A DNA stretch of 64,000 bases from positions 1-64,000 of the forward strand of contig CAMHFN010000004.1 of assembly GCA_946184615.1 (NCBI GenBank), read 5' to 3'. This DNA comes from an uncultured Bacteroidales bacterium (lineage in GTDB: Bacteria; Bacteroidota; Bacteroidia; Bacteroidales; F082). The position numbers and the translations under genes were made by a program. Shown piece by piece: positions 1 through 64,000 of the stretch. The notes beneath the pieces were generated by a model. That model worked only from the letters and a program-made list of their open reading frames with translations, was not told the DNA's origin and did not search any database. Position 1 is the stretch's first letter, and each line of letters opens with the position of its first letter.

Positions 1-508
1 GTTCGTTCCATTCGTTGGGGCCGAAGTCGGGCTTCCACTGCTCCGTGCCGAGGCGTGAGGACAGGCTCTCGTACTCACCTGTACGGCAGTAAGCAAGGTT
101 GCGGCGCTCCTTGATGTAGGCGGCCTCTTCGTAGCAGTAAATCGGGATATTCAGCTCGTCGCCGAGGCGTTTGCCGAGCTTGTGGGCATATTCGACCACT
201 TCTTCCATGGTGATGTTGCTCACAGGGATGAGGGGGCACACGTCGGTGGCACCTTGGCGCGGATGGGCGCCGTGGTGCTGACTCATGTCGATGAGCTCGG
301 CGGCTTTCTTCACCACGCGGTATGCAGCTTCGCACACAGGCTCAGGCTCACCCACAAAAGTGATGACGGTGCGGTTGGTGGTCATGCCGGGATCCACGTC
401 CAGCAGCTTGACGCCTTCCACTTTCTCGATTTCAGCGGTCACTTGGTCAATGATATTCTTGTCGCGGCCTTCGCTGATATTCGGCACGCATTCGATGAGT
501 TGTTTCAT
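1..508 (-). CDS. ftcD: Glutamate formimidoyltransferase, 5' part (cut by window edge)
   Basis: Translating the minus strand from the ATG at 508 gives 169 residues that run off the window start without a stop. The protein opens with MKQLIECVPNISEGRD, the typical N-terminus of formiminotransferases. A histidine-rich stretch (DMSQHHGAHPRMGATD) near residues 75-90 belongs to the formiminotransferase N-terminal subdomain. The enzyme moves the formimino group of N-formimino-glutamate, the end product of the Hut pathway, to tetrahydrofolate. It lies 104 bases downstream of a Cys-rich membrane protein and on the same strand as hutI, so both may belong to one long unit. Whether the gene is monofunctional or carries the cyclodeaminase domain cannot be seen here. 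The family call is firm. Confidence 0.93.
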   Translation of the reverse strand, partial: MKQLIECVPNISEGRDKNIIDQVTAEIEKVEGVKLLDVDPGMTTNRTVITFVGEPEPVCEAAYRVVKKAAELIDMSQHHGAHPRQGATDVCPLIPVSNITMEEVVEYAHKLGKRLGDELNIPIYCYEEAAYIKERRNLAYCRTGEYESLSSRLGTEQWKPDFGPNEWNE

Positions 509-516
509 TATTGATG

Positions 517-548
517 ATTTAAAGATTAAAAGATTCAATGATTTAAAA
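517..548. repeat. Intergenic array of four 8-base units before ftcD
   Basis: Four consecutive AT-rich octamers (ATTTAAAG, ATTAAAAG, ATTCAATG, ATTTAAAA) lie just upstream of the ftcD start, on the 5'-leader side. The same kind of 7- or 8-base periodic array recurs at about ten other gene borders in this window. Its function is unknown. Confidence 0.6.
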
Positions 549-612
549 CGGCGGCAAAGGTAGGGCTTTTTTCGTCACGAAAGGACGCTGACCTATTTAA
601 ATTAAAAAGAGA

Positions 613-1008
613 TTACTCCGTCAAGGTATCCATCCCGAGGGTGTCAGGCACCTCTATCATCACTTCTCCTTCAAGCGGCTCTTCGGGGAAGGTGTCGCAC
701 TGTACTACTTCGGTACTATCCATTGGCATCATCGGCATTCCTGCCGTTGGCTGAATCAACGGACCACATCCAGAGGCAGCGACAATGGTGCCCAGTGACA
801 GTCCAGCAAAAACGGCAACCTTACCCATGCGTTGGTGTTTTTCTAACTCGCGTTCCAGATAACGCACCTCAGCCTCGCATTTCGGGCACGTACCATCACA
901 GTCTCCTTTATGAGTGCATTCGGAAACAACCAGTTCAATGTCGTTTTCCAAGGCAATCTGCTGGCGGATTTCTTTCAAAATCTTACAAGTTTGCTTTCCT
1001 CTTTCCAT
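613..1008 (-). CDS. Cys-rich membrane-anchored protein, short paralogue without TonB domain
   Basis: 131 residues from the ATG at 1008. A longer reading from 1065 would overlap the upstream gene and lose the shared N-terminus. The first 63 residues match the next gene upstream at 52 positions. They contain a cysteine at 8 and a cluster C31-x5-C37-x3-C41-x2-C44 (in CTHKGDCDGTCPKC). A charged helix (RYLERELEKHQR) follows, then one hydrophobic segment at about 64-80 ending in Cys81. The rest is a short acidic, Met/Pro-rich tail. The positive charges before the membrane segment predict that the Cys cluster stays in the cytoplasm. No named function is known to me. The cluster could bind zinc or an iron-sulfur centre. 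It sits in a likely operon directly after its paralogue and a radical SAM gene. It looks like a copy that lost the TonB C-terminal domain. Confidence 0.75.
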   Translation of the reverse strand: MERGKQTCKILKEIRQQIALENDIELVVSECTHKGDCDGTCPKCEAEVRYLERELEKHQRMGKVAVFAGLSLGTIVAASGCGPLIQPTAGMPMMPMDSTEVVQCDTFPEEPLEGEVMIEVPDTLGMDTLTE

Positions 1009-1025
1009 AGTAAATTTTGTTTTTG

Positions 1026-1865
1026 TTACTCCAACGGGAAAAGAATCTTCTGCACACACCGGCATTCAAACAACGAGACGTCTCCATCTTTCAGTTCATA
1101 CCTTGCGGGGTGCCATTTTGTCCCTTGTAAGAAAGCGATCACTGCGGCATCCAGATTTAAGTCAAGACTATTCTCAACCATTACATCCACCACATCGCCT
1201 CCAGGGGTAACTGTAAAAGAAAGCTCCATTACGCCATTATACTGACCATTAATGGGTTTTCCTTTCAATCCTTCGGCAAGGTCTTTCAACATCTTTTGCT
1301 CACCTCCGGGATAACTGGGTGCTCTGAATTCTTTAGTTAATGCAACCAATTTCTCCAAACTGTTGCATTCTGTTCCATCGCTGATATGTCCATAGGGCAA
1401 CACACCACTGACAACGGACAGCTTTTCCATATCTGAGAAGAGGAAAAGGTCTTTCATCCATTTCTGATAGAACTCCTTATCAAAAGAGAACTCATTCTGG
1501 TACCACGCCACCAGTCCCATCAACCGTTCTTCAATGGTGTCGGGTTCCTGCTTTTGTGGTTCAACGACTTCGGCGACCACATCGCCGGCAAGGGGCTCCC
1601 TCGTCATCGGCTGAGTAGAATCGCACGATGCCGTTGTGAATAGAGTGCCGAGCGACAATCCAGCCACCATCGCGGCCTTACCCATCCGCTGGCGTTTCTC
1701 CAATTCGCGTTCCAGGTAACGCACCTCGGCTTCGCACTTCGGGCACGTACCTTGGCAGTCGCCTTTATAAGTACATTCCGAAGTCACCCATTCTATACCG
1801 TTCTCTTTTGCGATCTGCTCGCGGATCTCTTTCAAGATTTTACATGTTCGTTTACCTTTAGCCAT
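1026..1865 (-). CDS. Cys-rich N-terminus plus TonB-like C-terminal domain, membrane protein
   Basis: 279 residues from the ATG at 1865. The N-terminus carries Cys8 and the cluster C31-x5-C37-x3-C41-x2-C44, then a charged helix and a single membrane segment at about 64-80. The C-terminal 80 residues (from about MELSFTVTPGGDVVDVMV to the WHPARYELKDG region) have the spacing of a TonB C-terminal domain: a beta strand, a 'G-x-V' turn, a 'LD-x-A' helix and a 'W-x-PA' strand. The layout N-in, one membrane pass, TonB domain in the periplasm fits an energy transducer, but the Cys-rich cytoplasmic head is unlike classical TonB. The linker (about 85-200) shows no recognised domain. Twenty-three bases separate it from the radical SAM gene upstream, and 17 bases from its short paralogue downstream. 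It is probably co-transcribed with both. Confidence 0.8.
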   Translation of the reverse strand: MAKGKRTCKILKEIREQIAKENGIEWVTSECTYKGDCQGTCPKCEAEVRYLERELEKRQRMGKAAMVAGLSLGTLFTTASCDSTQPMTREPLAGDVVAEVVEPQKQEPDTIEERLMGLVAWYQNEFSFDKEFYQKWMKDLFLFSDMEKLSVVSGVLPYGHISDGTECNSLEKLVALTKEFRAPSYPGGEQKMLKDLAEGLKGKPINGQYNGVMELSFTVTPGGDVVDVMVENSLDLNLDAAVIAFLQGTKWHPARYELKDGDVSLFECRCVQKILFPLE

Positions 1866-1888
1866 CTTAAATTCTTGTTTTTTGATAC

Positions 1889-2497
1889 TCACCTAACTAA
1901 ATAATGGAACTCATCAAAGCGGGTCACGCCCATCGCCTTCAATTGTTCCAAACTCTGCTTTACCTCTTTTTCTGTGTTGAAATCAGGAATATGGGGAACT
2001 CGCACCAGAATACGATTCGGATCTCCATGTTGCAAAAGCCATTCCAAATTCTTCATTGTCAAAACATTATTTTTCCCCGTATAGGCTTCGTAGATTTCAG
2101 GATTCATGTCTTTGATATCTACGATATACCCATCCAGGATGGGGTCAAGCGTTTCCACTTTCTCAAAAGGCACATTAAGGCTAGTTTCTGCTACAAGTTG
2201 CCATTGCGGTCCGCAAAGTGAGCGGAATTCCTTGATGAACTCCCCTTGCAGCATGGGTTCTCCCCCACCGAAAGTGACACCTCCGCGGGTGGCCAGAAAA
2301 TACAATTGGTCCACCTTCACCTCCTCAAACAGGCGCTCGGGCGTGTAGGTTCTTCCCTTTTCAGGATCCCATGAGATTTTGTTAATGCAATACTTACATC
2401 GCAGAGGACAGCCGTTGAAGGCCACCAAAGTGGTGACACCCTCTCCATCTGTCGTCAGACGGTGACGGCTAATTCCTATGATGCGCACTGCATCCAT
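1889..2497 (-). CDS. Radical SAM protein, PFL-activating-enzyme-like
   Basis: 202 residues from the ATG at 2497. A GTG one codon earlier is possible. The motif C30-x3-C34-x2-C37 (NGCPLRCKYCIN) binds the SAM-dependent 4Fe-4S cluster. GGVTFGGGEPMLQ at about 72-84 is the GGE motif in the form typical of glycyl-radical activases. The VDIKD motif near 125 also fits that subgroup. It is short for an activase (usually about 240-300) and has no extra ferredoxin-type Cys pairs, so its target is uncertain. No glycyl-radical enzyme lies in the window. Its start overlaps the stop of the DUF5723 gene by one base (TGATG), which suggests coupled translation. The downstream neighbours are two Cys-rich membrane proteins, the obvious candidate partners. 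Confidence 0.88.
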   Translation of the reverse strand: MDAVRIIGISRHRLTTDGEGVTTLVAFNGCPLRCKYCINKISWDPEKGRTYTPERLFEEVKVDQLYFLATRGGVTFGGGEPMLQGEFIKEFRSLCGPQWQLVAETSLNVPFEKVETLDPILDGYIVDIKDMNPEIYEAYTGKNNVLTMKNLEWLLQHGDPNRILVRVPHIPDFNTEKEVKQSLEQLKAMGVTRFDEFHYLVR

Positions 2498-4002
2498 CAC
2501 TCCTCGGACTCTGTCCCCGCTTTGGACTCTATTTCGTCCCCGGTTTCGGATCCTGCTTCATATTCTGCTTCAGCCTCAGCGGCATGATCTCTCAACACAA
2601 TGGTTTCGCTCCGACTAATCTTGTCACCACTCGTAAACGAAATACCAAATTGGGCATTTACCATACTTCTATTCGCAGGATTGAAGAAGCCAAACAGGTT
2701 ATTGGTAGCAAAATAAATGAGCATACCTCCCAGATTGGCACTCAAGCCAAGGCCCAAGTTGTCAAATCCACCAGGCATCATGGTATACGTTGCCACCACA
2801 TCATATCTTTCATTAAACGAGCCAGTATAGGCAAGGGTCATGGCGGGTTTCATGCCCAACCCCACGTTGAAACCGGTGAACTGGGCCGAAAAACGATGTT
2901 CCGGAGTCAAGTCATAATAGCCACGCAACATCAAGTTGGTATACAATCCTGTAGTATAGCCGACCAAGTTCTGGTTTTGCAGCTGGAAATAGCCACGCAA
3001 CGAATCCACAAGACCATTGACATACCCTGGAGTATTCACGATGTCATTGACTTGTTCTGCGGTCAGTCCAGGGAAGACAAAGGCTCCATCGTCATAAAAC
3101 GAGCCATTATCCTGCAACTCACCTGAGAAATTAATTGCATACGTCTTCCAGCGAATAAAACCGAGGTCGTTAAGTGCCGCGGCTGCCCCCCAATGGTCAT
3201 CGAACTTATATTCTGCTCCCAAGTCGATGCCAAGCCCATAGTTTTTGAATAAGGTGGCGGGATTGAAATGGTTGTCCTTGAGCCTCATATTTCCATTCTC
3301 ATCATTGACAATCTCCACTGGAAGTGAGGCATTGACATTGGCAGCGCTCATCAGCTTCAAAGCGTAAGTCTCTGGGTCAGTATAGAGTTTCACGTTCAAC
3401 GCCTGGGTCTTGGCATCCATGAAACCCATGAGGAACTTGAGGCGGACACCGATATTCAGTTCTTCCAATAGGCTCATTTGATACCCAAAATCGAATTCTT
3501 GGAAAGCTCTAGCCGAAAGACCTATATTAATATCAGCAGGATTCGACTCACCCAAAAAGGCAGAGTTGCCATTGGCAAGAAGTTGAACCATGTCCTTGTT
3601 GTAACGCAGTGACTCTACCTCCCGGAAACGATGGGTATAGGTGAAATAGCCGTATTTGGTACGGCGACCGCAGTTGAAAATGTCAACATTAACGTAGGTA
3701 TTGAGGTAATTCACATCCCTGAGGCTAGCAACACCTGCGTTAAGATCCACGGTCGTTGGTTGACCGTTGCCGTTGAAACGGAAAAACTTATCGTATTTCA
3801 GGCCGATATTCTGAGCTCCTATGTTAATACCGCCCAAGGCAAAATCAAAATAACCGTAATCCGCGGTATAGAAAGCAGGGTTGGCAAATGCAGCCCTAGG
3901 ATTGTTACGCATGAAATCCACGGGGGACACAAACTGGGCCGTCGCCACCGACGACAGCATAACCACAAACAATAAAGTTGCAAAGATTCTGATTTGTTTC
4001 AT
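2497..4002 (-). CDS. DUF5723-type outer-membrane beta-barrel protein
   Basis: 501 residues with a signal peptide (hydrophobic 6-20, cleavage after VATA-Q). The body is rich in alternating aromatic/polar strands and motifs such as NNPRAAFANPAFY and FNPANRSMVNAQFGISF, typical of Bacteroidota DUF5723 barrels. It ends in an unusual acidic tail of about 30 residues dominated by Glu, Ala and Ser. The function of the family is not known; a barrel in the outer membrane is inferred. It follows a lipoprotein gene by 15 bases and overlaps the radical SAM gene by one base, so it is in the middle of an operon. Lipoprotein plus DUF5723 is a combination I believe recurs in this phylum, but that is recollection only. 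Confidence 0.82.
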   Translation of the reverse strand: MKQIRIFATLLFVVMLSSVATAQFVSPVDFMRNNPRAAFANPAFYTADYGYFDFALGGINIGAQNIGLKYDKFFRFNGNGQPTTVDLNAGVASLRDVNYLNTYVNVDIFNCGRRTKYGYFTYTHRFREVESLRYNKDMVQLLANGNSAFLGESNPADINIGLSARAFQEFDFGYQMSLLEELNIGVRLKFLMGFMDAKTQALNVKLYTDPETYALKLMSAANVNASLPVEIVNDENGNMRLKDNHFNPATLFKNYGLGIDLGAEYKFDDHWGAAAALNDLGFIRWKTYAINFSGELQDNGSFYDDGAFVFPGLTAEQVNDIVNTPGYVNGLVDSLRGYFQLQNQNLVGYTTGLYTNLMLRGYYDLTPEHRFSAQFTGFNVGLGMKPAMTLAYTGSFNERYDVVATYTMMPGGFDNLGLGLSANLGGMLIYFATNNLFGFFNPANRSMVNAQFGISFTSGDKISRSETIVLRDHAAEAEAEYEAGSETGDEIESKAGTESEE

Positions 4003-4017
4003 TGTCGTATCCTCCTA

Positions 4018-5553
4018 TTAATTATTGTGAATATCCAACTCACCACCATAAATCACGTCAGCCTTAAGTGTCAAACCCAAACTGTTGTTGACATTAATGG
4101 AGGCCGTGGTTCCTCCCGTATTAAGACCCGCTTTCAGAAGCAGTTTCTTCGATTCAAAAAGACGGTTCAAGCTCTCATGGGTCACCGAAACATTGGTATT
4201 TGTGACCACCGGTGCCCCTGAAACCCATGCGTCAATATCCAAACCATTGTCAAGAATCTGTCCTGTGATTTGGTCATTGTCGTCAAGGGTGTAAAGCTGT
4301 GCATCCAAGTTAAAGGGGAACTTCGAGTCAAACGTAATGTGCAAAACGACTTTATTGACAAGGTCAGGCACCTCAACCTTTGAAATATCAATATCAAAGG
4401 TATCGAGATAGAAAACACCTTCATCACTTTCAAAACTGAACGGGATTTCAACGCCGACACCGAGACCCAATACAGAGGTCCTGCGAATAACAATGTCATT
4501 GGACACTCCGCCTGGATTGAACACGGCCTCGCCACCCAAACGGAATGAATTGTGTTGCGTATTGAGATCAAAGTTGGGATAAAACACTTGTTCCACCATT
4601 TCATCGCCAGTAGGAGCCAGATTGGGAGCAAAACCCTCTGGGAAGATGGGAGAAGTCACTCCATCCGCTCCATAAAACTCCAAGGTGTCCATACTCACCA
4701 TGGCATTCAAACCGCCAAAGGTATTCTTATGTTTAAGGACAAGTTTCGCATTCTTCAAAGCGATATCGCCACTGACATTCACTGGCAGGAAGAACGTGGT
4801 GTCGACGGGTGCTATTCTTTGAGATTGTGAGGCGAGATGTCCTTTAAGCTCTTCTAGCACCAAGTCTTTCAGTTCCACCGAAGCATGCATGTGAAGCTGT
4901 GGCTGTTCGAGAATCGTACTGTCCAACTCAGATACGATCACATAATTCAAGACAATAGCTTCTTCATTAAGATGGAACGTTGCACCAGAAAGATCCAGAT
5001 GGGCAGCATCACCACACAACGTATCGCCAGGCCACTCGGGGTTCGTGATATCCGGAGAGGAGATTGTCCAACTCTTGACAGTGAACATATTGCTGGTGGG
5101 AACCATTCCAATCATGCCACTCTCAATTTTCACATAATCAATGGAAGAGACACTGTCGGAAGATAACTCGATCCTCTGCTGGCAATAAAGGGTATCCTTC
5201 ATAGCAACAGGCAACGGCACGCCTGAACCATAGAACTCGTTGGGCAATTCAAAATCAAAATCGAGTCCAAAAGCAGCGATGGTCATGAAATTTTTGCCCG
5301 AAAGGATGTTGTCCAAGGTGTAATCGTAGGCGATATAGAGGTTGGAGTCTGCATCATACCTGATCATACCATTATAGTTCAACTGGGTCAGCACCTGCTT
5401 GAGGGAGGCTCGGGCAGAACCAATAGGGAGATTCCACTCTCCGGAGCCCTCGACCGTTTCAAGCTCGCTGAAGTCGAACCTGTTTTTGTTGCAGGAGAAC
5501 ATCAAAATGGCCGCAAACGCCAATGTCACCCCTAATAGTAAACGTCTTTTCAT
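4018..5553 (-). CDS. Large exported lipoprotein of unknown function
   Basis: 511 residues from the ATG at 5553. The N-terminus is a lipoprotein signal ending LMFSC with Cys21 as the lipidation site. The rest is beta-rich, with many 'LDLSGATFHLNEEA'-like strands and no catalytic motif that I recognise. Phrases like NVSGDIALKNAKLVLKH and SLGLTLKADVIYGG suggest repeated beta-sandwich folds, perhaps adhesin- or LEA-like. It lies 34 bases after hutI and 15 bases before the DUF5723 barrel on the same strand, so a surface complex of lipoprotein plus barrel is plausible. No more specific function can be supported. Confidence 0.78.
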   Translation of the reverse strand: MKRRLLLGVTLAFAAILMFSCNKNRFDFSELETVEGSGEWNLPIGSARASLKQVLTQLNYNGMIRYDADSNLYIAYDYTLDNILSGKNFMTIAAFGLDFDFELPNEFYGSGVPLPVAMKDTLYCQQRIELSSDSVSSIDYVKIESGMIGMVPTSNMFTVKSWTISSPDITNPEWPGDTLCGDAAHLDLSGATFHLNEEAIVLNYVIVSELDSTILEQPQLHMHASVELKDLVLEELKGHLASQSQRIAPVDTTFFLPVNVSGDIALKNAKLVLKHKNTFGGLNAMVSMDTLEFYGADGVTSPIFPEGFAPNLAPTGDEMVEQVFYPNFDLNTQHNSFRLGGEAVFNPGGVSNDIVIRRTSVLGLGVGVEIPFSFESDEGVFYLDTFDIDISKVEVPDLVNKVVLHITFDSKFPFNLDAQLYTLDDNDQITGQILDNGLDIDAWVSGAPVVTNTNVSVTHESLNRLFESKKLLLKAGLNTGGTTASINVNNSLGLTLKADVIYGGELDIHNN

Positions 5554-5587
5554 GTTTCAGAATTTTAATTAATGATACTATTTTTAT

Positions 5588-6829
5588 TTAAACAAATTTT
5601 CCATTAATGATCATTTTTGCCACCTTATTGGCACCATAGTAATACGGCATGAATTCAAGTTGTTCCATCGGTTGCGTAACAATGAGGTTCGCTATCTTTC
5701 CTTTTGTAATGCTTCCCAACTGATCGCTGACACCCATGGCGTAAGCTGTGTTAAGCGTAGTTGCGTTCAACGCTTCTTCAGGAGTCAAACGATAGCGGAT
5801 GCAAGCCATGGAAAGGATCAGTTGCATGTTACCCGAAGGAGAAGTCCCTGGGTTGAAGTCGGATGCCATGGCGACGGGCAGTCCATTTTGGATCATCTCA
5901 CGGGCTGGGGAGAGCGGCAGGTTGAGGAAGAAGGCACATCCTGGCAGGATGGTCGGCATGGTCTCGGTATCTTTTAAGCACTCTATTTCCTCTTTCCCTA
6001 TCTGTTCGAGGTGGTCTACTGAGATGGCACCGTATTTCACGCCCACCTGTACGCCGCCAGAGATAGCCATTTCATTCGCATGAATCTTCGGCCTCATGCC
6101 ATATTTGATCCCTGCCATGAGGATACGTTCGGTATCTTCACAGGTAAAGAACCCTTTATCGCAAAACACATCGATGAAGTCAGCCAGATCTTCGGAAGCC
6201 ACCAGAGGAATCATCTCATTGATAACAAGATCGACATAATCCTCTTGGTGTCCCCGGTATTCCATGGGGATGCCATGTGCGCCCAAAAAATTCGACTTGA
6301 TGGTCAGTGGCGAGTTTTCTTTTAATCGACGGATGACACGTAACAGTTTCAGTTCGCTCTCGGTGGTCAAGCCATAGCCGCTTTTAATCTCGATGGCACC
6401 CGTTCCCATACGCATCACCTCGTCGAGGCGTTGCTGAGCCATATCGTAAAGTTCCTCCTCCGAAGCAGCCGCTGTTGCCTTTGCCGAATTAAGGATACCT
6501 CCTCCCCTTTTGGCAATCTCTTCATAGCTCAAGCCACGAATCTTGTCGACGAATTCCATTTCACGTGAGTTGGCGTAAACCAAGTGAGTGTGGGAATCAC
6601 AAAAAGCAGGCATCACGACACTGCCACTGAAATCATAAACGCGATGGTTTTCCTCCAGATATTTCTTGCATTCCGGTGAACCCATCGCACCATAATCAGC
6701 AATTTTCTTTCCTTTAATCAAAAGGAACGCATTCTTGATCCTTCCCAACTCCGACATCTCGGCACCTCGTTTCAGCAAAAGGCCCTTTTCTTCGATGCCG
6801 ACGAGTTCTTTAATGTTGACAATCAGCAT
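5588..6829 (-). CDS. hutI: Imidazolonepropionase
   Basis: 413 residues from the ATG at 6829. An in-frame start 51 codons earlier would run through the promoter and into the divergent gene, so it is rejected. The enzyme hydrolyses 4-imidazolone-5-propanoate to N-formimino-L-glutamate in the third step of histidine breakdown. It is a metal-dependent amidohydrolase. Visible landmarks are MPAFCDSHTHLVYANSRE (metal HxH and substrate site), IEIKSGYGLTTESELK, KIHANEM, SVDHLEQIG and ASDFNPGTSPSGNM. The length equals the family norm. A good divergent promoter lies at 6849-6879. It is the first gene of a long minus-strand run whose last gene is ftcD, which uses its product. Confidence 0.95.
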   Translation of the reverse strand: MLIVNIKELVGIEEKGLLLKRGAEMSELGRIKNAFLLIKGKKIADYGAMGSPECKKYLEENHRVYDFSGSVVMPAFCDSHTHLVYANSREMEFVDKIRGLSYEEIAKRGGGILNSAKATAAASEEELYDMAQQRLDEVMRMGTGAIEIKSGYGLTTESELKLLRVIRRLKENSPLTIKSNFLGAHGIPMEYRGHQEDYVDLVINEMIPLVASEDLADFIDVFCDKGFFTCEDTERILMAGIKYGMRPKIHANEMAISGGVQVGVKYGAISVDHLEQIGKEEIECLKDTETMPTILPGCAFFLNLPLSPAREMIQNGLPVAMASDFNPGTSPSGNMQLILSMACIRYRLTPEEALNATTLNTAYAMGVSDQLGSITKGKIANLIVTQPMEQLEFMPYYYGANKVAKMIINGKFV

Positions 6830-6848
6830 GTTTTTGGCATTTAATTTG

Positions 6849-6879
6849 CAAAGATAAGAATCTTCTGTGGATAAAACAA
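6849..6879 (-). promoter_or_regulatory. Bacteroidota-type promoter for hutI
   Basis: On the minus strand this reads TTG, 20 bases, TATCTTTG, which fits the -33 TTG and -7 TAnnTTTG elements of Bacteroidota sigma-ABfr. The -7 box is 20 bases from the hutI start codon. It shares the 85-base divergent spacer with the thioredoxin promoter. Confidence 0.7.
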
Positions 6880-6889
6880 ATAAAGTGAT

Positions 6890-6897
6890 TATATTTG
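6890..6897 (+). promoter_or_regulatory. -7 box upstream of the thioredoxin gene
   Basis: TATATTTG matches TAnnTTTG and lies 18 bases before the ATG at 6915. No clean TTG is seen 19-20 bases upstream (the sequence there is TGTGG), so this is a weaker call than the divergent hutI promoter. Confidence 0.5.
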
Positions 6898-6914
6898 CAG
6901 AAAATTTGGAAAAC

Positions 6915-7352
6915 ATGAAAAAAGCCTTTTTGATCGCCTTGATGATTATTGCTGTTGGGTTTACCGCCAATGCCCAAAGCAAGAACGAAACCTCTAAAGT
7001 TACCCACTTGACCTATAAAGAGTTCATCAAAAAAGTGTGGGATTTTGAAAAGAATCCTAGCGACTTCGTTTACAAAGGGAAGTTGCCAGCCATCATCGAC
7101 TTTTACGCCGACTGGTGTGGTCCTTGCCGGATGACAGCCCCTGTTTTGGAGAAAATCGCCAATGAGTATGACGGCAAATTGCTGGTTTACAAAATCAACA
7201 CCGACCAAGAACGCGACTTGGCTTCCATCTTTCAGATAAGAAGCATCCCTGCCCTACTGTTCATTCCTATGGAGGGTCAACCTATGATGCAGGTAGGCGC
7301 CATGAATGAAGCACAATTCAAAGAGGTTATCGACCATCGTCTTATAAAATAA
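6915..7352 (+). CDS. Exported thioredoxin-like protein
   Basis: 145 residues from the ATG at 6915, chosen because a signal peptide begins there (MKKAFLIALMIIAVGFTANA, cleavage before Gln21). The thioredoxin fold follows, with W67-C68-G-P-C71 in FYADWCGPCRMTAP and the cis-proline loop in IRSIPALLF. It is likely a periplasmic dithiol-disulfide oxidoreductase. The WCGPC site is that of reducing thioredoxins, but the redox direction cannot be read from sequence. It is followed at 12 bases by a tiny lipoprotein-like frame and a WbqC gene. Similar exported thioredoxins are widespread in Bacteroides and relatives. Confidence 0.9.
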   Translation: MKKAFLIALMIIAVGFTANAQSKNETSKVTHLTYKEFIKKVWDFEKNPSDFVYKGKLPAIIDFYADWCGPCRMTAPVLEKIANEYDGKLLVYKINTDQERDLASIFQIRSIPALLFIPMEGQPMMQVGAMNEAQFKEVIDHRLIK

Positions 7353-7364
7353 AAAAGTATATAT

Positions 7365-7442
7365 ATGAAGAAAATATTAATTTCCTTCATAGTGCTTTTA
7401 ACGACAGGTTTCCTGGCTTGTGCTCCCGAAGAAAAAAAGTAA
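7365..7442 (+). CDS. 25-residue lipoprotein-like peptide
   Basis: An ATG at 7365 opens a 25-codon frame, MKKILISFIVLLTTGFLACA followed by PEEKK and TAA. It is a complete lipoprotein signal peptide with lipobox FLAC and only six residues after the cysteine. It lies 12 bases after the thioredoxin stop and overlaps the putative GTG start of the WbqC gene by 23 bases in another frame. It may be a real micro-lipoprotein, a translated leader that couples translation to WbqC, or the remnant of a fusion broken at the A7 run (7432-7438). Confidence 0.5.
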   Translation: MKKILISFIVLLTTGFLACAPEEKK

Positions 7443-8055
7443 AGGCTTGACTGTTTTTAGCACGGCATATTTCCCTTGCATCAGCTACATGGCGAGATAT
7501 ATCGAAGATTCGTCGCCTGTGATTGAAATGTGGGAAACTTATCACAAACAGACTTACCGCAACCGCTGCCGCGTGATGACTGCCAATGGTGTGGAGAGCC
7601 TGAGCGTTCCCGTGGTGAAAATCAATGGCAACCACACCATGACCAAGGATGTGGTCATCAGCTACAAGGAACACTGGCAACAGATTCATCGGAGATGCCT
7701 TGAGTCAGCCTATAAGGCCGCCCCCTATTTCGACCACTATTATGACCATCTGAAACCCCTATTCGAAACCCGATTTGAACGTCTTGTCGATTTAAATGAC
7801 GAAGCGCTTAGAGTAGTATTAAAGATAGTGAAAGCGAACAAAGAAATTGTTCACACATCAGATTATATCCATGAGGTTGAACATGATCTCCGTGAGGCTT
7901 TCAGCCCCAAAGCCATTCCCGATTCCAGTTTGTTTCCAGAGTATTATCAGGTTTTCAGCACAAAATTCCCTTTTGCAACTGATTTAAGCATTTTGGATTT
8001 ACTCTTCAACGAAGGCCCCCACGCCCTATCCTATCTAAAAACTCTCCCTTTTTAA
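7420..8055 (+). CDS. WbqC-family protein
   Basis: 211 residues if started at the GTG at 7420. No ATG precedes the conserved start of the family (VFSTAYFPCISYMARY), so a GTG or TTG (7447) start is needed. The body contains IEMWETYHKQTYRNRCRVM and HWQQIHRRCLESAYKAAPYF, both characteristic of WbqC. The family is cytoplasmic and linked to sugar or O-antigen metabolism, but its reaction is not established to my knowledge. The start overlaps the small lipoprotein-like frame. The gene is convergent with the PgpH-like gene, 16 bases away. Confidence 0.8.
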   Translation: MLPKKKSKGLTVFSTAYFPCISYMARYIEDSSPVIEMWETYHKQTYRNRCRVMTANGVESLSVPVVKINGNHTMTKDVVISYKEHWQQIHRRCLESAYKAAPYFDHYYDHLKPLFETRFERLVDLNDEALRVVLKIVKANKEIVHTSDYIHEVEHDLREAFSPKAIPDSSLFPEYYQVFSTKFPFATDLSILDLLFNEGPHALSYLKTLPF

Positions 8056-8059
8056 GTCC

Positions 8060-8080
8060 ACTCTTCACTTTTCACTTATC
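8060..8080. repeat. Three 7-base units between convergent genes
   Basis: ACTCTTC, ACTTTTC and ACTTATC run head to tail across the whole 16-base gap between the WbqC and PgpH-like stops, and include the PgpH-like stop codon. It belongs to the same periodic class as the arrays at 29465, 40178 and 41588. Confidence 0.55.
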
Positions 8081-10135
8081 TGGATAGGCAATCCTTACAT
8101 GATAGATGCTCATCAGTTTCTTTTTCAGCACCTTTTTGATGGTGGTGAAGTCGCGCATGGTGAGATCGACATTTTGGAACTGTCCGTCGTCCATCTGCTT
8201 TTGGATGATGTTGTCAACAAGCTTGCTGATGCTGGTTTCATCAGGTTCCTTGAGACTACGCGAGGCTGCCTCCACCGAGTCACAAATCATCAGCACCGCG
8301 GTCTCCCTTGAGAATGGCACTGGTCCGTGGTAAGTGAAATCAGCAGGATCCACCTCCTCGTCTGGATGTTCACGCTTTTCCATGATGTAAAAATACTCCG
8401 TCCTTCTCGTCCCATGGTGAGTACGGATAAACTCAATCACCTGTTCAGGCAGACGGGCTTTCTGTGCCATCTTGATGCCATCGAGCACATGAGCGATGAT
8501 AATCTGCGCACTCTCCACGTTGGAAATGTCGTTGTGCGAGTTGTACCCTCCATGTTGGTTCTCAGTGAAATACATCGGGTTCTTCATTTTTCCTATGTCG
8601 TGATACAAGGCACCGGTGCGGGCCAACAAGGTATCCCCTCCGATAGCGTAAAGCACCTCGTCACAGAGATTGGCAACCTGTATGGAATGCTGGAAGGTAC
8701 CTGGAGCCGTCTGAGCCAACTGCCGTAGCAAGGGCGTGTTGGTATTGTTCAACTCCATCAAAGTCAATGAGGTAGTCAATCGGAACATCTTCTCGAACAA
8801 AAAGATCAAAGGCAACGAAAGCATGGTAAACAACGCGTTCAGTGCCAGCATGCCCACTAACGACCAGTCAACAGCAGCTGACGAAAGGAAAGTAAAAGCA
8901 AAATATACAGCGATATAAGCTACAATTAGCAGCAAAGAGCTGATAAAATAGTGCCGACGCGACTTGTGGCGGGAAAGGACAAAGATAACGATCATACTGG
9001 CCACCAGCTGCATGAAGATATACTGAAAAGGATTGGGCACCGCCATTGCAATCAGCAACACGGTGATAACCTGTATGGTAAACGTGAGCCCTGGTGTGTA
9101 GAAGGTAATCATAATCATGGTGAGCATCACCACAGGCATCATCATAATAAACGAGGGATGCAACTTCATGATCCAATAGGAGGGGATGATCATCACGACC
9201 ATGAGCAAGAGCAACAGATTGATTTTACTCAACTCACTGTAAACATCCTGTCTATGCAATGCTCTCAGATAAAGTGCCACCATCACGAAAAGCAAGGTCA
9301 CCAACAAAAATTGGCTGACCTGAACCTGCCATGTGTCATTTTGGGCGAGTGAGCCCACCTTATACTCACGCTGGAGCGAGTTCAAAATAGCAAAGTCCGA
9401 ATCATCCACCACCTCCCCTTCTGAGATGATCAACTCGTCTTTCTGCACCATGCCGTAGGTCAACGAGATTTTTGACAACGCCTTGTCCTGCTCCAATTTA
9501 GTCATCGAGGCATCGTAAACCACATTGGGATGAAGGGCATTCAGCAACAAGGAAGATAACAAACGGACATCAATGCCTGGATGCGTTTGTTTTGTCCATT
9601 CCTCCACGGTCTCACGTGCCGTACTCATCGTATACAATGACCCGAAGGCCACTGAAGTAGCCGCCTTGTTTTTGACCAAGCTAATCATCGTCGAAGGCGA
9701 TAGCTCATCCAAAGCCTTATCGTGCGCCACAACGCCCTGAATCTGTATCTGATCAAACAATTCCATCAATGCGTTTTTGTTCGTTTCCTTTCTCACCCCA
9801 TCGTGAGAATGCCATTGCGTTCCAAAGTCTTCCTCCAATTTGGCCCTGACTTCTTTGGTGACCTCCAAATTAAAGTTGAACACCGGTTTCACGGATTTCA
9901 ATGCTTCGTCGCTTTCCACCTTTAGCATTTCTGCGTCCTTATAAATCGGGAAATCAAATGGCGCATATAAGGTTTCGTGCTGCCAAGGTTTGTAAAGTTG
10001 GTATTCAAAACGGAACTTGCCCACCCTAGGCATTTGCCAATACACCAGCACAATAGCCAAAATAAACATCAGCACCTTGGCAAATTCATAATACCGATGT
10101 CGGAATTTATTGATGAAATCCTTGAACTTACTCAT
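8072..10135 (-). CDS. 7TM-HD (PgpH-like) cyclic-di-AMP phosphodiesterase family protein
   Basis: 687 residues. An N-terminal membrane helix (about 18-36) is followed by an extracytoplasmic region of about 230 residues. Seven closely spaced membrane helices (about 270-480) come next, then a cytoplasmic HD domain with H512-D513 in ALYHDIGKMKNP and later IIAHVLDG, RTHHGTRRTEYFY and CDSVEAASR. This is the layout of 7TMR-HDED/7TM-HD proteins such as Listeria PgpH, which hydrolyse cyclic di-AMP. The substrate is inferred from the family only. A TAnnTTTG box on the minus strand (10156-10163) lies 20 bases upstream. It stands alone between two plus-strand units. Confidence 0.9.
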   Translation of the reverse strand: MSKFKDFINKFRHRYYEFAKVLMFILAIVLVYWQMPRVGKFRFEYQLYKPWQHETLYAPFDFPIYKDAEMLKVESDEALKSVKPVFNFNLEVTKEVRAKLEEDFGTQWHSHDGVRKETNKNALMELFDQIQIQGVVAHDKALDELSPSTMISLVKNKAATSVAFGSLYTMSTARETVEEWTKQTHPGIDVRLLSSLLLNALHPNVVYDASMTKLEQDKALSKISLTYGMVQKDELIISEGEVVDDSDFAILNSLQREYKVGSLAQNDTWQVQVSQFLLVTLLFVMVALYLRALHRQDVYSELSKINLLLLLMVVMIIPSYWIMKLHPSFIMMMPVVMLTMIMITFYTPGLTFTIQVITVLLIAMAVPNPFQYIFMQLVASMIVIFVLSRHKSRRHYFISSLLLIVAYIAVYFAFTFLSSAAVDWSLVGMLALNALFTMLSLPLIFLFEKMFRLTTSLTLMELNNTNTPLLRQLAQTAPGTFQHSIQVANLCDEVLYAIGGDTLLARTGALYHDIGKMKNPMYFTENQHGGYNSHNDISNVESAQIIIAHVLDGIKMAQKARLPEQVIEFIRTHHGTRRTEYFYIMEKREHPDEEVDPADFTYHGPVPFSRETAVLMICDSVEAASRSLKEPDETSISKLVDNIIQKQMDDGQFQNVDLTMRDFTTIKKVLKKKLMSIYHVRIAYPDK

Positions 10136-10169
10136 ACAATGAACGTGTTAAAGCGCAAAAGTAAGAAAT

Positions 10170-10200
10170 AATTTAGAATTAAGAATTTAGAATTAAGAGT
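10170..10200. repeat. Four 7-base units upstream of the NlpC/P60 gene
   Basis: AATTTAG, AATTAAG, AATTTAG, AATTAAG in strict succession (a 14-base unit twice), then AGTTGTT. It occupies the divergent spacer between the PgpH-like and NlpC/P60 genes and ends seven bases before the plus-strand -7 box TATTTTTG at 10208-10215. Confidence 0.65.
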
Positions 10201-10207
10201 TGTTTAC

Positions 10208-10215
10208 TATTTTTG
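10208..10215 (+). promoter_or_regulatory. -7 box for the NlpC/P60 gene
   Basis: TATTTTTG fits TAnnTTTG, 24 bases before the ATG at 10240. No TTG at the expected -33 distance, so the promoter is only half supported. Confidence 0.45.
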
Positions 10216-10239
10216 CTTCATCAAAAAAAAGGAATTGCC

Positions 10240-10959
10240 ATGAATTACGGAATTTGCAACCTCGCTGCCATGCCCATTAGGAAAGAGGGGCATCACGCCA
10301 GCGAGATGGTAAGCCAATTGCTTTATAATGAATTATATGAAGTCTTGGACGAGAAGCCGGGATGGTATTTGATTAAAACCATCGATGATCAGTATGAAGG
10401 TTGGATACAGGGCATACAACACCACCCTATCAGCGACCAGGAGGCCCTGACGTTTCAATCACAAATGCGCTACATCGTCGACCAACCCCTACTCGATTAT
10501 CAAGGAAAGCATCTCTCCCTTGGAACCGTGTTGTATGAACCTGTTCCAGGTTCTATGACAATACCAGGACGTTTCGTACCTGCCATGATGATCGAGTTCG
10601 CACAAAAGTTTTTAGACGTTCCTTATCTCTGGGGGGGGCGCAGCATCTTCGGCATCGATTGTAGTGGCTTTGTGCAACTCTGCGCTAGGGCGGCAGGCAA
10701 GCTCCTTCCCCGTGATGCCTCGCAACAGATCCAAGAAGGCGAGTTGGTCTATTTCTTACCCGAAGTCCAGCCTGGCGATCTGGCTTTCTTCGGTAACGAG
10801 GACGGCAAAATCGTCCATGTGGGCATGATGCTCGACAACGAGCGCATCATCCACTGTTCCGGCCAAGTTCGCATTGATTACCTCGATCAAACAGGTATAT
10901 TTAATAAGGAGCGGAACGAGCATACCCATCGGCTACAAGTCATCAAAAGAATGTCTTGA
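10240..10959 (+). CDS. NlpC/P60 (C40) peptidase with N-terminal SH3 domain
   Basis: 239 residues from the ATG at 10240. No signal peptide is visible, so it probably acts in the cytoplasm on imported cell-wall peptides, as YkfC-type enzymes do. An SH3-like segment (about 1-65, ending in YEGWIQG) is followed by a second small beta region. The catalytic domain follows, with Cys141 in FGIDCSGFVQL, His193 in KIVHVGMML and His205 in RIIHCSG as the Cys-His-His set. It would cleave D-gamma-glutamyl-diamino-acid bonds (family knowledge). The coding sequence contains a run of eight G (10631-10638) inside the catalytic domain, a possible slippage site. pruA follows after 73 bases with its own promoter. 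Confidence 0.9.
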   Translation: MNYGICNLAAMPIRKEGHHASEMVSQLLYNELYEVLDEKPGWYLIKTIDDQYEGWIQGIQHHPISDQEALTFQSQMRYIVDQPLLDYQGKHLSLGTVLYEPVPGSMTIPGRFVPAMMIEFAQKFLDVPYLWGGRSIFGIDCSGFVQLCARAAGKLLPRDASQQIQEGELVYFLPEVQPGDLAFFGNEDGKIVHVGMMLDNERIIHCSGQVRIDYLDQTGIFNKERNEHTHRLQVIKRMS

Positions 10960-10986
10960 TAATTAAAAACCAAATACGTACCTTTG
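10956..10986 (+). promoter_or_regulatory. Promoter of pruA
   Basis: TTG (10956-10958), 20 bases, TACCTTTG (10979-10986): a good match to the Bacteroidota -33/-7 pair. The TTG overlaps the stop codon of the NlpC/P60 gene. The start codon is 46 bases further on. Confidence 0.72.
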
Positions 10987-11003
10987 CGGTGCTTTTCAAC
11001 TAT

Positions 11004-11027
11004 AAATCATTAAATCATTTAAATAAA
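11004..11027. repeat. Octamer array in the pruA leader
   Basis: Two exact AAATCATT units followed by a diverged AT-rich unit, between the pruA -7 box and its ATG at 11033. It resembles the leader arrays before ftcD and before the gene at 49420. Confidence 0.5.
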
Positions 11028-11032
11028 TTGTA

Positions 11033-12664
11033 ATGAACAACGCACTGATTACATTTGCGAAGCCGGACAACGAGCCTGTAAAAAGCTACAAGCCAGGCAG
11101 TCCGGAGAGAATCGAACTCCAGAAGGAACTCGAAAGACAATCCAACGAAATCGTTGAAATCCCCGCCATCATCAACGGCCAGGAAGTCCGCACGGGCGAC
11201 ATGGGCGAGGTGGTGATGCCCCACGACCACAAGCACGTCATCGCACGCTACCACAAGGTAGGCGAAAAGGAAGTCCGCATGGCCATCGACGCCGCCCAAG
11301 CCGCCAAGCACGACTGGGAGAACACGCCTTGGGACGAGCGCGCCGCCATCATGGCACGCATCGCCGAGATGCTGGCCACCAAGTACCGCGCCCGCATCAA
11401 CGCCGCCACCATGCTCGGCCAGTCGAAGAACTGCTTCCAAGCCGAGATCGACAGCGCCTGCGAGACCATCGACTTCTTCCGCTACAACAACTACTACGCC
11501 AGCAAGCTCTACGCCGAGCAGCCCGCTTCGGCCAACGACCAGCTGAACCGCACCGAATACCGTCCGCTGGAAGGCTTCGTGTTCGCCATCACGCCTTTCA
11601 ACTTCACCTCCATCGCCTCCAACCTGAACATGACCCCCGCCTTGATGGGTAACACCACCATCTGGAAGCCCTCGACGACCGCCCTGCTGTCGAACTACAC
11701 CGACATGCGCATCTTCATGGAAGCCGGCCTTCCGAACGGCGTCGTCAACTTCCTGCCTGGCAAGGGCAGCGTGATCAGCGGCGTGGCCCTGAAGGACAAG
11801 AACTTCAACGCCATCCACTTCACCGGCAGCACCGCCACCTTCAAGAGCCTGTGGAAGACCACCGGACAGAACCTCGACATGTACAAGGCCTATCCTCGTC
11901 TCGTGGGTGAGACCGGCGGCAAGGACTTCATCTTCGTCCACAACAGCGCCGACCCGCAAGAGGTGGCCGTGGCCATCGTCCGTGGCGCCTTCGAATACCA
12001 AGGCCAGAAGTGCAGTGCCGCATCGCGTGCCTACATCCCCGCTTCGATGTGGAACGACGTGAAGAACCGCGTGGGCGACATGATGAGCACCATCAAGATG
12101 GGTGACGTGAAAGACTTCACCAACTACGTGAACGCCGTCATCGACGAGGCTTCGTTCGACAACTGCAAGGGCTACATCGACCGCGCCAAGGCCAGCAAGG
12201 ACGCTGAGATCGTCTTCGGCGGCAACTGCGACAAGAGCGTCGGTTACTTCGTGGAGCCTACCGTCATCCTCGCCAAGGTGCCGAACTACGAGAGCATGGT
12301 GGAAGAGATCTTCGGACCCATCATCACCATCTACGTCTACGACGACAACAAGTTCGAGGAGATGCTGGACGTGTGCGACCAGAGCTCGCCTTACGCCCTC
12401 ACCGGTGCCTTCTTCGGCAACTGCCTGAAGGCCCAGAAGATCGCCAACGACAAGCTGCGCCATGCAGCCGGCAACTACTACGTGAACGACAAGCCCACGG
12501 GAGCCGTGGTCGGCATGCAGCCCTTCGGTGGCGCCCGCGCCAGCGGCACCAACGACAAGGCCGGTGGCCTGTGGAACCTCATCCGCTGGACCAGCCCCCG
12601 CGCCATCAAGAACACCTTCGTTCCTGCTGCCGCTTACGGGTATCCGTTCCTGGCCAAAGACTGA
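11033..12664 (+). CDS. pruA: L-glutamate gamma-semialdehyde (1-pyrroline-5-carboxylate) dehydrogenase
   Basis: 543 residues, the length of monofunctional type-1 P5C dehydrogenases. It oxidises glutamate semialdehyde to glutamate with NAD+ in proline, ornithine and arginine breakdown, in the cytoplasm. The aldehyde dehydrogenase landmarks are the general base Glu293 in LVGETGGKDF, the catalytic Cys327 in GQKCSAASRAYIP, FTGSTATFKSLW in the cofactor region, and EEIFGPIITIYVYDD near the C-terminus. Third codon positions are strongly C/G compared with neighbours, as in highly expressed genes. It has its own promoter and a strong terminator, so it forms a single-gene unit. No proline dehydrogenase lies in the window. 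Confidence 0.96.
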   Translation: MNNALITFAKPDNEPVKSYKPGSPERIELQKELERQSNEIVEIPAIINGQEVRTGDMGEVVMPHDHKHVIARYHKVGEKEVRMAIDAAQAAKHDWENTPWDERAAIMARIAEMLATKYRARINAATMLGQSKNCFQAEIDSACETIDFFRYNNYYASKLYAEQPASANDQLNRTEYRPLEGFVFAITPFNFTSIASNLNMTPALMGNTTIWKPSTTALLSNYTDMRIFMEAGLPNGVVNFLPGKGSVISGVALKDKNFNAIHFTGSTATFKSLWKTTGQNLDMYKAYPRLVGETGGKDFIFVHNSADPQEVAVAIVRGAFEYQGQKCSAASRAYIPASMWNDVKNRVGDMMSTIKMGDVKDFTNYVNAVIDEASFDNCKGYIDRAKASKDAEIVFGGNCDKSVGYFVEPTVILAKVPNYESMVEEIFGPIITIYVYDDNKFEEMLDVCDQSSPYALTGAFFGNCLKAQKIANDKLRHAAGNYYVNDKPTGAVVGMQPFGGARASGTNDKAGGLWNLIRWTSPRAIKNTFVPAAAYGYPFLAKD

Positions 12665-12670
12665 TGGCTA

Positions 12671-12692
12671 AAAAACGAAACCACTCGTTTTT
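12671..12692. terminator. Small hairpin after pruA
   Basis: AAAAACGA and TCGTTTTT form an 8-bp stem around a 6-base loop six bases after the pruA stop. It is weak and AT-rich, followed by a much stronger hairpin. It may assist termination or protect the 3' end. Confidence 0.35.
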
Positions 12693-12706
12693 AAAGTAAT
12701 TACTGA

Positions 12707-12740
12707 AAAAAAATCCATCGAAATTTCGATGGATTTTTTT
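12707..12740. terminator. Strong rho-independent terminator after pruA
   Basis: A perfect 34-base palindrome centred between 12723 and 12724, with core CCATCGAAATTTCGATGG. It is flanked by a run of A on the left and T7-G-T9 on the right. It would stop pruA transcripts and insulate the protease genes. Confidence 0.85.
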
Positions 12741-12778
12741 GTTTTTTTTTATTTTTACGGCTTAAAAATTTGCATACG

Positions 12779-15700
12779 ATGAAACGACAACTCTTAACCT
12801 CTCTCTTGTTCCTTTGCTTGGGGTTGCTGAACGCACAAGAATCCTTCCATTTCCGCACTGATATGCCGCAGGGGCTCAGCGTGAAAAGCAGCTCCTCAAC
12901 GGGTCTCTCACTGCACTACTCCATCCAAGAACTTGGCCTAGCCAACATCGACAACGGAGAAGCAAAAGGGCAGGAAATCATCCTGAAAGGACAGTTTGCT
13001 CCCAACGCAGAGGGCCTTCCCAACTTACCCGTTGTGAATCGATATGTCGCCATCCCAAGAGGTGCCACCGTCGACATAAAATTCAAAGAAAACGCAAGCA
13101 CTGTGTTGCACGACATCGACCTGCTTCCAGCAGCACCTTTGCAATCCAACATTGCCGTAGGACTCCCACAACTACGATGGGATGACCAAATCTATAGTAA
13201 AAACGCCGATTTCCCGATAGAGAACATCGTGTTGTCGACACCTACCCAGATACGTAGTCTCGATGTAGTACTCCTCAGCATCACGCCCTTCCGATACAAC
13301 CCCGTCAGACGTACGTTAGAGGTGATTTACGACATCGACATCGACCTCCGCTTCGAAGGTGGCAACGGACAATTTGGAGAAAGCAGATATCTCAACCCCG
13401 ATTGGGAACACATCCTACGCAGCCTTGTCATCAATGGTGAAATGCTTTCTACAACTGACTATTACGACCTGATTAAATCGGCTCGCAACCGTGACGAAGA
13501 AGGATGCGAATATCTCATCATTGTCCCCGACGATGCCACTGCTCTTGCTTGGGCGGACACGCTGAAAGCCTTCCGTACAAAGCAAGGCATTCTCACCAAA
13601 GTAGTGAGGCTCTCCGAGTGTGGTGTCAACAATACCACCAGTGTTCGGAACTACATCCTCAACGCCTATAACAACTGGGCCATCCCTCCTGCGGCAGTGC
13701 TTCTCTTCAGTGGGTACAACAACGCCATAGGCATTCATCCTTTCTATCACAGCACTGTTGAAGGCGATTACTCTTCTCAAATTTATCCTACCGACTATCC
13801 CTACAGCGACATGAACGGCGACAGTTTGGCTGATATCGCACTCAGCCGAGTGACCGCCATAACCCCAGAAGAATACCAAGCTTTCGTGGAAAAGACCATA
13901 GAATACGAAAGCAATCCTCCCACTGACGATGCCTATTATGACCATCCTATCATTACCTCAGGCCACGAAGACAACAAATGGTTCATGATTAGCTCGCAAA
14001 GTATCAATGGCTTCTATCGCGACAAGCTCGGCAAACATCCCGCCAATCATTACATGATGGTGAATTCTTGGACTGAACCTGATACCACTTGGTCCACTGG
14101 GTACAACGCATCCGTTTTGATGGACTACTTTGGCCCTCACGGACAGAATTACATCCCTCAACACTTAAACGACCTACAGGATTGGAGAAACAAAGACGAC
14201 AATACGGCACTGCTTTCGGCCCTCAGCGAAGGATCCTTCTTGACCTTATATCGCGACCATTCCAACTTTAACAACTGGTGGTGCCCAGATTTTGATGAAA
14301 ACGACATAAACAGTCTTACTAACGAGCCTTCCACCTTTGTCCTCTCCATCAGCTGCAGCACAGCCGCTTTTGACGAATACAGCAAATGTCTTATCGACGC
14401 CTTTTGCATGAAGCCAAAAGGGGGTGCCATTGGCGGCATCGGCGCAACCAGCCTCACTCATTCTTACTTCAACGACATCCTCACATGGGGGTTTTTCGAC
14501 TATATCTGGCCTAGTTTTTTGCCTGACATGGGCAATGACACTCCCCCCAATTTCATCAGACCATCTTACGTGCTGGCAGCGGCCAAACATTATTTTGCCT
14601 ACCATGTATTCCTTCCTAATTGGTGGATCGACAGAGAGCAATCCACCATGCATCTGTTTTGCTACACAGGCGAGACTTATCTCAACTTATACACCGAGAC
14701 CCCTCAACCACTGCAAATCACCAACGGTCTCTTTCATCCAACAGGGTCGAACGCATATACTGTGACGGCAGAAGAAGGCGCCCTGATTTGTCTTTCAAAA
14801 AACGGTGAAATCATCGAAGTAACCCTAAGCAACGGACAAGCTCACACCTTCACTTTGCCCCACATGGAGGCAGGTGAGCATTTCACACTTACCGCCACAA
14901 AGCAGAACCGATTCCGTTATGAGCAAGAGATTGCCATTATTCCCGACAACGGTCCATACGTTACCATTGAACAAAACGGGGTATTCGTCGAAAATGATTA
15001 CGACATCCTACACAACGGTGAATCCGCACACTTTGGTCTAAGGCTCCACAACTACGGGAACGACATAGCCGGAAACACCTCTTTATACTTAACCTGCGAA
15101 TCACCTTTCATCGAAATCACACAAGGCACTTGCCAATATCAGGACATGGGACCCGATCAGGCAGTCACCATCAACAACGCATTTCATTTCGACATTGCAA
15201 ATGACATTCCTGACATGACCCGGGTGTTTTTCACCATCCACATCGACGATGGCAACGGTGAAAAGACGCACGACTTCGTTCAACACATTGCCGCTCCATT
15301 GCTCGTCATTCAACCAGACCTATCCTTTAGGAACATGGACCGACAACCCATTCTTCAAATCAACAAAGAAGACTATACCGACATTCATGTACAAATAGCG
15401 AATGAAGGGCACTTTGACAGCGATCCTGTCAATTTACAATTCCAGCTCACCGCCCCTTTCCTCACCATTGATGCCCCGTCCCGCATGATCAACTCTCTTG
15501 AAAAAGGTACTACCAACGATGTGACATTCAGGGTAAATGCACATAACAGCACCATAAACGAAGGATGGATTAAGGCAAAGGTTTCGCTTGACGATGGCAT
15601 CCATAACACCACTTTAGACACTTTATTGCCTTTGGGGGGCTATAATGACACCTATGAATCTGGCAATCTCAACCTACTCAATTGGCTGATGGGGGGCGAT

Positions 15701-16828
15701 GCCTCTTGGGAATTGACCACCGGCGAGTCTCATTCTGGTAATTACTGTATTCGATCAGGCATCATCGGAGACGACCAATCCAGCTCCGTATCCATTACTC
15801 GAACGACCCAAGCCACCAGCATCAGCTTCTTCAAAAAAGTGTCGTCAGAAGCCAATTACGACAAACTGCATTTCTCCATTGACGGTACGGACTTGAATGA
15901 ATGGTCAGGCACAATACCTTGGAGTAAAGAGCGCTACACGGTAACTCCAGGCACCCACACCTTCACCTGGTCTTACATCAAAGACTCTTCGATGATCGGG
16001 GGATCCGACTGCGCCTGGATTGACGACTTTAGCATTGAACCGACCTATACCCCCATCGTTTCTTCAGGAGACACTTTAATCGCTTGCAATGACGAAGCGA
16101 TCCCTATTGAATGCAACTACGCCTATCATTACACCAATTTGGAGTGGAGCACCTCAGGCGACGGCCAATTTGACAATCTTCATGCTTTGCATCCCGTCTA
16201 TAGTCCTGGACCACAGGATCAAGCCAACGGCAGCACTACCCTGTATTTATCCGTTAATAGTGAGATTTGCCCACTTATGCTCATCCTAACCGACGAAATC
16301 AGTTTGGGTAATGCCATCCTAGGTGACAACATCGTCGACCCAGAAACGGTCTTCAGTCATTATTCCGTCGAAAAACAGGCAGGCATCCATTATGTCTGGA
16401 ACTTGGAACCCGAAGAGGCTGGACACCTCTTTGTCCATGACAATGAGGTCGACATTGTATGGAACTACCAACACGACATCACCGATGCCACTCTTACCGT
16501 CTCTGCTGATACCCATTGCAGTCAGCCACTCAGCAAACACATCCAATTTGATATTTTGGCCGTAAAAGAAGAACCGACTTCCACCTTCACCCTCTATCCC
16601 AACCCAACCGATGGCAAAGTCCACCTCGTTCTCGGACAAGACCTGCAAGGCAAGTCAGTAGTCGAGATTTACGATGTGTTAGGCACTTGCATGACAAACA
16701 AAGTAGTCCAAAACACGACTAAAGGGCAAACCATTGAGATTAACCTATCGCATTATGCACCAGGTATTTACATTGTAAAGCTATGCAACGATGAAGGCTG
16801 CTGGAGTCAAAAATTGAACGTCAAGTAA
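12779..16828 (+). CDS. C25 (gingipain-family) protease with T9SS sorting domain, copy 1
   Basis: 1349 residues from the ATG at 12779, where the signal peptide MKRQLLTSLLFLCLGLLNA begins. Residues about 20-235 form a C25-type propeptide. The catalytic domain starts near 240 (CEYLIIVPDD) and carries His494 in LYRDHSNF and Cys526 in LSISCSTAAFD, the cysteine-protease dyad. A calcium-loop-like DMNGDSLADIALSR is also present. Ig-like and jelly-roll-like modules fill about 680-1260. The last 75 residues (TFTLYPNPTDGKVHLVL to the KLNVK end) are a type A T9SS sorting domain, so the protein is expected to be exported and attached to the cell surface. Specificity cannot be read. The next gene is a close paralogue 21 bases downstream, likely co-transcribed. 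Confidence 0.93.
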   Translation: MKRQLLTSLLFLCLGLLNAQESFHFRTDMPQGLSVKSSSSTGLSLHYSIQELGLANIDNGEAKGQEIILKGQFAPNAEGLPNLPVVNRYVAIPRGATVDIKFKENASTVLHDIDLLPAAPLQSNIAVGLPQLRWDDQIYSKNADFPIENIVLSTPTQIRSLDVVLLSITPFRYNPVRRTLEVIYDIDIDLRFEGGNGQFGESRYLNPDWEHILRSLVINGEMLSTTDYYDLIKSARNRDEEGCEYLIIVPDDATALAWADTLKAFRTKQGILTKVVRLSECGVNNTTSVRNYILNAYNNWAIPPAAVLLFSGYNNAIGIHPFYHSTVEGDYSSQIYPTDYPYSDMNGDSLADIALSRVTAITPEEYQAFVEKTIEYESNPPTDDAYYDHPIITSGHEDNKWFMISSQSINGFYRDKLGKHPANHYMMVNSWTEPDTTWSTGYNASVLMDYFGPHGQNYIPQHLNDLQDWRNKDDNTALLSALSEGSFLTLYRDHSNFNNWWCPDFDENDINSLTNEPSTFVLSISCSTAAFDEYSKCLIDAFCMKPKGGAIGGIGATSLTHSYFNDILTWGFFDYIWPSFLPDMGNDTPPNFIRPSYVLAAAKHYFAYHVFLPNWWIDREQSTMHLFCYTGETYLNLYTETPQPLQITNGLFHPTGSNAYTVTAEEGALICLSKNGEIIEVTLSNGQAHTFTLPHMEAGEHFTLTATKQNRFRYEQEIAIIPDNGPYVTIEQNGVFVENDYDILHNGESAHFGLRLHNYGNDIAGNTSLYLTCESPFIEITQGTCQYQDMGPDQAVTINNAFHFDIANDIPDMTRVFFTIHIDDGNGEKTHDFVQHIAAPLLVIQPDLSFRNMDRQPILQINKEDYTDIHVQIANEGHFDSDPVNLQFQLTAPFLTIDAPSRMINSLEKGTTNDVTFRVNAHNSTINEGWIKAKVSLDDGIHNTTLDTLLPLGGYNDTYESGNLNLLNWLMGGDASWELTTGESHSGNYCIRSGIIGDDQSSSVSITRTTQATSISFFKKVSSEANYDKLHFSIDGTDLNEWSGTIPWSKERYTVTPGTHTFTWSYIKDSSMIGGSDCAWIDDFSIEPTYTPIVSSGDTLIACNDEAIPIECNYAYHYTNLEWSTSGDGQFDNLHALHPVYSPGPQDQANGSTTLYLSVNSEICPLMLILTDEISLGNAILGDNIVDPETVFSHYSVEKQAGIHYVWNLEPEEAGHLFVHDNEVDIVWNYQHDITDATLTVSADTHCSQPLSKHIQFDILAVKEEPTSTFTLYPNPTDGKVHLVLGQDLQGKSVVEIYDVLGTCMTNKVVQNTTKGQTIEINLSHYAPGIYIVKLCNDEGCWSQKLNVK

Positions 16829-16849
16829 ACATCCTAAAAAAAATGCGCC

Positions 16850-19800
16850 ATGAAACGATTCGCCCAGCTCTTCCTTCTGCTCATCTGCTTTGGGCTCATG
16901 AATGCCCAGGAGATTCACCATTTTCGCAATGACCATCAACAGGGTCTTCGGGTTGAAAGTAGCACTTCGACGGTGCTTCAACTTCACTATGCCCTTTCTG
17001 AAATTGGCATAGCCGATATCGACTATGGCGAAGCCAAAGGTCAGGAGATCACACTGAAAGGCAGTTTCGGTTCCTTTGCCGAAGGGCTACCCAACCTACC
17101 GAGTGAGAACCGTTATGTGGCCGTGCCAAAAGGAGCCTCAGTCAGCGTCACCATCAAGGAAAACGGAAGCAACCTCCTAAGTGGCATCGACTTATTGCCT
17201 GCCGCAAAGGTCATTGGAAATGCCTATGAAGGACTGCCCAAGCTACAAAAAGACATGAGTGTATTTGGCAAAGACGCCAACTTCCCTTCGGAAAACGTCA
17301 GTATTATCCAGACCACCCAAATACGCGGATTAGACGTGGCATTGCTCAGCATCACCCCTTTCCGATACAATCCTGTTAGGAAGTCTTTGGAGATCATTTA
17401 CGACATGGACATTGACATTCGTTTTGATGGCGGCAACGGACAGTTTGGCGAAGCTCGCTACCGCAATCCTGCTTGGGACGGTATCCTGCGCGATTTGGTG
17501 GTCAACAGTGATATGCTGCCAGAGGCTCACTATTATGAACTGGTCAGCAAGGTGGTGAACGAGCGTGAAGAAGGCTGCGAATACCTTATTATCTCCCCCG
17601 ATGATGAAGAGGTTTTAGCCTGGGCAGACACTTTGAAACGATACCGCACCCTACAAGGCATCCTCACCAAAGTAGTTACTACCACCGAATGCGGTGGCAA
17701 CACCACCGAAGCCATCAAAAACTATATCCAAAATGCCTACGAACATTGGGAGATTCCCCCTGCGGCAGTGATGCTTTTCAGTGGCTACGAAGACTATCCC
17801 GAGACTTCAGGCATACCTGGATTCCCTCTTGTTTTCTATAATTACGACGGCACGAACCATGATTATGACTATTATTCAGACAACCTTTACAGCGACATGA
17901 ACGGCGATACTATTCCTGATCTTGCCATTAGTCGTCTTCCCGCTCTTGATATAGATGATTACACAACAGAAATAAATAAGATAATACAATACGAGAAGAA
18001 TCCTCCCACCCATCCAAATTATTACAATCAGCCCATCATCACCTCGGGTTATGAGTATAACAAATGGTTTCTGATCACCTCTCAAGCAGTCAACGGCTTT
18101 TTCCTCAACAAGCTTGGCAAACAGCCGAAAAACTACTACATGCTTTACGAATCCACCTCAGGTCCAGTTGCCATCCCCGACACTGCCTGGTCAACGGGAG
18201 AAAACACAGCAGCAGTAGTTGACTATTTTGGACCCAACGGGCAGAATTACATTGCACAATGTCCTGACTCGCTCCATGATTGGCGCAGCATGTGGGATTA
18301 TTCCTATCTTTTAGAATCCCTCAACCAAGGATCGTTTTTGACCCTCTACCGTGATCATTCCGGCTCTGATTTATGGTGCTGTCCTTGGATACCTTCTTGG
18401 GATTTGAACCGTTTACTCAACGACACAGTTCCCACCTTCGTTCTATCCATCGGCTGCCACACAGCTGAATACCTCATAGGATATGCCCATATTTTCAACC
18501 CGCCCATCATTGCCTCCCTATGTAGGAGAGAAGCCGGTGCCCTCGGTGGCATCGGAGCGACCACCGTCACCCACTCCCATTACAACGACATTCTCACATG
18601 GGGGGTCATTGATCATTTTTGGCCCAGTTACATGCCAGACCTAGGGACCTCCAGCCCACCCGATTTCACCCGTCCCGCCTACGCTCTCGTTGCAGGCAAG
18701 CTCTTTCTCAATCAGTTTGTCTTTATGCCAAACTGGTGGCCCAAAAAAGTCCCCGACACCCATAACGTGTTCCATTATTTAGGAGAGGCTTATCTCAACC
18801 TTTATACTGAAGTGCCACAAACCATGAGCATCGAGGCCAGCCTCTTTTCTGACGACCAAACGAACTATACCATTAAAGCTGAAAAAGGCGCTACTGTCTG
18901 TCTCTCAAGCCACGACAATATCCTCACTGTAGCGAAAGCCACTGGAAAGTCCCAGACCATCACCATGCCACATCAACCGACAGGCGAAAAAATCCTCGTC
19001 ACCGTAACCAAACAAAACCGATTCTGTTACCAGCAGGAAGCCACCGTTATCTCATCGAGCCAACCTTATGTCTACACAAAAGAAATCCACCTTTGCGACC
19101 AAAACGAAAACGGTCAGCTCGACTATGGAGAATACGCCGACATCGATGTCACGTTGCACAACCAAACTCAAATCAGTTCACAAGCAGGAAGTATCCACCT
19201 TCTTTGCGACTCACCTTATATAGAAATCATACAAGGTTCAGCCCAATATACGCCAATCAGTCCCAATGCCACCACCACGCTCACAAAAGCGTTCAGAGTC
19301 AAACTCACCGATGACGTACCCGACCAAAAAAGAATCTCGTTCCAAGTCAAATTCAACGAGGGAGAGAACACTCATGAGGATAAGCTGCTCATCATCGCCA
19401 ACGCCCCCATCTTGAACATCAACCCCGATTTTCATCTTACCTCAGCCGATGGAGAACCCTCTACCCACATTAATACCGAAGGCAAAACCAGTATCACTTT
19501 CTCCATCCGTAATACAGGGCACTCCTCCATTGACTATCTAACTGCTTCGTACCACGTCAAAGCACCCTTTGTTGAAGTTGAAATACCCACTCAGCAATAT
19601 CAAAGCTTGAATCCAGACGAAGAGGTCTCCTTCTCCTATGAACTAAACACCACGCCCAACACAGTCACAGGTGCTTGGCTGCAATCGCAGTTTGAGGTGC
19701 AATATAGGAACCTTCATGTCCATGCCGACACCATCGTTCAATACGGTGGCATTTTTGAAGACTTCGAAGACGATGAACTGAATCCCTATTTCAAGTGGAC

Positions 19801-20944
19801 CAACAACAGTGCTCATAAATGGGAATCATGCGCTGACGATTTCCATAACGGTCAATTCTGTTTCATGGCCAATGCCAGCACGACCATGGCTTCAACCGTT
19901 AGAGCTCAACTGATATCCGATTACATCGAACATCCCGCCAAGCTTTCGTTCTATTACAAGACCGACCAAGCCGACACCTTGCAGTATTTCAACAGTGTGA
20001 ATGACCCTAAGGACCTCTTTTCGTCCAAGGATTGGCACTATGCTGAGGTAGATTTCAACAACTATGACCACTATTTCATTTGGTCTTATCAGATTCACGA
20101 TGATAATGATGTCCAAGCCAAAATCGACGACATCTGTTTTCCACCGTTACATACAGTTATCGCTTATGCTGGAGCAGACATAACGGCCTGCGACGACAGT
20201 CCCGTTGAGTTGAAAAACGCCTATGCTTACGATTGTGACGCAATAAGATGGACCACTGAAGGCGATGGTCATTTTGAAAACGACAACCTGACGAATCCCG
20301 TTTATTATCCCGGAAGTATCGACCTAACGAACGGCAACGTAACCTTAACCATGACAGTCTATGGCAACGACACCGTAGTGAGCTCGACACAAATCAATTT
20401 TACGGAAAGCAGTAGCTTAGGTACTATTTGGGGCGACAGCATTGTAAACAAATACAAACAACCCATCAGTCATTATTCCATTGACACTCCTTTGGGAACA
20501 CACTACTTCTGGAAGCTAGAGCCAAGCGAAGCTGGTTCTATCCACTGCTTTGGCAACGATATTGACATCGTTTGGAACCTACACGAAGGCGATGCCGAAG
20601 TCACCCTGTCGGTTTCAGCTGAAAACGGCTGTTCGACGGAACCCTCCATCAAGTACATCAGCCTTGTTGGAAATGCCACAGACGAATGGCATCCAGTGAG
20701 TTTCGACCTATATCCCAACCCAACCGATGGGAAAATCAACCTCAGGGTCAACGAACCGGTTCAAGACAAAGCTACCGTGGAAGTCTATAACATTTTGGGA
20801 GAACAAATGTTGGCAAAAACCATTGACCATCAGCCAGAGGGCGGTGTTCTCGTTCTCGACCTGAGTCGTCTGCCCCAAGGTCTGTATCTTGTCAGGTTAA
20901 ACACCAAAAATGGCACTTTCAGCAAGAAAGTGAGTCTCAAATAA
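16850..20944 (+). CDS. C25 (gingipain-family) protease with T9SS sorting domain, copy 2
   Basis: 1364 residues from the ATG at 16850, with signal peptide MKRFAQLFLLLICFGLMNA. It is a full-length paralogue of copy 1. The propeptides align almost without gaps (for example IDYGEAKGQEITLKG against IDNGEAKGQEIILKG). The catalytic dyad is His503 in LYRDHSGSD and Cys536 in LSIGCHTAEYL, with a DMNGDTIPDLAISR calcium-loop-like motif. Ig-like and jelly-roll modules follow, and the C-terminus is a type A T9SS domain starting at FDLYPNPTDGKINL. With only 21 bases to copy 1 and no promoter seen between them, the two are probably one transcript. Surface or secreted protein degradation is inferred. The substrates of the two copies may differ because the sequence around the cysteine differs. 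Confidence 0.93.
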   Translation: MKRFAQLFLLLICFGLMNAQEIHHFRNDHQQGLRVESSTSTVLQLHYALSEIGIADIDYGEAKGQEITLKGSFGSFAEGLPNLPSENRYVAVPKGASVSVTIKENGSNLLSGIDLLPAAKVIGNAYEGLPKLQKDMSVFGKDANFPSENVSIIQTTQIRGLDVALLSITPFRYNPVRKSLEIIYDMDIDIRFDGGNGQFGEARYRNPAWDGILRDLVVNSDMLPEAHYYELVSKVVNEREEGCEYLIISPDDEEVLAWADTLKRYRTLQGILTKVVTTTECGGNTTEAIKNYIQNAYEHWEIPPAAVMLFSGYEDYPETSGIPGFPLVFYNYDGTNHDYDYYSDNLYSDMNGDTIPDLAISRLPALDIDDYTTEINKIIQYEKNPPTHPNYYNQPIITSGYEYNKWFLITSQAVNGFFLNKLGKQPKNYYMLYESTSGPVAIPDTAWSTGENTAAVVDYFGPNGQNYIAQCPDSLHDWRSMWDYSYLLESLNQGSFLTLYRDHSGSDLWCCPWIPSWDLNRLLNDTVPTFVLSIGCHTAEYLIGYAHIFNPPIIASLCRREAGALGGIGATTVTHSHYNDILTWGVIDHFWPSYMPDLGTSSPPDFTRPAYALVAGKLFLNQFVFMPNWWPKKVPDTHNVFHYLGEAYLNLYTEVPQTMSIEASLFSDDQTNYTIKAEKGATVCLSSHDNILTVAKATGKSQTITMPHQPTGEKILVTVTKQNRFCYQQEATVISSSQPYVYTKEIHLCDQNENGQLDYGEYADIDVTLHNQTQISSQAGSIHLLCDSPYIEIIQGSAQYTPISPNATTTLTKAFRVKLTDDVPDQKRISFQVKFNEGENTHEDKLLIIANAPILNINPDFHLTSADGEPSTHINTEGKTSITFSIRNTGHSSIDYLTASYHVKAPFVEVEIPTQQYQSLNPDEEVSFSYELNTTPNTVTGAWLQSQFEVQYRNLHVHADTIVQYGGIFEDFEDDELNPYFKWTNNSAHKWESCADDFHNGQFCFMANASTTMASTVRAQLISDYIEHPAKLSFYYKTDQADTLQYFNSVNDPKDLFSSKDWHYAEVDFNNYDHYFIWSYQIHDDNDVQAKIDDICFPPLHTVIAYAGADITACDDSPVELKNAYAYDCDAIRWTTEGDGHFENDNLTNPVYYPGSIDLTNGNVTLTMTVYGNDTVVSSTQINFTESSSLGTIWGDSIVNKYKQPISHYSIDTPLGTHYFWKLEPSEAGSIHCFGNDIDIVWNLHEGDAEVTLSVSAENGCSTEPSIKYISLVGNATDEWHPVSFDLYPNPTDGKINLRVNEPVQDKATVEVYNILGEQMLAKTIDHQPEGGVLVLDLSRLPQGLYLVRLNTKNGTFSKKVSLK

Positions 20945-20974
20945 TTGTCAAAAGAAAAAACTTTTTTAACTTTG
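20945..20974 (+). promoter_or_regulatory. Promoter of the third C25 protease
   Basis: TTG (20945-20947), 19 bases, TAACTTTG (20967-20974), an excellent Bacteroidota promoter. It begins right at the stop of copy 2. The third protease is therefore probably transcribed separately from the first two. Confidence 0.72.
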
Positions 20975-21006
20975 CCACTTTAATTTAATTATTAAAAATA
21001 AATAAA

Positions 21007-24000
21007 GTGCGTAAAATCATTCTTGCCATCCTGCTCTTTCTTGGAGTAACCTTGACGGCTCAAAACGAATACAAGTTCAACACCAAGCCTAACGGCTTCA
21101 GTGTCGGCAGTCGCAGCAACACGTCGACCACCATCGTTCATAATGTCAATGCCATCACTCTCGAGGAGGCTGACCGTGAAGGATTGGACGGGCAGTACAT
21201 CACCCTTGCCGGCATTCATGTCGCCAACGAGGCTGGTGCACCCGACCTTCCTAGCGGAAGCACCTTTGTGGCCATCCCCAATGGTTCCACGCCTTCCATC
21301 ACGATGGTGAATGCCAAGACCAAGACCATCAAGAACGTAAACCTCATTCCCGCTCCGCAGCCCCAATTGGACGATGACAATAGCCCAGCCGTGTATCAAA
21401 AGAACATGGACATTTACAGTCGCAATGCCTTTTATCCTGCCCAGCCGTACAACGTTTCGGAAGTAATGACCGTACGCGGCGTGGAGATGGTGCAAGTGGG
21501 CGTGATGCCTTTCCAATACAACCCTGTGACCAAGGAACTCATCGTCTATGAAGACCTTGAGTTGAAACTAACCACGGAAGGTGGAGACAACACCTATGGC
21601 GACCTCCGTTACCGCACCCCCGAATGGGATCAAATCCTCAGTGACATGCTCTTAAACCGCGAGGTGCTTCCTAAAGTAGACTACGGAGAGCGGTTGCGCA
21701 AACATTATGAAAACCGCGAAACCGGTTGCGAGTACGTCATCATCACTCCCGACAATGATGAGTTTACACGGTTGGCTGACAGCATCAAGCAATTCAGGTC
21801 CAACCAAGGCATCCCCACCGAGATCTTCACCGTCAGCGAGTGCGGAGGCAACACCGGCCAAGCCATCCGAAACTTCATCCGCAACGCCTACAACGAATGG
21901 GACATGCCACCTGCGGCCGTGTTGATTCTTGGTGACCACGACTCCAACCCAGAAAAAGGAGTGGTCTCCTTTACCATGAATAACCACCCAGGAGGCGATG
22001 GCTACAACCCCTACATTTCAGATCATCGCTATGCCGTCATGAATAATGGTCACATGCCAGAAATCATCCTTGGCCGTATCACTGGACGCAACCCTGAGGA
22101 GTTGTACCACATGATCAAGAAAGACTTGGACTATGAGCGCACTCCTCCTACCAACCCTGACTTTTACGACAAGCCCATCACCGCCATGGGTTACCAATTG
22201 GAACGTTGGTTCCAGCTGTGCTCAGAGGTGGTATACGGTTTCTGGGAACAGGAATTGGGAAAACATCCCGTCCGCATCAATGCCATCTATCAAGGCACCC
22301 CAGGGAGCCGTTGGTCGACCTACGAGAACACCAACGCCGTATTGAACTATTTCGGTCCCAACGGTTGCGGTTACATTCCTCAAAACATGTCGCATCTCAC
22401 CGACTGGAGCGGCACGGGTGACAAGGTCAACAATGCCATCAATAGTGGGGCTTTCTTGCTTCAACATCGTGACCATGGAGCCGAGGAACTATGGGGCGAA
22501 CCGAGTTACAGCATCGGATACATCAAACGGTTGACCAATAAAGATTTGACCTACGTCATGTCAAACAACTGCCTCACTGGTCGTTTCAACTACAACGGTG
22601 TCAACGGTGACGGTTGTTTCGCCGAGGTGTTCCACCGCCACCAGCACGGCGCCGTGGGCCTCATTGCAGCCACACAGGTATCCTATTCCTTCGTCAATGA
22701 CGTCTATGTCTGGGGTGCCTACGACAACATGTGGCCCGACTTCCTTCCCACCTACGGCACGGAACATGCCACCAATTTCATCCTACCCGCCTTCGGCAAC
22801 GCTGCAGGGAAATACTTCCTTCGCCAATCTTCATGGACCGATGACTATGTGAAAGAAATCACTTATTATTTGTTCCACCAGCATGGCGATGCCTACATGA
22901 ACCTCTACAGCGAAATACCACAGCAACTGACGGTTGATATGCTTCCCGTGCTCATGGCCGGCAGCAACCAATACCAAATCAAGGTGGATGAAGGTGCCAC
23001 CATCTGCCTCACTGCCAACGGACAAGTCATCGGGTTTGACTATGGCACCGGCGATGTTCAAACCATCACAGTGACGCCTCAAGAAGTAGGAACGAGGGTA
23101 AAACTCACCATCAGAAAACAAAATTACTACAGATACGAACATGAGTTGGCTACCATTCCTGAAGGGGAGCCCTACCTTATCTTCCATTCCATCGATATCA
23201 ACGATGCCGAAGGCAACAACAATCATGAGGCCGACTACAACGAGACCTGCCGTCTCAACGTAAGTCTCCATAACGTTGGGGCCACCGACATTAGCCAAGT
23301 CAACACCTCCATCAGCTGCAAACACCACGATGTGCAAATCCTCCAAAACGACGCTTCCTACGGCACTGTGAACGGCAACGGCATCCTTTTAGTCAACGAT
23401 GCTTTCACCATACATTTTGGCGATGCTTTCAACGATGGAGAGCGAATCCGTTTTTATCTCCACATGGACAACGGAAGCAAGTCGTTTGTCGATAGCGTTG
23501 ATATTAGGGTCAACGCACCGAATTTCCGCTATGATGGTGTCACGCTAAGTACCCTCAATGGTGACAGCACCGACAGGCTGATGCCTGGCAACTCGACGCT
23601 GATGACTTACCATATCACCAACACAGGACACAGTCGCTCATTAGAACAGACCCATCGATTAAGCATCAAAGCTCCTTTCCTGACCATCGCTGAAAACTCT
23701 TTGTCACTTCCTGCTATCGAAGCCGGTGAAACTTCACAGGTGACCTTCCGAGTCGATGCAAGCGACAACCATCCCGAAGGCAACCTCATCGACTTTACCA
23801 TCCAAGCCGAAAGCGGTTATCACACTGCCTATTTCAACCACCAAACACCTTACAGCAACACCATCGAAGATTTTGATGACAACTCCTTGAATCCGAATAT
23901 CAAATGGGATTTGGGCAACGGCTCCAAGGTCTGGTACATCACCGAAGATGAAACCGCCAACGGTGGTCATTGTCTGCACTCGCCAACCATTGAGAACAAC

Positions 24001-25092
24001 AAGCAGGCCGACCTGCTCATCCTTTTCACCTGCCATACCGACACGACCTTCTCGTTCAGACATAAGACCGTTACCGATACAGGTGACCGTTTGACCCTTT
24101 ACCTCAACAATCACGAAACGGCCTCATGGAGTGGTGAGAGTGATTGGGAGACTTCTACGTTCAAACTGAAAGACGGAAAGAACCTCATCAAATTCACTTT
24201 CAAAAGAGATGCCACCAGCCACGCTGCCGACAGTTGTGTACTCCTTGACCATTTCATGTTCCCACCTATGGAAAACCTAATCCTATTTGCAGGTGATGAT
24301 CGTACCGTCTGCCCCAGTCTCCCCTTCACACCCAACAGCTATGCCTGCCATCAGGAAGCCCTCCTATGGAGCACCGAAGGCGACGGCAACTTCGACGACC
24401 CAACATTGGAGCATCCCGTCTACACTTTCGGACCTAATGATATCGATAACCGACAGGTGGTCCTGACCCTCACTGGCACTTCCGCAACCAACCAACAGCA
24501 AGAATCGGCGCAAGTGAATATCCGTCTTACAGAAGACATCACTTCTATACAAAATATTGAGTCAGCCATTGGCGATACTTTGGTAGACCTTTATCAGACC
24601 AGTCAGAGTGAATACTACACCAACCTAGAGATTTCAGGAGATTATCTTTGGCAGTTGGACCCTGAACAAGCTGGGACGTTGACCTTCCAAGGCAACCACG
24701 CCACCGTCTATTGGGACGACAATTACAGGGGCAACGCATACCTCAGCTACCGACTCAGCAATGAATGCGGTGAGAGCGATCGTTCCGAAACACTAACCGT
24801 AAGGGTCACCAACTCCACCTCTGTCGATGAAGCCAACGGCAACTCCACGCTTGAAGTCTACCCTAACCCCGCTAGTGAAAGAATCGTGATAAAAATAAAC
24901 GAGTTACAGAGTAACCAGATTGTCATCCGCATTATTGACCCATTGGGGCGCACCGTCCTAACCACCCAGAAAAACGTTGAAGGCACCACACTCAACGAGA
25001 CACTTAACACCACTACATTACGTAATGGTCTTTATGACGTTCAGGTCATTGATGCAAGTCATATCCACAGCAGAAGAGTCATCATCAAATAA
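21007..25092 (+). CDS. C25 (gingipain-family) protease with T9SS sorting domain, copy 3
   Basis: 1361 residues starting with GTG at 21007. This start is chosen because the signal peptide (MRKIILAILLFLGVTLTA, before Gln) begins exactly there and no ATG is available. The propeptide is more diverged than in copies 1 and 2. The catalytic dyad is His490 in LQHRDHGAEELW and Cys522 in VMSNNCLTGRFNY, which is nearer to classical gingipains in this region. The jelly-roll/Ig region and the type A T9SS domain (LEVYPNPASERIVIKI to the end) are present. It has its own promoter. The gene for an acyl-CoA synthetase follows after 8 bases, so a transcript could extend into it. Outer-surface proteolysis is inferred. 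Confidence 0.93.
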   Translation: MRKIILAILLFLGVTLTAQNEYKFNTKPNGFSVGSRSNTSTTIVHNVNAITLEEADREGLDGQYITLAGIHVANEAGAPDLPSGSTFVAIPNGSTPSITMVNAKTKTIKNVNLIPAPQPQLDDDNSPAVYQKNMDIYSRNAFYPAQPYNVSEVMTVRGVEMVQVGVMPFQYNPVTKELIVYEDLELKLTTEGGDNTYGDLRYRTPEWDQILSDMLLNREVLPKVDYGERLRKHYENRETGCEYVIITPDNDEFTRLADSIKQFRSNQGIPTEIFTVSECGGNTGQAIRNFIRNAYNEWDMPPAAVLILGDHDSNPEKGVVSFTMNNHPGGDGYNPYISDHRYAVMNNGHMPEIILGRITGRNPEELYHMIKKDLDYERTPPTNPDFYDKPITAMGYQLERWFQLCSEVVYGFWEQELGKHPVRINAIYQGTPGSRWSTYENTNAVLNYFGPNGCGYIPQNMSHLTDWSGTGDKVNNAINSGAFLLQHRDHGAEELWGEPSYSIGYIKRLTNKDLTYVMSNNCLTGRFNYNGVNGDGCFAEVFHRHQHGAVGLIAATQVSYSFVNDVYVWGAYDNMWPDFLPTYGTEHATNFILPAFGNAAGKYFLRQSSWTDDYVKEITYYLFHQHGDAYMNLYSEIPQQLTVDMLPVLMAGSNQYQIKVDEGATICLTANGQVIGFDYGTGDVQTITVTPQEVGTRVKLTIRKQNYYRYEHELATIPEGEPYLIFHSIDINDAEGNNNHEADYNETCRLNVSLHNVGATDISQVNTSISCKHHDVQILQNDASYGTVNGNGILLVNDAFTIHFGDAFNDGERIRFYLHMDNGSKSFVDSVDIRVNAPNFRYDGVTLSTLNGDSTDRLMPGNSTLMTYHITNTGHSRSLEQTHRLSIKAPFLTIAENSLSLPAIEAGETSQVTFRVDASDNHPEGNLIDFTIQAESGYHTAYFNHQTPYSNTIEDFDDNSLNPNIKWDLGNGSKVWYITEDETANGGHCLHSPTIENNKQADLLILFTCHTDTTFSFRHKTVTDTGDRLTLYLNNHETASWSGESDWETSTFKLKDGKNLIKFTFKRDATSHAADSCVLLDHFMFPPMENLILFAGDDRTVCPSLPFTPNSYACHQEALLWSTEGDGNFDDPTLEHPVYTFGPNDIDNRQVVLTLTGTSATNQQQESAQVNIRLTEDITSIQNIESAIGDTLVDLYQTSQSEYYTNLEISGDYLWQLDPEQAGTLTFQGNHATVYWDDNYRGNAYLSYRLSNECGESDRSETLTVRVTNSTSVDEANGNSTLEVYPNPASERIVIKINELQSNQIVIRIIDPLGRTVLTTQKNVEGTTLNETLNTTTLRNGLYDVQVIDASHIHSRRVIIK

Positions 25093-25100
25093 TAATTTTT

Positions 25101-26873
25101 ATGATAAAAGAAACGAGAATTTTTGACATCCTCACCGTTTATCCCGAGAAATGGCCTGAACAAAAGGTGGCTTTGGCTCGCAAGGAAAACGGCATCTGGA
25201 GGAAATACAGTCCGACGGAGTATCAAGAACTAACCAAGAAAGTTGCCTATGCCTTGATCGAGCTTGGAATCCAACCTGATGAAAAGGTGGCCATCATCAG
25301 TGGCAACCGTCCCGAGTGGAACATTTTGGACATGGCCATCACCATGATCGGAGCTATCGATGTGCCCATTTACCCCACTATCAGCAAGGAAGACTACCGC
25401 TACATTTTAGGTAATTGTGATGCCAAGATGGTGATTTTGGAAGGCCTTTCCGTAATGAACAAAGTGGAAGAAGTGCGTGTAGACATTCCTAAACTACAGT
25501 TGCTCTATACCTTCCAGGACCGTCAGAAATACCCCTATTTCGCCCAACTCGTCGAACTGGGCGAGCAGCATCCCCATGAGGAAGAGTTGAAACAGCGCAT
25601 GGATGCCGTCAAGCCCGAGCAATGCGCCACCATCGTCTACACTTCGGGCACCACGGGCGAGCCCAAGGGGGCCATGCTGTCGCATAGCAACATCATGCAC
25701 CAGATCTATGGCATCGAGCACACCCCTGCCAAATGGTCAAAGACTGCCTTCAGTTTCTTGCCCATCTGCCATGCCTACGAACGCTTGCTCGTCTACATGT
25801 ACCAATATCTAGGTATGTCCGTTTATTATGCCGAGAGCCTAGCCACCATCGGAAGCGACATGAAGGAAGTCCATCCCTCCATGATGACCGCTGTACCGCG
25901 TGTACTTGAAAAGGTGTACGAAAAAATCATCATGGCTGGTGACAAACAAAAAGGCATCAAGAAAAAGATTTTCAAGTGGGCCGTCAGCCTTGCCGAACAA
26001 TACAAGATTGAGGACGACAAACGTTCCGGATGGTACAACTTCAAGTTGAAGATTGCTGATAAACTGGTGTTCAAGACCATCCGTGCCAATATCGGAGCGG
26101 AACATTTCGACATCGTAGTGTCGGGTGCCGCCAGCATCTCCCAAAAAATCGCCTCATTCTTCTCTGCCATCAAGATGCCAGTTTACGAAGGCTATGGTAT
26201 GACTGAGACCTCGCCTGTCATCGCCGTGAGCAACAACAACCCCCATGGACGTGAAGTGGGCAGTGTGGGCCAAGCCCTACCAGGGGTGGAAATCAAGATT
26301 GCAGAAAACGGTGAGCTATGTTGCCGCGGACATAACGTGATGATGGGTTATTACAAGAACCCCGAACTCACCAAGGAAATCATCGACGAAGAAGGATGGC
26401 TGCATACGGGCGACTTGGGACGCATCAACGAATTTGGCCAAGTGTTCATCACTGGACGACTGAAGAGCCTCTTCAAGACTTCGATGGGCAAATACGTTAA
26501 TCCACAGATCATCGAAGACAAATTCGTTGAGAGCGAATTCATTGCCAATATCGTGGTGTTCGGTGAAGGCCAGAAATATGCTGCGGCCATCATCCTTCCC
26601 GAATTTGACTACATCAAAGGCTGGTGCAAGGCCAATCAAATCGAGTACACCACGCCTGCCGAGATGATCACCAAGAAAGAAATCAAGGACATCATCGGCA
26701 AGGAAGTGCAGAAGTACAACGAGTTTTTCGGCGACACCGAGAAAGTCAAGCGATTTGAGCTGGTGGCCGACGAATGGAGCAGTGGCAATGGCATCCTGAC
26801 TCCCACGCTGAAGGTGCGTCGCAAAATGGTGGGCGAAAAATACCAGAATCTCATCCAGTCGATGTTCAATTGA
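25101..26873 (+). CDS. Long-chain acyl-CoA synthetase (AMP-forming)
   Basis: 590 residues. The AMP-binding motif IVYTSGTTGEPKGAMLSH lies at about 178-195. YEGYGMTETSPV and the GWLHTGDLG motif follow, and the A8-hinge-like ITGRLKSLFKTSMGKYVNP matches FadD-type enzymes. It activates fatty acids to acyl-CoA with ATP in the cytoplasm or at the membrane. Length and motifs match the long-chain group. The chain length used is not knowable here. It starts 8 bases after the third C25 protease, which is functionally unrelated, so this is probably read-through rather than a true operon. Confidence 0.93.
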   Translation: MIKETRIFDILTVYPEKWPEQKVALARKENGIWRKYSPTEYQELTKKVAYALIELGIQPDEKVAIISGNRPEWNILDMAITMIGAIDVPIYPTISKEDYRYILGNCDAKMVILEGLSVMNKVEEVRVDIPKLQLLYTFQDRQKYPYFAQLVELGEQHPHEEELKQRMDAVKPEQCATIVYTSGTTGEPKGAMLSHSNIMHQIYGIEHTPAKWSKTAFSFLPICHAYERLLVYMYQYLGMSVYYAESLATIGSDMKEVHPSMMTAVPRVLEKVYEKIIMAGDKQKGIKKKIFKWAVSLAEQYKIEDDKRSGWYNFKLKIADKLVFKTIRANIGAEHFDIVVSGAASISQKIASFFSAIKMPVYEGYGMTETSPVIAVSNNNPHGREVGSVGQALPGVEIKIAENGELCCRGHNVMMGYYKNPELTKEIIDEEGWLHTGDLGRINEFGQVFITGRLKSLFKTSMGKYVNPQIIEDKFVESEFIANIVVFGEGQKYAAAIILPEFDYIKGWCKANQIEYTTPAEMITKKEIKDIIGKEVQKYNEFFGDTEKVKRFELVADEWSSGNGILTPTLKVRRKMVGEKYQNLIQSMFN

Positions 26874-26884
26874 GAATTATTTCC

Positions 26885-26892
26885 TATTTTTG
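26885..26892 (+). promoter_or_regulatory. -7 box for gcvT
   Basis: TATTTTTG fits TAnnTTTG, 41 bases before the gcvT start. There is no TTG at the right -33 spacing, so support is partial. Confidence 0.45.
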
Positions 26893-26932
26893 CGGCTGAA
26901 TATAACGTATAAACAACTTTTAAAGATATAAA

Positions 26933-28048
26933 ATGGAAAACTTAGAACTTAAGAAAACCCCTTACAACCAGATTCATCACGATTTGGGAGCCAAGATGGC
27001 TGAATTTGCCGGTTACGACATGCCTATCCAATACACAGGTCTTGTAGAGGAACACAACAATGTCCGCAACAATGTGGGCGTGTTCGACGTGAGCCACATG
27101 GGCGAGTTCCGTGCCAAAGGTCCCATGGCCAAGCAGTTCATGCAGTACTGCACTGTCAACGACGTGGCCGCTCTAGGCGATGGCAAGGTGCAATACACCT
27201 GTCTGCCGAACGGCAAAGGTGGCATCGTGGACGACATGCTCGTCTATCGCATTGCCGACGACCATTATTTCATGGTCCCCAACGCTGCCAACATTGACAA
27301 GGACTGGGCTTGGATGAGCCAAATCGCCGAGAAGTTCGGTATGAAGCTTGGTGAAGACTTTATGAACGAGAGCGAACAGTGGGCACAACTTGCCGTTCAA
27401 GGTCCCAACGCCTTGAAGGCCATGCAGAAGCTCACCACAGCCAACGTGGTGGATATGGAATACTACACTTTCCAAATCATCACCTTCGCTGGTGTCGAAA
27501 ACATCATCTTCTCCACCACCGGTTACACCGGTGCTGGCGGTTGCGAGATCTACATCCCTGTCGCCCATGCCAAGGAGGTTTGGGATGCTGTGTTTGAGGC
27601 TGGCAAAGAATTTGGCATCATGCCCGCAGGTCTCGGTTGCCGCGACACCCTCCGTCTGGAGAAAGGCTTCTGCCTCTACGGCCACGAGATCGACGATACC
27701 ATCAGCCCCATTGAGGCTGGTCTCGGTTGGATCACCAAGTTTGTTGACGGCAACGACTTCCTCAACCGTGAGATCTTCGCCGCACAAAAGGCCAATGGCG
27801 TGAGCCAAAAGATCGTGGGCTTCGAGATGATTGATCGTGGCATCCCACGTAACGGTTACGAGGTGTGCGATGCCGAAGGCAACTGCATCGGCATGGTCCG
27901 CTCAGGCAGCCCGTCTCCCTCCACCGGCAAGAACATCGGTACCGCTCTGGTTCAAAAAGCCTTCAGCAAGAAAGACACCGAGATTTACATCAAGATCCGC
28001 AACAAGCTCATCAAGGCTGTCGTGGTGAAGATGCCGTTCCTGGCATAA
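26933..28048 (+). CDS. gcvT: Aminomethyltransferase (glycine cleavage T protein)
   Basis: 371 residues, normal length. It transfers the methylene group from the H-protein-bound aminomethyl arm to tetrahydrofolate and releases ammonia. Family landmarks are GVFDVSHMGEFRAKGP near the N-terminus, YTGAGGCEIYIP, LGCRDTLRLEKGFCLYGHEID and the C-terminal barrel NIGTALVQKAF. No gcvH or gcvP lies in the window, so the system is split across the genome or partly elsewhere. Its stop overlaps the start of the rhomboid gene by one base (TAATG), which indicates translational coupling. Confidence 0.96.
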   Translation: MENLELKKTPYNQIHHDLGAKMAEFAGYDMPIQYTGLVEEHNNVRNNVGVFDVSHMGEFRAKGPMAKQFMQYCTVNDVAALGDGKVQYTCLPNGKGGIVDDMLVYRIADDHYFMVPNAANIDKDWAWMSQIAEKFGMKLGEDFMNESEQWAQLAVQGPNALKAMQKLTTANVVDMEYYTFQIITFAGVENIIFSTTGYTGAGGCEIYIPVAHAKEVWDAVFEAGKEFGIMPAGLGCRDTLRLEKGFCLYGHEIDDTISPIEAGLGWITKFVDGNDFLNREIFAAQKANGVSQKIVGFEMIDRGIPRNGYEVCDAEGNCIGMVRSGSPSPSTGKNIGTALVQKAFSKKDTEIYIKIRNKLIKAVVVKMPFLA

Positions 28049-28749
28049 TGAATCAAGACCGAAAGAAATTTTTCGGCAGTTTAGCCATCCCGGCTTTATT
28101 GGTGACCCTGATGTGGGTCGTCAAGATAGTCGAGATGGCTTTTTCTGTCAACTTCAGTCTCTGGGGACTCCATCCCCACAGCACGAAAGGGCTGTTAGGC
28201 ATTCTCACCTTGCCCTTCCTACATGGCGACTGGGAGCATCTGCTCACCAACACCCCAGCGGTATTGGTACTGGGAACAGCGTTGTATTATTGCTACCCTA
28301 CCCTTGCCAACCGTGTCATGATGATTAGCTGGTTGGCTAGCGGACTTCTCACTTGGTGCATCGGCACCCCAGGCAGCATCCACGTCGGTGCCAGCGCCCT
28401 CATCTACGCCCTCAACCTCTTCCTTATCGTAAGCGGCTTCATCCGAGGAAACCGGCTCCTTATCGTTATCTCGCTTATCATGGTATTTCTTTACGGGGGC
28501 TTTATCTGGGGCATGATCCCCGCCTTGGCCAAGCCGCAGCACATCTCCTGGGAAGGACATCTCAGCGGTGGCCTTGTCGGCACCGTATTAGCCTTCCTTT
28601 TCAGGAAAAAAGGTCCTCAAAAAGAGGTACATCACTGGGATGACGAAGACGACCATGATGACGATCCCAATGACGGTGAAAAACCTTATTGGGACGTACC
28701 CATGCCTTCCAATGACGATTTAAAAGTGGAATACCATTTCAGACATTAA
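28048..28749 (+). CDS. Rhomboid-family intramembrane serine protease
   Basis: 233 residues from the ATG at 28048, in the TAATG overlap with gcvT. Five or six membrane helices are visible. The active-site serine is Ser116 in IHVGASALIYAL (GxS motif), and the histidine is His171 in WEGHLSGGLVG. The family cleaves membrane proteins within the bilayer; the substrate is unknown. The tail (about 195-233) is very rich in Asp and His (DDEDDHDDDPNDGE). Its stop overlaps the stop of the convergent SGNH gene by four bases. Confidence 0.9.
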   Translation: MNQDRKKFFGSLAIPALLVTLMWVVKIVEMAFSVNFSLWGLHPHSTKGLLGILTLPFLHGDWEHLLTNTPAVLVLGTALYYCYPTLANRVMMISWLASGLLTWCIGTPGSIHVGASALIYALNLFLIVSGFIRGNRLLIVISLIMVFLYGGFIWGMIPALAKPQHISWEGHLSGGLVGTVLAFLFRKKGPQKEVHHWDDEDDHDDDPNDGEKPYWDVPMPSNDDLKVEYHFRH

Positions 28750-29465
28750 AAAGACTGGCGCAAAGCAGCCACAACCTGAGCGGCTATGTCAGCCATTCCT
28801 TGGGCATTAGGATGCGCCCAATCCTTTTGAATGTCATACAAATCGATGCAGTTGATTCCATAATGATGGGCGACGGTGTGCACTGACTCCACAAACCTCT
28901 CCATATCGGTGGTAGAAAGATCCATATCAACCAAGAAATAGATTTTGGCTTCGGGATAATGTCGTTCCAGATAGTCAAATAAATAAGCCATAGCAGGCCG
29001 GTACTGTTCGAGCTGCCCTTCGGTCCAATCAGAATAGACATACTCCCCACAATAGGCACCATTCCAGACATCGTTGGCCCCTCCAAAAACAAAAATCACA
29101 TCAGGATCACCAAGATCGTCCATACGACGAATGAAGGAATGCGGACCATAGTAAGGGCCAGAATTGTAACCCCAGAAATTGCATATCAGCGAGCCCGAAA
29201 ACGAATTGTTCTTTTCAAGGGTCCACCCTAACTCTTCAGCCACCTTAAACCACCACATATCCTCGACACTTGTCACATCGATGTAATTATCTGGTGCCGG
29301 ATAATACCAGATGTCGTTCGAGTCGGGATCCACATAACCTTCAAAGGTGGAATAGCTGTCGCCCAGCACCGAAAAACGAATGTCTTGGGGGATAGGATCT
29401 TTGCCACAGGAGCTCAACAAAGCTGCAATGGAAACAACCAAAAAAAAGTATTTAACGGTCTTCAT
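28746..29465 (-). CDS. SGNH/GDSL-hydrolase lipoprotein
   Basis: 239 residues. A lipoprotein signal ends LLSSC (Cys20). The SGNH blocks are GDSYS at 35-39 (nucleophile Ser37), a glycine-rich turn near SGSLIC, GGAND (block III) and DWAHPNAQG near the end (Asp and His of the triad). It is probably a cell-envelope esterase or lipase that acts on acylated carbohydrate or lipid; the substrate is not known. It is the last gene of a three-gene minus-strand unit, 16 bases after the OmpA-type gene, and convergent with the rhomboid gene with a four-base overlap. Confidence 0.88.
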   Translation of the reverse strand: MKTVKYFFLVVSIAALLSSCGKDPIPQDIRFSVLGDSYSTFEGYVDPDSNDIWYYPAPDNYIDVTSVEDMWWFKVAEELGWTLEKNNSFSGSLICNFWGYNSGPYYGPHSFIRRMDDLGDPDVIFVFGGANDVWNGAYCGEYVYSDWTEGQLEQYRPAMAYLFDYLERHYPEAKIYFLVDMDLSTTDMERFVESVHTVAHHYGINCIDLYDIQKDWAHPNAQGMADIAAQVVAALRQSF

Positions 29466-29485
29466 TCTTACTTCTTACTTCTTAA
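29465..29485. repeat. Three 7-base units between OmpA and SGNH genes
   Basis: TTCTTAC, TTCTTAC, TTCTTAA fill the entire 16-base gap between two genes of one unit and overlap the stop codon of the OmpA-type gene. Same class as the array at 40178-40217. Confidence 0.6.
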
Positions 29486-31140
29486 AAAATAATCATTTCT
29501 GTTCTACGGTTCATCGCACGGTATTCTTCGGTGTTGTTAGGATATAACGGTTTTGTCGCGCCATAGCCTTTTGCGGTCAGTCGATCCTCATCGATGCCGT
29601 TGGCGATTAAAGCTTGGCGAACCACTTCGGCTCGCTCCTCAGAAAGTTTCAAATTATAGGCATCAGTGCCCACATTGTCAGTATGTCCGGCCAATTCCAC
29701 GGAGATCTCAGGATGGTTTTCAAGAAAAGCCTTGAGCATGGTAATGCCCTCAGCTGAATCCTCTGTCAGCGCAGCACTGTTAAACTCAAATTGGATGTTC
29801 ACCAATGGCACCACAGTACCAGGATTCAAGTCTTCCACCACATAGTCATAGACATTAACCGGTGCCGGCTTTAAATCCTCATCCTGGAGCTGGAAACGAT
29901 AAATATCGTAACCACCAAAGCCGCCTTCCCTAATAGAAGAAATCAAGGCCGTGTGACCATCGGCAGTAACGATGAAATTGATCTCGTCACCAGGGGTATT
30001 GATGGGATAGCCCAAATTCATGGGTTCCGACCACTCCCCCGCTTCGTTGCGACGACTCACAAAAAGATCATAGCCCCCCATACCCGTGTGGGTGTCCGAC
30101 GAAAAATACAACGTCTTACCATCCGGATGGAGATAGGGGGCCATCTCTACTCCTTGGGTATTGATGACCTGGCCAAGGTTTTCCGGCTCCGACCAGTTCC
30201 CTTCTTCATCTCGATAACAGTGATACAAATCGGCATTACCATTACGCCGCGAGGCAAAGAAAAGTTCTTTCCCATCGAGACTGAGACAAGGTTGAGAATC
30301 CCAGGCAGTGCTGTTGACTGTCTCTCCCAATGACCGTATTCCCATCCAAGACGAGTGGCTATCCTTACGGTTTGCTTTATAAAGGTCACATCCAGGATGA
30401 TGGCGGTCGATACCACAAACGGTAAAATACAATTCATTTCCTTTTTGGGAAAGAAATGCAGCTCCCACATGATCATCCAAATCGGGATGGAGGCGCAACA
30501 CCGAGGCCGGATACCATTGTCCTTCTGCGGAATGCGAGATAAACAACCCTTCTTGCTGATAGGCTGCCCCTTCGACTGCATACCGGCGGGTGAACAGCAA
30601 TTCCGTTCCCAGGATCTCCAATGCATTGACATATTCATCGTTAGCCGTATTGACTCCTTGTCCCAAGCTTATGGGATTGAAGTCAACCGGATGCTCCACC
30701 GCGCTCTTTCTAAATAAAGCATTTTTCAACATTTCTGTTGATTTTTCATCATTTGCTTTGTTTCCTGGAGCCGTTATTTGGAACCATCTCAACACTTTAA
30801 TTTCATCCGCATAGCGCATCTTCTGGTCATAGAGCCGAGCTAATGACAGAGCTGCTGGTGGGAACAGCATCGAGTCAGCTTTAAGTGACTGTTCATAGCC
30901 TTCTACGGCGAGATCGCAGTCGCGGGTCTCCATACCAATCTCACCTTGGAGTAGCCATGCCTCGGCGTAATTAGGGTCTATAGCCGTCGCTTTTTGCACT
31001 TGCTGGTAAGCCCTTTCGTAGTCACGTTCCAGAAAAGCTTTTTGCGCTGCCTCGTAGGCTTTCACGGCTTTCTTGGGATGCTGAGAGAACCCGAGCATTG
31101 CAATGAACGATAATCCTATAACCCAAAGCGCACGTTTCAT
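29482..31140 (-). CDS. TPR / PD40 propeller / OmpA-domain protein
   Basis: 552 residues with an N-terminal signal peptide (to MLGFS-Q). A TPR region (about 25-110) contains ATAIDPNYAEAWLLQGEIGM. A WD40-like PD40 propeller (about 150-400) shows repeats such as GKELFFASRRNGNADLYHC and GKTLYFSSDTHTGMGGYDLF. A short linker precedes an OmpA domain with IQFEFNSAALTED and ELAGHTDNVGTDAYNLKLSEERA, which would bind peptidoglycan. The order resembles PorE of the T9SS, although the carboxypeptidase-regulatory domain of PorE is not evident. A link to T9SS is inference. Its start overlaps the stop of the upstream propeller gene by four bases (ATGA). Confidence 0.87.
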   Translation of the reverse strand: MKRALWVIGLSFIAMLGFSQHPKKAVKAYEAAQKAFLERDYERAYQQVQKATAIDPNYAEAWLLQGEIGMETRDCDLAVEGYEQSLKADSMLFPPAALSLARLYDQKMRYADEIKVLRWFQITAPGNKANDEKSTEMLKNALFRKSAVEHPVDFNPISLGQGVNTANDEYVNALEILGTELLFTRRYAVEGAAYQQEGLFISHSAEGQWYPASVLRLHPDLDDHVGAAFLSQKGNELYFTVCGIDRHHPGCDLYKANRKDSHSSWMGIRSLGETVNSTAWDSQPCLSLDGKELFFASRRNGNADLYHCYRDEEGNWSEPENLGQVINTQGVEMAPYLHPDGKTLYFSSDTHTGMGGYDLFVSRRNEAGEWSEPMNLGYPINTPGDEINFIVTADGHTALISSIREGGFGGYDIYRFQLQDEDLKPAPVNVYDYVVEDLNPGTVVPLVNIQFEFNSAALTEDSAEGITMLKAFLENHPEISVELAGHTDNVGTDAYNLKLSEERAEVVRQALIANGIDEDRLTAKGYGATKPLYPNNTEEYRAMNRRTEMIIF

Positions 31141-32054
31141 TTCCCTGTTTTTTCAAGATCTTTTGCGATACGTTTGCGGAAATCGATAGCAAACACTCTT
31201 GAGGCAGAGGTCGGTGAAGTTTCAGCAGAGAGGAAACATTTCCCTTTGTCGTAAAAGCAGATGCCTTCCGTTTGATGGCCGAGATAATTATGCAATTCAA
31301 ATCGGCGGTGCGAAAGCTTCACGCCCGTATCGTCAAAGTCATAGATAAGATAAAGGAAAGGCAACCAGACCTTATTTACATAACCAACCAACACTAGAAC
31401 ACCACTCTCTCTGTCGTAGTCGGCTCCTGTGATGAGACCCTGCGAGTCGAACCCGTTGACCACTTCAGCTACTTGGGTGCCTGGGGCCTTGGAAAGCCGA
31501 TAGAGGCGTGTCGTTCCAGTAGCCCAGCCTTTGCTGAACAGGTAGAGGTATTCATCGGTGGCAAACATGGCCTCGCAATCGTAGTCATGTTCTTGTTTCT
31601 TATGCTCAAAACTCGTCTGGTCAGCAAAACTGAATCGGATGGAATCGACCATAATGGAGGTATCGCCTTCCTCTGGAATATCAGACAGTGGGAAGGAATA
31701 AATGCGAAGGTTTTTGCGTTTCCCCTTGTTGTTGCCGAAGTCACCCACATATACTTTTTCCCCATCGGTACAGACATCTTCCCAGTCCTTGTTCTTAGCA
31801 TTGGCAAGGGTGATGCGCTGCACCACTTCAAAGGTGGTGGTATCGAGGCCAAAAAGGATGGCCTTGCCACCGCTATCATTATGGGTCCACAGGCGGCCAT
31901 TATGGAAGAAGAGTCCCGAAGTCTCACGAACTTCCTCTGGGAGCAGCGATTTGAATTCAGGGGCGAACAACGGTGTATAGCCAGCATGGCCTTCTTCCTG
32001 AGCTCTCAAGAAGGGAGCCATCAATAAAAGGATGACAAAAAGAGTTTTTCGCAT
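31137..32054 (-). CDS. Exported beta-propeller-like protein
   Basis: 305 residues from the ATG at 32054, where the signal peptide MRKTLFVILLLMAPFLRA starts. An earlier in-frame start would run back through the promoter and terminator. The mature part has blade-like repeats (ETSGLFFHNGRLWTHNDSGG, KDWEDVCTDGEKVYVGDFG, DCEAMFATDEYLYLFSKG). This suggests a six-bladed propeller related to strictosidine-synthase/SMP-30-like or phytase-like folds. No catalytic site is recognised. It is the first gene of a unit with the OmpA-type and SGNH genes, read from the promoter at 32074-32104. Confidence 0.75.
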   Translation of the reverse strand: MRKTLFVILLLMAPFLRAQEEGHAGYTPLFAPEFKSLLPEEVRETSGLFFHNGRLWTHNDSGGKAILFGLDTTTFEVVQRITLANAKNKDWEDVCTDGEKVYVGDFGNNKGKRKNLRIYSFPLSDIPEEGDTSIMVDSIRFSFADQTSFEHKKQEHDYDCEAMFATDEYLYLFSKGWATGTTRLYRLSKAPGTQVAEVVNGFDSQGLITGADYDRESGVLVLVGYVNKVWLPFLYLIYDFDDTGVKLSHRRFELHNYLGHQTEGICFYDKGKCFLSAETSPTSASRVFAIDFRKRIAKDLEKTGK

Positions 32055-32073
32055 AGCAGGATCGATTTTCCTG

Positions 32074-32104
32074 CAAAGATAACAAAAAAAATGAGGGCGA
32101 CCAA
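32074..32104 (-). promoter_or_regulatory. Promoter for the propeller/OmpA/SGNH unit
   Basis: On the minus strand: TTG, 20 bases, TATCTTTG, 19 bases before the ATG at 32054. The TTG lies inside the terminator hairpin of the previous gene, so the two signals overlap. Confidence 0.68.
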
Positions 32105-32124
32105 AAAGCTTTTTGGTCGCCCTC
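32093..32124. terminator. Strong terminator after the 1490-residue gene
   Basis: A perfect 32-base palindrome (arms GAGGGCGACCAAAAAG and its complement). On the minus strand it is followed by ATTTTTTTTG, a textbook rho-independent terminator. It lies 13 bases after the stop at 32138. Confidence 0.88.
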
Positions 32125-32137
32125 TCAATTCTTCTCC

Positions 32138-35100
32138 TTACGGTGCTAGGAAAACCAAAGGGCGGCTTTCCGTCACTGAATTTGACGACGAGAAGATATA
32201 GCCCTGGCCAGGCATCAAGGTCGAAAGAGCACCTCTCCATCTGGATCCATTATAGGTTGCCGTGCCATTACCCGCTGATTTGATCATGTCACCGTTCACA
32301 GGATTGAAACCAGCGAATGCGTCGTTGATGCTCATGCTCTCAGAAAGCGGGAAAGCAAACCATTTGACGCCTTTGGGGATGACTATAGGATGCTCGGCGG
32401 GATCGACAGCCGTGCCCTCCAATGAAATCTCACACGCGGCATCGACTGTAATCATACACATCTGGGTCAGCTCGATTGCACCGAGGGATCCTCTCCAGCG
32501 GGTGCCGTTGTAGGTCGTGTAGCCGCTGTTTTGCGACCTGATAGTGATGGAGGTGGTGCCTGGCAATGCCTCCACGAGGGCCGCCTTGAGGTCATCAAGA
32601 GTAGTTTCCACGTTGAACGAGACCCAGTTGATGCCCGCTGACAAAACGATCGTCTGAGTAGTAGTACCGAGGAAGGCCGGTTGATTTCCGATAAGGCTAT
32701 GAACTGGCAATGCAAAGTTCACATGACTTGGCTCCCCGCCAAGCTGTTCAGGAGCGGTTGTAGTGAATATTGCACTATGGCCAAGGCCGTCATTCGGACA
32801 GAAGACCAATACGCCTTCGCATGGCTTGATGGGCGTTCCTGCAACTGCTTTCACAAGGGCATCACCTGTCTCATTCATCCTATAGTATGGCAAAGGCTGA
32901 TTATCATCACCAAGCATGTAGGCATTGCAGGAGAAAGGATTACCGATAAGATTCCATCCATTGAGCGGAGCGGTTGACCCAGTAAATGAGCTTAGATTAA
33001 CCACGATGTTCTCGTTGGTAGCCGGGAAAGGATCAAGGTTGTTTCCAAAACGGATTGTTCCGTCATTTTGTCGCGCATACAGGTAACCTTTATGGGGGAT
33101 TAAAACCGTCCTGCCATCGATCGTGCCGTCTGAATACTTGGGGTTATACCATTCTTCCCCTTCATTGTGACCAGTGAACCAATATAAATCCATTTGATCA
33201 TATAACAAGTTGCCATCTTCTTCAGGCGTAACATTTCCACTATTGACAAAGTGGGTAAAGGGTGTAGAAATGAGATAATAGCCGCTACTGCCTTCCCCAT
33301 TTGCAGCACCATAGCCTGTGATATTCTTCTCAATGCGGGCAAGGAACGAAGTGTTCGACTTCATCTGACCGCCGTCTTTAATGACGGTCTTAAGTGGATT
33401 GCTGGCATTTTCTCCAATAAAGGCATTAGCATTTAGAAGGCCACCATTTTCAACAGTGATGGTGTAGGTTCCCATGTCAATGTTATATGCTTCAGCCTCG
33501 CCAGTAACCGTAACGTCAGCTTGGAGCAGGACATCATCATCCTCACTTGGTATGCCGCCAGTCCAGTTGTTGGCATTGCTCCATAAGTTATCTTCCGCGC
33601 CCGTGAATATCTTTCCGAAATAGGGTGTAGTAAATATGATTTCATTACTCCATACGCTATAATGGTCATTATCGCAGTAAGCGCGCACCTTTACATAGTA
33701 TGTGCTGTTATGATCCACGTAGAATCCCATGACGCAATCTGTTGACATAAATGGAGATGTGATCTGCCAATTAGAATTACTGTTTTTTGATATGGCGAGC
33801 TGCCATTCGGTCTGTTCGTCATTGCCTGCCGTCCATGAAACATACACTAATCCATTTGCAGGATAGCCTTCCATGATTTGCAAGGCGGTAGGCACGTCTG
33901 TACAAACAGCATGCCCAATGACATACAGATTGTCGAGCCGACACATCGGTGGATAATCACCATAATCTTGGTAATCTTCCACTATAAGTTTCAAGCGTAT
34001 GTTCAATGTCGAAACCGGAGCGGGGACTTTAATATTGCAATTCACCATCTGGGAATCTTCCAGGTCACCATACAAGCTGATAAAGTCACCAGTATCTAAC
34101 CAATTAGTGCCATTCGTAGAATACTGCACTTGAACACCGGCCCGAGTACCATTACCCCAAATTGATGGCAGTTGCTGCCAGTCAAAGACAAGATTAACGC
34201 AATCGAAATCATCTGCGATATTGTACTGAGGCAGTTCAACATAGGTTTCATAATTATCATCCACCATGAAAGCCAGTGCCGAGCCCAAACTAAAATGGTC
34301 GGTATTGCCGCTCACTGTCCAACAATCTGGCAGATGAGTACCATGAAAATTGTATGATGCTGAATGCTCTGAGTCGATATCGATAGAATTGTCGCAACCT
34401 TCGATGACAAATGAGAGCATCTCTGACCATTCACCGGTTATACCTTGATCGTCAACCACTCTAATGTGAAAAGTATGTTGACCTTTTTCGATAACACTTA
34501 ACGAATAAAATGGCAGATCCCATGACTGAACATCGTTGGAATCAAGTTGTATCTCGTAATGATCAATTTCATTTTGGCCTGTGGCTAATAAGCATTCCCA
34601 ATCAATCTCCACCCAGGAGCTGCCACTATTTACAGTGTCTATGACAAGGTCAGTCGGTATAGGTGTATGATCAAGGGTGGTGAAGCTGAAGTCTACCCAG
34701 TCGCTATAGTCCACGCTATTGCATTGGTGGCGAATCTGGACATCATAGGTGGTGTTTTCTTCAAGGTTGTATATAAACCAGTGCGGAGTAGCGATCCCGG
34801 TTTGTTCTTCGCCCCATTCCGTATCGGAGGCTTTCTTCATTCTTGCGCACCAAGTGTTACTTGCTGTACCAGGCTCCGACTCCCATGATATATCTGCCAA
34901 AACCATACCAAGGGTTGTTGTTTTTATGTTGATAGGAGCATTGCATTGGTAGTCGGCGGGATAAATGTCTATGTCATCAATGCAGAAAGAAACATAATAC
35001 TGAGATGCTGATGGAGCCTTGATAGCAATGTAGTTGCCATATTGCATCAACTCATCATAAGTGAACGTGATGGTCTTATGCTGATAGGTAGTGGAATGAG

Positions 35101-36610
35101 TGACAACATAAGAGCCATCCTTGATATAAATATTGTTCATGTTAAGCGTTTGGTCCATCAATCCCACAACACAGTTACAAAGTGTTTCCGAACTAACATT
35201 ACGTATCCAGAAGCTCACCGTAACACCATTCGATGAAACCGGGTCAATGGCAGGAAGTACCAGGCACTGATTTGCAGTATTTATGGGTGTGTTGAAACGA
35301 ATATAGTTGTACTGGCCTTCAGATGCATTGCTGGAATAACATAAACTATCGGCATTCTCTATGAGTGGATAGTATTTATACGCTGGGTCCGTAGCATTAT
35401 TAAGAATCATCCAACAGCCAGGAAGGTTGTTTTCAGTGTTAGTGTTTAATACCGGAATATGGTCGAAATTCTGGTGTAATGGCAAGGATAAATAATTAGG
35501 GCAGTCAGCATAGGTAATCCAGTCTGACCATTCGCCTACCATTTCAGGATCGCATTGGGCTTGAACGCTGAAACGGTATTTCATGCCTTGTACCAACGGC
35601 ACTGCCTCTTGGCCCGTGAAGGTATATGAATTGCCGCTCGTGCTTACCATACCGTTATAGTAGTTATAGACACTCTCCATGCTTTCGTATCTAAGATTAT
35701 ACGAAGAAGCATTGCCATCCCAAGAAGCAACAACACCTAGGGCGGGCTCGGAATAGATATTAAAATTCGCAGGTGGAGCACAAAGGGTCGTGAATTCAAC
35801 AGGGTCACTCCAAGAACTATAATACCACATCGAACTCGCATTCTTACGGGATCTTGCTCTGACTTTGGCATAATAGGTGGTATAGCCTTCCAAATCCGTG
35901 AGACTGCCAGAAGTAACGTATTGAGGATTGCTGAAATCGCTTTGCGTTGAATACATCACCTCAGCACTGCCATAATGGCCATTCATTGACCAAGTCATAG
36001 TGGCTGTGGAAGCAGTAATATCGGAAACCATCAAATCAGTGGGGGCTTGCAAATCGCTCGATACCACTACATTGTCGATATACCAATAGGTTTGTGCCGG
36101 AGCATTTTTTTTGCCGTTATACCTGAAAAAAATGCGGGCATTATTAGGAACCACAGATAAGTTGAACGACAACGTCACCTCAGTGTAAGCAGTGGAAGCA
36201 TCGCATGTGTGAAGCACCTGGGTATGGTCACCGCTCAAATCCGAATAGGTGTAACCAACACTCAAAGTGTTGCTACCCATCGAAGCGGAAGAGCTTTTCA
36301 CTCTAAAAGTCAACTTGGTGCAATTCAAATTAAGGTCGAGAGTGGGAAGTACAGCTACTAAACTTCGATTTGTTGTCAATGCTTGCGGATTACCCATTAA
36401 AAAACTGTTCGGATTCGAATAGGCGTTAGCATTGATCACCGTAGCGCTAACACCAGTGCCGGTGGTGGTCACCGTCCACCCGGTAGGTGTAACCATGCTG
36501 CTTCCAACGGTATAACTGTCAAAGTTTTCCGAATAGACTATTTGAGCGTTCATCGCCAATGGCACCCAAAAGGCCATCAACAGGGTTAGGAGGATTTGTT
36601 TTGTTTTCAT
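32138..36610 (-). CDS. Giant secreted multi-domain (fibronectin type III-like) protein
   Basis: 1490 residues with a signal peptide (MKTKQILLTLLMAFWVPLAMNA). A jelly-roll/MAM-like module (about 25-190, starting ENFDSYTVGSSMVTPTGW) is followed by at least four FnIII-like modules. These are recognised by recurring PTDLMVSDITASTATMTWS, TTYYAKVRARSR, TTYDVQIRHQCNS and TYYVKVRAYCDN. Further jelly-roll units lie between them. A G8/pectin-lyase-like stretch follows near 1040 (NWTGGIPSEDDDVLLQADV). The last 150 residues contain two related units with YNGTRWRG and YNGSRWRG. No classical type A T9SS domain ends the protein, so how it is exported is open. It is probably a surface adhesin or polymer-binding protein. 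A TAnnTTTG box lies upstream on the minus strand (36652-36659). Confidence 0.82.
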   Translation of the reverse strand: MKTKQILLTLLMAFWVPLAMNAQIVYSENFDSYTVGSSMVTPTGWTVTTTGTGVSATVINANAYSNPNSFLMGNPQALTTNRSLVAVLPTLDLNLNCTKLTFRVKSSSASMGSNTLSVGYTYSDLSGDHTQVLHTCDASTAYTEVTLSFNLSVVPNNARIFFRYNGKKNAPAQTYWYIDNVVVSSDLQAPTDLMVSDITASTATMTWSMNGHYGSAEVMYSTQSDFSNPQYVTSGSLTDLEGYTTYYAKVRARSRKNASSMWYYSSWSDPVEFTTLCAPPANFNIYSEPALGVVASWDGNASSYNLRYESMESVYNYYNGMVSTSGNSYTFTGQEAVPLVQGMKYRFSVQAQCDPEMVGEWSDWITYADCPNYLSLPLHQNFDHIPVLNTNTENNLPGCWMILNNATDPAYKYYPLIENADSLCYSSNASEGQYNYIRFNTPINTANQCLVLPAIDPVSSNGVTVSFWIRNVSSETLCNCVVGLMDQTLNMNNIYIKDGSYVVTHSTTYQHKTITFTYDELMQYGNYIAIKAPSASQYYVSFCIDDIDIYPADYQCNAPINIKTTTLGMVLADISWESEPGTASNTWCARMKKASDTEWGEEQTGIATPHWFIYNLEENTTYDVQIRHQCNSVDYSDWVDFSFTTLDHTPIPTDLVIDTVNSGSSWVEIDWECLLATGQNEIDHYEIQLDSNDVQSWDLPFYSLSVIEKGQHTFHIRVVDDQGITGEWSEMLSFVIEGCDNSIDIDSEHSASYNFHGTHLPDCWTVSGNTDHFSLGSALAFMVDDNYETYVELPQYNIADDFDCVNLVFDWQQLPSIWGNGTRAGVQVQYSTNGTNWLDTGDFISLYGDLEDSQMVNCNIKVPAPVSTLNIRLKLIVEDYQDYGDYPPMCRLDNLYVIGHAVCTDVPTALQIMEGYPANGLVYVSWTAGNDEQTEWQLAISKNSNSNWQITSPFMSTDCVMGFYVDHNSTYYVKVRAYCDNDHYSVWSNEIIFTTPYFGKIFTGAEDNLWSNANNWTGGIPSEDDDVLLQADVTVTGEAEAYNIDMGTYTITVENGGLLNANAFIGENASNPLKTVIKDGGQMKSNTSFLARIEKNITGYGAANGEGSSGYYLISTPFTHFVNSGNVTPEEDGNLLYDQMDLYWFTGHNEGEEWYNPKYSDGTIDGRTVLIPHKGYLYARQNDGTIRFGNNLDPFPATNENIVVNLSSFTGSTAPLNGWNLIGNPFSCNAYMLGDDNQPLPYYRMNETGDALVKAVAGTPIKPCEGVLVFCPNDGLGHSAIFTTTAPEQLGGEPSHVNFALPVHSLIGNQPAFLGTTTQTIVLSAGINWVSFNVETTLDDLKAALVEALPGTTSITIRSQNSGYTTYNGTRWRGSLGAIELTQMCMITVDAACEISLEGTAVDPAEHPIVIPKGVKWFAFPLSESMSINDAFAGFNPVNGDMIKSAGNGTATYNGSRWRGALSTLMPGQGYIFSSSNSVTESRPLVFLAP

Positions 36611-36735
36611 AACTGCTTTATTTTAAAATAAATAATTCTATTTAACCGCTACAAAAATAGCCAGCTGAAAACAAAGAAATATGGGGAATATTTCCTATGT
36701 CCACCGAAAGTTATCAACAAGAAAGAAAACGAAAA

Positions 36736-37383
36736 TCAACTCACCAACCCAACTCGGAAAGCATAAAGGATTAATTCCGAAGTCGATTTGACGCCGAGCT
36801 TGCTGAAGATTTTGTCCTTGTGGTTCTCGACAGTATGGACGCTGATGTTCAATTCTTCAGCGATTTGCTTGGCACTTTTGCCTGCTGCACAAAGACTAAT
36901 GATATCCATCTCACGTCGCGTGAGAGTCTCCAGCACCTCCATGTCGGATTTCACGTCCTGCGGCAAACGCATGGTGTTCATATTGGTGAAGTTGTGTCCC
37001 TGCATCACCGAAACCAACACAGTCCCAATCTCCTCGGGACGGATATCCTTGCTCATAAAACCGTTGATGCCGCTATCCAACAACTGTTTGACCGTAGCTC
37101 CACCCGCCTCACCTGACAGCATCACTATTTTCACATCCAAGCCCAAGCGCTTGACGGCATCAATCACATCCTTACCTGTTCCATCAGGCAAAGCATAGTC
37201 CAAAAGAATCAAGTCAAGATTGCGACCATACTGTTCCAAATAAGCAACGGCCTGTTGCACATCCTCAGCCTCAGCTTCAAGTACACAGCCCAGACCGGAA
37301 TTAGCAAGTGACATTCGCACCCCCAACCGACACAAAGGCTGGTCTTCAACCAACAGAATTCTAATGCTTCTTGATCCGGTCAT
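36736..37383 (-). CDS. LuxR/NarL-family response regulator
   Basis: 215 residues. The receiver domain (about 8-125) has the acidic pair Glu13-Asp14, phospho-acceptor Asp62 in LILLDYALPDG and the conserved lysine in GFMSKD. The C-terminal LuxR helix-turn-helix (about 150-212) has LTRREMDIISLCAAGKSAKQ and SVHTVENHKDKIFSKLGV. Phosphorylation is expected from the histidine kinase encoded six bases upstream. It is the last gene of a minus-strand run ffh-folD-kinase-regulator. Target genes are unknown; the divergent or downstream 1490-residue gene is a neighbour only. Confidence 0.93.
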   Translation of the reverse strand: MTGSRSIRILLVEDQPLCRLGVRMSLANSGLGCVLEAEAEDVQQAVAYLEQYGRNLDLILLDYALPDGTGKDVIDAVKRLGLDVKIVMLSGEAGGATVKQLLDSGINGFMSKDIRPEEIGTVLVSVMQGHNFTNMNTMRLPQDVKSDMEVLETLTRREMDIISLCAAGKSAKQIAEELNISVHTVENHKDKIFSKLGVKSTSELILYAFRVGLVS

Positions 37384-37389
37384 CTCATT

Positions 37390-39285
37390 TCATTTTTTTT
37401 TCACGCTAAAACGAACTGTTGTGCCTTCGCCCAACATGCTCTCCACACGGATGGCTCCACCTGTCTTATCCAACAACTGCTTGCTGACAAACAGACCGAT
37501 ACCTGTACCGGTCTCCCCTCCAGTACCGCTTGACGAAGCGGAGACGAAACGGAAGATTTTCTCCAGCTTCTGTTCGGGAATACCCCTGCCGTTATCCTGC
37601 ACCATGAGCCAAACATGATCCGTTTCTTCCTCGGCCCTAACATGAATCTCGCCATGGGGATAGGAGTACTTTACTGCATTAGAGAGCAGATTCTGCAACA
37701 CTAGACTCGCCACACTGGGATCGTCATAAACCATCAACGCAGGCGTCACTTCATTCACCACTCTCAACGATTTCATAATGATGTTGTATCCTTGGCTTTG
37801 GATCGCTTGATCAACCAGCTTAGCTACGTTGAAATCCTCAGGACTAACCACTCCATGCTCTAACACATTCTTCACCCATTGCAGGATATTGAACAATCGG
37901 TCGCTCAGCGCTTCCGATGTCGATTTCAGCATCATTAGACTAGACTTGCGATCGGTATCACTCATGCCGTCGTAATAGGAACACAATTGCTCCAGCACAT
38001 TGCGGATTGCCGACACAGGGGTCTTGACATCGTGCGAGACGATTGACATCAAACGGTCTTTCATCTCGTTCAACTGAGTCAACTCCTGGTTGCGTTTCTT
38101 TCGCATCTGTGCCAAACGGAGCCAAATCAAAAGAAGGGCCAACAGCACTGCTGCCAACGCCACCAAACCGATGACCAACATCCGTATTTGTCGGTTTTTG
38201 GCTTGCTGCATCTCCAGCTCGTGCTCCTTCTCTTGCATGGCATAGCGCACCTGATAGTCGCGAATGAGTTGCTGTTGGTTCTCGTTGAAGATGGAATCCT
38301 TCATGACAACGCTTCGCTCATAATATTCCAAGGCTTCACGGGGGTTACGCTCCTTCAAGTCCTGATAGCCTGCTACAAGTGCCTCTTGAAGCACACCGTC
38401 ATAATGGTTTTCCTCTGCCATGGTGATTGCTGTAGCATAATCTCCCTGCTGCAAATGAATGACCGCTTGAAGAAACAATTCGTTGTTTGCCTCAGCCAAT
38501 AGCAGGGCCTCATCGAGCATGGCCTTCCCTTCTTGCACCTTCCCCACCTTTCCATAGGCCTTCGAGAGCGACATCATTCGGTTGATGATTTTGTTAGGGA
38601 TATCTTCGTAACGTTGTGACAGCTGTAGCGACTGCTCTGCCAAATCCACCGCTTCATCGAGCTTACCCTGAACAATATAAACCTCAGCCAGATTTTGATA
38701 ATAAGTAGCCACATCGAGATTCGAAGCTGTGTCATGCTCTTGAACCTCACCTAGCATATCAATACACTTGTAATACATCTCCTCGGCACGGTCATACTCA
38801 CCCATGGTCAGATGGATCTCAGCGATATTGTTTATGACATAGCGTCTGTTGACCTCGGCCATCTCACCACCGATTTCGTCCATCAACTCATTACAATGAT
38901 TATAACAATCTAGGGCTTTGTCGAACTGGCCAAGACGTTGGAAAGCATTGGCTAGGGTCATGTAGCATCCCGCCTCATTAAAAAAATCGCCTATAGCATG
39001 GTAATGATCGATGCCTATCTCCGAATAGGTTATCACATGCTCGAAATCATCATTATTGAAGAAATACAAGATCATGGTGCGGAGCACCTTCAACTTGATT
39101 TCGTCTTTGTCGGTCTCCGGCGTGAAGTTGGGCTCACGCCCAATAGTCTCGTCAATGGCTAACGCCGCATGATAGGCGGTTTCGCCTTTGCTATTTTCAA
39201 AAACTCGATAGAGGCTGTCCAAATCCTGAGCAGGTAACGTCCAATACAGGAGCATCAACCATCCGATGATGAGCAACCTCTTCAT
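37390..39285 (-). CDS. TPR-containing membrane sensor histidine kinase
   Basis: 631 residues: a signal peptide (to LPA), a periplasmic array of TPR units (about 40-330, e.g. ATYYQNLAEVYIVQGKLDEA), one membrane helix (about 372-392), then the kinase. Phospho-acceptor His418 lies in MSIVSHDVKTPVSAIRN. The ATPase domain has NLLSNAVKYS (N box), QDNGRGIPEQ (G1) and GTGIGLFVSKQLL (G2). It likely senses an envelope signal by protein contact through the TPR domain and pairs with the adjacent LuxR regulator. The start lies only four bases after the folD stop, so it is co-transcribed with folD and ffh. Confidence 0.92.
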   Translation of the reverse strand: MKRLLIIGWLMLLYWTLPAQDLDSLYRVFENSKGETAYHAALAIDETIGREPNFTPETDKDEIKLKVLRTMILYFFNNDDFEHVITYSEIGIDHYHAIGDFFNEAGCYMTLANAFQRLGQFDKALDCYNHCNELMDEIGGEMAEVNRRYVINNIAEIHLTMGEYDRAEEMYYKCIDMLGEVQEHDTASNLDVATYYQNLAEVYIVQGKLDEAVDLAEQSLQLSQRYEDIPNKIINRMMSLSKAYGKVGKVQEGKAMLDEALLLAEANNELFLQAVIHLQQGDYATAITMAEENHYDGVLQEALVAGYQDLKERNPREALEYYERSVVMKDSIFNENQQQLIRDYQVRYAMQEKEHELEMQQAKNRQIRMLVIGLVALAAVLLALLLIWLRLAQMRKKRNQELTQLNEMKDRLMSIVSHDVKTPVSAIRNVLEQLCSYYDGMSDTDRKSSLMMLKSTSEALSDRLFNILQWVKNVLEHGVVSPEDFNVAKLVDQAIQSQGYNIIMKSLRVVNEVTPALMVYDDPSVASLVLQNLLSNAVKYSYPHGEIHVRAEEETDHVWLMVQDNGRGIPEQKLEKIFRFVSASSSGTGGETGTGIGLFVSKQLLDKTGGAIRVESMLGEGTTVRFSVKKK

Positions 39286-39289
39286 AAAA

Positions 39290-40177
39290 CTATTCTTTCG
39301 GATAGATCTTGCCTTTAGCAGCCTTCAGCGTGTTCTGAAGCAGTGACACGATGGTCATCGGGCCCACTCCACCTGGGACAGGAGTTATCTTAGAAGCCAC
39401 CTTATAGACTTCGTCGTAATCGACATCGCCAAGTATTTTGTAACCCTTGGGGCTGTTGGGATCCTCAATACGATGAATACCCACATCGATAACCACAGCA
39501 CCTGGTTTCACCATGTCGGCAGTCACAAATCCCTGTTTGCCAATGGCAGCAACAAGGATGTCAGCCCGTCGACAAATTTCAGGCAGGTTCTTCGTACGGC
39601 TATGGCAAAGCGTCACCGTGGAGTCAATGCCTTTGCGCGACATCAGAATCGCCATAGGTGTACCCACAATATTGGAACGACCCAACACCACCACGTCTTT
39701 ACCAACGGTATCAATGCCAGAACGTTTGATAAGTTCCATGATTCCGTTAGGGGTGGCCGGGACAAAGCAGGGCAGTCCCAGTTGAAGACGACCCACATTG
39801 ATGCTAGTGAAGCCATCTACATCTTTTGAAGGCTTGATGGCATTGATCACCTTGTCTTCGTCAATATGCTTTGGCAAGGGTAGTTGGATGATATAACCAT
39901 CGATTTCTGGGTCTTCATTGAGGAATTTCACCGTGTCGAGCAGCTCCTGTTCGGTAGTCTTGGCAGGCAGACGGTATACCGATGAGGTCATGCCCACCGA
40001 GTGACAAGCCTTCTCTTTTGATGAGACATAGGTTTGGCTAGCGCCATCCTCACCTACGATGACTGCTGCCAGATGAGGAGCAGGTTTGCCATGGTCGATC
40101 ATGTCAGCGACTTCGGCTGCAATTTCTTTTTTGATTTGGTCAGAAATCAGCTTTCCATCTATAATTTTATTATCCAT
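39290..40177 (-). CDS. folD: Methylenetetrahydrofolate dehydrogenase / methenyl-THF cyclohydrolase
   Basis: 295 residues, standard length. It interconverts 5,10-methylene-, methenyl- and 10-formyl-tetrahydrofolate with NADP+ in the cytoplasm. Visible motifs are YVSSKEKACHSVGM (catalytic Lys), QLPLPKHIDEDKVINAI, KDVDGFTSIN, VVLGRSNIVGTPMAILM (nucleotide binding) and TPVPGGVGPMT. It sits in a run with ffh upstream (gap 40 bases, all periodic repeat) and the histidine kinase downstream. It links metabolically to ftcD, whose formimino-THF product enters the same pool, and to gcvT. Confidence 0.97.
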   Translation of the reverse strand: MDNKIIDGKLISDQIKKEIAAEVADMIDHGKPAPHLAAVIVGEDGASQTYVSSKEKACHSVGMTSSVYRLPAKTTEQELLDTVKFLNEDPEIDGYIIQLPLPKHIDEDKVINAIKPSKDVDGFTSINVGRLQLGLPCFVPATPNGIMELIKRSGIDTVGKDVVVLGRSNIVGTPMAILMSRKGIDSTVTLCHSRTKNLPEICRRADILVAAIGKQGFVTADMVKPGAVVIDVGIHRIEDPNSPKGYKILGDVDYDEVYKVASKITPVPGGVGPMTIVSLLQNTLKAAKGKIYPKE

Positions 40178-40217
40178 ATCTTTAACTATTTAACTTTCAA
40201 CTTTCAATTTTCCACTC
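40178..40217. repeat. Heptamer array between ffh and folD
   Basis: The whole 40-base gap reads as 7-base units: ATCTTTA, ACTATTT, AACTTTC, AACTTTC, AATTTTC, CACTC. The phase continues through the ffh stop codon. The unit AACTTTC is the complement of the unit at 41588-41620 on the other side of ffh. Confidence 0.65.
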
Positions 40218-41552
40218 TTATCTTCTACGCATCGCATTCGCCATCCGCATGATTTTCTTGCCACCACCGGTAGTCATCATACGCATCATCTTTGCCGTCT
40301 CCTCAAATTGCTTGACCAGACGGTTTACTTCGACGATGGAGGTGCCGCTACCCATGGCGATACGTTTGCGGCGACTGCCGTTAAGCAAAGCAGGATTCTC
40401 ACGCTCAGCGGGTGTCATGCTATAGATGATGGCCTCAATGCTCTTAAAAGCATCATCGTCAATCTCCTCACCTTTCAATGCCTTGTCCATACCAGGAATC
40501 ATGCTGGCCAGATCCTTGATGTTGCCCATCTTTTTAATCTGCTGAATCTGCTTGAGGAAGTCGTTGTAATTGAACTCATTCTTAGCTAGTTTACGCTGAA
40601 GTTTCCGCGCCTCTTCCTCGTCGAACTGTTCCTGGGCGCGTTCCACCAAGGAAACGATGTCACCCATACCGAGGATACGGTCGGCCATACGTTTGGGATA
40701 GAAGATGTCAAGGGCATCCATTTTCTCACCAATACCGACGAATTTGATGGGTTTTTCGACCACGGTACGGATGGTAAGTGCCGCACCACCACGGGTGTCA
40801 CCGTCAAGTTTGGTAAGCACCACGCCATCGAAGTCGAGACGGTCGTTAAATGCCTTGGCTGTGTTGACCGCATCCTGACCCGTCATGGCATCAACCACAA
40901 ACAACGTCTCATGCGGTTTAACGGTCTCTTTGATGCGGGCAATCTCGTCCATCATCTCCTCATCGACAGCCAGACGACCAGCGGTATCGATAATGACTAC
41001 ACTCTTGTTTTGCGCTTTGGCGTGCTCAATGGCATGTTGGGCAATCTCAACAGGGTTCTTGTTGCCTTCCTCGCTATAGACCTCCACTTCTACTTGCTGG
41101 CCCAAAACTTTCAACTGGTCAATAGCAGCAGGACGGTACACGTCCCCAGCTACTAGCAGCACCTGTTTGCTTCTCTTACGTTTCAGGTAATTCGCCAGTT
41201 TCGCAGAGAACGTGGTCTTACCAGAACCTTGTAGACCGGCAATCAAGATGATGGCTGGTTGTCCTTTCAAGTTGATATCGACATGTTCGCCACCCATCAA
41301 CTCGGCCAACTCATCATGGACGATCTTCACCATCATCTCACCCGGTTTCACCGTAGTAAGAATCTGTTGACCCAATGCCTTCTCCTTGATATTGTTGGTA
41401 ACTTCTTTGGCAATCTTATAGCTGACATCCGCATCGAGTAGAGCACGGCGAATTTCCTTCATGGTATCAGCCACATTGACTTCAGTGATATATCCCTGTC
41501 CTTTAAGGATTTTGAACGAGCGTTCTAATTTTTCGGTTAAGCCTTCAAACAT
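40218..41552 (-). CDS. ffh: Signal recognition particle protein (SRP54)
   Basis: 444 residues from the ATG at 41552 (MFEGLTEKLERSFKILKG, the usual start). A TTG three codons earlier is unlikely. The N domain is followed by the G domain, with GLQGSGKTTFSAKLANYL (P-loop), IIDTAGRLAVDEEMM and TKLDGDTRGGAAL. The Met-rich M domain has SMIPGMDKALKG, GSRRKRIAMGSGTS and a run MMRMMTTGGGKKIMRMANAMRRR-like end that binds 4.5S RNA and signal sequences. It targets nascent membrane proteins to the translocon. It is the first gene of the run ffh-folD-kinase-regulator. A -7 box on the minus strand is at 41573-41580. Confidence 0.97.
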   Translation of the reverse strand: MFEGLTEKLERSFKILKGQGYITEVNVADTMKEIRRALLDADVSYKIAKEVTNNIKEKALGQQILTTVKPGEMMVKIVHDELAELMGGEHVDINLKGQPAIILIAGLQGSGKTTFSAKLANYLKRKRSKQVLLVAGDVYRPAAIDQLKVLGQQVEVEVYSEEGNKNPVEIAQHAIEHAKAQNKSVVIIDTAGRLAVDEEMMDEIARIKETVKPHETLFVVDAMTGQDAVNTAKAFNDRLDFDGVVLTKLDGDTRGGAALTIRTVVEKPIKFVGIGEKMDALDIFYPKRMADRILGMGDIVSLVERAQEQFDEEEARKLQRKLAKNEFNYNDFLKQIQQIKKMGNIKDLASMIPGMDKALKGEEIDDDAFKSIEAIIYSMTPAERENPALLNGSRRKRIAMGSGTSIVEVNRLVKQFEETAKMMRMMTTGGGKKIMRMANAMRRR

Positions 41553-41587
41553 AGTTTTCAAATATTTGGCTGCAAAGGTATGAAAAA

Positions 41588-41620
41588 AGTTGAGAGTTGA
41601 GAGTTGAAAGTTGAAAGTTG
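41588..41620. repeat. Heptamer array in the ffh/yggS divergent spacer
   Basis: AGTTGAG, AGTTGAG, AGTTGAA, AGTTGAA, AGTTG in perfect register. A TTG from the third unit (41604-41606) stands exactly 19 bases before the -7 box TATTTTTG, so the array appears to supply a -33 element. Confidence 0.7.
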
Positions 41621-41633
41621 TTTTTTATTTTTG
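41604..41633 (+). promoter_or_regulatory. Promoter of the YggS-family gene
   Basis: TTG (41604-41606), 19 bases, TATTTTTG (41626-41633), 24 bases before the ATG at 41658. The -33 element is part of a heptamer repeat. Confidence 0.6.
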
Positions 41634-41657
41634 CGAGACAAAACGCCAACGTTTGTT

Positions 41658-42326
41658 ATGATTAAAGAGAATCTGAATAAAATCAAAGCTGCCATCCCCA
41701 ACGGTGTCACATTGGTAGCGGTTTCTAAGACCAAGCCTATGAGCGATATACAGGAGGCTTACGATGCTGGCCAACGTGCTTTCGGGGAAAACTACCCACA
41801 AGAGATGCGCGACAAACACGAGGTCCTGCCCCACGACATCCAATGGCATTTCATCGGGCACTTGCAGACCAACAAAATCAAATACATCATCCCCTTCGTT
41901 ACGCTTATCCACAGTATCGACACGGCCAACCTCTTGGAAGCCGTCAACAAGGAAGCGAAGAAGCACGACCGAGTGGTGGATTGCCTATTGCAATTCCATA
42001 TCGCCCAAGAAGAAACCAAGTTTGGACTAGATTTAAATGAAGCAAAACAATTGCTTGATTCTGAATTATTTAAGACAATGGAAAACATCCGAATCTGCGG
42101 TGTAATGGGCATGGCTACTTTCACTGACGACAAGGTGGAAGTCCGCAAGGAGTTCAAACATCTGAAAGCAATTTTCGAGACCCTCAAAAAAGACTATTTC
42201 GCCGACCAGCCGCAATTCAAAGAACTGTCGATGGGCATGTCAGAAGACTACCCCATCGCCATCGAAGAAGGGGCTACTCTGGTACGTGTGGGGAGTAAGA
42301 TCTTTGGTCCCAGAAATTACAATTAG
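41658..42326 (+). CDS. YggS/PROSC-family pyridoxal-phosphate-binding protein
   Basis: 222 residues from the ATG at 41658. A longer frame into the promoter repeat is rejected. VAVSKTKPMSDI carries the Lys that binds PLP. FGENYPQEMRDKH, WHFIGHLQTNKIKYI, FHIAQEETKFGL and the end LSMGMSEDYPIAIEEGATLVRVGSKIFG are all family signatures. It keeps cellular PLP homeostasis and is a single-domain alanine-racemase-like fold without known catalysis. The Ca/Na exchanger gene follows 13 bases later. Confidence 0.95.
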   Translation: MIKENLNKIKAAIPNGVTLVAVSKTKPMSDIQEAYDAGQRAFGENYPQEMRDKHEVLPHDIQWHFIGHLQTNKIKYIIPFVTLIHSIDTANLLEAVNKEAKKHDRVVDCLLQFHIAQEETKFGLDLNEAKQLLDSELFKTMENIRICGVMGMATFTDDKVEVRKEFKHLKAIFETLKKDYFADQPQFKELSMGMSEDYPIAIEEGATLVRVGSKIFGPRNYN

Positions 42327-42339
42327 AAGAGAGAAGCCT

Positions 42340-43287
42340 ATGGTCTTACCCATCCTTTTATTAATAGTTGGATTTGTTGCTCTAATATTAGGAGCGAATT
42401 GGTTGGTGGACGGTGCTACCAGCGTAGGAATCCGTGCCAAGTTATCGCCATTGATCATTGGTTTGACCATTGTGGCCTTTGGCACTTCCCTACCCGAATT
42501 GATTATCAATGTATTTTCATGTATTAAGGGCAGTTCAGGACTTGCCATCGGCAATATTGTGGGCAGCAACATCATGAATATTTTGCTCATCCTTGGCGTG
42601 GCTTCAGTAATATACCCCATCGACGTGAGCCGCATTTCCATCCGACGCGATATCCCCGTAGGCTTTGTGGCCACAGCGGCTTTGTTCGTGTTTGCCAACT
42701 ACACGTGGGGCAAACTCACCATCAATTGGATTGAAGGAGCGTTACTACTAGTGATGGCCGTGGCTTATCTGCTCATCACCATGAAGAAAAACGAGTCCCC
42801 AAGTGCTGAGGTGGAGGCTATTCAAATTCCGATGCCCTGGGGCAAAACCATATTGTTTCTTGTTTTGGGTATTCTCGGGCTATACCTGGGGGGTGAACTC
42901 GTCTCCAACAACGCCCAAACCATTGCCAAAGCATGGGGCATGAGCGAAGCCATGATTGGCTTGACCGTTGTTGCCATAGCTACCTCTCTACCCGAACTGA
43001 TAACGTCAATTGTAGCTGCAACCAAGAAAAACTCCGGCATAGCCATTGGCAACGTTTTAGGTTCAAACATCTTAAATATATTTTTAGTGCTCGGCATCAG
43101 CGGACTGATTACACCGTTACAGTTCGATACGAAAATGAACACCACCTTGTATTTCCTTTTCGGTGCCAATGCCTTGATGTTGTTGTTTGTATTTACCGGA
43201 AAAGGAAGGAAATTGTCCCGTTTCGAGGGACTTTTGATGCTACTAGCCTTTGCAGGTTTCATGAGCTATACCATCCTAGCAAAATAA
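42340..43287 (+). CDS. Calcium/sodium antiporter (CaCA family, YrbG-like)
   Basis: 315 residues from the ATG at 42340. About ten membrane helices in two homologous halves each carry the alpha-repeat motif: TIVAFGTSLPELIINV with NIVGSNIMNILLILG, and TVVAIATSLPELITSI with NVLGSNILNIFLVLG. These acidic Glu residues bind the cation. It exchanges Ca2+ for Na+ (or H+) across the inner membrane; the ion preference is family inference. It is co-directional with the YggS gene and ends at a strong terminator. Confidence 0.95.
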   Translation: MVLPILLLIVGFVALILGANWLVDGATSVGIRAKLSPLIIGLTIVAFGTSLPELIINVFSCIKGSSGLAIGNIVGSNIMNILLILGVASVIYPIDVSRISIRRDIPVGFVATAALFVFANYTWGKLTINWIEGALLLVMAVAYLLITMKKNESPSAEVEAIQIPMPWGKTILFLVLGILGLYLGGELVSNNAQTIAKAWGMSEAMIGLTVVAIATSLPELITSIVAATKKNSGIAIGNVLGSNILNIFLVLGISGLITPLQFDTKMNTTLYFLFGANALMLLFVFTGKGRKLSRFEGLLMLLAFAGFMSYTILAK

Positions 43288-43327
43288 AACGATGAAAGGT
43301 GCCTCTCGAGCACCTTTCATCGTTTTT
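43288..43327. terminator. Terminator between exchanger and lipoprotein genes
   Basis: A 15-bp perfect stem (AACGATGAAAGGTGC with its complement) around a 7-base loop, then TTT. The left side carries AAAA, so it can work for both convergent genes. Confidence 0.85.
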
Positions 43328-43344
43328 CAGCACACCTCCCTGAT

Positions 43345-43845
43345 TTATTTTTCTGTGATTTGGAAGGCAGTCTTCACAGCTTCATAATCGCTGTAGTCCA
43401 CATCGGGACGTGCTTGATACACACTAGCGGCAATAACCACAATCTTGAAACGCTGATTATCGGGACGGTATCCGTCATAAAAATCATTTTCAGTCCAGAA
43501 AATACTCACCCCCTCATCATAGGTAGAGACCTCAAGCGATGATGAATAGAAATATTCCACGTCATTTTCAAACTGTGAATAATAGAATGTGTAAGGCAAC
43601 TGACGCCAAGTACCTTTTTCTTCCCTATACACTAGGACAGCACCATGGTCGGTAATATCGGGACTGATAGCCTCATATTTGATGTCAACTCGCCAAGAGG
43701 TATTATCCCAATACCACTGACTAGAAGTGATTTCAATTGTTGTCGAACACACATTGGCATTGCCCGGTTCGCCTTTGGGGCCTCGGCACGAAGCCATCAC
43801 AAGCACAGAAAGGAAGGCCATGCAGATTACTGTTAACTTTTTCAT
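43345..43845 (-). CDS. Small lipoprotein of unknown function
   Basis: 166 residues from the ATG at 43845, which starts a lipoprotein signal ending VLVMASC. The first mature residues are RGPKGEPGNANV, a single collagen-like GxxGxxG stretch. The rest (about 45-160) is beta-rich with several Trp and Tyr (SSQWYWDNTSWRVDIKYE). Similar short lipoproteins with a collagen-like linker occur in Bacteroidota, but no function is known to me. It stands alone; its stop is 17 bases from the terminator at 43288-43327. A -7-type box lies at 43895-43902 on the minus strand. Confidence 0.75.
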   Translation of the reverse strand: MKKLTVICMAFLSVLVMASCRGPKGEPGNANVCSTTIEITSSQWYWDNTSWRVDIKYEAISPDITDHGAVLVYREEKGTWRQLPYTFYYSQFENDVEYFYSSSLEVSTYDEGVSIFWTENDFYDGYRPDNQRFKIVVIAASVYQARPDVDYSDYEAVKTAFQITEK

Positions 43846-43923
43846 GATGAATAATTTTATACTATTAGACTTAATTTGTTTCAGAAAACACCTGCAAACA
43901 TACAATAATTACACCAAAAAATG

Positions 43924-43931
43924 TATTTTTG
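43924..43931 (+). promoter_or_regulatory. -7 box for the first EamA exporter
   Basis: TATTTTTG, 18 bases before the ATG at 43950. No TTG is seen at -33 distance, so support is partial. Confidence 0.45.
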
Positions 43932-43949
43932 CCGATTATTTTTGAAAAA

Positions 43950-44879
43950 ATGAAAGACAAGGGATTTATCGTTCATCTAGCTGGCATCGTCGCGATGATT
44001 TTCTGGGGCATGTCGTTTGTTTGGTCCACCCAAGTATACCAAAGCCTCAACCCCACAGCGACCATCTTCCTACGTCTCGTTATCGCCACGGTATTCCTCA
44101 CCGCCATACTTTTTGCCTTCCGTCTTAACGAAAAAATCCAAAGAAAGCATCTCGGATTATTCGCCATAGCTGCCATGTTCGAGCCTTTCCTTTATTTTAT
44201 CTTCGAAGGTTACGGTCTAAAGAACTCCTCCCCCGTTATCGGAGCTGGCATCATTGCTTTGATTCCCTTAGTCACTCCTATTGCAGCACGCATTTTCTTA
44301 AAGGAGCGGCTCACGCCTATGAATATCGTAGGTTTCATCATTTCCTTCGCGGGGGTCATTGTCATGTTGCTCAATAAGAACCTAGAGCTCACGGCTTCAC
44401 CCAAAGGCATTCTCTTTCTTTGCGGCTCCGTGGTGGTAGCTGTGGGCTATTCCATCGCTTTGATTCGGCTCACAAAACTGTATAAGCCCCTAACCATCAC
44501 TTGGATGCAGAACATTATTGGGATGATTTATTTCATTCCCATGGTCTTCATTATGGAGAGGTTTGAACCATCCAATTTTGCCAATGTAAGCAGTTATGTT
44601 GTGCCCTTGGTTTGTTTAGGTGTCTTTTGCAGTGCTGGAGCCTACGCCTTGTGGGCATTCACCTTCAGCAAGTTGGGTGCCTCTCGTGCCAATGTGTATT
44701 CCAACCTGATACCCGTTTTCACAGCCATATTCAGTTACCTCCTTGCTATCGAAGCCTTAACGGCAAACAAGATTATTGGCATTTTGGTGGTCGTGGTCGG
44801 ATTGGTGCTGTCGCAAGTGAAATCAAAAAACGGCCTTTCGACCAGCACAGGAACCACAACTGAACGACTGAATCAGTGA
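43950..44879 (+). CDS. EamA/DMT-family transporter, first copy
   Basis: 309 residues from the ATG at 43950. Ten hydrophobic helices in two EamA repeats are visible (FWGMSFVWSTQVYQSLNPTA, then GMIYFIPMVF onward). KNSSPVIGAGIIALIPLVTPI and ALWAFTFSKLGASRANVYSN are typical of drug/metabolite exporters. The substrate is unknown. It begins a compact plus-strand run with the RNA methyltransferase and a second EamA gene. Its sequence is not closely similar to the second copy. Confidence 0.9.
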   Translation: MKDKGFIVHLAGIVAMIFWGMSFVWSTQVYQSLNPTATIFLRLVIATVFLTAILFAFRLNEKIQRKHLGLFAIAAMFEPFLYFIFEGYGLKNSSPVIGAGIIALIPLVTPIAARIFLKERLTPMNIVGFIISFAGVIVMLLNKNLELTASPKGILFLCGSVVVAVGYSIALIRLTKLYKPLTITWMQNIIGMIYFIPMVFIMERFEPSNFANVSSYVVPLVCLGVFCSAGAYALWAFTFSKLGASRANVYSNLIPVFTAIFSYLLAIEALTANKIIGILVVVVGLVLSQVKSKNGLSTSTGTTTERLNQ

Positions 44880-44896
44880 ACAACTTCCAACTGAAA

Positions 44897-45667
44897 ATGA
44901 TTACTAGCAAGACAAATCCGAAAATAAAGAATCTCGTAAAGCTCCAAAAGGCAGCAGAACGCAGGGAACAGAATCGCATCCTGATAGAGGGGCAGCGCGA
45001 GATTGAACGCGCACAAGCCTCTGGCTTTCAGATAGAACAATTGTATGTCTGTGAACCCTTATTAAGGGGACCTTTGAAGATTCAAGCCTCTTTTGTGGAA
45101 ACCGTCACCGAGGAGGTATTCGATAAGATTGCCTATCGTGAAGGTAGTGATGGTTTGCTTGCAGTAGCATTACCCAAATATAAGAGTATCAGTGAATTCA
45201 AGCCAAGAAAAGATGCTTTGATCATCGTATTGGAGACGGTAGAGAAGCCCGGCAACCTCGGTGCTGTGATGCGCACTGCCGATGCTGCTGGTGTCGACGC
45301 TGTCATCGTGGCCGACCCTGCCACTGATCTTTACAACCCCAATGCAATACGTGCTAGCATCGGCTGCATTTTCAGCGTTCCCGTCTACGCCTGCTCCACC
45401 GAAGAATGTATTCAGTGGCTGAAAAAAAACGGCATCACCATTTATTGCACGTACTTGAAGGCCTCCATCGATTATCTTGATGCCGACTTCCGCAAGGCTT
45501 CTGCCTTGGTAATGGGCACCGAAGCCACTGGCATCTCTCAAGCCTGGGTCGATGCTGCCGATCAGAATATCATCATCCCCATGAACGGCATCGCTGACTC
45601 CTTAAATGTGTCGGTCACCACTGCCATCGTCACCTTTGAGGCTGTCAGACAGCGCAGAAAGCCATGA
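44897..45667 (+). CDS. TrmH/SpoU-family RNA 2'-O-methyltransferase
   Basis: 256 residues from the ATG at 44897. A GTG at 44876 would overlap the transporter by four bases and is also possible. An N-terminal substrate-binding domain (ITSKTNPKIKNLVKLQKAAERR) is followed by the SPOUT knot with VLETVEKPGNLGAVMRTADA, MGTEATGIS and NVSVTTAIVTFEAVRQRR, the three SpoU motifs. It methylates a ribose in rRNA or tRNA with SAM; the target site cannot be assigned. Its stop overlaps the start of the second EamA gene by four bases. Confidence 0.93.
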   Translation: MITSKTNPKIKNLVKLQKAAERREQNRILIEGQREIERAQASGFQIEQLYVCEPLLRGPLKIQASFVETVTEEVFDKIAYREGSDGLLAVALPKYKSISEFKPRKDALIIVLETVEKPGNLGAVMRTADAAGVDAVIVADPATDLYNPNAIRASIGCIFSVPVYACSTEECIQWLKKNGITIYCTYLKASIDYLDADFRKASALVMGTEATGISQAWVDAADQNIIIPMNGIADSLNVSVTTAIVTFEAVRQRRKP

Positions 45668-46581
45668 AAAAAGACTATCTGTTGCTGCATCTTTCGGTGT
45701 TTATTGCTGGCTTCACTGGTGTGTTAGGTCGGTTGATCACCTTGGATTCCGCCATTTTGGTGTGGTGGCGGATGGCTGCAGCCGCGGTGTTGATGTGGCT
45801 CTATCTCGCTATAACCAAACAACTTAACAACTACAAACTGAAGCACTTGCTCCCCATGGGTGGTGTGGGATTGCTTCTTGCCTTACACTGGGTGTTTTTC
45901 TATGCCAGCATCAAGGCTTCGAATGTCAGCATTGGGGTCGTTTGCTTTTCATTAGTAGGGTTTTTCACAGCCTTTCTTGAGCCCATCATCAACCATCACC
46001 GGTTTTCGGGACGTGAATTCCTTTTCAGCCTACTGACCATACTCGGCATCTACCTTATCTTCCAATTCGATTCACGTTATCGTATGGGCATCGCATTGGG
46101 AATCGTTTCTTCTGCTTTATACGCTTTATTTGCCATTGCAAATCAACGGGCCGGGAAGCATTATGAAGCAAAAAACATGCTGCTTTGGGAAATGGTGGGC
46201 GGCCTCATTGGCCTAACCTGCCTGATTCCAGTCTACAACGCATTCATCCCGATCGGACGGCTCTATCCGGTCGGCATGGATTATGCCTATCTGGCGTTTA
46301 TGGTAGTGATTTGCACCATCGGTTTATGTTTGTTGCAGATCATCGTGTTACAAAAGATTTCCGCTTTCACCGTCAATCTTACCTACAATCTTGAACCTGT
46401 ATACAGCATTATCCTCTCGATGTTCATCTTCAGCGAGTACAAGGAATTGAATTTCTCCTTCTGCATCGGAATCGCCTTGATCATCTTGTCCGTGCTATTG
46501 CAGACGGTTTATTCGATAAAACCTAATTCTCAAATCTCACCTTCACAAAGACGGGATAGTGGTCTGAGGGATTCCTTCTGA
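45664..46581 (+). CDS. EamA/DMT-family transporter, second copy
   Basis: 305 residues starting in an ATGA overlap with the methyltransferase. Ten membrane helices; EamA features include GLLLALHWVFFYASIKASNVS and LEPVYSIILSMFIFSEYKELN. The substrate is unknown. The last 20 residues (KPNSQISPSQRRDSGLRDSF) are hydrophilic and are coded by bases antisense to the convergent phosphatase gene, with a 59-base overlap. This tail may be a late extension after loss of an earlier stop. Confidence 0.9.
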   Translation: MKKDYLLLHLSVFIAGFTGVLGRLITLDSAILVWWRMAAAAVLMWLYLAITKQLNNYKLKHLLPMGGVGLLLALHWVFFYASIKASNVSIGVVCFSLVGFFTAFLEPIINHHRFSGREFLFSLLTILGIYLIFQFDSRYRMGIALGIVSSALYALFAIANQRAGKHYEAKNMLLWEMVGGLIGLTCLIPVYNAFIPIGRLYPVGMDYAYLAFMVVICTIGLCLLQIIVLQKISAFTVNLTYNLEPVYSIILSMFIFSEYKELNFSFCIGIALIILSVLLQTVYSIKPNSQISPSQRRDSGLRDSF

Positions 46582-47485
46582 TATAATTATCAAACGTTAT
46601 TTCCTGAGGGGCATCCGATGATTTGAGCGTCTCGTCGGTACCATCGGGTGTCCAATAACTATCGGTGAGGACACCATACGATTCCACTTTCATTTCAGGC
46701 GAGACAAAAACGTGGTCGATACGGCTGGTAGTGTAATATTCCGTCTTGAAAGCATTGAAGGTGCCATTCTCCGCGAAGCGAATGCGGGCGGCATCGTAGG
46801 AATCTTTTAAAATACCAGACTCTGTGAAAATAGTATAGATTTCATTGTATTGATCCACATTGAAGTCGCCGGTAATGAACACCGGTTTCCCTTGTGCAAT
46901 CGCCTTGACCTTGGCCACCACCAGTTTGGCAGCCTCGCGGCGAGCCACAACACCCACGTGGTCCATGTGGAGGTTGAAAAAGTAAAACTCCGTCTCTTTT
47001 GGCTTGGGACCGAGGTTGAAGAGACCCCGACGGCGACCATCATCGGGCTTAACCACCGAGAACTTGCCCCATGTGCAGATACGGATGCAAGCGGCATCCC
47101 ACCCCAAACCAGGTTTGTCGGGCGTCTCACTGAGCCAAAAATCACCATGGTCCAACAGTCTAACCTTCCCTTTCTTATAAAAGATGGCCTCATGTTCGCC
47201 CTCTCGCTTGCCGTCATCGCGGCCAATGCCGATATACTCATAGCCGTCTAGCCCTTTGCGAAGATCTTGAAGTTGGCCATACAGCACTTCCTGTGTCCCA
47301 AAGATATCTGGTGCCATGAAATTCATCTGGTCACAAATCACCTGACAGCGTTTGGCCCACACATTGCCTTGAACACTGTCATTCCAATTCTTGTAACGGA
47401 TGTTGTAAGAGCCTACCAGGAGTTGCTGGGCGGTCAATTGCAGTGAAACCACTAATAGCAAGGCAAAAAAGAGGTGTCTTTTCAT
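46523..47485 (-). CDS. Exported endonuclease/exonuclease/phosphatase-family protein
   Basis: 320 residues with a signal peptide (to LTAQ). EEP-fold motifs are GSYNIRYKN (Asn), IFGTQEVLYGQL (metal Glu), FNLHMDHVGVVARREAA (His), FITGDFNVDQYN (Asp/Asn) and NPSDHYPVFVKV (final Asp-His). It is a metal-dependent phosphodiesterase or phosphatase, outside the cytoplasm; the substrate (nucleic acid, phosphoinositide or other) is unknown. A -7 box lies at 47507-47514. The 3' end overlaps the convergent EamA gene by 59 bases. Confidence 0.9.
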   Translation of the reverse strand: MKRHLFFALLLVVSLQLTAQQLLVGSYNIRYKNWNDSVQGNVWAKRCQVICDQMNFMAPDIFGTQEVLYGQLQDLRKGLDGYEYIGIGRDDGKREGEHEAIFYKKGKVRLLDHGDFWLSETPDKPGLGWDAACIRICTWGKFSVVKPDDGRRRGLFNLGPKPKETEFYFFNLHMDHVGVVARREAAKLVVAKVKAIAQGKPVFITGDFNVDQYNEIYTIFTESGILKDSYDAARIRFAENGTFNAFKTEYYTTSRIDHVFVSPEMKVESYGVLTDSYWTPDGTDETLKSSDAPQEITFDNYIRRNPSDHYPVFVKVRFEN

Positions 47486-47528
47486 GGTGATGGTGTTTTG
47501 TTATCGCAAAGATATACAAAAAACCCTA

Positions 47529-48722
47529 TCAACGCAATTTATTTCTTTGATAATGCGGTGCCACCACAAGAAGAAAAAAGATGAGGGAGGCCATCACGGA
47601 TGCCGAAGCCACCAAATAGGCTGCAGCAAAGGAGAAATGCTCGGCCAACATGCCTCCTGAGAAAATGCCGATGCCCAAACCGAGATCCCAAGAGGTGAGG
47701 TAGGTGGAAGTGGCCGTTCCTCGTTGGGCGTTAGTCCCAAGATTGATGAACAGGGCATTAAACGAGGGAAAAGCGGCACCGAAACCCAAGCCACAGCACA
47801 AGGCAATCAGAAGGAAAGCAACGGCCGTATAGGTTGGACCAATAGCGTTGACATAATGGCAAAGTCCCAGTCCCAACAAGGCAAAGACCGTGATCCCCAG
47901 TCCCAAAGCAATGGTATGGGTGACCTTACCTTTGTCGACCATCCTTCCTGCAAACAGGCGCGAAGCAATCAGCCCGACGGCATATACCGTGAAAAACAGA
48001 CCACTGCTGATAGTCAGCCCCATCTCCTTGGCATACAAGGCGATATAATTGGAAATCTGTCCGTAGGCAAAAGCCAGCAACAAGAAGGAAACGCCCGCCA
48101 ACAGGCCTTTGATCAGGATAAAACGGTCCAACGAAATGGGAGGACGCTTGACGGGAGGACGCACTTTGGTCTGGATGCGTGAGGCGAACAAGGCTGCCAG
48201 AAAACTGCACCCCATACAACCCATGAAGATGGCATTGAAACTAAGATGTTCATACACGAAAAGTCCAACCATAGGACCCACTGCCATGGCGATGTTGTTG
48301 GCCACCCCATAATAGCCGATTCCCTCTCCACGATGCTCCGACGGCACCACATCGATGACCAAGGTGTTACCACCCACTGAGGTCAAGCCAAAAGCCAAGC
48401 CGTGTACCACACGAATGATGATCAGCATGGTGATGGTGGTGGCAAAAGGATAACCGCAAAAGATGGCAGTAAACAAGGACAAGGCCAATAAATACAAGGG
48501 TTTACGCTTAAAAGTGTCCATCATGTAACCCGAAAAGGGGCGCACCACCAAGGTTGCCAAAGTATAGCACGAAATCACGGTGCCGATGATGGCATTGCCT
48601 CCCTGAAACTGCTCAATGATGAAAAAGGGGAGCACTGGCAATAGCAGATAAAACGAAAAGAAAAACAAAAAGTTAGCTGCACAAAGGCAGAGGTAATTTT
48701 TGTTAAAAAGCTTTTCTTCCAT
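47529..48722 (-). CDS. Major facilitator superfamily transporter
   Basis: 397 residues from the ATG at 48722; a GTG two codons upstream is less likely. Twelve membrane helices are visible. The loop motif after helix 2 is present as RPFSGYMMDTFKRKPL, and the sixth-helix region and central loop (QTKVRPPVKRPPISLDRF) divide the halves. LAFGLTSVGGNTLVIDVVPSEHRGEGIGYYG is typical of DHA1/arabinose-efflux-like exporters. The substrate is unknown. It is a single-gene unit; a TAnnTTTG box lies at 48746-48753 on the minus strand, and the plus-strand Nudix gene diverges from it. Confidence 0.9.
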   Translation of the reverse strand: MEEKLFNKNYLCLCAANFLFFFSFYLLLPVLPFFIIEQFQGGNAIIGTVISCYTLATLVVRPFSGYMMDTFKRKPLYLLALSLFTAIFCGYPFATTITMLIIIRVVHGLAFGLTSVGGNTLVIDVVPSEHRGEGIGYYGVANNIAMAVGPMVGLFVYEHLSFNAIFMGCMGCSFLAALFASRIQTKVRPPVKRPPISLDRFILIKGLLAGVSFLLLAFAYGQISNYIALYAKEMGLTISSGLFFTVYAVGLIASRLFAGRMVDKGKVTHTIALGLGITVFALLGLGLCHYVNAIGPTYTAVAFLLIALCCGLGFGAAFPSFNALFINLGTNAQRGTATSTYLTSWDLGLGIGIFSGGMLAEHFSFAAAYLVASASVMASLIFFLLVVAPHYQRNKLR

Positions 48723-48786
48723 GACCACTTTTCGTTTTCGGGCTGCAAAATTAACAAAGAAGTCTTTATATTAAAGAGGAATTTCG

Positions 48787-48794
48787 TATTTTTG
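48787..48794 (+). promoter_or_regulatory. -7 box for the Nudix gene
   Basis: TATTTTTG, 18 bases before the ATG at 48813, in the spacer shared with the divergent MFS gene. No clear -33 TTG. Confidence 0.45.
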
Positions 48795-48812
48795 CCGTAT
48801 CAAGAAAAAAGC

Positions 48813-49373
48813 ATGGAGTTACTGGACTTATACGACAACGACCTTAAATTTACGGGACAAACCGTGGAGCGTGGCAAAATGATTCCACAGGGATTGATGA
48901 TTCCCATCGTGGCCGTGTTTATCCACAACAACGAGGGCAAATACCTGATCCAAAAGGTGGCCGAGTCGAAAGGCGGCTATTATGCCACCACAGCGGGTCA
49001 TGTTAAGTCAGGTGAAATGGACTTTACCATCTCCATGCAACGTGAGCTCAAAGAAGAACTTGGCCTCTCTGTTACGCAAAGCGAACTTAAGCTATTGAAA
49101 ATCAGAAGATATGGATATAAATTCACTCTCCTTTACATGCTTAGGAGCAACGTCCCCGTAGAGATGTTGCGTTTACAAAAAGAAGAAGTGGACTCGGTGT
49201 TTTGGCTCAGCCGCGAGGAAATTGAGAGACTCTGCAACGAAGGCAAGTTCAACAAAATTCATTATCAATTGCTGCTTGACTGTGAAGAGCGACTCACCTC
49301 GCTTCATTTGAAAACGGAAAAACGGAACGGTTCAGCCCTCAACGAAGCGAAGCGAGTTAACACGAAGAACTGA
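48813..49373 (+). CDS. Nudix hydrolase
   Basis: 186 residues from the ATG at 48813. The Nudix box reads GHVKSGEMDFTISMQRELKE followed by ELGL. It has one residue more between the first Glu and the Arg-Glu pair than the G-x5-E-x7-RE rule. A preceding short region (MELLDLYDNDLKFTGQTVERG) is like that of isopentenyl-diphosphate isomerase-related or YfcD-type Nudix proteins. It should hydrolyse a nucleoside-diphosphate-linked substrate; which one is unknown. The C-terminal tail (after about 165) is hydrophilic with no conserved features. Confidence 0.85.
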   Translation: MELLDLYDNDLKFTGQTVERGKMIPQGLMIPIVAVFIHNNEGKYLIQKVAESKGGYYATTAGHVKSGEMDFTISMQRELKEELGLSVTQSELKLLKIRRYGYKFTLLYMLRSNVPVEMLRLQKEEVDSVFWLSREEIERLCNEGKFNKIHYQLLLDCEERLTSLHLKTEKRNGSALNEAKRVNTKN

Positions 49374-49376
49374 AAG

Positions 49377-49408
49377 AAATCTTTAAATCTTTGAATATTA
49401 AATCTTTA
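49377..49408. repeat. Octamer array before the ADP-forming acyl-CoA synthetase
   Basis: AAATCTTT, AAATCTTT, GAATATTA, AATCTTTA, an imperfect 8-base period that fills most of the 46-base gap up to the ATG at 49420. Confidence 0.55.
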
Positions 49409-49419
49409 AATAACAAAAA

Positions 49420-51492
49420 ATGATTGCAAAAGAATTACTCAACCCTAAAAGCATCGTGATTTGCGGTGCTTCGTCCGACATTCATAAACCCGGCGGCAAA
49501 TCGCTGAAGAACCTTTTGGAAAGCCCCTTCAAAGGTCAGATTTATGCTGTTAACCCCAAAGAGACCGAGGTACAAGGTGTGAAATGCTATGCCAAAGTGG
49601 ATGACCTGCCACAGGTCGATTGTGCCCTGCTCTGCATCGCTGCCAAGTTCTGCGCCCAGACAGTCGACGTGCTGGCCAAGGAGAAGGGCTGCAAGGGCTT
49701 CATCATCATCAGTGCCGGTTTCTCGGAAGAGAGCCATGAAGGTGCTGAGATCGAGAAACATATTGTCGATACCATCAACAGCGTGGGCGGCTCACTCATC
49801 GGTCCCAACTGCACAGGCTTCCTCAACGTGAACTATGCCGGCTGCTTCGACACCCCCATCCCGCCTTTGGATCCCAAAGGCGTGGACTTCATCACCGGTT
49901 CGGGTGCCACCGCCGTGTTCATCAAGGAATACGGCATGAGCAACGGCCTGAAATTCAACAGTGTTTGGGCTGTGGGTAACAGTGCTCAACTTGGCATTGA
50001 GGATGTTTTGGAACATCTTGACGAGACCTTCGACCCTGAGAAGTCATCGCATGTCATCATGCTTTACATGGAAAAGATTGGCGACCCGCAACGGTTGCTT
50101 AAGCATAGCCGTAGCCTCATCAACAAAGGCTGCCATATCGCTGCCATCAAGAGCGGTGGCTCTGCTGCCGGTTCTCGTGCCGCCTCATCGCACACCGGTG
50201 CTTTGGCCACCAACGATGCTGCCGTGGACGCCTTGTTCCGCAAAGCCGGTATCGTACGCTGCCACAACCGTCAAGAGTTGACCACCGTATGCGGTGTGTT
50301 CATGCACCCTGAAATCAAGGGCAAGCGCTGCGCTGTCATCACCCACGCCGGTGGTCCTGCCGTGATGCTCACCGACGTTTTGTCAAACGGAGGCATGGAA
50401 GTCCCTCCCTTGAAGGACCATCCCGCCAGCCCTGCCCTGCTTGAAAAACTCTTCGGTGGCTCCTCGGTGGGCAACCCCATCGACTTCCTCGCCACTGGCA
50501 CTGCAGAACAACTGGGCTATATCATCGACACCGTCGAAAACGAATACGATGAGATCGACTTCTCCGTGGTCATTTTTGGATCCCCCGGACTGTTCAGCAA
50601 CAAGGAGGTATACGACCTGCTTGACCAAAAGATGAAGACTTGCAAGAAGCCCATCTTCCCCGTATTACCCTCTATCATCAACGTAAAGGATGAAATCGAA
50701 GACTTCATCGCCAAGGGCCGCATCAACTTCCCCGAAGAATGTGTGCTGGGCAATGCCATCTGCAAGGTCTATCACACACCTAAACCGCAACCTGAGCACG
50801 TGGAGTTGCCCCAAATCGACGTGGCCCGTATCCGCCGCACGATTGACCGTTGCAAGGACGGCTACATGGAGATTGCCGACTACAATGAGTTGCTCGATGC
50901 TGCCGGCATCAGCCGCAAGAAGAGTATCGAGGTGAGCAAGAAAGAGGATGCCCTGGCCTTCGCCAAGGAAGTAGGCTGTTCGAAGGATGTACCGTTGGTG
51001 ATGAAGGTGGTTGGCCCGCTGCATAAAAGCGACGTGGGCGGCGTGACCTTGAACGTCAAAGATTTGGACACTGTAAGCAAGGAATTCGATCGCTTGATGG
51101 CCATCAAGGACACCTACGCCGTAGAGATATACCCGATGCTTGAGGGTACCGACGTCTACATCGGTGCCATCAAGGATCCGAAGTTCGGCCATCAGGTCTT
51201 TTTCGGTCTAGGCGGTATCTTCATCGAAGTCTTGAAAGACGTACAAAGCGCCTTGGCTCCCATCACTGCTGACGAGGCCAAGGAGATGCTCAAGCAGCTC
51301 AAAGGCTACAAGATCCTCCAGGGCGTACGTGGTCAGGAAGGCGTGAACCTCGACCTCTATGCCGACCAAATAGCTCGCGTGAGTGCTTTAGTGCAGGCCG
51401 CTCCTGAAATTGCTGAAATGGACCTCAACCCGCTCCTTGGCAACCCGCGTTATGTGACCGCAGTCGACGCACGCATCCGTATTGAAAAATAA
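49420..51492 (+). CDS. ADP-forming acetate/acyl-CoA ligase (Acd-type, fused subunits)
   Basis: 690 residues. An N-terminal CoA-binding Rossmann domain (SIVICGASSDIHKPGGKSL) and two succinyl-CoA-synthetase-like domains are followed by a C-terminal ATP-grasp domain (about 460-690, with PLVMKVVGPLHKSDVGGV). The phospho-histidine is His258 in AASSHTGALATND. It is the fused alpha-beta form. The reaction is acyl-CoA + ADP + Pi giving acid + ATP + CoA, which lets fermenters of amino acids and sugars conserve energy. Acid preference (acetate, branched or aryl) is not readable. Codons are biased to C in third position, suggesting high expression. Confidence 0.93.
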   Translation: MIAKELLNPKSIVICGASSDIHKPGGKSLKNLLESPFKGQIYAVNPKETEVQGVKCYAKVDDLPQVDCALLCIAAKFCAQTVDVLAKEKGCKGFIIISAGFSEESHEGAEIEKHIVDTINSVGGSLIGPNCTGFLNVNYAGCFDTPIPPLDPKGVDFITGSGATAVFIKEYGMSNGLKFNSVWAVGNSAQLGIEDVLEHLDETFDPEKSSHVIMLYMEKIGDPQRLLKHSRSLINKGCHIAAIKSGGSAAGSRAASSHTGALATNDAAVDALFRKAGIVRCHNRQELTTVCGVFMHPEIKGKRCAVITHAGGPAVMLTDVLSNGGMEVPPLKDHPASPALLEKLFGGSSVGNPIDFLATGTAEQLGYIIDTVENEYDEIDFSVVIFGSPGLFSNKEVYDLLDQKMKTCKKPIFPVLPSIINVKDEIEDFIAKGRINFPEECVLGNAICKVYHTPKPQPEHVELPQIDVARIRRTIDRCKDGYMEIADYNELLDAAGISRKKSIEVSKKEDALAFAKEVGCSKDVPLVMKVVGPLHKSDVGGVTLNVKDLDTVSKEFDRLMAIKDTYAVEIYPMLEGTDVYIGAIKDPKFGHQVFFGLGGIFIEVLKDVQSALAPITADEAKEMLKQLKGYKILQGVRGQEGVNLDLYADQIARVSALVQAAPEIAEMDLNPLLGNPRYVTAVDARIRIEK

Positions 51493-51504
51493 AAAACCTT
51501 CACC

Positions 51505-51828
51505 ATGATCACCAGCCGTTCCATCATTTACCTCATCTACGCCGCCTTGGTATTGTTCACCTTTTTCGGCGATAAGCTATTGAAAAAAACCGATATAAAG
51601 TCCCGCACCTTGGGGTATGTCATCTGCATCCTTGGCGACTTGGGAATCTTGGGATACGGATTATGGATTTATTTCAAATACAAAGAAACCAATTACGAGG
51701 TGGCCTCCCAAACAGGCTTTGTGCTGGGAGGCATCCTCTTTGGTGTCTGTGTCCTATGTCTGCTAGGCAGATATTGGCAAAACAAGGAATTGGATAAAAG
51801 GAGAAAACAAGACCAGGAGGAAGCATGA
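51505..51828 (+). CDS. Small membrane protein
   Basis: 107 residues with three hydrophobic helices (about 6-22, 35-56, 69-88) and a positively charged C-terminal tail (KELDKRRKQDQEE). No family is recognised. It begins 12 bases after the acyl-CoA ligase stop and its stop overlaps the next gene by four bases, so all three genes are likely one transcript. It may be a partner of the next membrane protein. Confidence 0.7.
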   Translation: MITSRSIIYLIYAALVLFTFFGDKLLKKTDIKSRTLGYVICILGDLGILGYGLWIYFKYKETNYEVASQTGFVLGGILFGVCVLCLLGRYWQNKELDKRRKQDQEEA

Positions 51829-52514
51829 AAAAAGCAGATTTGATCACATTATTGGCTGTCGCTGCTGTGATTTGCGGCTTTGCCTTCATTCCAGGAGCGT
51901 GGGAATGGTTCAACACCACCACAGCCAAACATGGTCTTTTGATGAGTTTCTTCAAGTTCGCCATCCTTGGCACCTTCGGTGAAATGTTGGCATTACGCAT
52001 CCGCGAAGGCCTCTACATCAAGAAAGGCTTTGGCCTGTTGCCCAAGATGTTGGTTTGGGGTGTGCTTGGTGTCGTGATTGCCTCTGCAATGACCATCTTT
52101 AAAACAGGAACCTTGGCATTGTTGGACGGTGGATTTCACTTCAACGGCAAAGCTGCAGAATGTTTCAAGGCCGATCTCAGCTGGGGCAAAGTCGGTGTTG
52201 CACTGTGCATCAGCGTACTGATGAACACCCTGTTCGCCCCCGTGTTCATGACCTTCCACAAGATCACCGACATCCACATTGCAGAAACTGGCGGCTCATT
52301 GGTGGGTTTTTTCTGCCATCCGCTCAAAATCCGCGAAACCCTTTCGAAGAAAATCAACTGGGATATTCAATACGGCTTCGTATTTGCCAAGACCATCCCA
52401 TTCTTTTGGTATCCTGCCCATACAATTACATTTTTGTTGCCTCCTACCCTTCAAGTCCTGTTTGCCGCTCTCCTCGGCGTGGCTTTAGGCGTCATCCTCA
52501 GCATCAAGAAATAA
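51825..52514 (+). CDS. Integral membrane protein of unknown function, possibly Mpv17/PMP22-like
   Basis: 229 residues with at least four membrane segments (about 6-24, 42-56, 76-95, 200-225) and a conserved-looking end FFWYPAHTITFLLPPTLQVL. The W-P-x-x-x-x-NF-like pattern reminds me of Mpv17/PMP22 proteins, but the match is weak. It overlaps the small membrane protein gene by four bases. There is no enzymatic motif. The next gene has its own promoter, so this unit ends here. Confidence 0.65.
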   Translation: MKKADLITLLAVAAVICGFAFIPGAWEWFNTTTAKHGLLMSFFKFAILGTFGEMLALRIREGLYIKKGFGLLPKMLVWGVLGVVIASAMTIFKTGTLALLDGGFHFNGKAAECFKADLSWGKVGVALCISVLMNTLFAPVFMTFHKITDIHIAETGGSLVGFFCHPLKIRETLSKKINWDIQYGFVFAKTIPFFWYPAHTITFLLPPTLQVLFAALLGVALGVILSIKK

Positions 52515-52526
52515 TTCTGCATATTA

Positions 52527-52557
52527 TTGCTTTTTAAAAAGAATAACGTTATCTTTG
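52527..52557 (+). promoter_or_regulatory. Promoter of the lipoprotein/radical SAM/CotH operon
   Basis: TTG (52527-52529), 20 bases, TATCTTTG (52550-52557), 25 bases before the lipoprotein ATG at 52583. It is among the best -33/-7 matches in the window and marks a three-gene transcription unit. Confidence 0.75.
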
Positions 52558-52582
52558 CCTCTCGAAACCAACATCATAGATT

Positions 52583-52777
52583 ATGAAAACATACAAATGG
52601 CTCAGAGGACTCCTAAAAGCATCGGCTTTCGCCACGGTGATGTTCGTCATGCAAGCCTGCTATGGAGCACCGCATCCCATGGATGACCCCTATTATAACG
52701 ACGAGGAAGAGACCTACCAGCCGACAGACACCCTGCAAGTCGACCAGGAGGCTCCTATGGAAGTCGAGGCAGAATAA
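52583..52777 (+). CDS. Small lipoprotein of an rSAM/lipoprotein system
   Basis: 64 residues: a lipoprotein signal ending FVMQAC with Cys26, then YGAPHPMDDPYYND and an acidic, Pro/Thr-rich tail. I recall a Bacteroidales family of small lipoproteins (TIGR04134) with a 'YGxP' motif next to the Cys that is always paired with a SPASM radical SAM enzyme (TIGR04133). The size, the YGAP motif and the enzyme encoded three bases downstream fit. The lipoprotein is a candidate substrate of the enzyme, but the modification is unknown. Only six or so residues have a candidate reactive character (Tyr, Asp, Cys), and no core peptide or leader boundary is evident. Confidence 0.82.
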   Translation: MKTYKWLRGLLKASAFATVMFVMQACYGAPHPMDDPYYNDEEETYQPTDTLQVDQEAPMEVEAE

Positions 52778-52780
52778 TCC

Positions 52781-53845
52781 ATGCTTCAGGCTTTCCACAA
52801 TTATTTCAGAAAAAAAGAGACCCAGCTCCACGAGCTGAATTATCTCTTTTGGGAATGCACTCAGCGTTGCAATCTTAACTGCAGACATTGCGGTTCAGAT
52901 TGCACCGCTTCTTCTTTATATAGAGACATGCCTTTTGAGGATTTCCTGAAGGCCATTGAGCCTTTGGAAACCCAATTCAAGCGCGATTCCGTCTTTGTAG
53001 TGATTACTGGCGGCGAGCCCTTAGTACGGAAGGACTTGGCCGATTGTGGGCGACAGTTGCGCCAGCACGGCTTCCCCTGGGGCATTGTCAGCAACGGTTG
53101 GGCTTACGACGAAGCACGGCACAAGGAGTTGATGGACGCCGGATTGTGCAGCGTTACCTTCAGTCTGGACGGCTTACCTGAAACCCATGATGCCTTTCGC
53201 AAACGTCAAGGCAGCTTCGACCATGCCTTACAGGCCATTGACCTGGTGGCGAATGAAAAACGGCTGCCCACCTATGACATTGTGACTTGTGTGAGCCCGA
53301 TGAACCTGGGCGAATTGGAGGAATTGAAACAGTTACTTATCGCTCATCACGTAAAGGCTTGGCGTTTTTTCACCATCGAACCTATCGGAAGAGCCGCCCA
53401 AGACCCCAACCTCCAGCTCAGCAATACCCAGTTCAAGCAGCTGATGGATTTCATTGTCGCTACCCGGAAAGAAGGAAAAATCCATGCCACCTTCAGCTGT
53501 GAAGCCTACGTAGGGCCATACGAACGTAAGGTGCGCGACTGGTACTATTTCTGTCGTGCAGGCATCACCATTGGGTCGGTGTTGGTGGACGGATCCATCT
53601 CGGCTTGTCCCAACATCAACCGTAAATTGTTTGTCCAAGGCAACATCTACCAAGACGACTTCCTCGACGTGTGGGAGAACCGTTTCCAGCCTTTCCGCAA
53701 CCGTACTTGGATGAAAACTGGGATTTGCAAGGACTGCAAAGTTTACAAAAATTGTCTTGGCGGTGCCATGCACCTGCATCACTCCAACACGGGTGAAATT
53801 ATCCAGTGCCATTATCAAAAACTCATAGGTTCCAACAATGCGTAA
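52781..53845 (+). CDS. Radical SAM/SPASM enzyme of an rSAM/lipoprotein system
   Basis: 354 residues. The SAM 4Fe-4S motif is C30-x3-C34-x2-C37 in QRCNLNCRHCGSD. VVITGGEPLVRKD and FSLDGLPETHDAFR are typical of the twitch/SPASM peptide-modifying group. The C-terminal SPASM cysteines appear in YFCRAGITIG, ISACPNIN, GICKDCKVYKNCLGG and the final IIQCHYQ. These would hold two auxiliary clusters. The enzyme is cytosolic. Together with the lipoprotein three bases upstream and the CotH gene overlapping by eight bases downstream, it forms a compact operon. The family name TIGR04133 is from memory. Confidence 0.9.
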   Translation: MLQAFHNYFRKKETQLHELNYLFWECTQRCNLNCRHCGSDCTASSLYRDMPFEDFLKAIEPLETQFKRDSVFVVITGGEPLVRKDLADCGRQLRQHGFPWGIVSNGWAYDEARHKELMDAGLCSVTFSLDGLPETHDAFRKRQGSFDHALQAIDLVANEKRLPTYDIVTCVSPMNLGELEELKQLLIAHHVKAWRFFTIEPIGRAAQDPNLQLSNTQFKQLMDFIVATRKEGKIHATFSCEAYVGPYERKVRDWYYFCRAGITIGSVLVDGSISACPNINRKLFVQGNIYQDDFLDVWENRFQPFRNRTWMKTGICKDCKVYKNCLGGAMHLHHSNTGEIIQCHYQKLIGSNNA

Positions 53846-55640
53846 ATTCTATCTTACTATATTGTTTTTGATCACTGCGATCTGGTCAGTCGCCCAAACT
53901 GAGAAAGTGCTTTTCTCCGTTCCAGGAGGCTTTTACGAGGATAGCTTCCCGCTCAGCCTCGAATGCCTCTATCCAAACCATCACATCCGCTACACCACCA
54001 ATGGCAACAGTCCAACAGCCTATTCATCATGTTACACTGAACCGTTGACTCTCAACAGTGCCTTGTACTCCACCTCCGACATCTACACGATCGTCAATTG
54101 CATCCCTTCGGTCTATCATCCTACCGACAGTGTCCGTCACTGTATCGTGATTCGTGCAGCGGTGTTTGATGAGAATGACAGCTGCGTCAGTCCCGTGACC
54201 ACCAACAGTTACTTCATCCGCACATTGGGCTGTGACACCCACGGGATGCCTGTGCTTTCCATTACCGCCGACTCCTTGTCGCTTTTCGACTACGAGACAG
54301 GCATCTTCATTCCTGGAATCCATTACAATCCAACTGACAGCACCCACACAGGCAACTATTGCGAACGTGGTCGCGAATGGGAACGGCCCATCAACATGGA
54401 GTTTTATGAGACCGACAACAGGGGCATCAACCAATCTTGCGGTTTGCGCATCCATGGTGGTGCCTCACGTTGGTACCAACAAAAAGGCATGAGACTCTAT
54501 GCCCGTGAAGACTATGGCAAGAAAAAATTCAATTACCGTTTTTTTGAATCGACTGACATAGAGAAATTCAAACACCTCAACCTGCATCCTTTCCGATGCA
54601 GCAACTGGCTACAAACAGGAGGACAAGAATACTTGTCGCAGACCGTAGCCGCAACGCTCGACATCGATGCCATGGCAGTTCGGCAGACCGTGGTCTTCAT
54701 CAACGGAGAATACTGGGGAATCTACACCCTAGAAGAGTCTCCCGATGAACATTACGTCGAAGACCATTACGGCTTTGACGATGAACAAGTCAACATCCTA
54801 AAATACTGGGGTGTGACCCAAAACGGCGATGGAACGGACTGGTGGAATTTTTATACCTGGATCAACACCGCCGACCTAAGCCAACCTGATCAGGCAGCCC
54901 ATGCCTATACTCGCATCGACGTGCCCAGCTTCATCGACTATATCCTCCTGGAAATCTATTCTGCCAACCTCGACTGGCCTCAGAACAACGTACTGCAATG
55001 GCAAGGTGAGACGGGAGGACTTTTCAGATGGCTGTTCTACGATGGTGACGGCTGTTTCACCCGGCCTCAATACGACGCATTTTTTAACGCCTTGAACCAA
55101 GGCGGCAACAGTCGAATACTTAGCCATTTCCTGGAAAGCAAGGATTTCCGCTACAGCTTTTACCAACGATATGTAGAACTGCTGAACGCTTCTTTCAGCG
55201 CACCCTATCTGCAGTCGGTCCTTGACGACTATCGCAGCATCGTTGAGGCTGAGATCCCTGCACAATCCGAACGCTTCGGCTTCCCTCGAAACCTAGACCG
55301 ATGGAACGAGGACATGGAGAAAGCTATGGCGTTTTTCAGAACACGTAACGACTATTTCCAGCAGGAGATTCTTCCTTTTATCTCCGTCGAAGACAGCCTC
55401 GAAACCCGTTTTGTCTGTGCCCCCAACCCTTCTTCAGGTTCCTTTAGGGTAATCATCAACGCAAGCGACAACACCATCTTGCCCCTTACCATCTACGATG
55501 CCATGGGGCGTCTGGTTTACGAAAAAGAGCTCTATGTCTTTGTTTCGGAAAACTACATCCCTATTCAAGCATCCCTTTCTGCAGGGCTATACCTTGTGAA
55601 AATTGGTGAGATCACGAGCCGTTTGGTCATCACGAAATAA
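53838..55640 (+). CDS. CotH kinase-like protein with T9SS sorting domain
   Basis: 600 residues. A signal peptide (to SVAQ) is followed by a chitobiase/hexosaminidase C-terminal-like beta domain (about 25-130, containing HHIRYTTNGNSPTAYSSCY). The CotH domain (about 160-480) has GLRIHGGASRWYQQKGMRLY, VFINGEYWGIYTLEESPDEHYVEDHY and the DGDGCFTRPQ loop. A type A T9SS sorting domain occupies the last 75 residues (CAPNPSSGSFRVIIN). CotH proteins are atypical protein kinases in Bacillus spores; here it would act at the cell surface after T9SS export. The gene overlaps the radical SAM gene by eight bases, so it is co-translated with it. Its substrate is unknown. Confidence 0.87.
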   Translation: MRKFYLTILFLITAIWSVAQTEKVLFSVPGGFYEDSFPLSLECLYPNHHIRYTTNGNSPTAYSSCYTEPLTLNSALYSTSDIYTIVNCIPSVYHPTDSVRHCIVIRAAVFDENDSCVSPVTTNSYFIRTLGCDTHGMPVLSITADSLSLFDYETGIFIPGIHYNPTDSTHTGNYCERGREWERPINMEFYETDNRGINQSCGLRIHGGASRWYQQKGMRLYAREDYGKKKFNYRFFESTDIEKFKHLNLHPFRCSNWLQTGGQEYLSQTVAATLDIDAMAVRQTVVFINGEYWGIYTLEESPDEHYVEDHYGFDDEQVNILKYWGVTQNGDGTDWWNFYTWINTADLSQPDQAAHAYTRIDVPSFIDYILLEIYSANLDWPQNNVLQWQGETGGLFRWLFYDGDGCFTRPQYDAFFNALNQGGNSRILSHFLESKDFRYSFYQRYVELLNASFSAPYLQSVLDDYRSIVEAEIPAQSERFGFPRNLDRWNEDMEKAMAFFRTRNDYFQQEILPFISVEDSLETRFVCAPNPSSGSFRVIINASDNTILPLTIYDAMGRLVYEKELYVFVSENYIPIQASLSAGLYLVKIGEITSRLVITK

Positions 55641-55667
55641 TTTTTTTCAAAAAAAATCACTTTTTTC

Positions 55668-55697
55668 TTGACAACAATGTTTTTTGTTGTAATTTTG
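55668..55697 (+). promoter_or_regulatory. Promoter of the ABC/GntR/M16 operon
   Basis: TTG (55668-55670), 19 bases, TAATTTTG (55690-55697), an excellent Bacteroidota promoter 54 bases upstream of the first ATG. The operator-like palindrome starts two bases after the -7 box. Confidence 0.75.
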
Positions 55698-55698
55698 C

Positions 55699-55722
55699 AG
55701 TGTACTAATTCACTAATACACT
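55699..55722. promoter_or_regulatory. Palindromic operator, probably for the YtrA-type GntR regulator
   Basis: A 24-base imperfect palindrome AGTGTA ... TACACT, 18 of 24 positions symmetric, sits at the expected transcription start. It resembles the AGTGTA-N-TACACT site I recall for YtrA-family repressors (spacing here 12). The encoded GntR/YtrA protein at 58186-58542 would repress its own operon by blocking initiation. An octamer repeat (ACTAATTC, ACTAATAC, ACTAATAA) overlaps it, so part of the symmetry may be due to the repeat. Confidence 0.6.
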
Positions 55723-55727
55723 AATAA
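55704..55727. repeat. Octamer array overlapping the operator
   Basis: ACTAATTC, ACTAATAC, ACTAATAA run head to tail over the operator and into the leader. Confidence 0.5.
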
Positions 55728-55751
55728 ATCACCAATAAAAACCAAGTTAAC

Positions 55752-56576
55752 ATGATTGAAATCAAGAATTTAGACTTCGGCTACAAGAATCAGCCCGTCT
55801 TCAAGAACATCAGCCTGAACTTTGAAAAAGGCAACATTTACGGATTGCTGGGCGAAAACGGCGTGGGCAAGACCACCCTGTTAAAGCTCATCAGCGGATT
55901 GCAAAAACCCACTGCCGGAGAATGCCTCGTCGATGAGGTTGCCCCCTTCAAGCGTTTGCCCGAGACCTTACAAAAAATCTTCTTCATTTCGGAAGACTTC
56001 GCCATCCCAGAAGGCACACCTATTAATAATTTAAAAGAACTTGCTCCCTTCTACCCTAACTGCAACGAGACCCAGTTCATGGAACTCTGCAAGGAAATGG
56101 AGGTCGATCCTACCCGCAAGTTCAGCGAGCTATCCTTCGGCCAGCAGAAAAAATGCCTGATTGCCACTGCGCTAGCCCTCAACACCGACTACCTGCTCCT
56201 CGATGAACCCACCAACGGCTTGGACATCCCCTCCAAGACCCTCTTCCGCCAGGTGATCGCCAAGCACGCCAACGAGAACCGCACCATCATCATCTCCACC
56301 CACCAGGTGAAGGATGTGGAAAACCTCATTGACCCCATCATCATCCTCGACCACGACGAGGTGCTGCTGAAAGCCACCTTCCGCACCATTACTGACAAAC
56401 TCTATTTCGACTATGGTACCGAGAAGGACGACACGGCACTCTATAGCGAGATGATTCCTGGCGGCTACGTCAACGTGACCCGCAACCCCGAAGGCGTGGA
56501 CAGCAAGGTTAGCGTGGAAATCCTCTTCAACACCGTGATGAAGAACAAGGAAACCATCAAACAAATCTTTGGTTAA
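55752..56576 (+). CDS. ABC transporter ATP-binding protein
   Basis: 274 residues. Walker A is LLGENGVGKTTLLKLISG, the signature LSFGQQKK, and Walker B LLLDEPTNGLD, followed by the switch His in TIIISTHQV. The C-terminal region (about 200-274) is short and beta-rich. It likely couples with the two paralogous membrane proteins that follow. It is the first gene of the operon under the promoter at 55668. Arrangement with a YtrA regulator suggests an envelope-stress or antibiotic-type exporter, which is inference. Confidence 0.92.
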   Translation: MIEIKNLDFGYKNQPVFKNISLNFEKGNIYGLLGENGVGKTTLLKLISGLQKPTAGECLVDEVAPFKRLPETLQKIFFISEDFAIPEGTPINNLKELAPFYPNCNETQFMELCKEMEVDPTRKFSELSFGQQKKCLIATALALNTDYLLLDEPTNGLDIPSKTLFRQVIAKHANENRTIIISTHQVKDVENLIDPIIILDHDEVLLKATFRTITDKLYFDYGTEKDDTALYSEMIPGGYVNVTRNPEGVDSKVSVEILFNTVMKNKETIKQIFG

Positions 56577-56590
56577 GAAAGGGCAAAGCC

Positions 56591-57319
56591 ATGAATAACA
56601 AATTTGACTTAAAACGATTCAAGCAGGTCATTGCCGAGGACTGGCGGCTTTATTTCCGTCGGTTCGGCATCACCTTGATTGTATGGACCTGCCTTCCCAT
56701 CCTGCTCTGGATCACTTCCTTGGTGTTTGAGGTTGAGATCGACCCCGGGCCCCGTGCCGGCTTCATCGCCGCTTTCATCTTCGCCACGGTGATGACCGTT
56801 CCCGCACACATGTACGGCAAAGCCAACCTGTCGCGCGAAGGGATCAGCTTTGCGATGCTTCCAGCCACCAATTCCGAGAAATTTCTCAGCATGGTGTTGT
56901 ATTGCTCCATCCTCACTCCCGTCTTTTGCGGTTTGGGTGCCTGGTTGGTGGATTCCCTGATGACCATTCTCCCCTTTGGCGGTTTCAAGGAATTTGTCAA
57001 CCCTTTCTCAGTGGATCACCTTTTCCACAATTTCCTGTTTGCGGCCATGGTTTTCTTCACTGAATCAGCCCTCTTCATGCTGGGCAACATGATCTTCAAG
57101 AAACGCAAGACCGGCAAGACCTTCGCTTGGATTCTCCTGATCCTCTTTGTACTGACATTGATCATTCAGATTGATTTCATTTGGAATGGCCTTGATCACT
57201 TCATGTCACAAATTGCAAGACCCATTATTGTCTATTGGTTGGGCATCGCATTTCTGTTGGTACTCACTACCTGCCTTAATTTGCTCACTTATCGTAGAAT
57301 CAAGAACCAAAAATACTAA
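56591..57319 (+). CDS. ABC-type membrane protein, first paralogue
   Basis: 242 residues with six hydrophobic helices (about 25-43, 55-73, 95-115, 145-165, 180-196, 210-230). The N-terminus FDLKRFKQVIAEDWRLYFRRFG and the motif LSREGISFAMLPATNSEKFLSMVLY align with the next gene. It is probably a permease or accessory membrane subunit for the ATPase encoded 14 bases upstream. No substrate is known. Confidence 0.82.
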   Translation: MNNKFDLKRFKQVIAEDWRLYFRRFGITLIVWTCLPILLWITSLVFEVEIDPGPRAGFIAAFIFATVMTVPAHMYGKANLSREGISFAMLPATNSEKFLSMVLYCSILTPVFCGLGAWLVDSLMTILPFGGFKEFVNPFSVDHLFHNFLFAAMVFFTESALFMLGNMIFKKRKTGKTFAWILLILFVLTLIIQIDFIWNGLDHFMSQIARPIIVYWLGIAFLLVLTTCLNLLTYRRIKNQKY

Positions 57320-57324
57320 TATAT

Positions 57325-58182
57325 ATGAATAACACATTCGATTTCAATCGGTTCGGCAAGCTCCTCGCTTTCGACGGCAGGAAATACCTCCGCAACTTTG
57401 GCCTCACCTTGGCCATCCTCTGCGGCATTCCGATCATAGGCTGGCTCCTCACCTTGATCTTTGGCTTTACCATGCCCACACTGCCTCGCTGGGGAGGCAT
57501 CTATCTTGCCATGTTTCTGGGTATCATCCTGATCCCTGCCAAGGTTTTCGGTGACATCAACCTGCCCCGCGAGGGTGTGTGCTACGCCATGCTGCCTGTC
57601 TCCAACTTGGAGAAATATTTGAGCTATGTGCTTTTCTGCCTACTGACTCCCGTGGCTATTGTCCTTGGTTCCTGGGCAGTTGATTCCCTGCTGACCCTGC
57701 TACCTTTGGGTGGTTTCAATCAATACATCAAGCATTTTGGAATGAACGGCATCATGCAGGACTTTATCGCTGAGATTAGCTCGATGACCAATACCGATGT
57801 CGTTAACGAATTAGGTGAAGATTTTCCAAAAGTTTTCAGCATGTTTGATCGTACCTACAGCATCGGAATGATCATCAGCTTGATCTTTAACGTTGGCCTC
57901 TTCATGTTGGGCAATCTGCTGTTCAAGACCCACAAGACAGGCAAGACTCTTGCCTGTGTAATCGGTGTCTCTTACGTCCTCTCCATGCTGACGCAGGTCT
58001 TCCTTCTGTCAAGAGGCATATTCCCTTGGATGAACGGAAACTCCATGGGCATATCGGCTGACCTCGACACCATCACTAACTTTGTCTCTGGATCGATGAT
58101 CTTCAGCAACATCCTCCGCGCCGTTCTTACTATTGTCCTATACATCGGCATTTTCTTTAAACTAAAAACCCAAAAATATTAA
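57325..58182 (+). CDS. ABC-type membrane protein, second paralogue
   Basis: 285 residues, six helices. It shares with the preceding gene the N-terminus NNTFDFNRFGKLLAFDGRKY, the LPREGVCYAMLPVSNLEKYLSYVLF motif and a C-terminal FKTHKTGKTLACV. A 40-residue insertion near 145-190 (MTNTDVVNELGEDF) is absent from the first paralogue. It starts 5 bases after it. The two probably form a heterodimeric membrane part. Confidence 0.82.
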   Translation: MNNTFDFNRFGKLLAFDGRKYLRNFGLTLAILCGIPIIGWLLTLIFGFTMPTLPRWGGIYLAMFLGIILIPAKVFGDINLPREGVCYAMLPVSNLEKYLSYVLFCLLTPVAIVLGSWAVDSLLTLLPLGGFNQYIKHFGMNGIMQDFIAEISSMTNTDVVNELGEDFPKVFSMFDRTYSIGMIISLIFNVGLFMLGNLLFKTHKTGKTLACVIGVSYVLSMLTQVFLLSRGIFPWMNGNSMGISADLDTITNFVSGSMIFSNILRAVLTIVLYIGIFFKLKTQKY

Positions 58183-58185
58183 GCC

Positions 58186-58542
58186 ATGGAATTCAACGCA
58201 CATAAACCTATTTATCTGCAAATCTGCGACCAGCTTTATGGACAGATCCTGAGCGGCGAGCTCAAAGCCGACGACCGTATCTTATCGGTGCGCGAATACG
58301 GCATCCAACTCGGCGTGAACCCCAACACCATCATGCGTTCCTACGAAACCATGACGGCATCAGGCATCATCTACAACAAACGCGGCATCGGCTATTTCAT
58401 CTCCGCAGAGGCCAAGGATTTGGTCCTCAAGCAGATGAAAGAGGAGTTCATCAACGAGGAACTACCCCAGGTCGTCAAAAAGATGAAACTGTTGGGAATC
58501 ACCAATGAGGAATTTCTTAAATTCGCCGACCAAACCCTTTGA
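58186..58542 (+). CDS. GntR-family transcriptional regulator, YtrA subfamily
   Basis: 118 residues. The winged-helix domain (about 5-75) has PIYLQICDQLYGQILSGELK, RILSVREYGIQLGVNPNTIMRSYETM and GIIYNKRGIGYFIS, as in YtrA proteins. There is only a short C-terminal helix region, not a full effector domain. It is probably a repressor. It sits in the middle of the operon instead of at its head, and the likely operator is the palindrome at 55699-55722. It starts 3 bases after the second membrane gene. Confidence 0.9.
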   Translation: MEFNAHKPIYLQICDQLYGQILSGELKADDRILSVREYGIQLGVNPNTIMRSYETMTASGIIYNKRGIGYFISAEAKDLVLKQMKEEFINEELPQVVKKMKLLGITNEEFLKFADQTL

Positions 58543-58566
58543 TGAATTGTCTCAACAACGATAGCC

Positions 58567-59343
58567 ATGAATGAAATCCTACGCGTTGAGGACTTGACCA
58601 AGACTTTCAAGCTCTCACGAAAACAACAGAAAATAGAAAGGACGGATCGCAACGTCATCGTTGCGGTCAACCAACTTTCGTTCACCGCCAACAAAGGTGA
58701 GATCTTTGGTCTGTTAGGCCCCAACGGTGCCGGCAAGACCACCACGTTGCGCATGCTCTCCACCCTGATTCACCCTGACAGTGGCGATGCCATCCTGGAC
58801 GGTTGCAGCGTGGTACGCCAACCAGAGGAAGTGCGCGGAAAGATAGGTTTCCTTACTTCCGAACTCAAATTGGAAGATTTCTTTACACCGAATTACCTGT
58901 TCGATTTCTTCAGTCACCTGCATCAAGTCGATGAAGCCATCATTAGCGAGCGCAAGCAGCAAATGTTTAGTCGTTTCGGCATTGACAAATTCGCTGAAGT
59001 AAAAGTAGCCAACCTTTCCACTGGAATGAAGCAGAAACTCTCGCTGGTGATTTCCTTGGTTCACAACCCTGACATTATCATTTTCGACGAGCCCACCAAT
59101 GGTCTCGACGTGCTCACTGCCCGTGTGGTGACTGACTATCTCCAAGAGCTACGTTCAGAGGGCAAGACCATTATCCTCAGCACGCATATCTTTAGCCTAG
59201 TGGAACGCCTCTGCGATCGTGTGGGCGTCATCATCGATGGCCGCATGATCTCATGCGGCACCCTCGACGAAGTCTGCAACGGATTGTCGCTGGAGGACCG
59301 TTTTTTCGAGATTTACAAAGAAGTGAAAGGAGGTGAGGAATGA
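58567..59343 (+). CDS. ABC transporter ATP-binding protein (NatA-like)
   Basis: 258 residues. LLGPNGAGKTTTLRMLSTL (Walker A), ANLSTGMKQKLSLVISLVH (signature), IIFDEPTNGLD (Walker B) and the H-loop STHIF are clear. It matches the NatA/CcmA-type ATPases that pair with NatB-like permeases. The next gene encodes such a permease and overlaps it by four bases. The probable role is export of Na+, lipid or a peptide; it cannot be fixed. Confidence 0.93.
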   Translation: MNEILRVEDLTKTFKLSRKQQKIERTDRNVIVAVNQLSFTANKGEIFGLLGPNGAGKTTTLRMLSTLIHPDSGDAILDGCSVVRQPEEVRGKIGFLTSELKLEDFFTPNYLFDFFSHLHQVDEAIISERKQQMFSRFGIDKFAEVKVANLSTGMKQKLSLVISLVHNPDIIIFDEPTNGLDVLTARVVTDYLQELRSEGKTIILSTHIFSLVERLCDRVGVIIDGRMISCGTLDEVCNGLSLEDRFFEIYKEVKGGEE

Positions 59344-60539
59344 AAAAGGGAAATAACACTTGGACGATCATCAAGAAAGAGTTCGCCCGCTTTTTCGGCG
59401 ACAAGCAGTTACTATTCACCACGGTCATCATGCCTGGTCTGCTCATCTACATCATCTACACCCTCATGGGTTCTGGTATGAGTAAGATGGCTACCGAAGG
59501 TGCTGACGACCTAGTCATTGTCCGAGTAGAAAACTTGCCAGAGAGTGTGGCTCCACTATGGGAAAACCTTCCTGCCACTGCGCTATTGCAACAACCCATT
59601 TCAGAAGAGGAGATCGAGAACCTCGAAGACAAGGACCTCAACGAGGTTTTGGCCCGTTTCCCCAAAGGATTCGACACGTTGGTAGCCCACTACAGCGCTG
59701 AAAGCGGTGAGTTGGCACCTAATGTGGAAATCTACTATAATTCAGCCAACAATGCATCCTCTCGTGTGTACCAACTATTGGAAGGCTCTCTCTCGGCCTA
59801 CGAAGACCAACTGAGCAACCGCTTCGACATCAACCGTGCCGACTCGGAAGAAGCCTATTTTGATAGGGCCAACCAAGATGATGTATTGGGCAGCATCCTT
59901 TCCAAACTCATCCCGATGCTGATCTTGATGCTACTCTTCAGCGGAGTGATGGCCATAGCTCCCAGCTCCATTGCTGGCGAGAAAGAACGTGGCACCATTG
60001 CCACGCTACTTGTCACCCCCATGCGGAGGAACGAGTTGGCCTTGGGTAAGATCGTCTCCCTGAGCGGCATAGCGCTATTAAGCGGCATCTCCAGCTTCAT
60101 AGGCATTGTGCTGTCGCTGCCCAAGATGATACAAGCTGACACAGCAGGCATCGAAATGGGTCTCAACTACACTAGTGCCGACTATGCGGTACTGTTGCTG
60201 ACCATCTTGGCCACAGTCCTGATCATGGCCTCCATGGTAAGCCTACTCTCCGCTTTGGCCAAGGACGTCAAAAACGCTGGCACCATGATCGTTCCCTTTA
60301 TGCTGGTGGTTATGTTCTGTGGCCTGACACCGATGTTCCAAAGTGGCACCCCTGTTGGCCTGGCATCCTACCTCATTCCATTCTACAACTCCATCCAAGT
60401 AATGACTTCCGTATTTGCCCACGAGATGAAATGGTTGCCTGCCATTGTCATGCTAGCCTCCAACGTGGTTTATACAGGCGTCGCCGTTTGGGGTCTCACC
60501 CGAATGTTCAACAGCGAAAAAATCATGTTCTCAAAATAA
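59340..60539 (+). CDS. ABC transporter permease (NatB/ABC-2 type)
   Basis: 399 residues. One N-terminal helix (about 25-45) is followed by a large extracytoplasmic region (about 50-175). Five or six helices come next (about 180-395), with GEKERGTIATLLVTPMRRNELALGKIVS, the ABC-2 'ERxxGT' motif. It is the partner of the overlapping ATPase gene. NatB of Bacillus has the same topology. The exported substrate is unknown. The M16 gene follows after 6 bases, in the same operon. Confidence 0.92.
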   Translation: MKKGNNTWTIIKKEFARFFGDKQLLFTTVIMPGLLIYIIYTLMGSGMSKMATEGADDLVIVRVENLPESVAPLWENLPATALLQQPISEEEIENLEDKDLNEVLARFPKGFDTLVAHYSAESGELAPNVEIYYNSANNASSRVYQLLEGSLSAYEDQLSNRFDINRADSEEAYFDRANQDDVLGSILSKLIPMLILMLLFSGVMAIAPSSIAGEKERGTIATLLVTPMRRNELALGKIVSLSGIALLSGISSFIGIVLSLPKMIQADTAGIEMGLNYTSADYAVLLLTILATVLIMASMVSLLSALAKDVKNAGTMIVPFMLVVMFCGLTPMFQSGTPVGLASYLIPFYNSIQVMTSVFAHEMKWLPAIVMLASNVVYTGVAVWGLTRMFNSEKIMFSK

Positions 60540-60545
60540 ATAACA

Positions 60546-63407
60546 ATGAAAAAAAACATCCTTTTATTTATTGCCCTATTGGGTTGTGTCTCTTTGTTTG
60601 CCCAACCCGGCCTAAAGACGGCGACCTATCACCTCGATAACGGCCTGAAGGTCGTATTGTGTGAGCACCACGACCAACCTGAGGTTTATGGTGCCGTATA
60701 TGTCCATGCGGGCAGCAAAAACGACCCCACCGATGCCACAGGCATGGCCCACTATTTCGAGCATATCATGTTCAAAGGTACCGACCGTATCGGTACCATC
60801 AACTGGGAGAAGGAAAAAGTGTATCTCGACAGCATCAGCATGATGTATGACAAGTTGCACGAAACCTCCGATCCTGCAAAACGTCAAGCCATCCAGATGA
60901 AGATCAACGAGCTGTCGCTGGCCTCCACCGACTACGCCATCCCGAATGAGGTGGACGTGATCCTCACCCAAATGGGTGGCAAAAGCCTGAACGCCGGCAC
61001 TTCCTACGACCAGACCATGTATTACAACATCTTCCCGTCGAACCAGCTTTCCAAATGGATGGACGTGTACGTAGAGCGTTTCCGCTACCCTGTGTTCCGT
61101 CTTTTCCAAAGTGAGCTGGAGGCTGTTTACGAAGAGAAGAACATGTACGGCGACGGTCCCATCAATGCCTTCCAGGAATACATGTTCAAGGAGACTTTCG
61201 GTGACCATCCTTACGGCCGTCCTGTGATCGGTTATACCGAACATTTGAAGAACCCGCAACCTTCCAAGATGCGTGAGTTCTTCAACACCTACTATGTGGC
61301 CAACAACATGACCCTGATCTTGGTCGGCGACTTCAACATCGAGGAAATCAAGCCCATGATTGCCGAGAAGTTTGGGACCTGGCGTAGCGGCGAACTTCCC
61401 AAGGAACCCTCTTACACCCTGCCCAAGTTCAACGGTCCTACGGTGAAGGAAGTGCGTATGACCCCCATGAAGATTAGTGCCTTGGTATTCCCTGGTATCA
61501 AAAATTCCGACCCTGACCTGATCCCGCTCACGATGGCATGCAGCATCTTCTTCAACGGTGAGACCGGTCTGGCCGACAAGCTGACTCTCGAAGGCAAGTT
61601 GATGGGCTCGGTGCTGATGCCTTTGTCGTTGGAAGACGAAGGTGCCATCCTGATGCTGATCATTCCCAAGATCCTAGGCCAGTCGCATGAAGAAGCCGAA
61701 ACCTTGGTCTTTGAATGCCTCGACCAACTGAAACGTGGGGAATTCAGCGACGACCTGTTTGAAGCTACGCGCATGGAAATGCTGATGAGCCGTATCCGTG
61801 CCACCGAAGACCTTAACAAACTATCCAACCTCTTCCTTGAAATGGAAAGCACTGGACAGACCTACGAAGAATTCCTTGCCGAAACCGAACGCATCAAGAC
61901 CATCACCAAAGAGGAGGTCGTGGCCATTGCCAACAAGTATTTCGGCAACGACTATCTCGACATCCGCTCAAAAATGGGCTTCCCCGACAAAGACAAGGTA
62001 GAAAAACCCAACTGGAAACCCCTTGAAGCCAAGAATACCAATATGAAGTCCGACTTCGCCAAGATGATTGAAGCTGAACAAGTGCCAGAGGTTACCCCAC
62101 AGGTCATTGAATTCGGCAAAGATGTGAAAATCACCGACATCACTGACGGCTTCAAGCTCTATTCCGCCATCAACACCGCCAACGACATCTTCGAGTTGAA
62201 ATTCCACTTCAACTATGGCCTTTTAGACGATCCCGATCTGGAACGTGCCGCCAGCTACTTATCGATGCAAGGCACCGAAGACATGCCTTATCAAGAGTTT
62301 GCCCTTGAACTTCAAAAGATGGGTGCTCGTTTATACACTTATGTAGAAGATAATGAATATATTGTAACCTTATCCGGTTTTGAGAAGGATCAGGAGAAAC
62401 TGTTGGAAATGTGCTACAACAAGCTCTACCATCCTTCCAACGATGAAAGCCAGATTGCCATTCTGGTTGATGGCGAAAAGATGGAAATCCAGACCCAAAA
62501 AGACGATGCTTCTACCTGGGCCAGTGCCGTCCGTGCCTACGCCCTTTACGGCGAGAAGTCGAGTTACCTGAATCATAGCAGCCTCAAGGAGTGGGCGAAA
62601 CGCACTGGCAACGAACTACTTGCTGAAGTCGCTGAGCCGCTGAAATACGACGGCTATGTCACCTATTCTGGCAATCACTTCCCCAAAGTGATGGTACAGT
62701 CTATCAAGAGCCACCGTATTCTCCCCTTGAAACCGCTTCACAGAACAGAAACCTTCAGGCTTGAGACCCGGTTTACCGAACCCCAAGTGTTCTTTGCACC
62801 CAACAAGAAGTTCCGTCAAAGCAATATTTGGTTCCATGTACCTGGTGAGAAGCTGACTCAAGAAGATGAAGCCATGGCCAGCTTGTTCAACAAGTATTTC
62901 GGCACCGACATGTATTCCATCATCTTCCAGGAAATCCGCGAGTTCCGTTCTTTGGGTTATACTGCATACGCCAGCTATGCCCACGATTACTTGGAGCGCA
63001 AACCAGGCTTCCTGTACGGCTACCTAGGCACTCAAGGTGACAAAACCATCGATGGCATTGAGGCTTTCAGTAACTTGATTAAGAACATGCCGGAGCGTAT
63101 CGAAAAGTTCAATGCCTCAAAGGATGCACTGCTCAAGTCGAGAGCCAGCAACTACATTACGTTCCGCAACAAGCCCTACACTGTTCAGCATTGGATTAAA
63201 TCCGGTTATGACCATGACCCAAGAGCTGAGGTCACGGAGATCATCCGCAAGGCCGAGTATAAGGACGTGGAAAGCTTCTACACCCGAATGATCAAGGATC
63301 GTCCGATTGTCATCATGATGTCCGGTCCGAAAAAGGTCAACAAAAAAGAGCTTGGCAAGTACGGGACAGTCACCAAGCTCAAGTATAAGAAGATCTTTAA
63401 AGAATAA
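60546..63407 (+). CDS. M16-family (insulinase/pitrilysin) zinc peptidase, exported
   Basis: 953 residues with signal peptide MKKNILLFIALLGCVSLFAQ. The zinc site is H69-x2-E72-H73 in GMAHYFEHIMFKGTDR, with the distal Glu expected in LEAVYEEKNMYG. A second M16 repeat fills the C-terminal half (from about 520) and lacks the HxxEH motif, as in the inactive halves of these enzymes. It cleaves small peptides in the periplasm (family role). Two full M16 lobes in one chain indicate the closed-shell peptidase type. It is the last gene of the ABC/GntR operon, six bases after the permease. Confidence 0.94.
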   Translation: MKKNILLFIALLGCVSLFAQPGLKTATYHLDNGLKVVLCEHHDQPEVYGAVYVHAGSKNDPTDATGMAHYFEHIMFKGTDRIGTINWEKEKVYLDSISMMYDKLHETSDPAKRQAIQMKINELSLASTDYAIPNEVDVILTQMGGKSLNAGTSYDQTMYYNIFPSNQLSKWMDVYVERFRYPVFRLFQSELEAVYEEKNMYGDGPINAFQEYMFKETFGDHPYGRPVIGYTEHLKNPQPSKMREFFNTYYVANNMTLILVGDFNIEEIKPMIAEKFGTWRSGELPKEPSYTLPKFNGPTVKEVRMTPMKISALVFPGIKNSDPDLIPLTMACSIFFNGETGLADKLTLEGKLMGSVLMPLSLEDEGAILMLIIPKILGQSHEEAETLVFECLDQLKRGEFSDDLFEATRMEMLMSRIRATEDLNKLSNLFLEMESTGQTYEEFLAETERIKTITKEEVVAIANKYFGNDYLDIRSKMGFPDKDKVEKPNWKPLEAKNTNMKSDFAKMIEAEQVPEVTPQVIEFGKDVKITDITDGFKLYSAINTANDIFELKFHFNYGLLDDPDLERAASYLSMQGTEDMPYQEFALELQKMGARLYTYVEDNEYIVTLSGFEKDQEKLLEMCYNKLYHPSNDESQIAILVDGEKMEIQTQKDDASTWASAVRAYALYGEKSSYLNHSSLKEWAKRTGNELLAEVAEPLKYDGYVTYSGNHFPKVMVQSIKSHRILPLKPLHRTETFRLETRFTEPQVFFAPNKKFRQSNIWFHVPGEKLTQEDEAMASLFNKYFGTDMYSIIFQEIREFRSLGYTAYASYAHDYLERKPGFLYGYLGTQGDKTIDGIEAFSNLIKNMPERIEKFNASKDALLKSRASNYITFRNKPYTVQHWIKSGYDHDPRAEVTEIIRKAEYKDVESFYTRMIKDRPIVIMMSGPKKVNKKELGKYGTVTKLKYKKIFKE

Positions 63408-63435
63408 AGAAGTAAGAAGCAAGAAGCAAGAAGGC
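63408..63435. repeat. Heptamer array after the M16 gene
   Basis: AGAAGTA, AGAAGCA, AGAAGCA, AGAAGGC run directly from the M16 stop into the following hairpin, whose stem uses the last unit. Confidence 0.6.
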
Positions 63436-63463
63436 TGGAACTCGTTGGAGAACCAGCCTTCTT
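63428..63463. terminator. Hairpin between convergent M16 and hsp20 genes
   Basis: An 11-bp perfect stem, AAGAAGGCTGG with its complement, around a 14-base loop. No strong T-run follows on either strand, so termination is likely but not certain. Confidence 0.6.
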
Positions 63464-63480
63464 ACTTCTGTCTTCTCCCC

Positions 63481-63903
63481 TTATTGTACCTCAATCGTTT
63501 GCATCAAGGCTTTCTTTTCATCGACGGTCACCCTTGGCAAGATGACTTCAAGAACTCCGTTTTCAACCTTAGCGGTGATTTTGTCTCGATGGATGTCCTC
63601 AGGCAACACCAGCGCGTTACGGAACTGTTCGGACGAGAACTCATGGCGCAGATAACGGACGCCCTCTTTGCCTTCGTTCTTCTTTTCAGTTTCCTTGCAC
63701 ATTTCCACCACCAAGTTGCCATCGTGGTCGATGTTGATCTTGAGGTCTTCTTTCTTCAGGCCAGGGACACTATACTGAATGGTGTAGTTCTCTTTGGTCT
63801 CAATCACGTTCATCTTGGGTTCTGAGAAGGACACGCTGTCCATGTTCATCAGTTCATTGAATAAGGTAGGAATAAAATCCTGATTTCTTCTGGTTAAATA
63901 CAT
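63481..63903 (-). CDS. Hsp20/alpha-crystallin-family small heat-shock protein
   Basis: 140 residues. After a short N-terminus (MYLTRRNQDFIPTLFNELMN), the alpha-crystallin domain (about 30-128) has VIETKENYTIQYSVPGLKKED, FRNALVLPEDI and the end ENGVLEVILPR, the family's conserved G-V-L. The tail VDEKKALMQTIEVQ contains the I-x-V oligomer contact. It is an ATP-independent holdase for unfolded proteins. Upstream on its strand a GGAG sequence stands 9 bases before the ATG, unusual in this window. An inverted repeat lies at 63950-63971. Confidence 0.95.
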   Translation of the reverse strand: MYLTRRNQDFIPTLFNELMNMDSVSFSEPKMNVIETKENYTIQYSVPGLKKEDLKINIDHDGNLVVEMCKETEKKNEGKEGVRYLRHEFSSEQFRNALVLPEDIHRDKITAKVENGVLEVILPRVTVDEKKALMQTIEVQ

Positions 63904-63949
63904 AACTTTGGTCTCCTATTTTTTAGTTGTTTATTTATTCAGTTGTTCC

Positions 63950-63971
63950 GTTGTTCAGTGGGTTGAACAAC
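63950..63971. repeat. Inverted repeat upstream of hsp20
   Basis: GTTGTTCA, a 6-base spacer, TGAACAAC: an exact 8-bp inverted repeat 46 bases upstream of the hsp20 start codon. It is not the CIRCE sequence. It may be a regulator site or chance in an octamer-rich stretch. Confidence 0.4.
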
Positions 63972-64000
63972 GACACTGCACCCTAGTCAATTTCTGGACC

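Follow-up and report, generated by a model that had tools for sequence, protein, structure and literature searches.

A 62-residue cysteine domain, which we call the head, and a private clade of short radical SAM (rSAM) enzymes that resemble the pyruvate formate-lyase (PFL) activase belong together as one system, and the link between the two is as good as shown. Computation places the head beside the enzyme, finds the two fused in one family, reveals a common topology pattern and a common tail motif in the head proteins, and finds PFL-like enzymes missing from some of the carriers. The rSAM probably modifies a short glycine motif, [LMIV]-x-G-[DE] (LxG[DE] for short), in the exported tails of the head proteins. 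We therefore describe a RiPP-like system in which the rSAM and the head would together modify the LxG[DE] sites of exported proteins, and we hold this two-part explanation as a whole with moderate confidence.

The window analyzed here is the whole stretch of 64,000 nucleotides. The system lies on its minus strand in a single run, in the order DUF5723, rSAM, 279-aa head protein, 131-aa head protein (Table 1). The ATG of the rSAM gene shares one base with the DUF5723 stop codon, and the gaps are 23 nt between the rSAM and 279-aa genes and 17 nt between the 279-aa and 131-aa genes. Therefore, there is no space for a promoter between these genes, as a preliminary description of this DNA had stated. 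That description had also reported five shared cysteines (Cys8, 31, 37, 41, and 44), which both window proteins do contain, and heads identical at 52 of the 63 N-terminal positions, which a comparison by eye reproduced. A whole-genome search found two heads, and no more, in the window's genome, which is 79% complete.

Table 1. Features of the head/rSAM locus in the window
Feature	Coordinates	Strand	Remarks
DUF5723 gene	2497..4002	minus	E 1.2e-64; context confined to the window's lineage
rSAM enzyme, 202 aa, PFL-activase-like	1889..2497	minus	Single C-x3-C-x2-C site, Cys30/34/37
Head protein with TonB_C-like tail, 279 aa	1026..1865	minus	
Cys head of TonB-tailed protein, residues 1-62	1680..1865	minus	Cys8, 31, 37, 41, 44
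Hydrophobic stretch and lipobox-like Cys81 (TTASC) of TonB-tailed protein	1623..1676	minus	Predicted export signal, from pattern
LAGDV in TonB-tailed protein	1578..1592	minus	[LMIV]xG[DE] copy, proposed modification site
TonB_C-like region, residues 209-263 of the 279-aa protein	1077..1241	minus	E 6.8e-5, just under cut-off
Short head protein, 131 aa	613..1008	minus	
Cys head of short protein, residues 1-62	823..1008	minus	
Hydrophobic stretch and lipobox-like Cys81 (AASGC) of short protein	766..819	minus	Predicted export signal, from pattern
LEGEV in short head protein	661..675	minus	[LMIV]xG[DE] copy

We scanned a species-genome collection with the short head and found 264 relatives, of which 73 loci were kept. 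The relatives are mostly from rumen and gut Bacteroidota, and Clostridia have them too, with a head identity of 61 to 65%. Each of the 73 loci has 1 to 7 head matches. An rSAM match lies within the fetched stretch at 60 of the 73 loci, if L027 and L066 are scored as rSAM bearing despite a split or partial open reading frame (ORF). The other 13 loci represent 10 genomes, and 7 of these have the rSAM elsewhere. It had been argued beforehand that heads in many genomes without an rSAM partner would speak against the proposed partnership. The genomes did not show this; the exceptions are three (G491, G492, and G494), in which no clade rSAM was found anywhere in the genome.

The pairing is exact in evenly sampled genomes. 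With the rSAM clade delimited by a bit-score gap (at the search E-value limits, 46/295 and 13/245 genomes matched), and with only the first 10 or 12 candidates scored in genomes that had more at first look, the head was found in 9 of 295 genomes of the window's order and the clade rSAM in the identical 9 (256 to 347 bits; next best, 136 bits). In the clostridial order, the head was found in 11 of 245 genomes and the clade rSAM in the identical 11 (269 to 337 bits; next best, 141 bits). A class-wide sample of 198 genomes gave the head in two and the rSAM in the identical two, both of which are also within the order sample. By the listed coordinates, no more than about 650 bp lie between the rSAM and a head in 20/20 carriers of the two sampled orders, which belong to two phyla. 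A conserved neighborhood in other genomes had been named in advance as what a functional partnership should leave, and this is what we found. G222 and G449 have additional heads on other contigs.

We then grouped the rSAMs at 65% identity into 17 lineages. In 60 rSAM genes with six genes per side, taken with a simple ORF picker that lost some loci, the head family is a neighbor, by cluster, in 14 lineages. The head is fused to the rSAM in two of the remaining three; in the third (L055), it overlaps the end of the rSAM. No neighbor cluster except the heads recurs in more than 3 of the 17 lineages within six genes on each side, and the hutI, orf5, and DUF5723 clusters are restricted to lineage 0, the window's lineage. 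The head/rSAM pairing is far beyond chance.

Some copies of the system have an unusual setting. On the Segatella copri plasmid NZ_CP137558.1 (L150), it is flanked by a transposase gene and by relaxase, mobC, and integrase genes, and the L084 copy likewise has a relaxase gene nearby. Therefore, the system may be cargo of mobile elements. At L084 (6444-13234), DUF1848, a 1250-aa Sel1/BspA-LRR protein, and DUF3800 share a run with the rSAM and an 88-aa head that stands alone. This pair has no LxG[DE] tail and possibly represents another use of head and rSAM. In contig G677:C101 (L120), the head is broken by an in-frame TAG after 41 residues, which could be decay, a sequencing error, or recoding. 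The head and rSAM of L051, on a contig labeled Paenibacillus sp., group with those of Porphyromonadaceae L050 (lineage 3), and this contig is probably misbinned. The carriers also include a cultivable strain, Bacteroides xylanisolvens XB1A (L068).

The window rSAM matches Pfam Radical_SAM at 2.5e-17. Among the best 25 of 36 NCBIfam families, the top match is PFLE_PFLC (TIGR02494), with an E value of 8.6e-36 and 123.7 bits, under the cut-off of 174.35. The assignment as a short PFL-activase-like enzyme with a C-x3-C-x2-C site stands, though below cut-off. By both profile and structure comparison, its nearest relatives are activases (PFL-AE; 3c8f, 3cb8, and 8fo0), and it has the PFL-AE fold. No SPASM domain was matched at E 1, and the 202-aa enzyme has no C-terminal Cys cluster. 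The mean column identity of the enzyme is 59% (18 members). In a tree, 57 system-rSAM rows are on one side of a branch and seven other activases are on the opposite side, with a support of 100/99, and the tool warned that long branches meet there. Because of this warning, we gave the score gap as much weight as the tree.

The head has a mean column identity of 80% in 23 diverse members. Cys8, 31, 41, and 44 are invariant in 28 members, a set that takes in fused heads and those most remote in sequence, and the fifth cysteine is displaced by one residue in the fusions. The ungapped identity drops along the head proteins from 0.747 in the head to 0.350 in the hydrophobic stretch and 0.078 in the tail. 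AF2 modeled the short-protein head alone with a pLDDT of 87.0 and a pTM of 0.71; a model of the rSAM-head fusion has a pTM of 0.90. The predicted head fold has two helices around a Cys loop and found no good match among solved structures. Where alignments to the fusion model extend into its head, the aligned proteins are SuiB, anSME, and MoaA, but also viperin-like enzymes, MqnE, BlsE, and HydE. These targets are so mixed that they single out no relative for the head. The 23 heads have weak, scattered matches in Pfam and NCBIfam (best, 0.0032 and 0.017, respectively), and none to Pfam SPASM. The head pattern C-x5-C-x-G-x-C-P-K resembles SPASM, with an hhalign score of 25.0 with four SPASM sequences, against a mean of 10.2 and a maximum of 17.9 in 60 column shuffles. 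The cysteine pattern makes a metal or Fe-S center plausible, and the head could hold Fe-S or Zn.

The head is followed by a hydrophobic stretch. By a permissive pattern, and with L087 to L099 excluded here and from the motif counts as copies of genomes already included, this stretch comes with a lipobox-like Cys in 110/168 head proteins and with an AxA-like site in 53/168, together 163/168. The remaining five proteins include two with neither site, two short ones, and a partial one. The preliminary description had given each window protein one membrane helix. The hydrophobic stretch is indeed present, but because it ends in a lipobox-like Cys81 in both proteins, it also reads as an export signal. 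The lipobox-like Cys would speak against an uncleaved inner-membrane anchor of the TonB transducer type. The tails differ throughout the family. Two CarboxypepD_reg models each match 6/88 head proteins, and in Clostridia many of the tails are short and acidic, with low sequence complexity. With tails varying in this way, it is not simply so that the short window protein has lost a TonB domain.

The motif [LMIV]-x-G-[DE] was noticed first by eye in the tails. We enumerated four-position patterns in 79 tails, using residue classes of our own choice. The top pattern was [DE]G[DE][LMIV], followed by the overlapping [LMIV]xG[DE]; after the overlapping forms, the next-ranked were unrelated D-[ATS]-[LMIV] patterns. 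[LMIV]xG[DE] has 108 copies and is present in 64/79 tails, against 39.9 ± 6.1 copies in 1,000 shuffles (largest, 60). In an 88-tail set, Clostridia have 59 copies in 25 tails (16.0 ± 3.9 in shuffles), and Bacteroidota have 76 copies in 63 tails (28.6 ± 5.0 in shuffles). The tails have 10.2 copies per 1,000 residues, compared with 1.75 for 658 further ORFs from these loci; those ORFs came from the simple ORF picker and may include spurious frames. The position after the acidic residue is often Val, Ile, or Pro. The motif occurs in 14/17 lineages, with lineage 2 counted by 2/5 peptides. One random member per lineage gave the motif in 13.5 lineages versus 6.3 for shuffles, with the ranges touching. 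Small lineages are individually not significant, and L065, L080, and L084 are without the strict form. We regard LxG[DE] as a likely target of the enzyme.

In six of the nine genomes of one family, the rSAM itself carries the head, as a C-terminal domain with no hydrophobic stretch. The gene after each of the six fusions encodes a peptide of 61 to 92 aa with a conserved MLI-x-D start and two or three xxG sites. All six peptides have Gly31, Leu59, and Gly61, and the codon positions of the peptide gene differ as in coding sequence (0.371, 0.274, and 0.580). The fusion and window arrangements share two elements: the rSAM together with the head, and LxG[DE] as their counterpart. That the fusion separates the enzyme and head from the motif peptide is our main ground for regarding the motif as substrate and the head as machinery. 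The signal-peptide features and the common LxG[DE], both missed earlier, also led us to consider the tails, rather than the head, as the substrate. The earlier claim that the head and the rSAM are functional partners is borne out by these natural fusions as well as by the adjacency in all 20 carriers.

We suggest that the head, usually built into the substrate N terminus, brings the enzyme to the nascent protein before export. The enzyme would then act on the motifs in the flexible tail. The motif would be the modified site, and by analogy with PFL-AE, which acts on a hydrophobic-x-Gly loop, abstraction of an H atom at or beside its glycine may start the chemistry, with Fe-S or Zn presumably held in the Cys cluster of the head. 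The signal-peptide-like stretch would lead to export through Sec, and signal peptidase II or I would probably remove the head together with the hydrophobic stretch. This would leave a lipoprotein, or an exported protein of another kind, that bears the modification. In the fusion family, the head would work as an enzyme domain, and the substrate would be the separate small peptide with its similar motif.

A second reading, possible but tentative, is that a glycyl-radical activase was recruited to exported proteins. It would form a C-alpha radical on the LxG[DE] glycine, and the cluster of the head would complete the reaction. In this scenario, the head may be a detached auxiliary-cluster domain, placed on either substrate or enzyme, and the outcome may be oxidation, a cross-link, sulfur insertion, or backbone cleavage. 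If true, gut and rumen bacteria of two phyla would modify proteins of their surface in a new way.

It is rather unlikely that the head itself is the substrate, with the rSAM altering its five conserved cysteines (by thioether formation or cluster maturation) and the tails as mere cargo. Such a role would fit the head as the most conserved part that accompanies the rSAM. However, the fusion family puts the head on the enzyme and the tail motif on a separate peptide, and the common motif would have no reason. Less probable again, and in our view doubtful, is a zinc docking domain, with LxG[DE] as a sorting or protease signal and the rSAM acting otherwise in the pathway. LysW, an amino-group carrier protein, is such a small Cys domain that recruits enzymes to its tail. 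The head segment GTCPKCEAEV is weakly zinc-ribbon-like, with YjdM-type matches in 21/23 heads (best, 0.0032), and it shares GTCP-x-C-x-AE with LysW (E 0.44 by profile against PDB sequences; 0.0058 for the short protein in Pfam). The exported topology would also fit a sorting signal. However, the similarity to LysW is not significant and the enzymes differ, and the motif is also present in the peptide next to the fused enzyme, which has no head of its own, and in both phyla despite their different envelopes.

The preliminary description had proposed that the head is a redox or metal center and that a TonB tail hands the result to an outer-membrane protein, for example, DUF5723. TonB_C does occur in 28/88 head proteins at E 0.001 or better and is strong in relatives (best, 2.6e-34); the 279-aa window protein itself has 23.7 bits against a cut-off of 24.6, so its TonB-like end is weak. 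DUF5723 is coupled to the system in the window and its lineage. However, TonB_C was not seen at this threshold in the other 60/88 head proteins, the system is found in Clostridia, and DUF5723 is confined to one lineage. Therefore, DUF5723 looks like local synteny. The signal-peptide-like ends also suggest that head and tail part, and a TonB hand-over is quite improbable. The DUF5723 gene is preceded by a gene for a 511-aa protein (4018-5553, minus strand) with no Pfam match at E 1. Clusters of this protein and DUF5723 recur 25 times around the 26 rSAMs of lineage 0, and the set contains no further occurrence.

A PFL-like glycyl radical enzyme (PF02901) was found in 13/20 carriers and was not found in 7/20. 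Only one of the 13, G498, has it on the same contig as the rSAM, about 6 kb away. That the rSAM is an ordinary glycyl radical enzyme activase, beside head genes by chance, would suit its nearest relatives and these 13 carriers, but it is largely refuted already, and very nearly to be dismissed, by the exact co-occurrence in 20/20 genomes, the 7 carriers, and the separate group in the tree. Unlike PFL-AE, the present rSAM works with a Cys head, forms its own group, and had no PFL-like partner found in 7/20 carriers. The best reading is a PFL-activase-like enzyme that no longer serves glycyl radical enzymes.

The preferred reading, modification of exported tails, has parallels in radical-SAM RiPP systems (SPASM maturases SuiB and CteB, and anSME-type). 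There, too, the rSAM gene adjoins the precursors, often several per locus, and the precursors have a conserved N-terminal part and a variable, motif-bearing rest. Here, a precursor-type gene is beside the modifying enzyme in 20/20 genomes, and beside the fused enzyme as a small peptide in 6/6; the conserved recognition part and the variable core with its recurrent motif correspond to the head and tail identities above. In contrast to those systems, the "leader" here is a 62-residue Cys domain able to sit on the enzyme, the window enzyme has no SPASM match, and most substrates resemble exported proteins rather than peptides, with TonB_C or CarboxypepD domains in some of them. The best analogy is with the bufferins and oxazolins of MNIO enzymes, as presented in PMC12452194: bufferins are RiPP precursors with Sec signal peptides, which its authors call "highly unusual," and some precursors are predicted lipoproteins. 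Unlike these, the present enzyme is an rSAM, not an MNIO, and the conserved cysteines are in the head, not in the exported core. A literature search found no description of the head/rSAM system. Because of this, the weak profile matches, and the bufferin analogy, we file the system as a new form of rSAM-based, RiPP-like modification, outside every tested family.

If modification of the tails is true, it would be an undescribed way of modifying exported proteins in gut and rumen bacteria. In the Segatella copri plasmid copy, the proteins bear the annotations "energy transducer TonB" and "radical SAM protein"; these, and others so named, would be substrates and enzyme of one modification system. 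The PFL-activase fold would be extended from enzyme activation to the tailoring of exported proteins, and a single accessory domain would be attached to substrates in most lineages and, in another, to the enzyme. The L085 fusion enzyme and its 71-residue peptide would offer a simple two-gene test of Gly-directed rSAM chemistry on a short motif.

Members of the rSAM/SPASM family TIGR04133 pair with a lipoprotein partner, TIGR04134, and in this pairing of an rSAM with lipoproteins they resemble the present system. The best 25 of 36 NCBIfam families for the window rSAM do not include TIGR04133, and no match to TIGR04133 or TIGR04134 was seen for the two head proteins or the 23 heads at E 1 in NCBIfam. 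The window also contains a TIGR04133 (rSAM_w_lipo) member of this separate rSAM family (52781-53845, plus strand; 474.5 bits against a cut-off of 425). The gene directly after it encodes a protein of 600 aa that contains a T9SS type A sorting domain.
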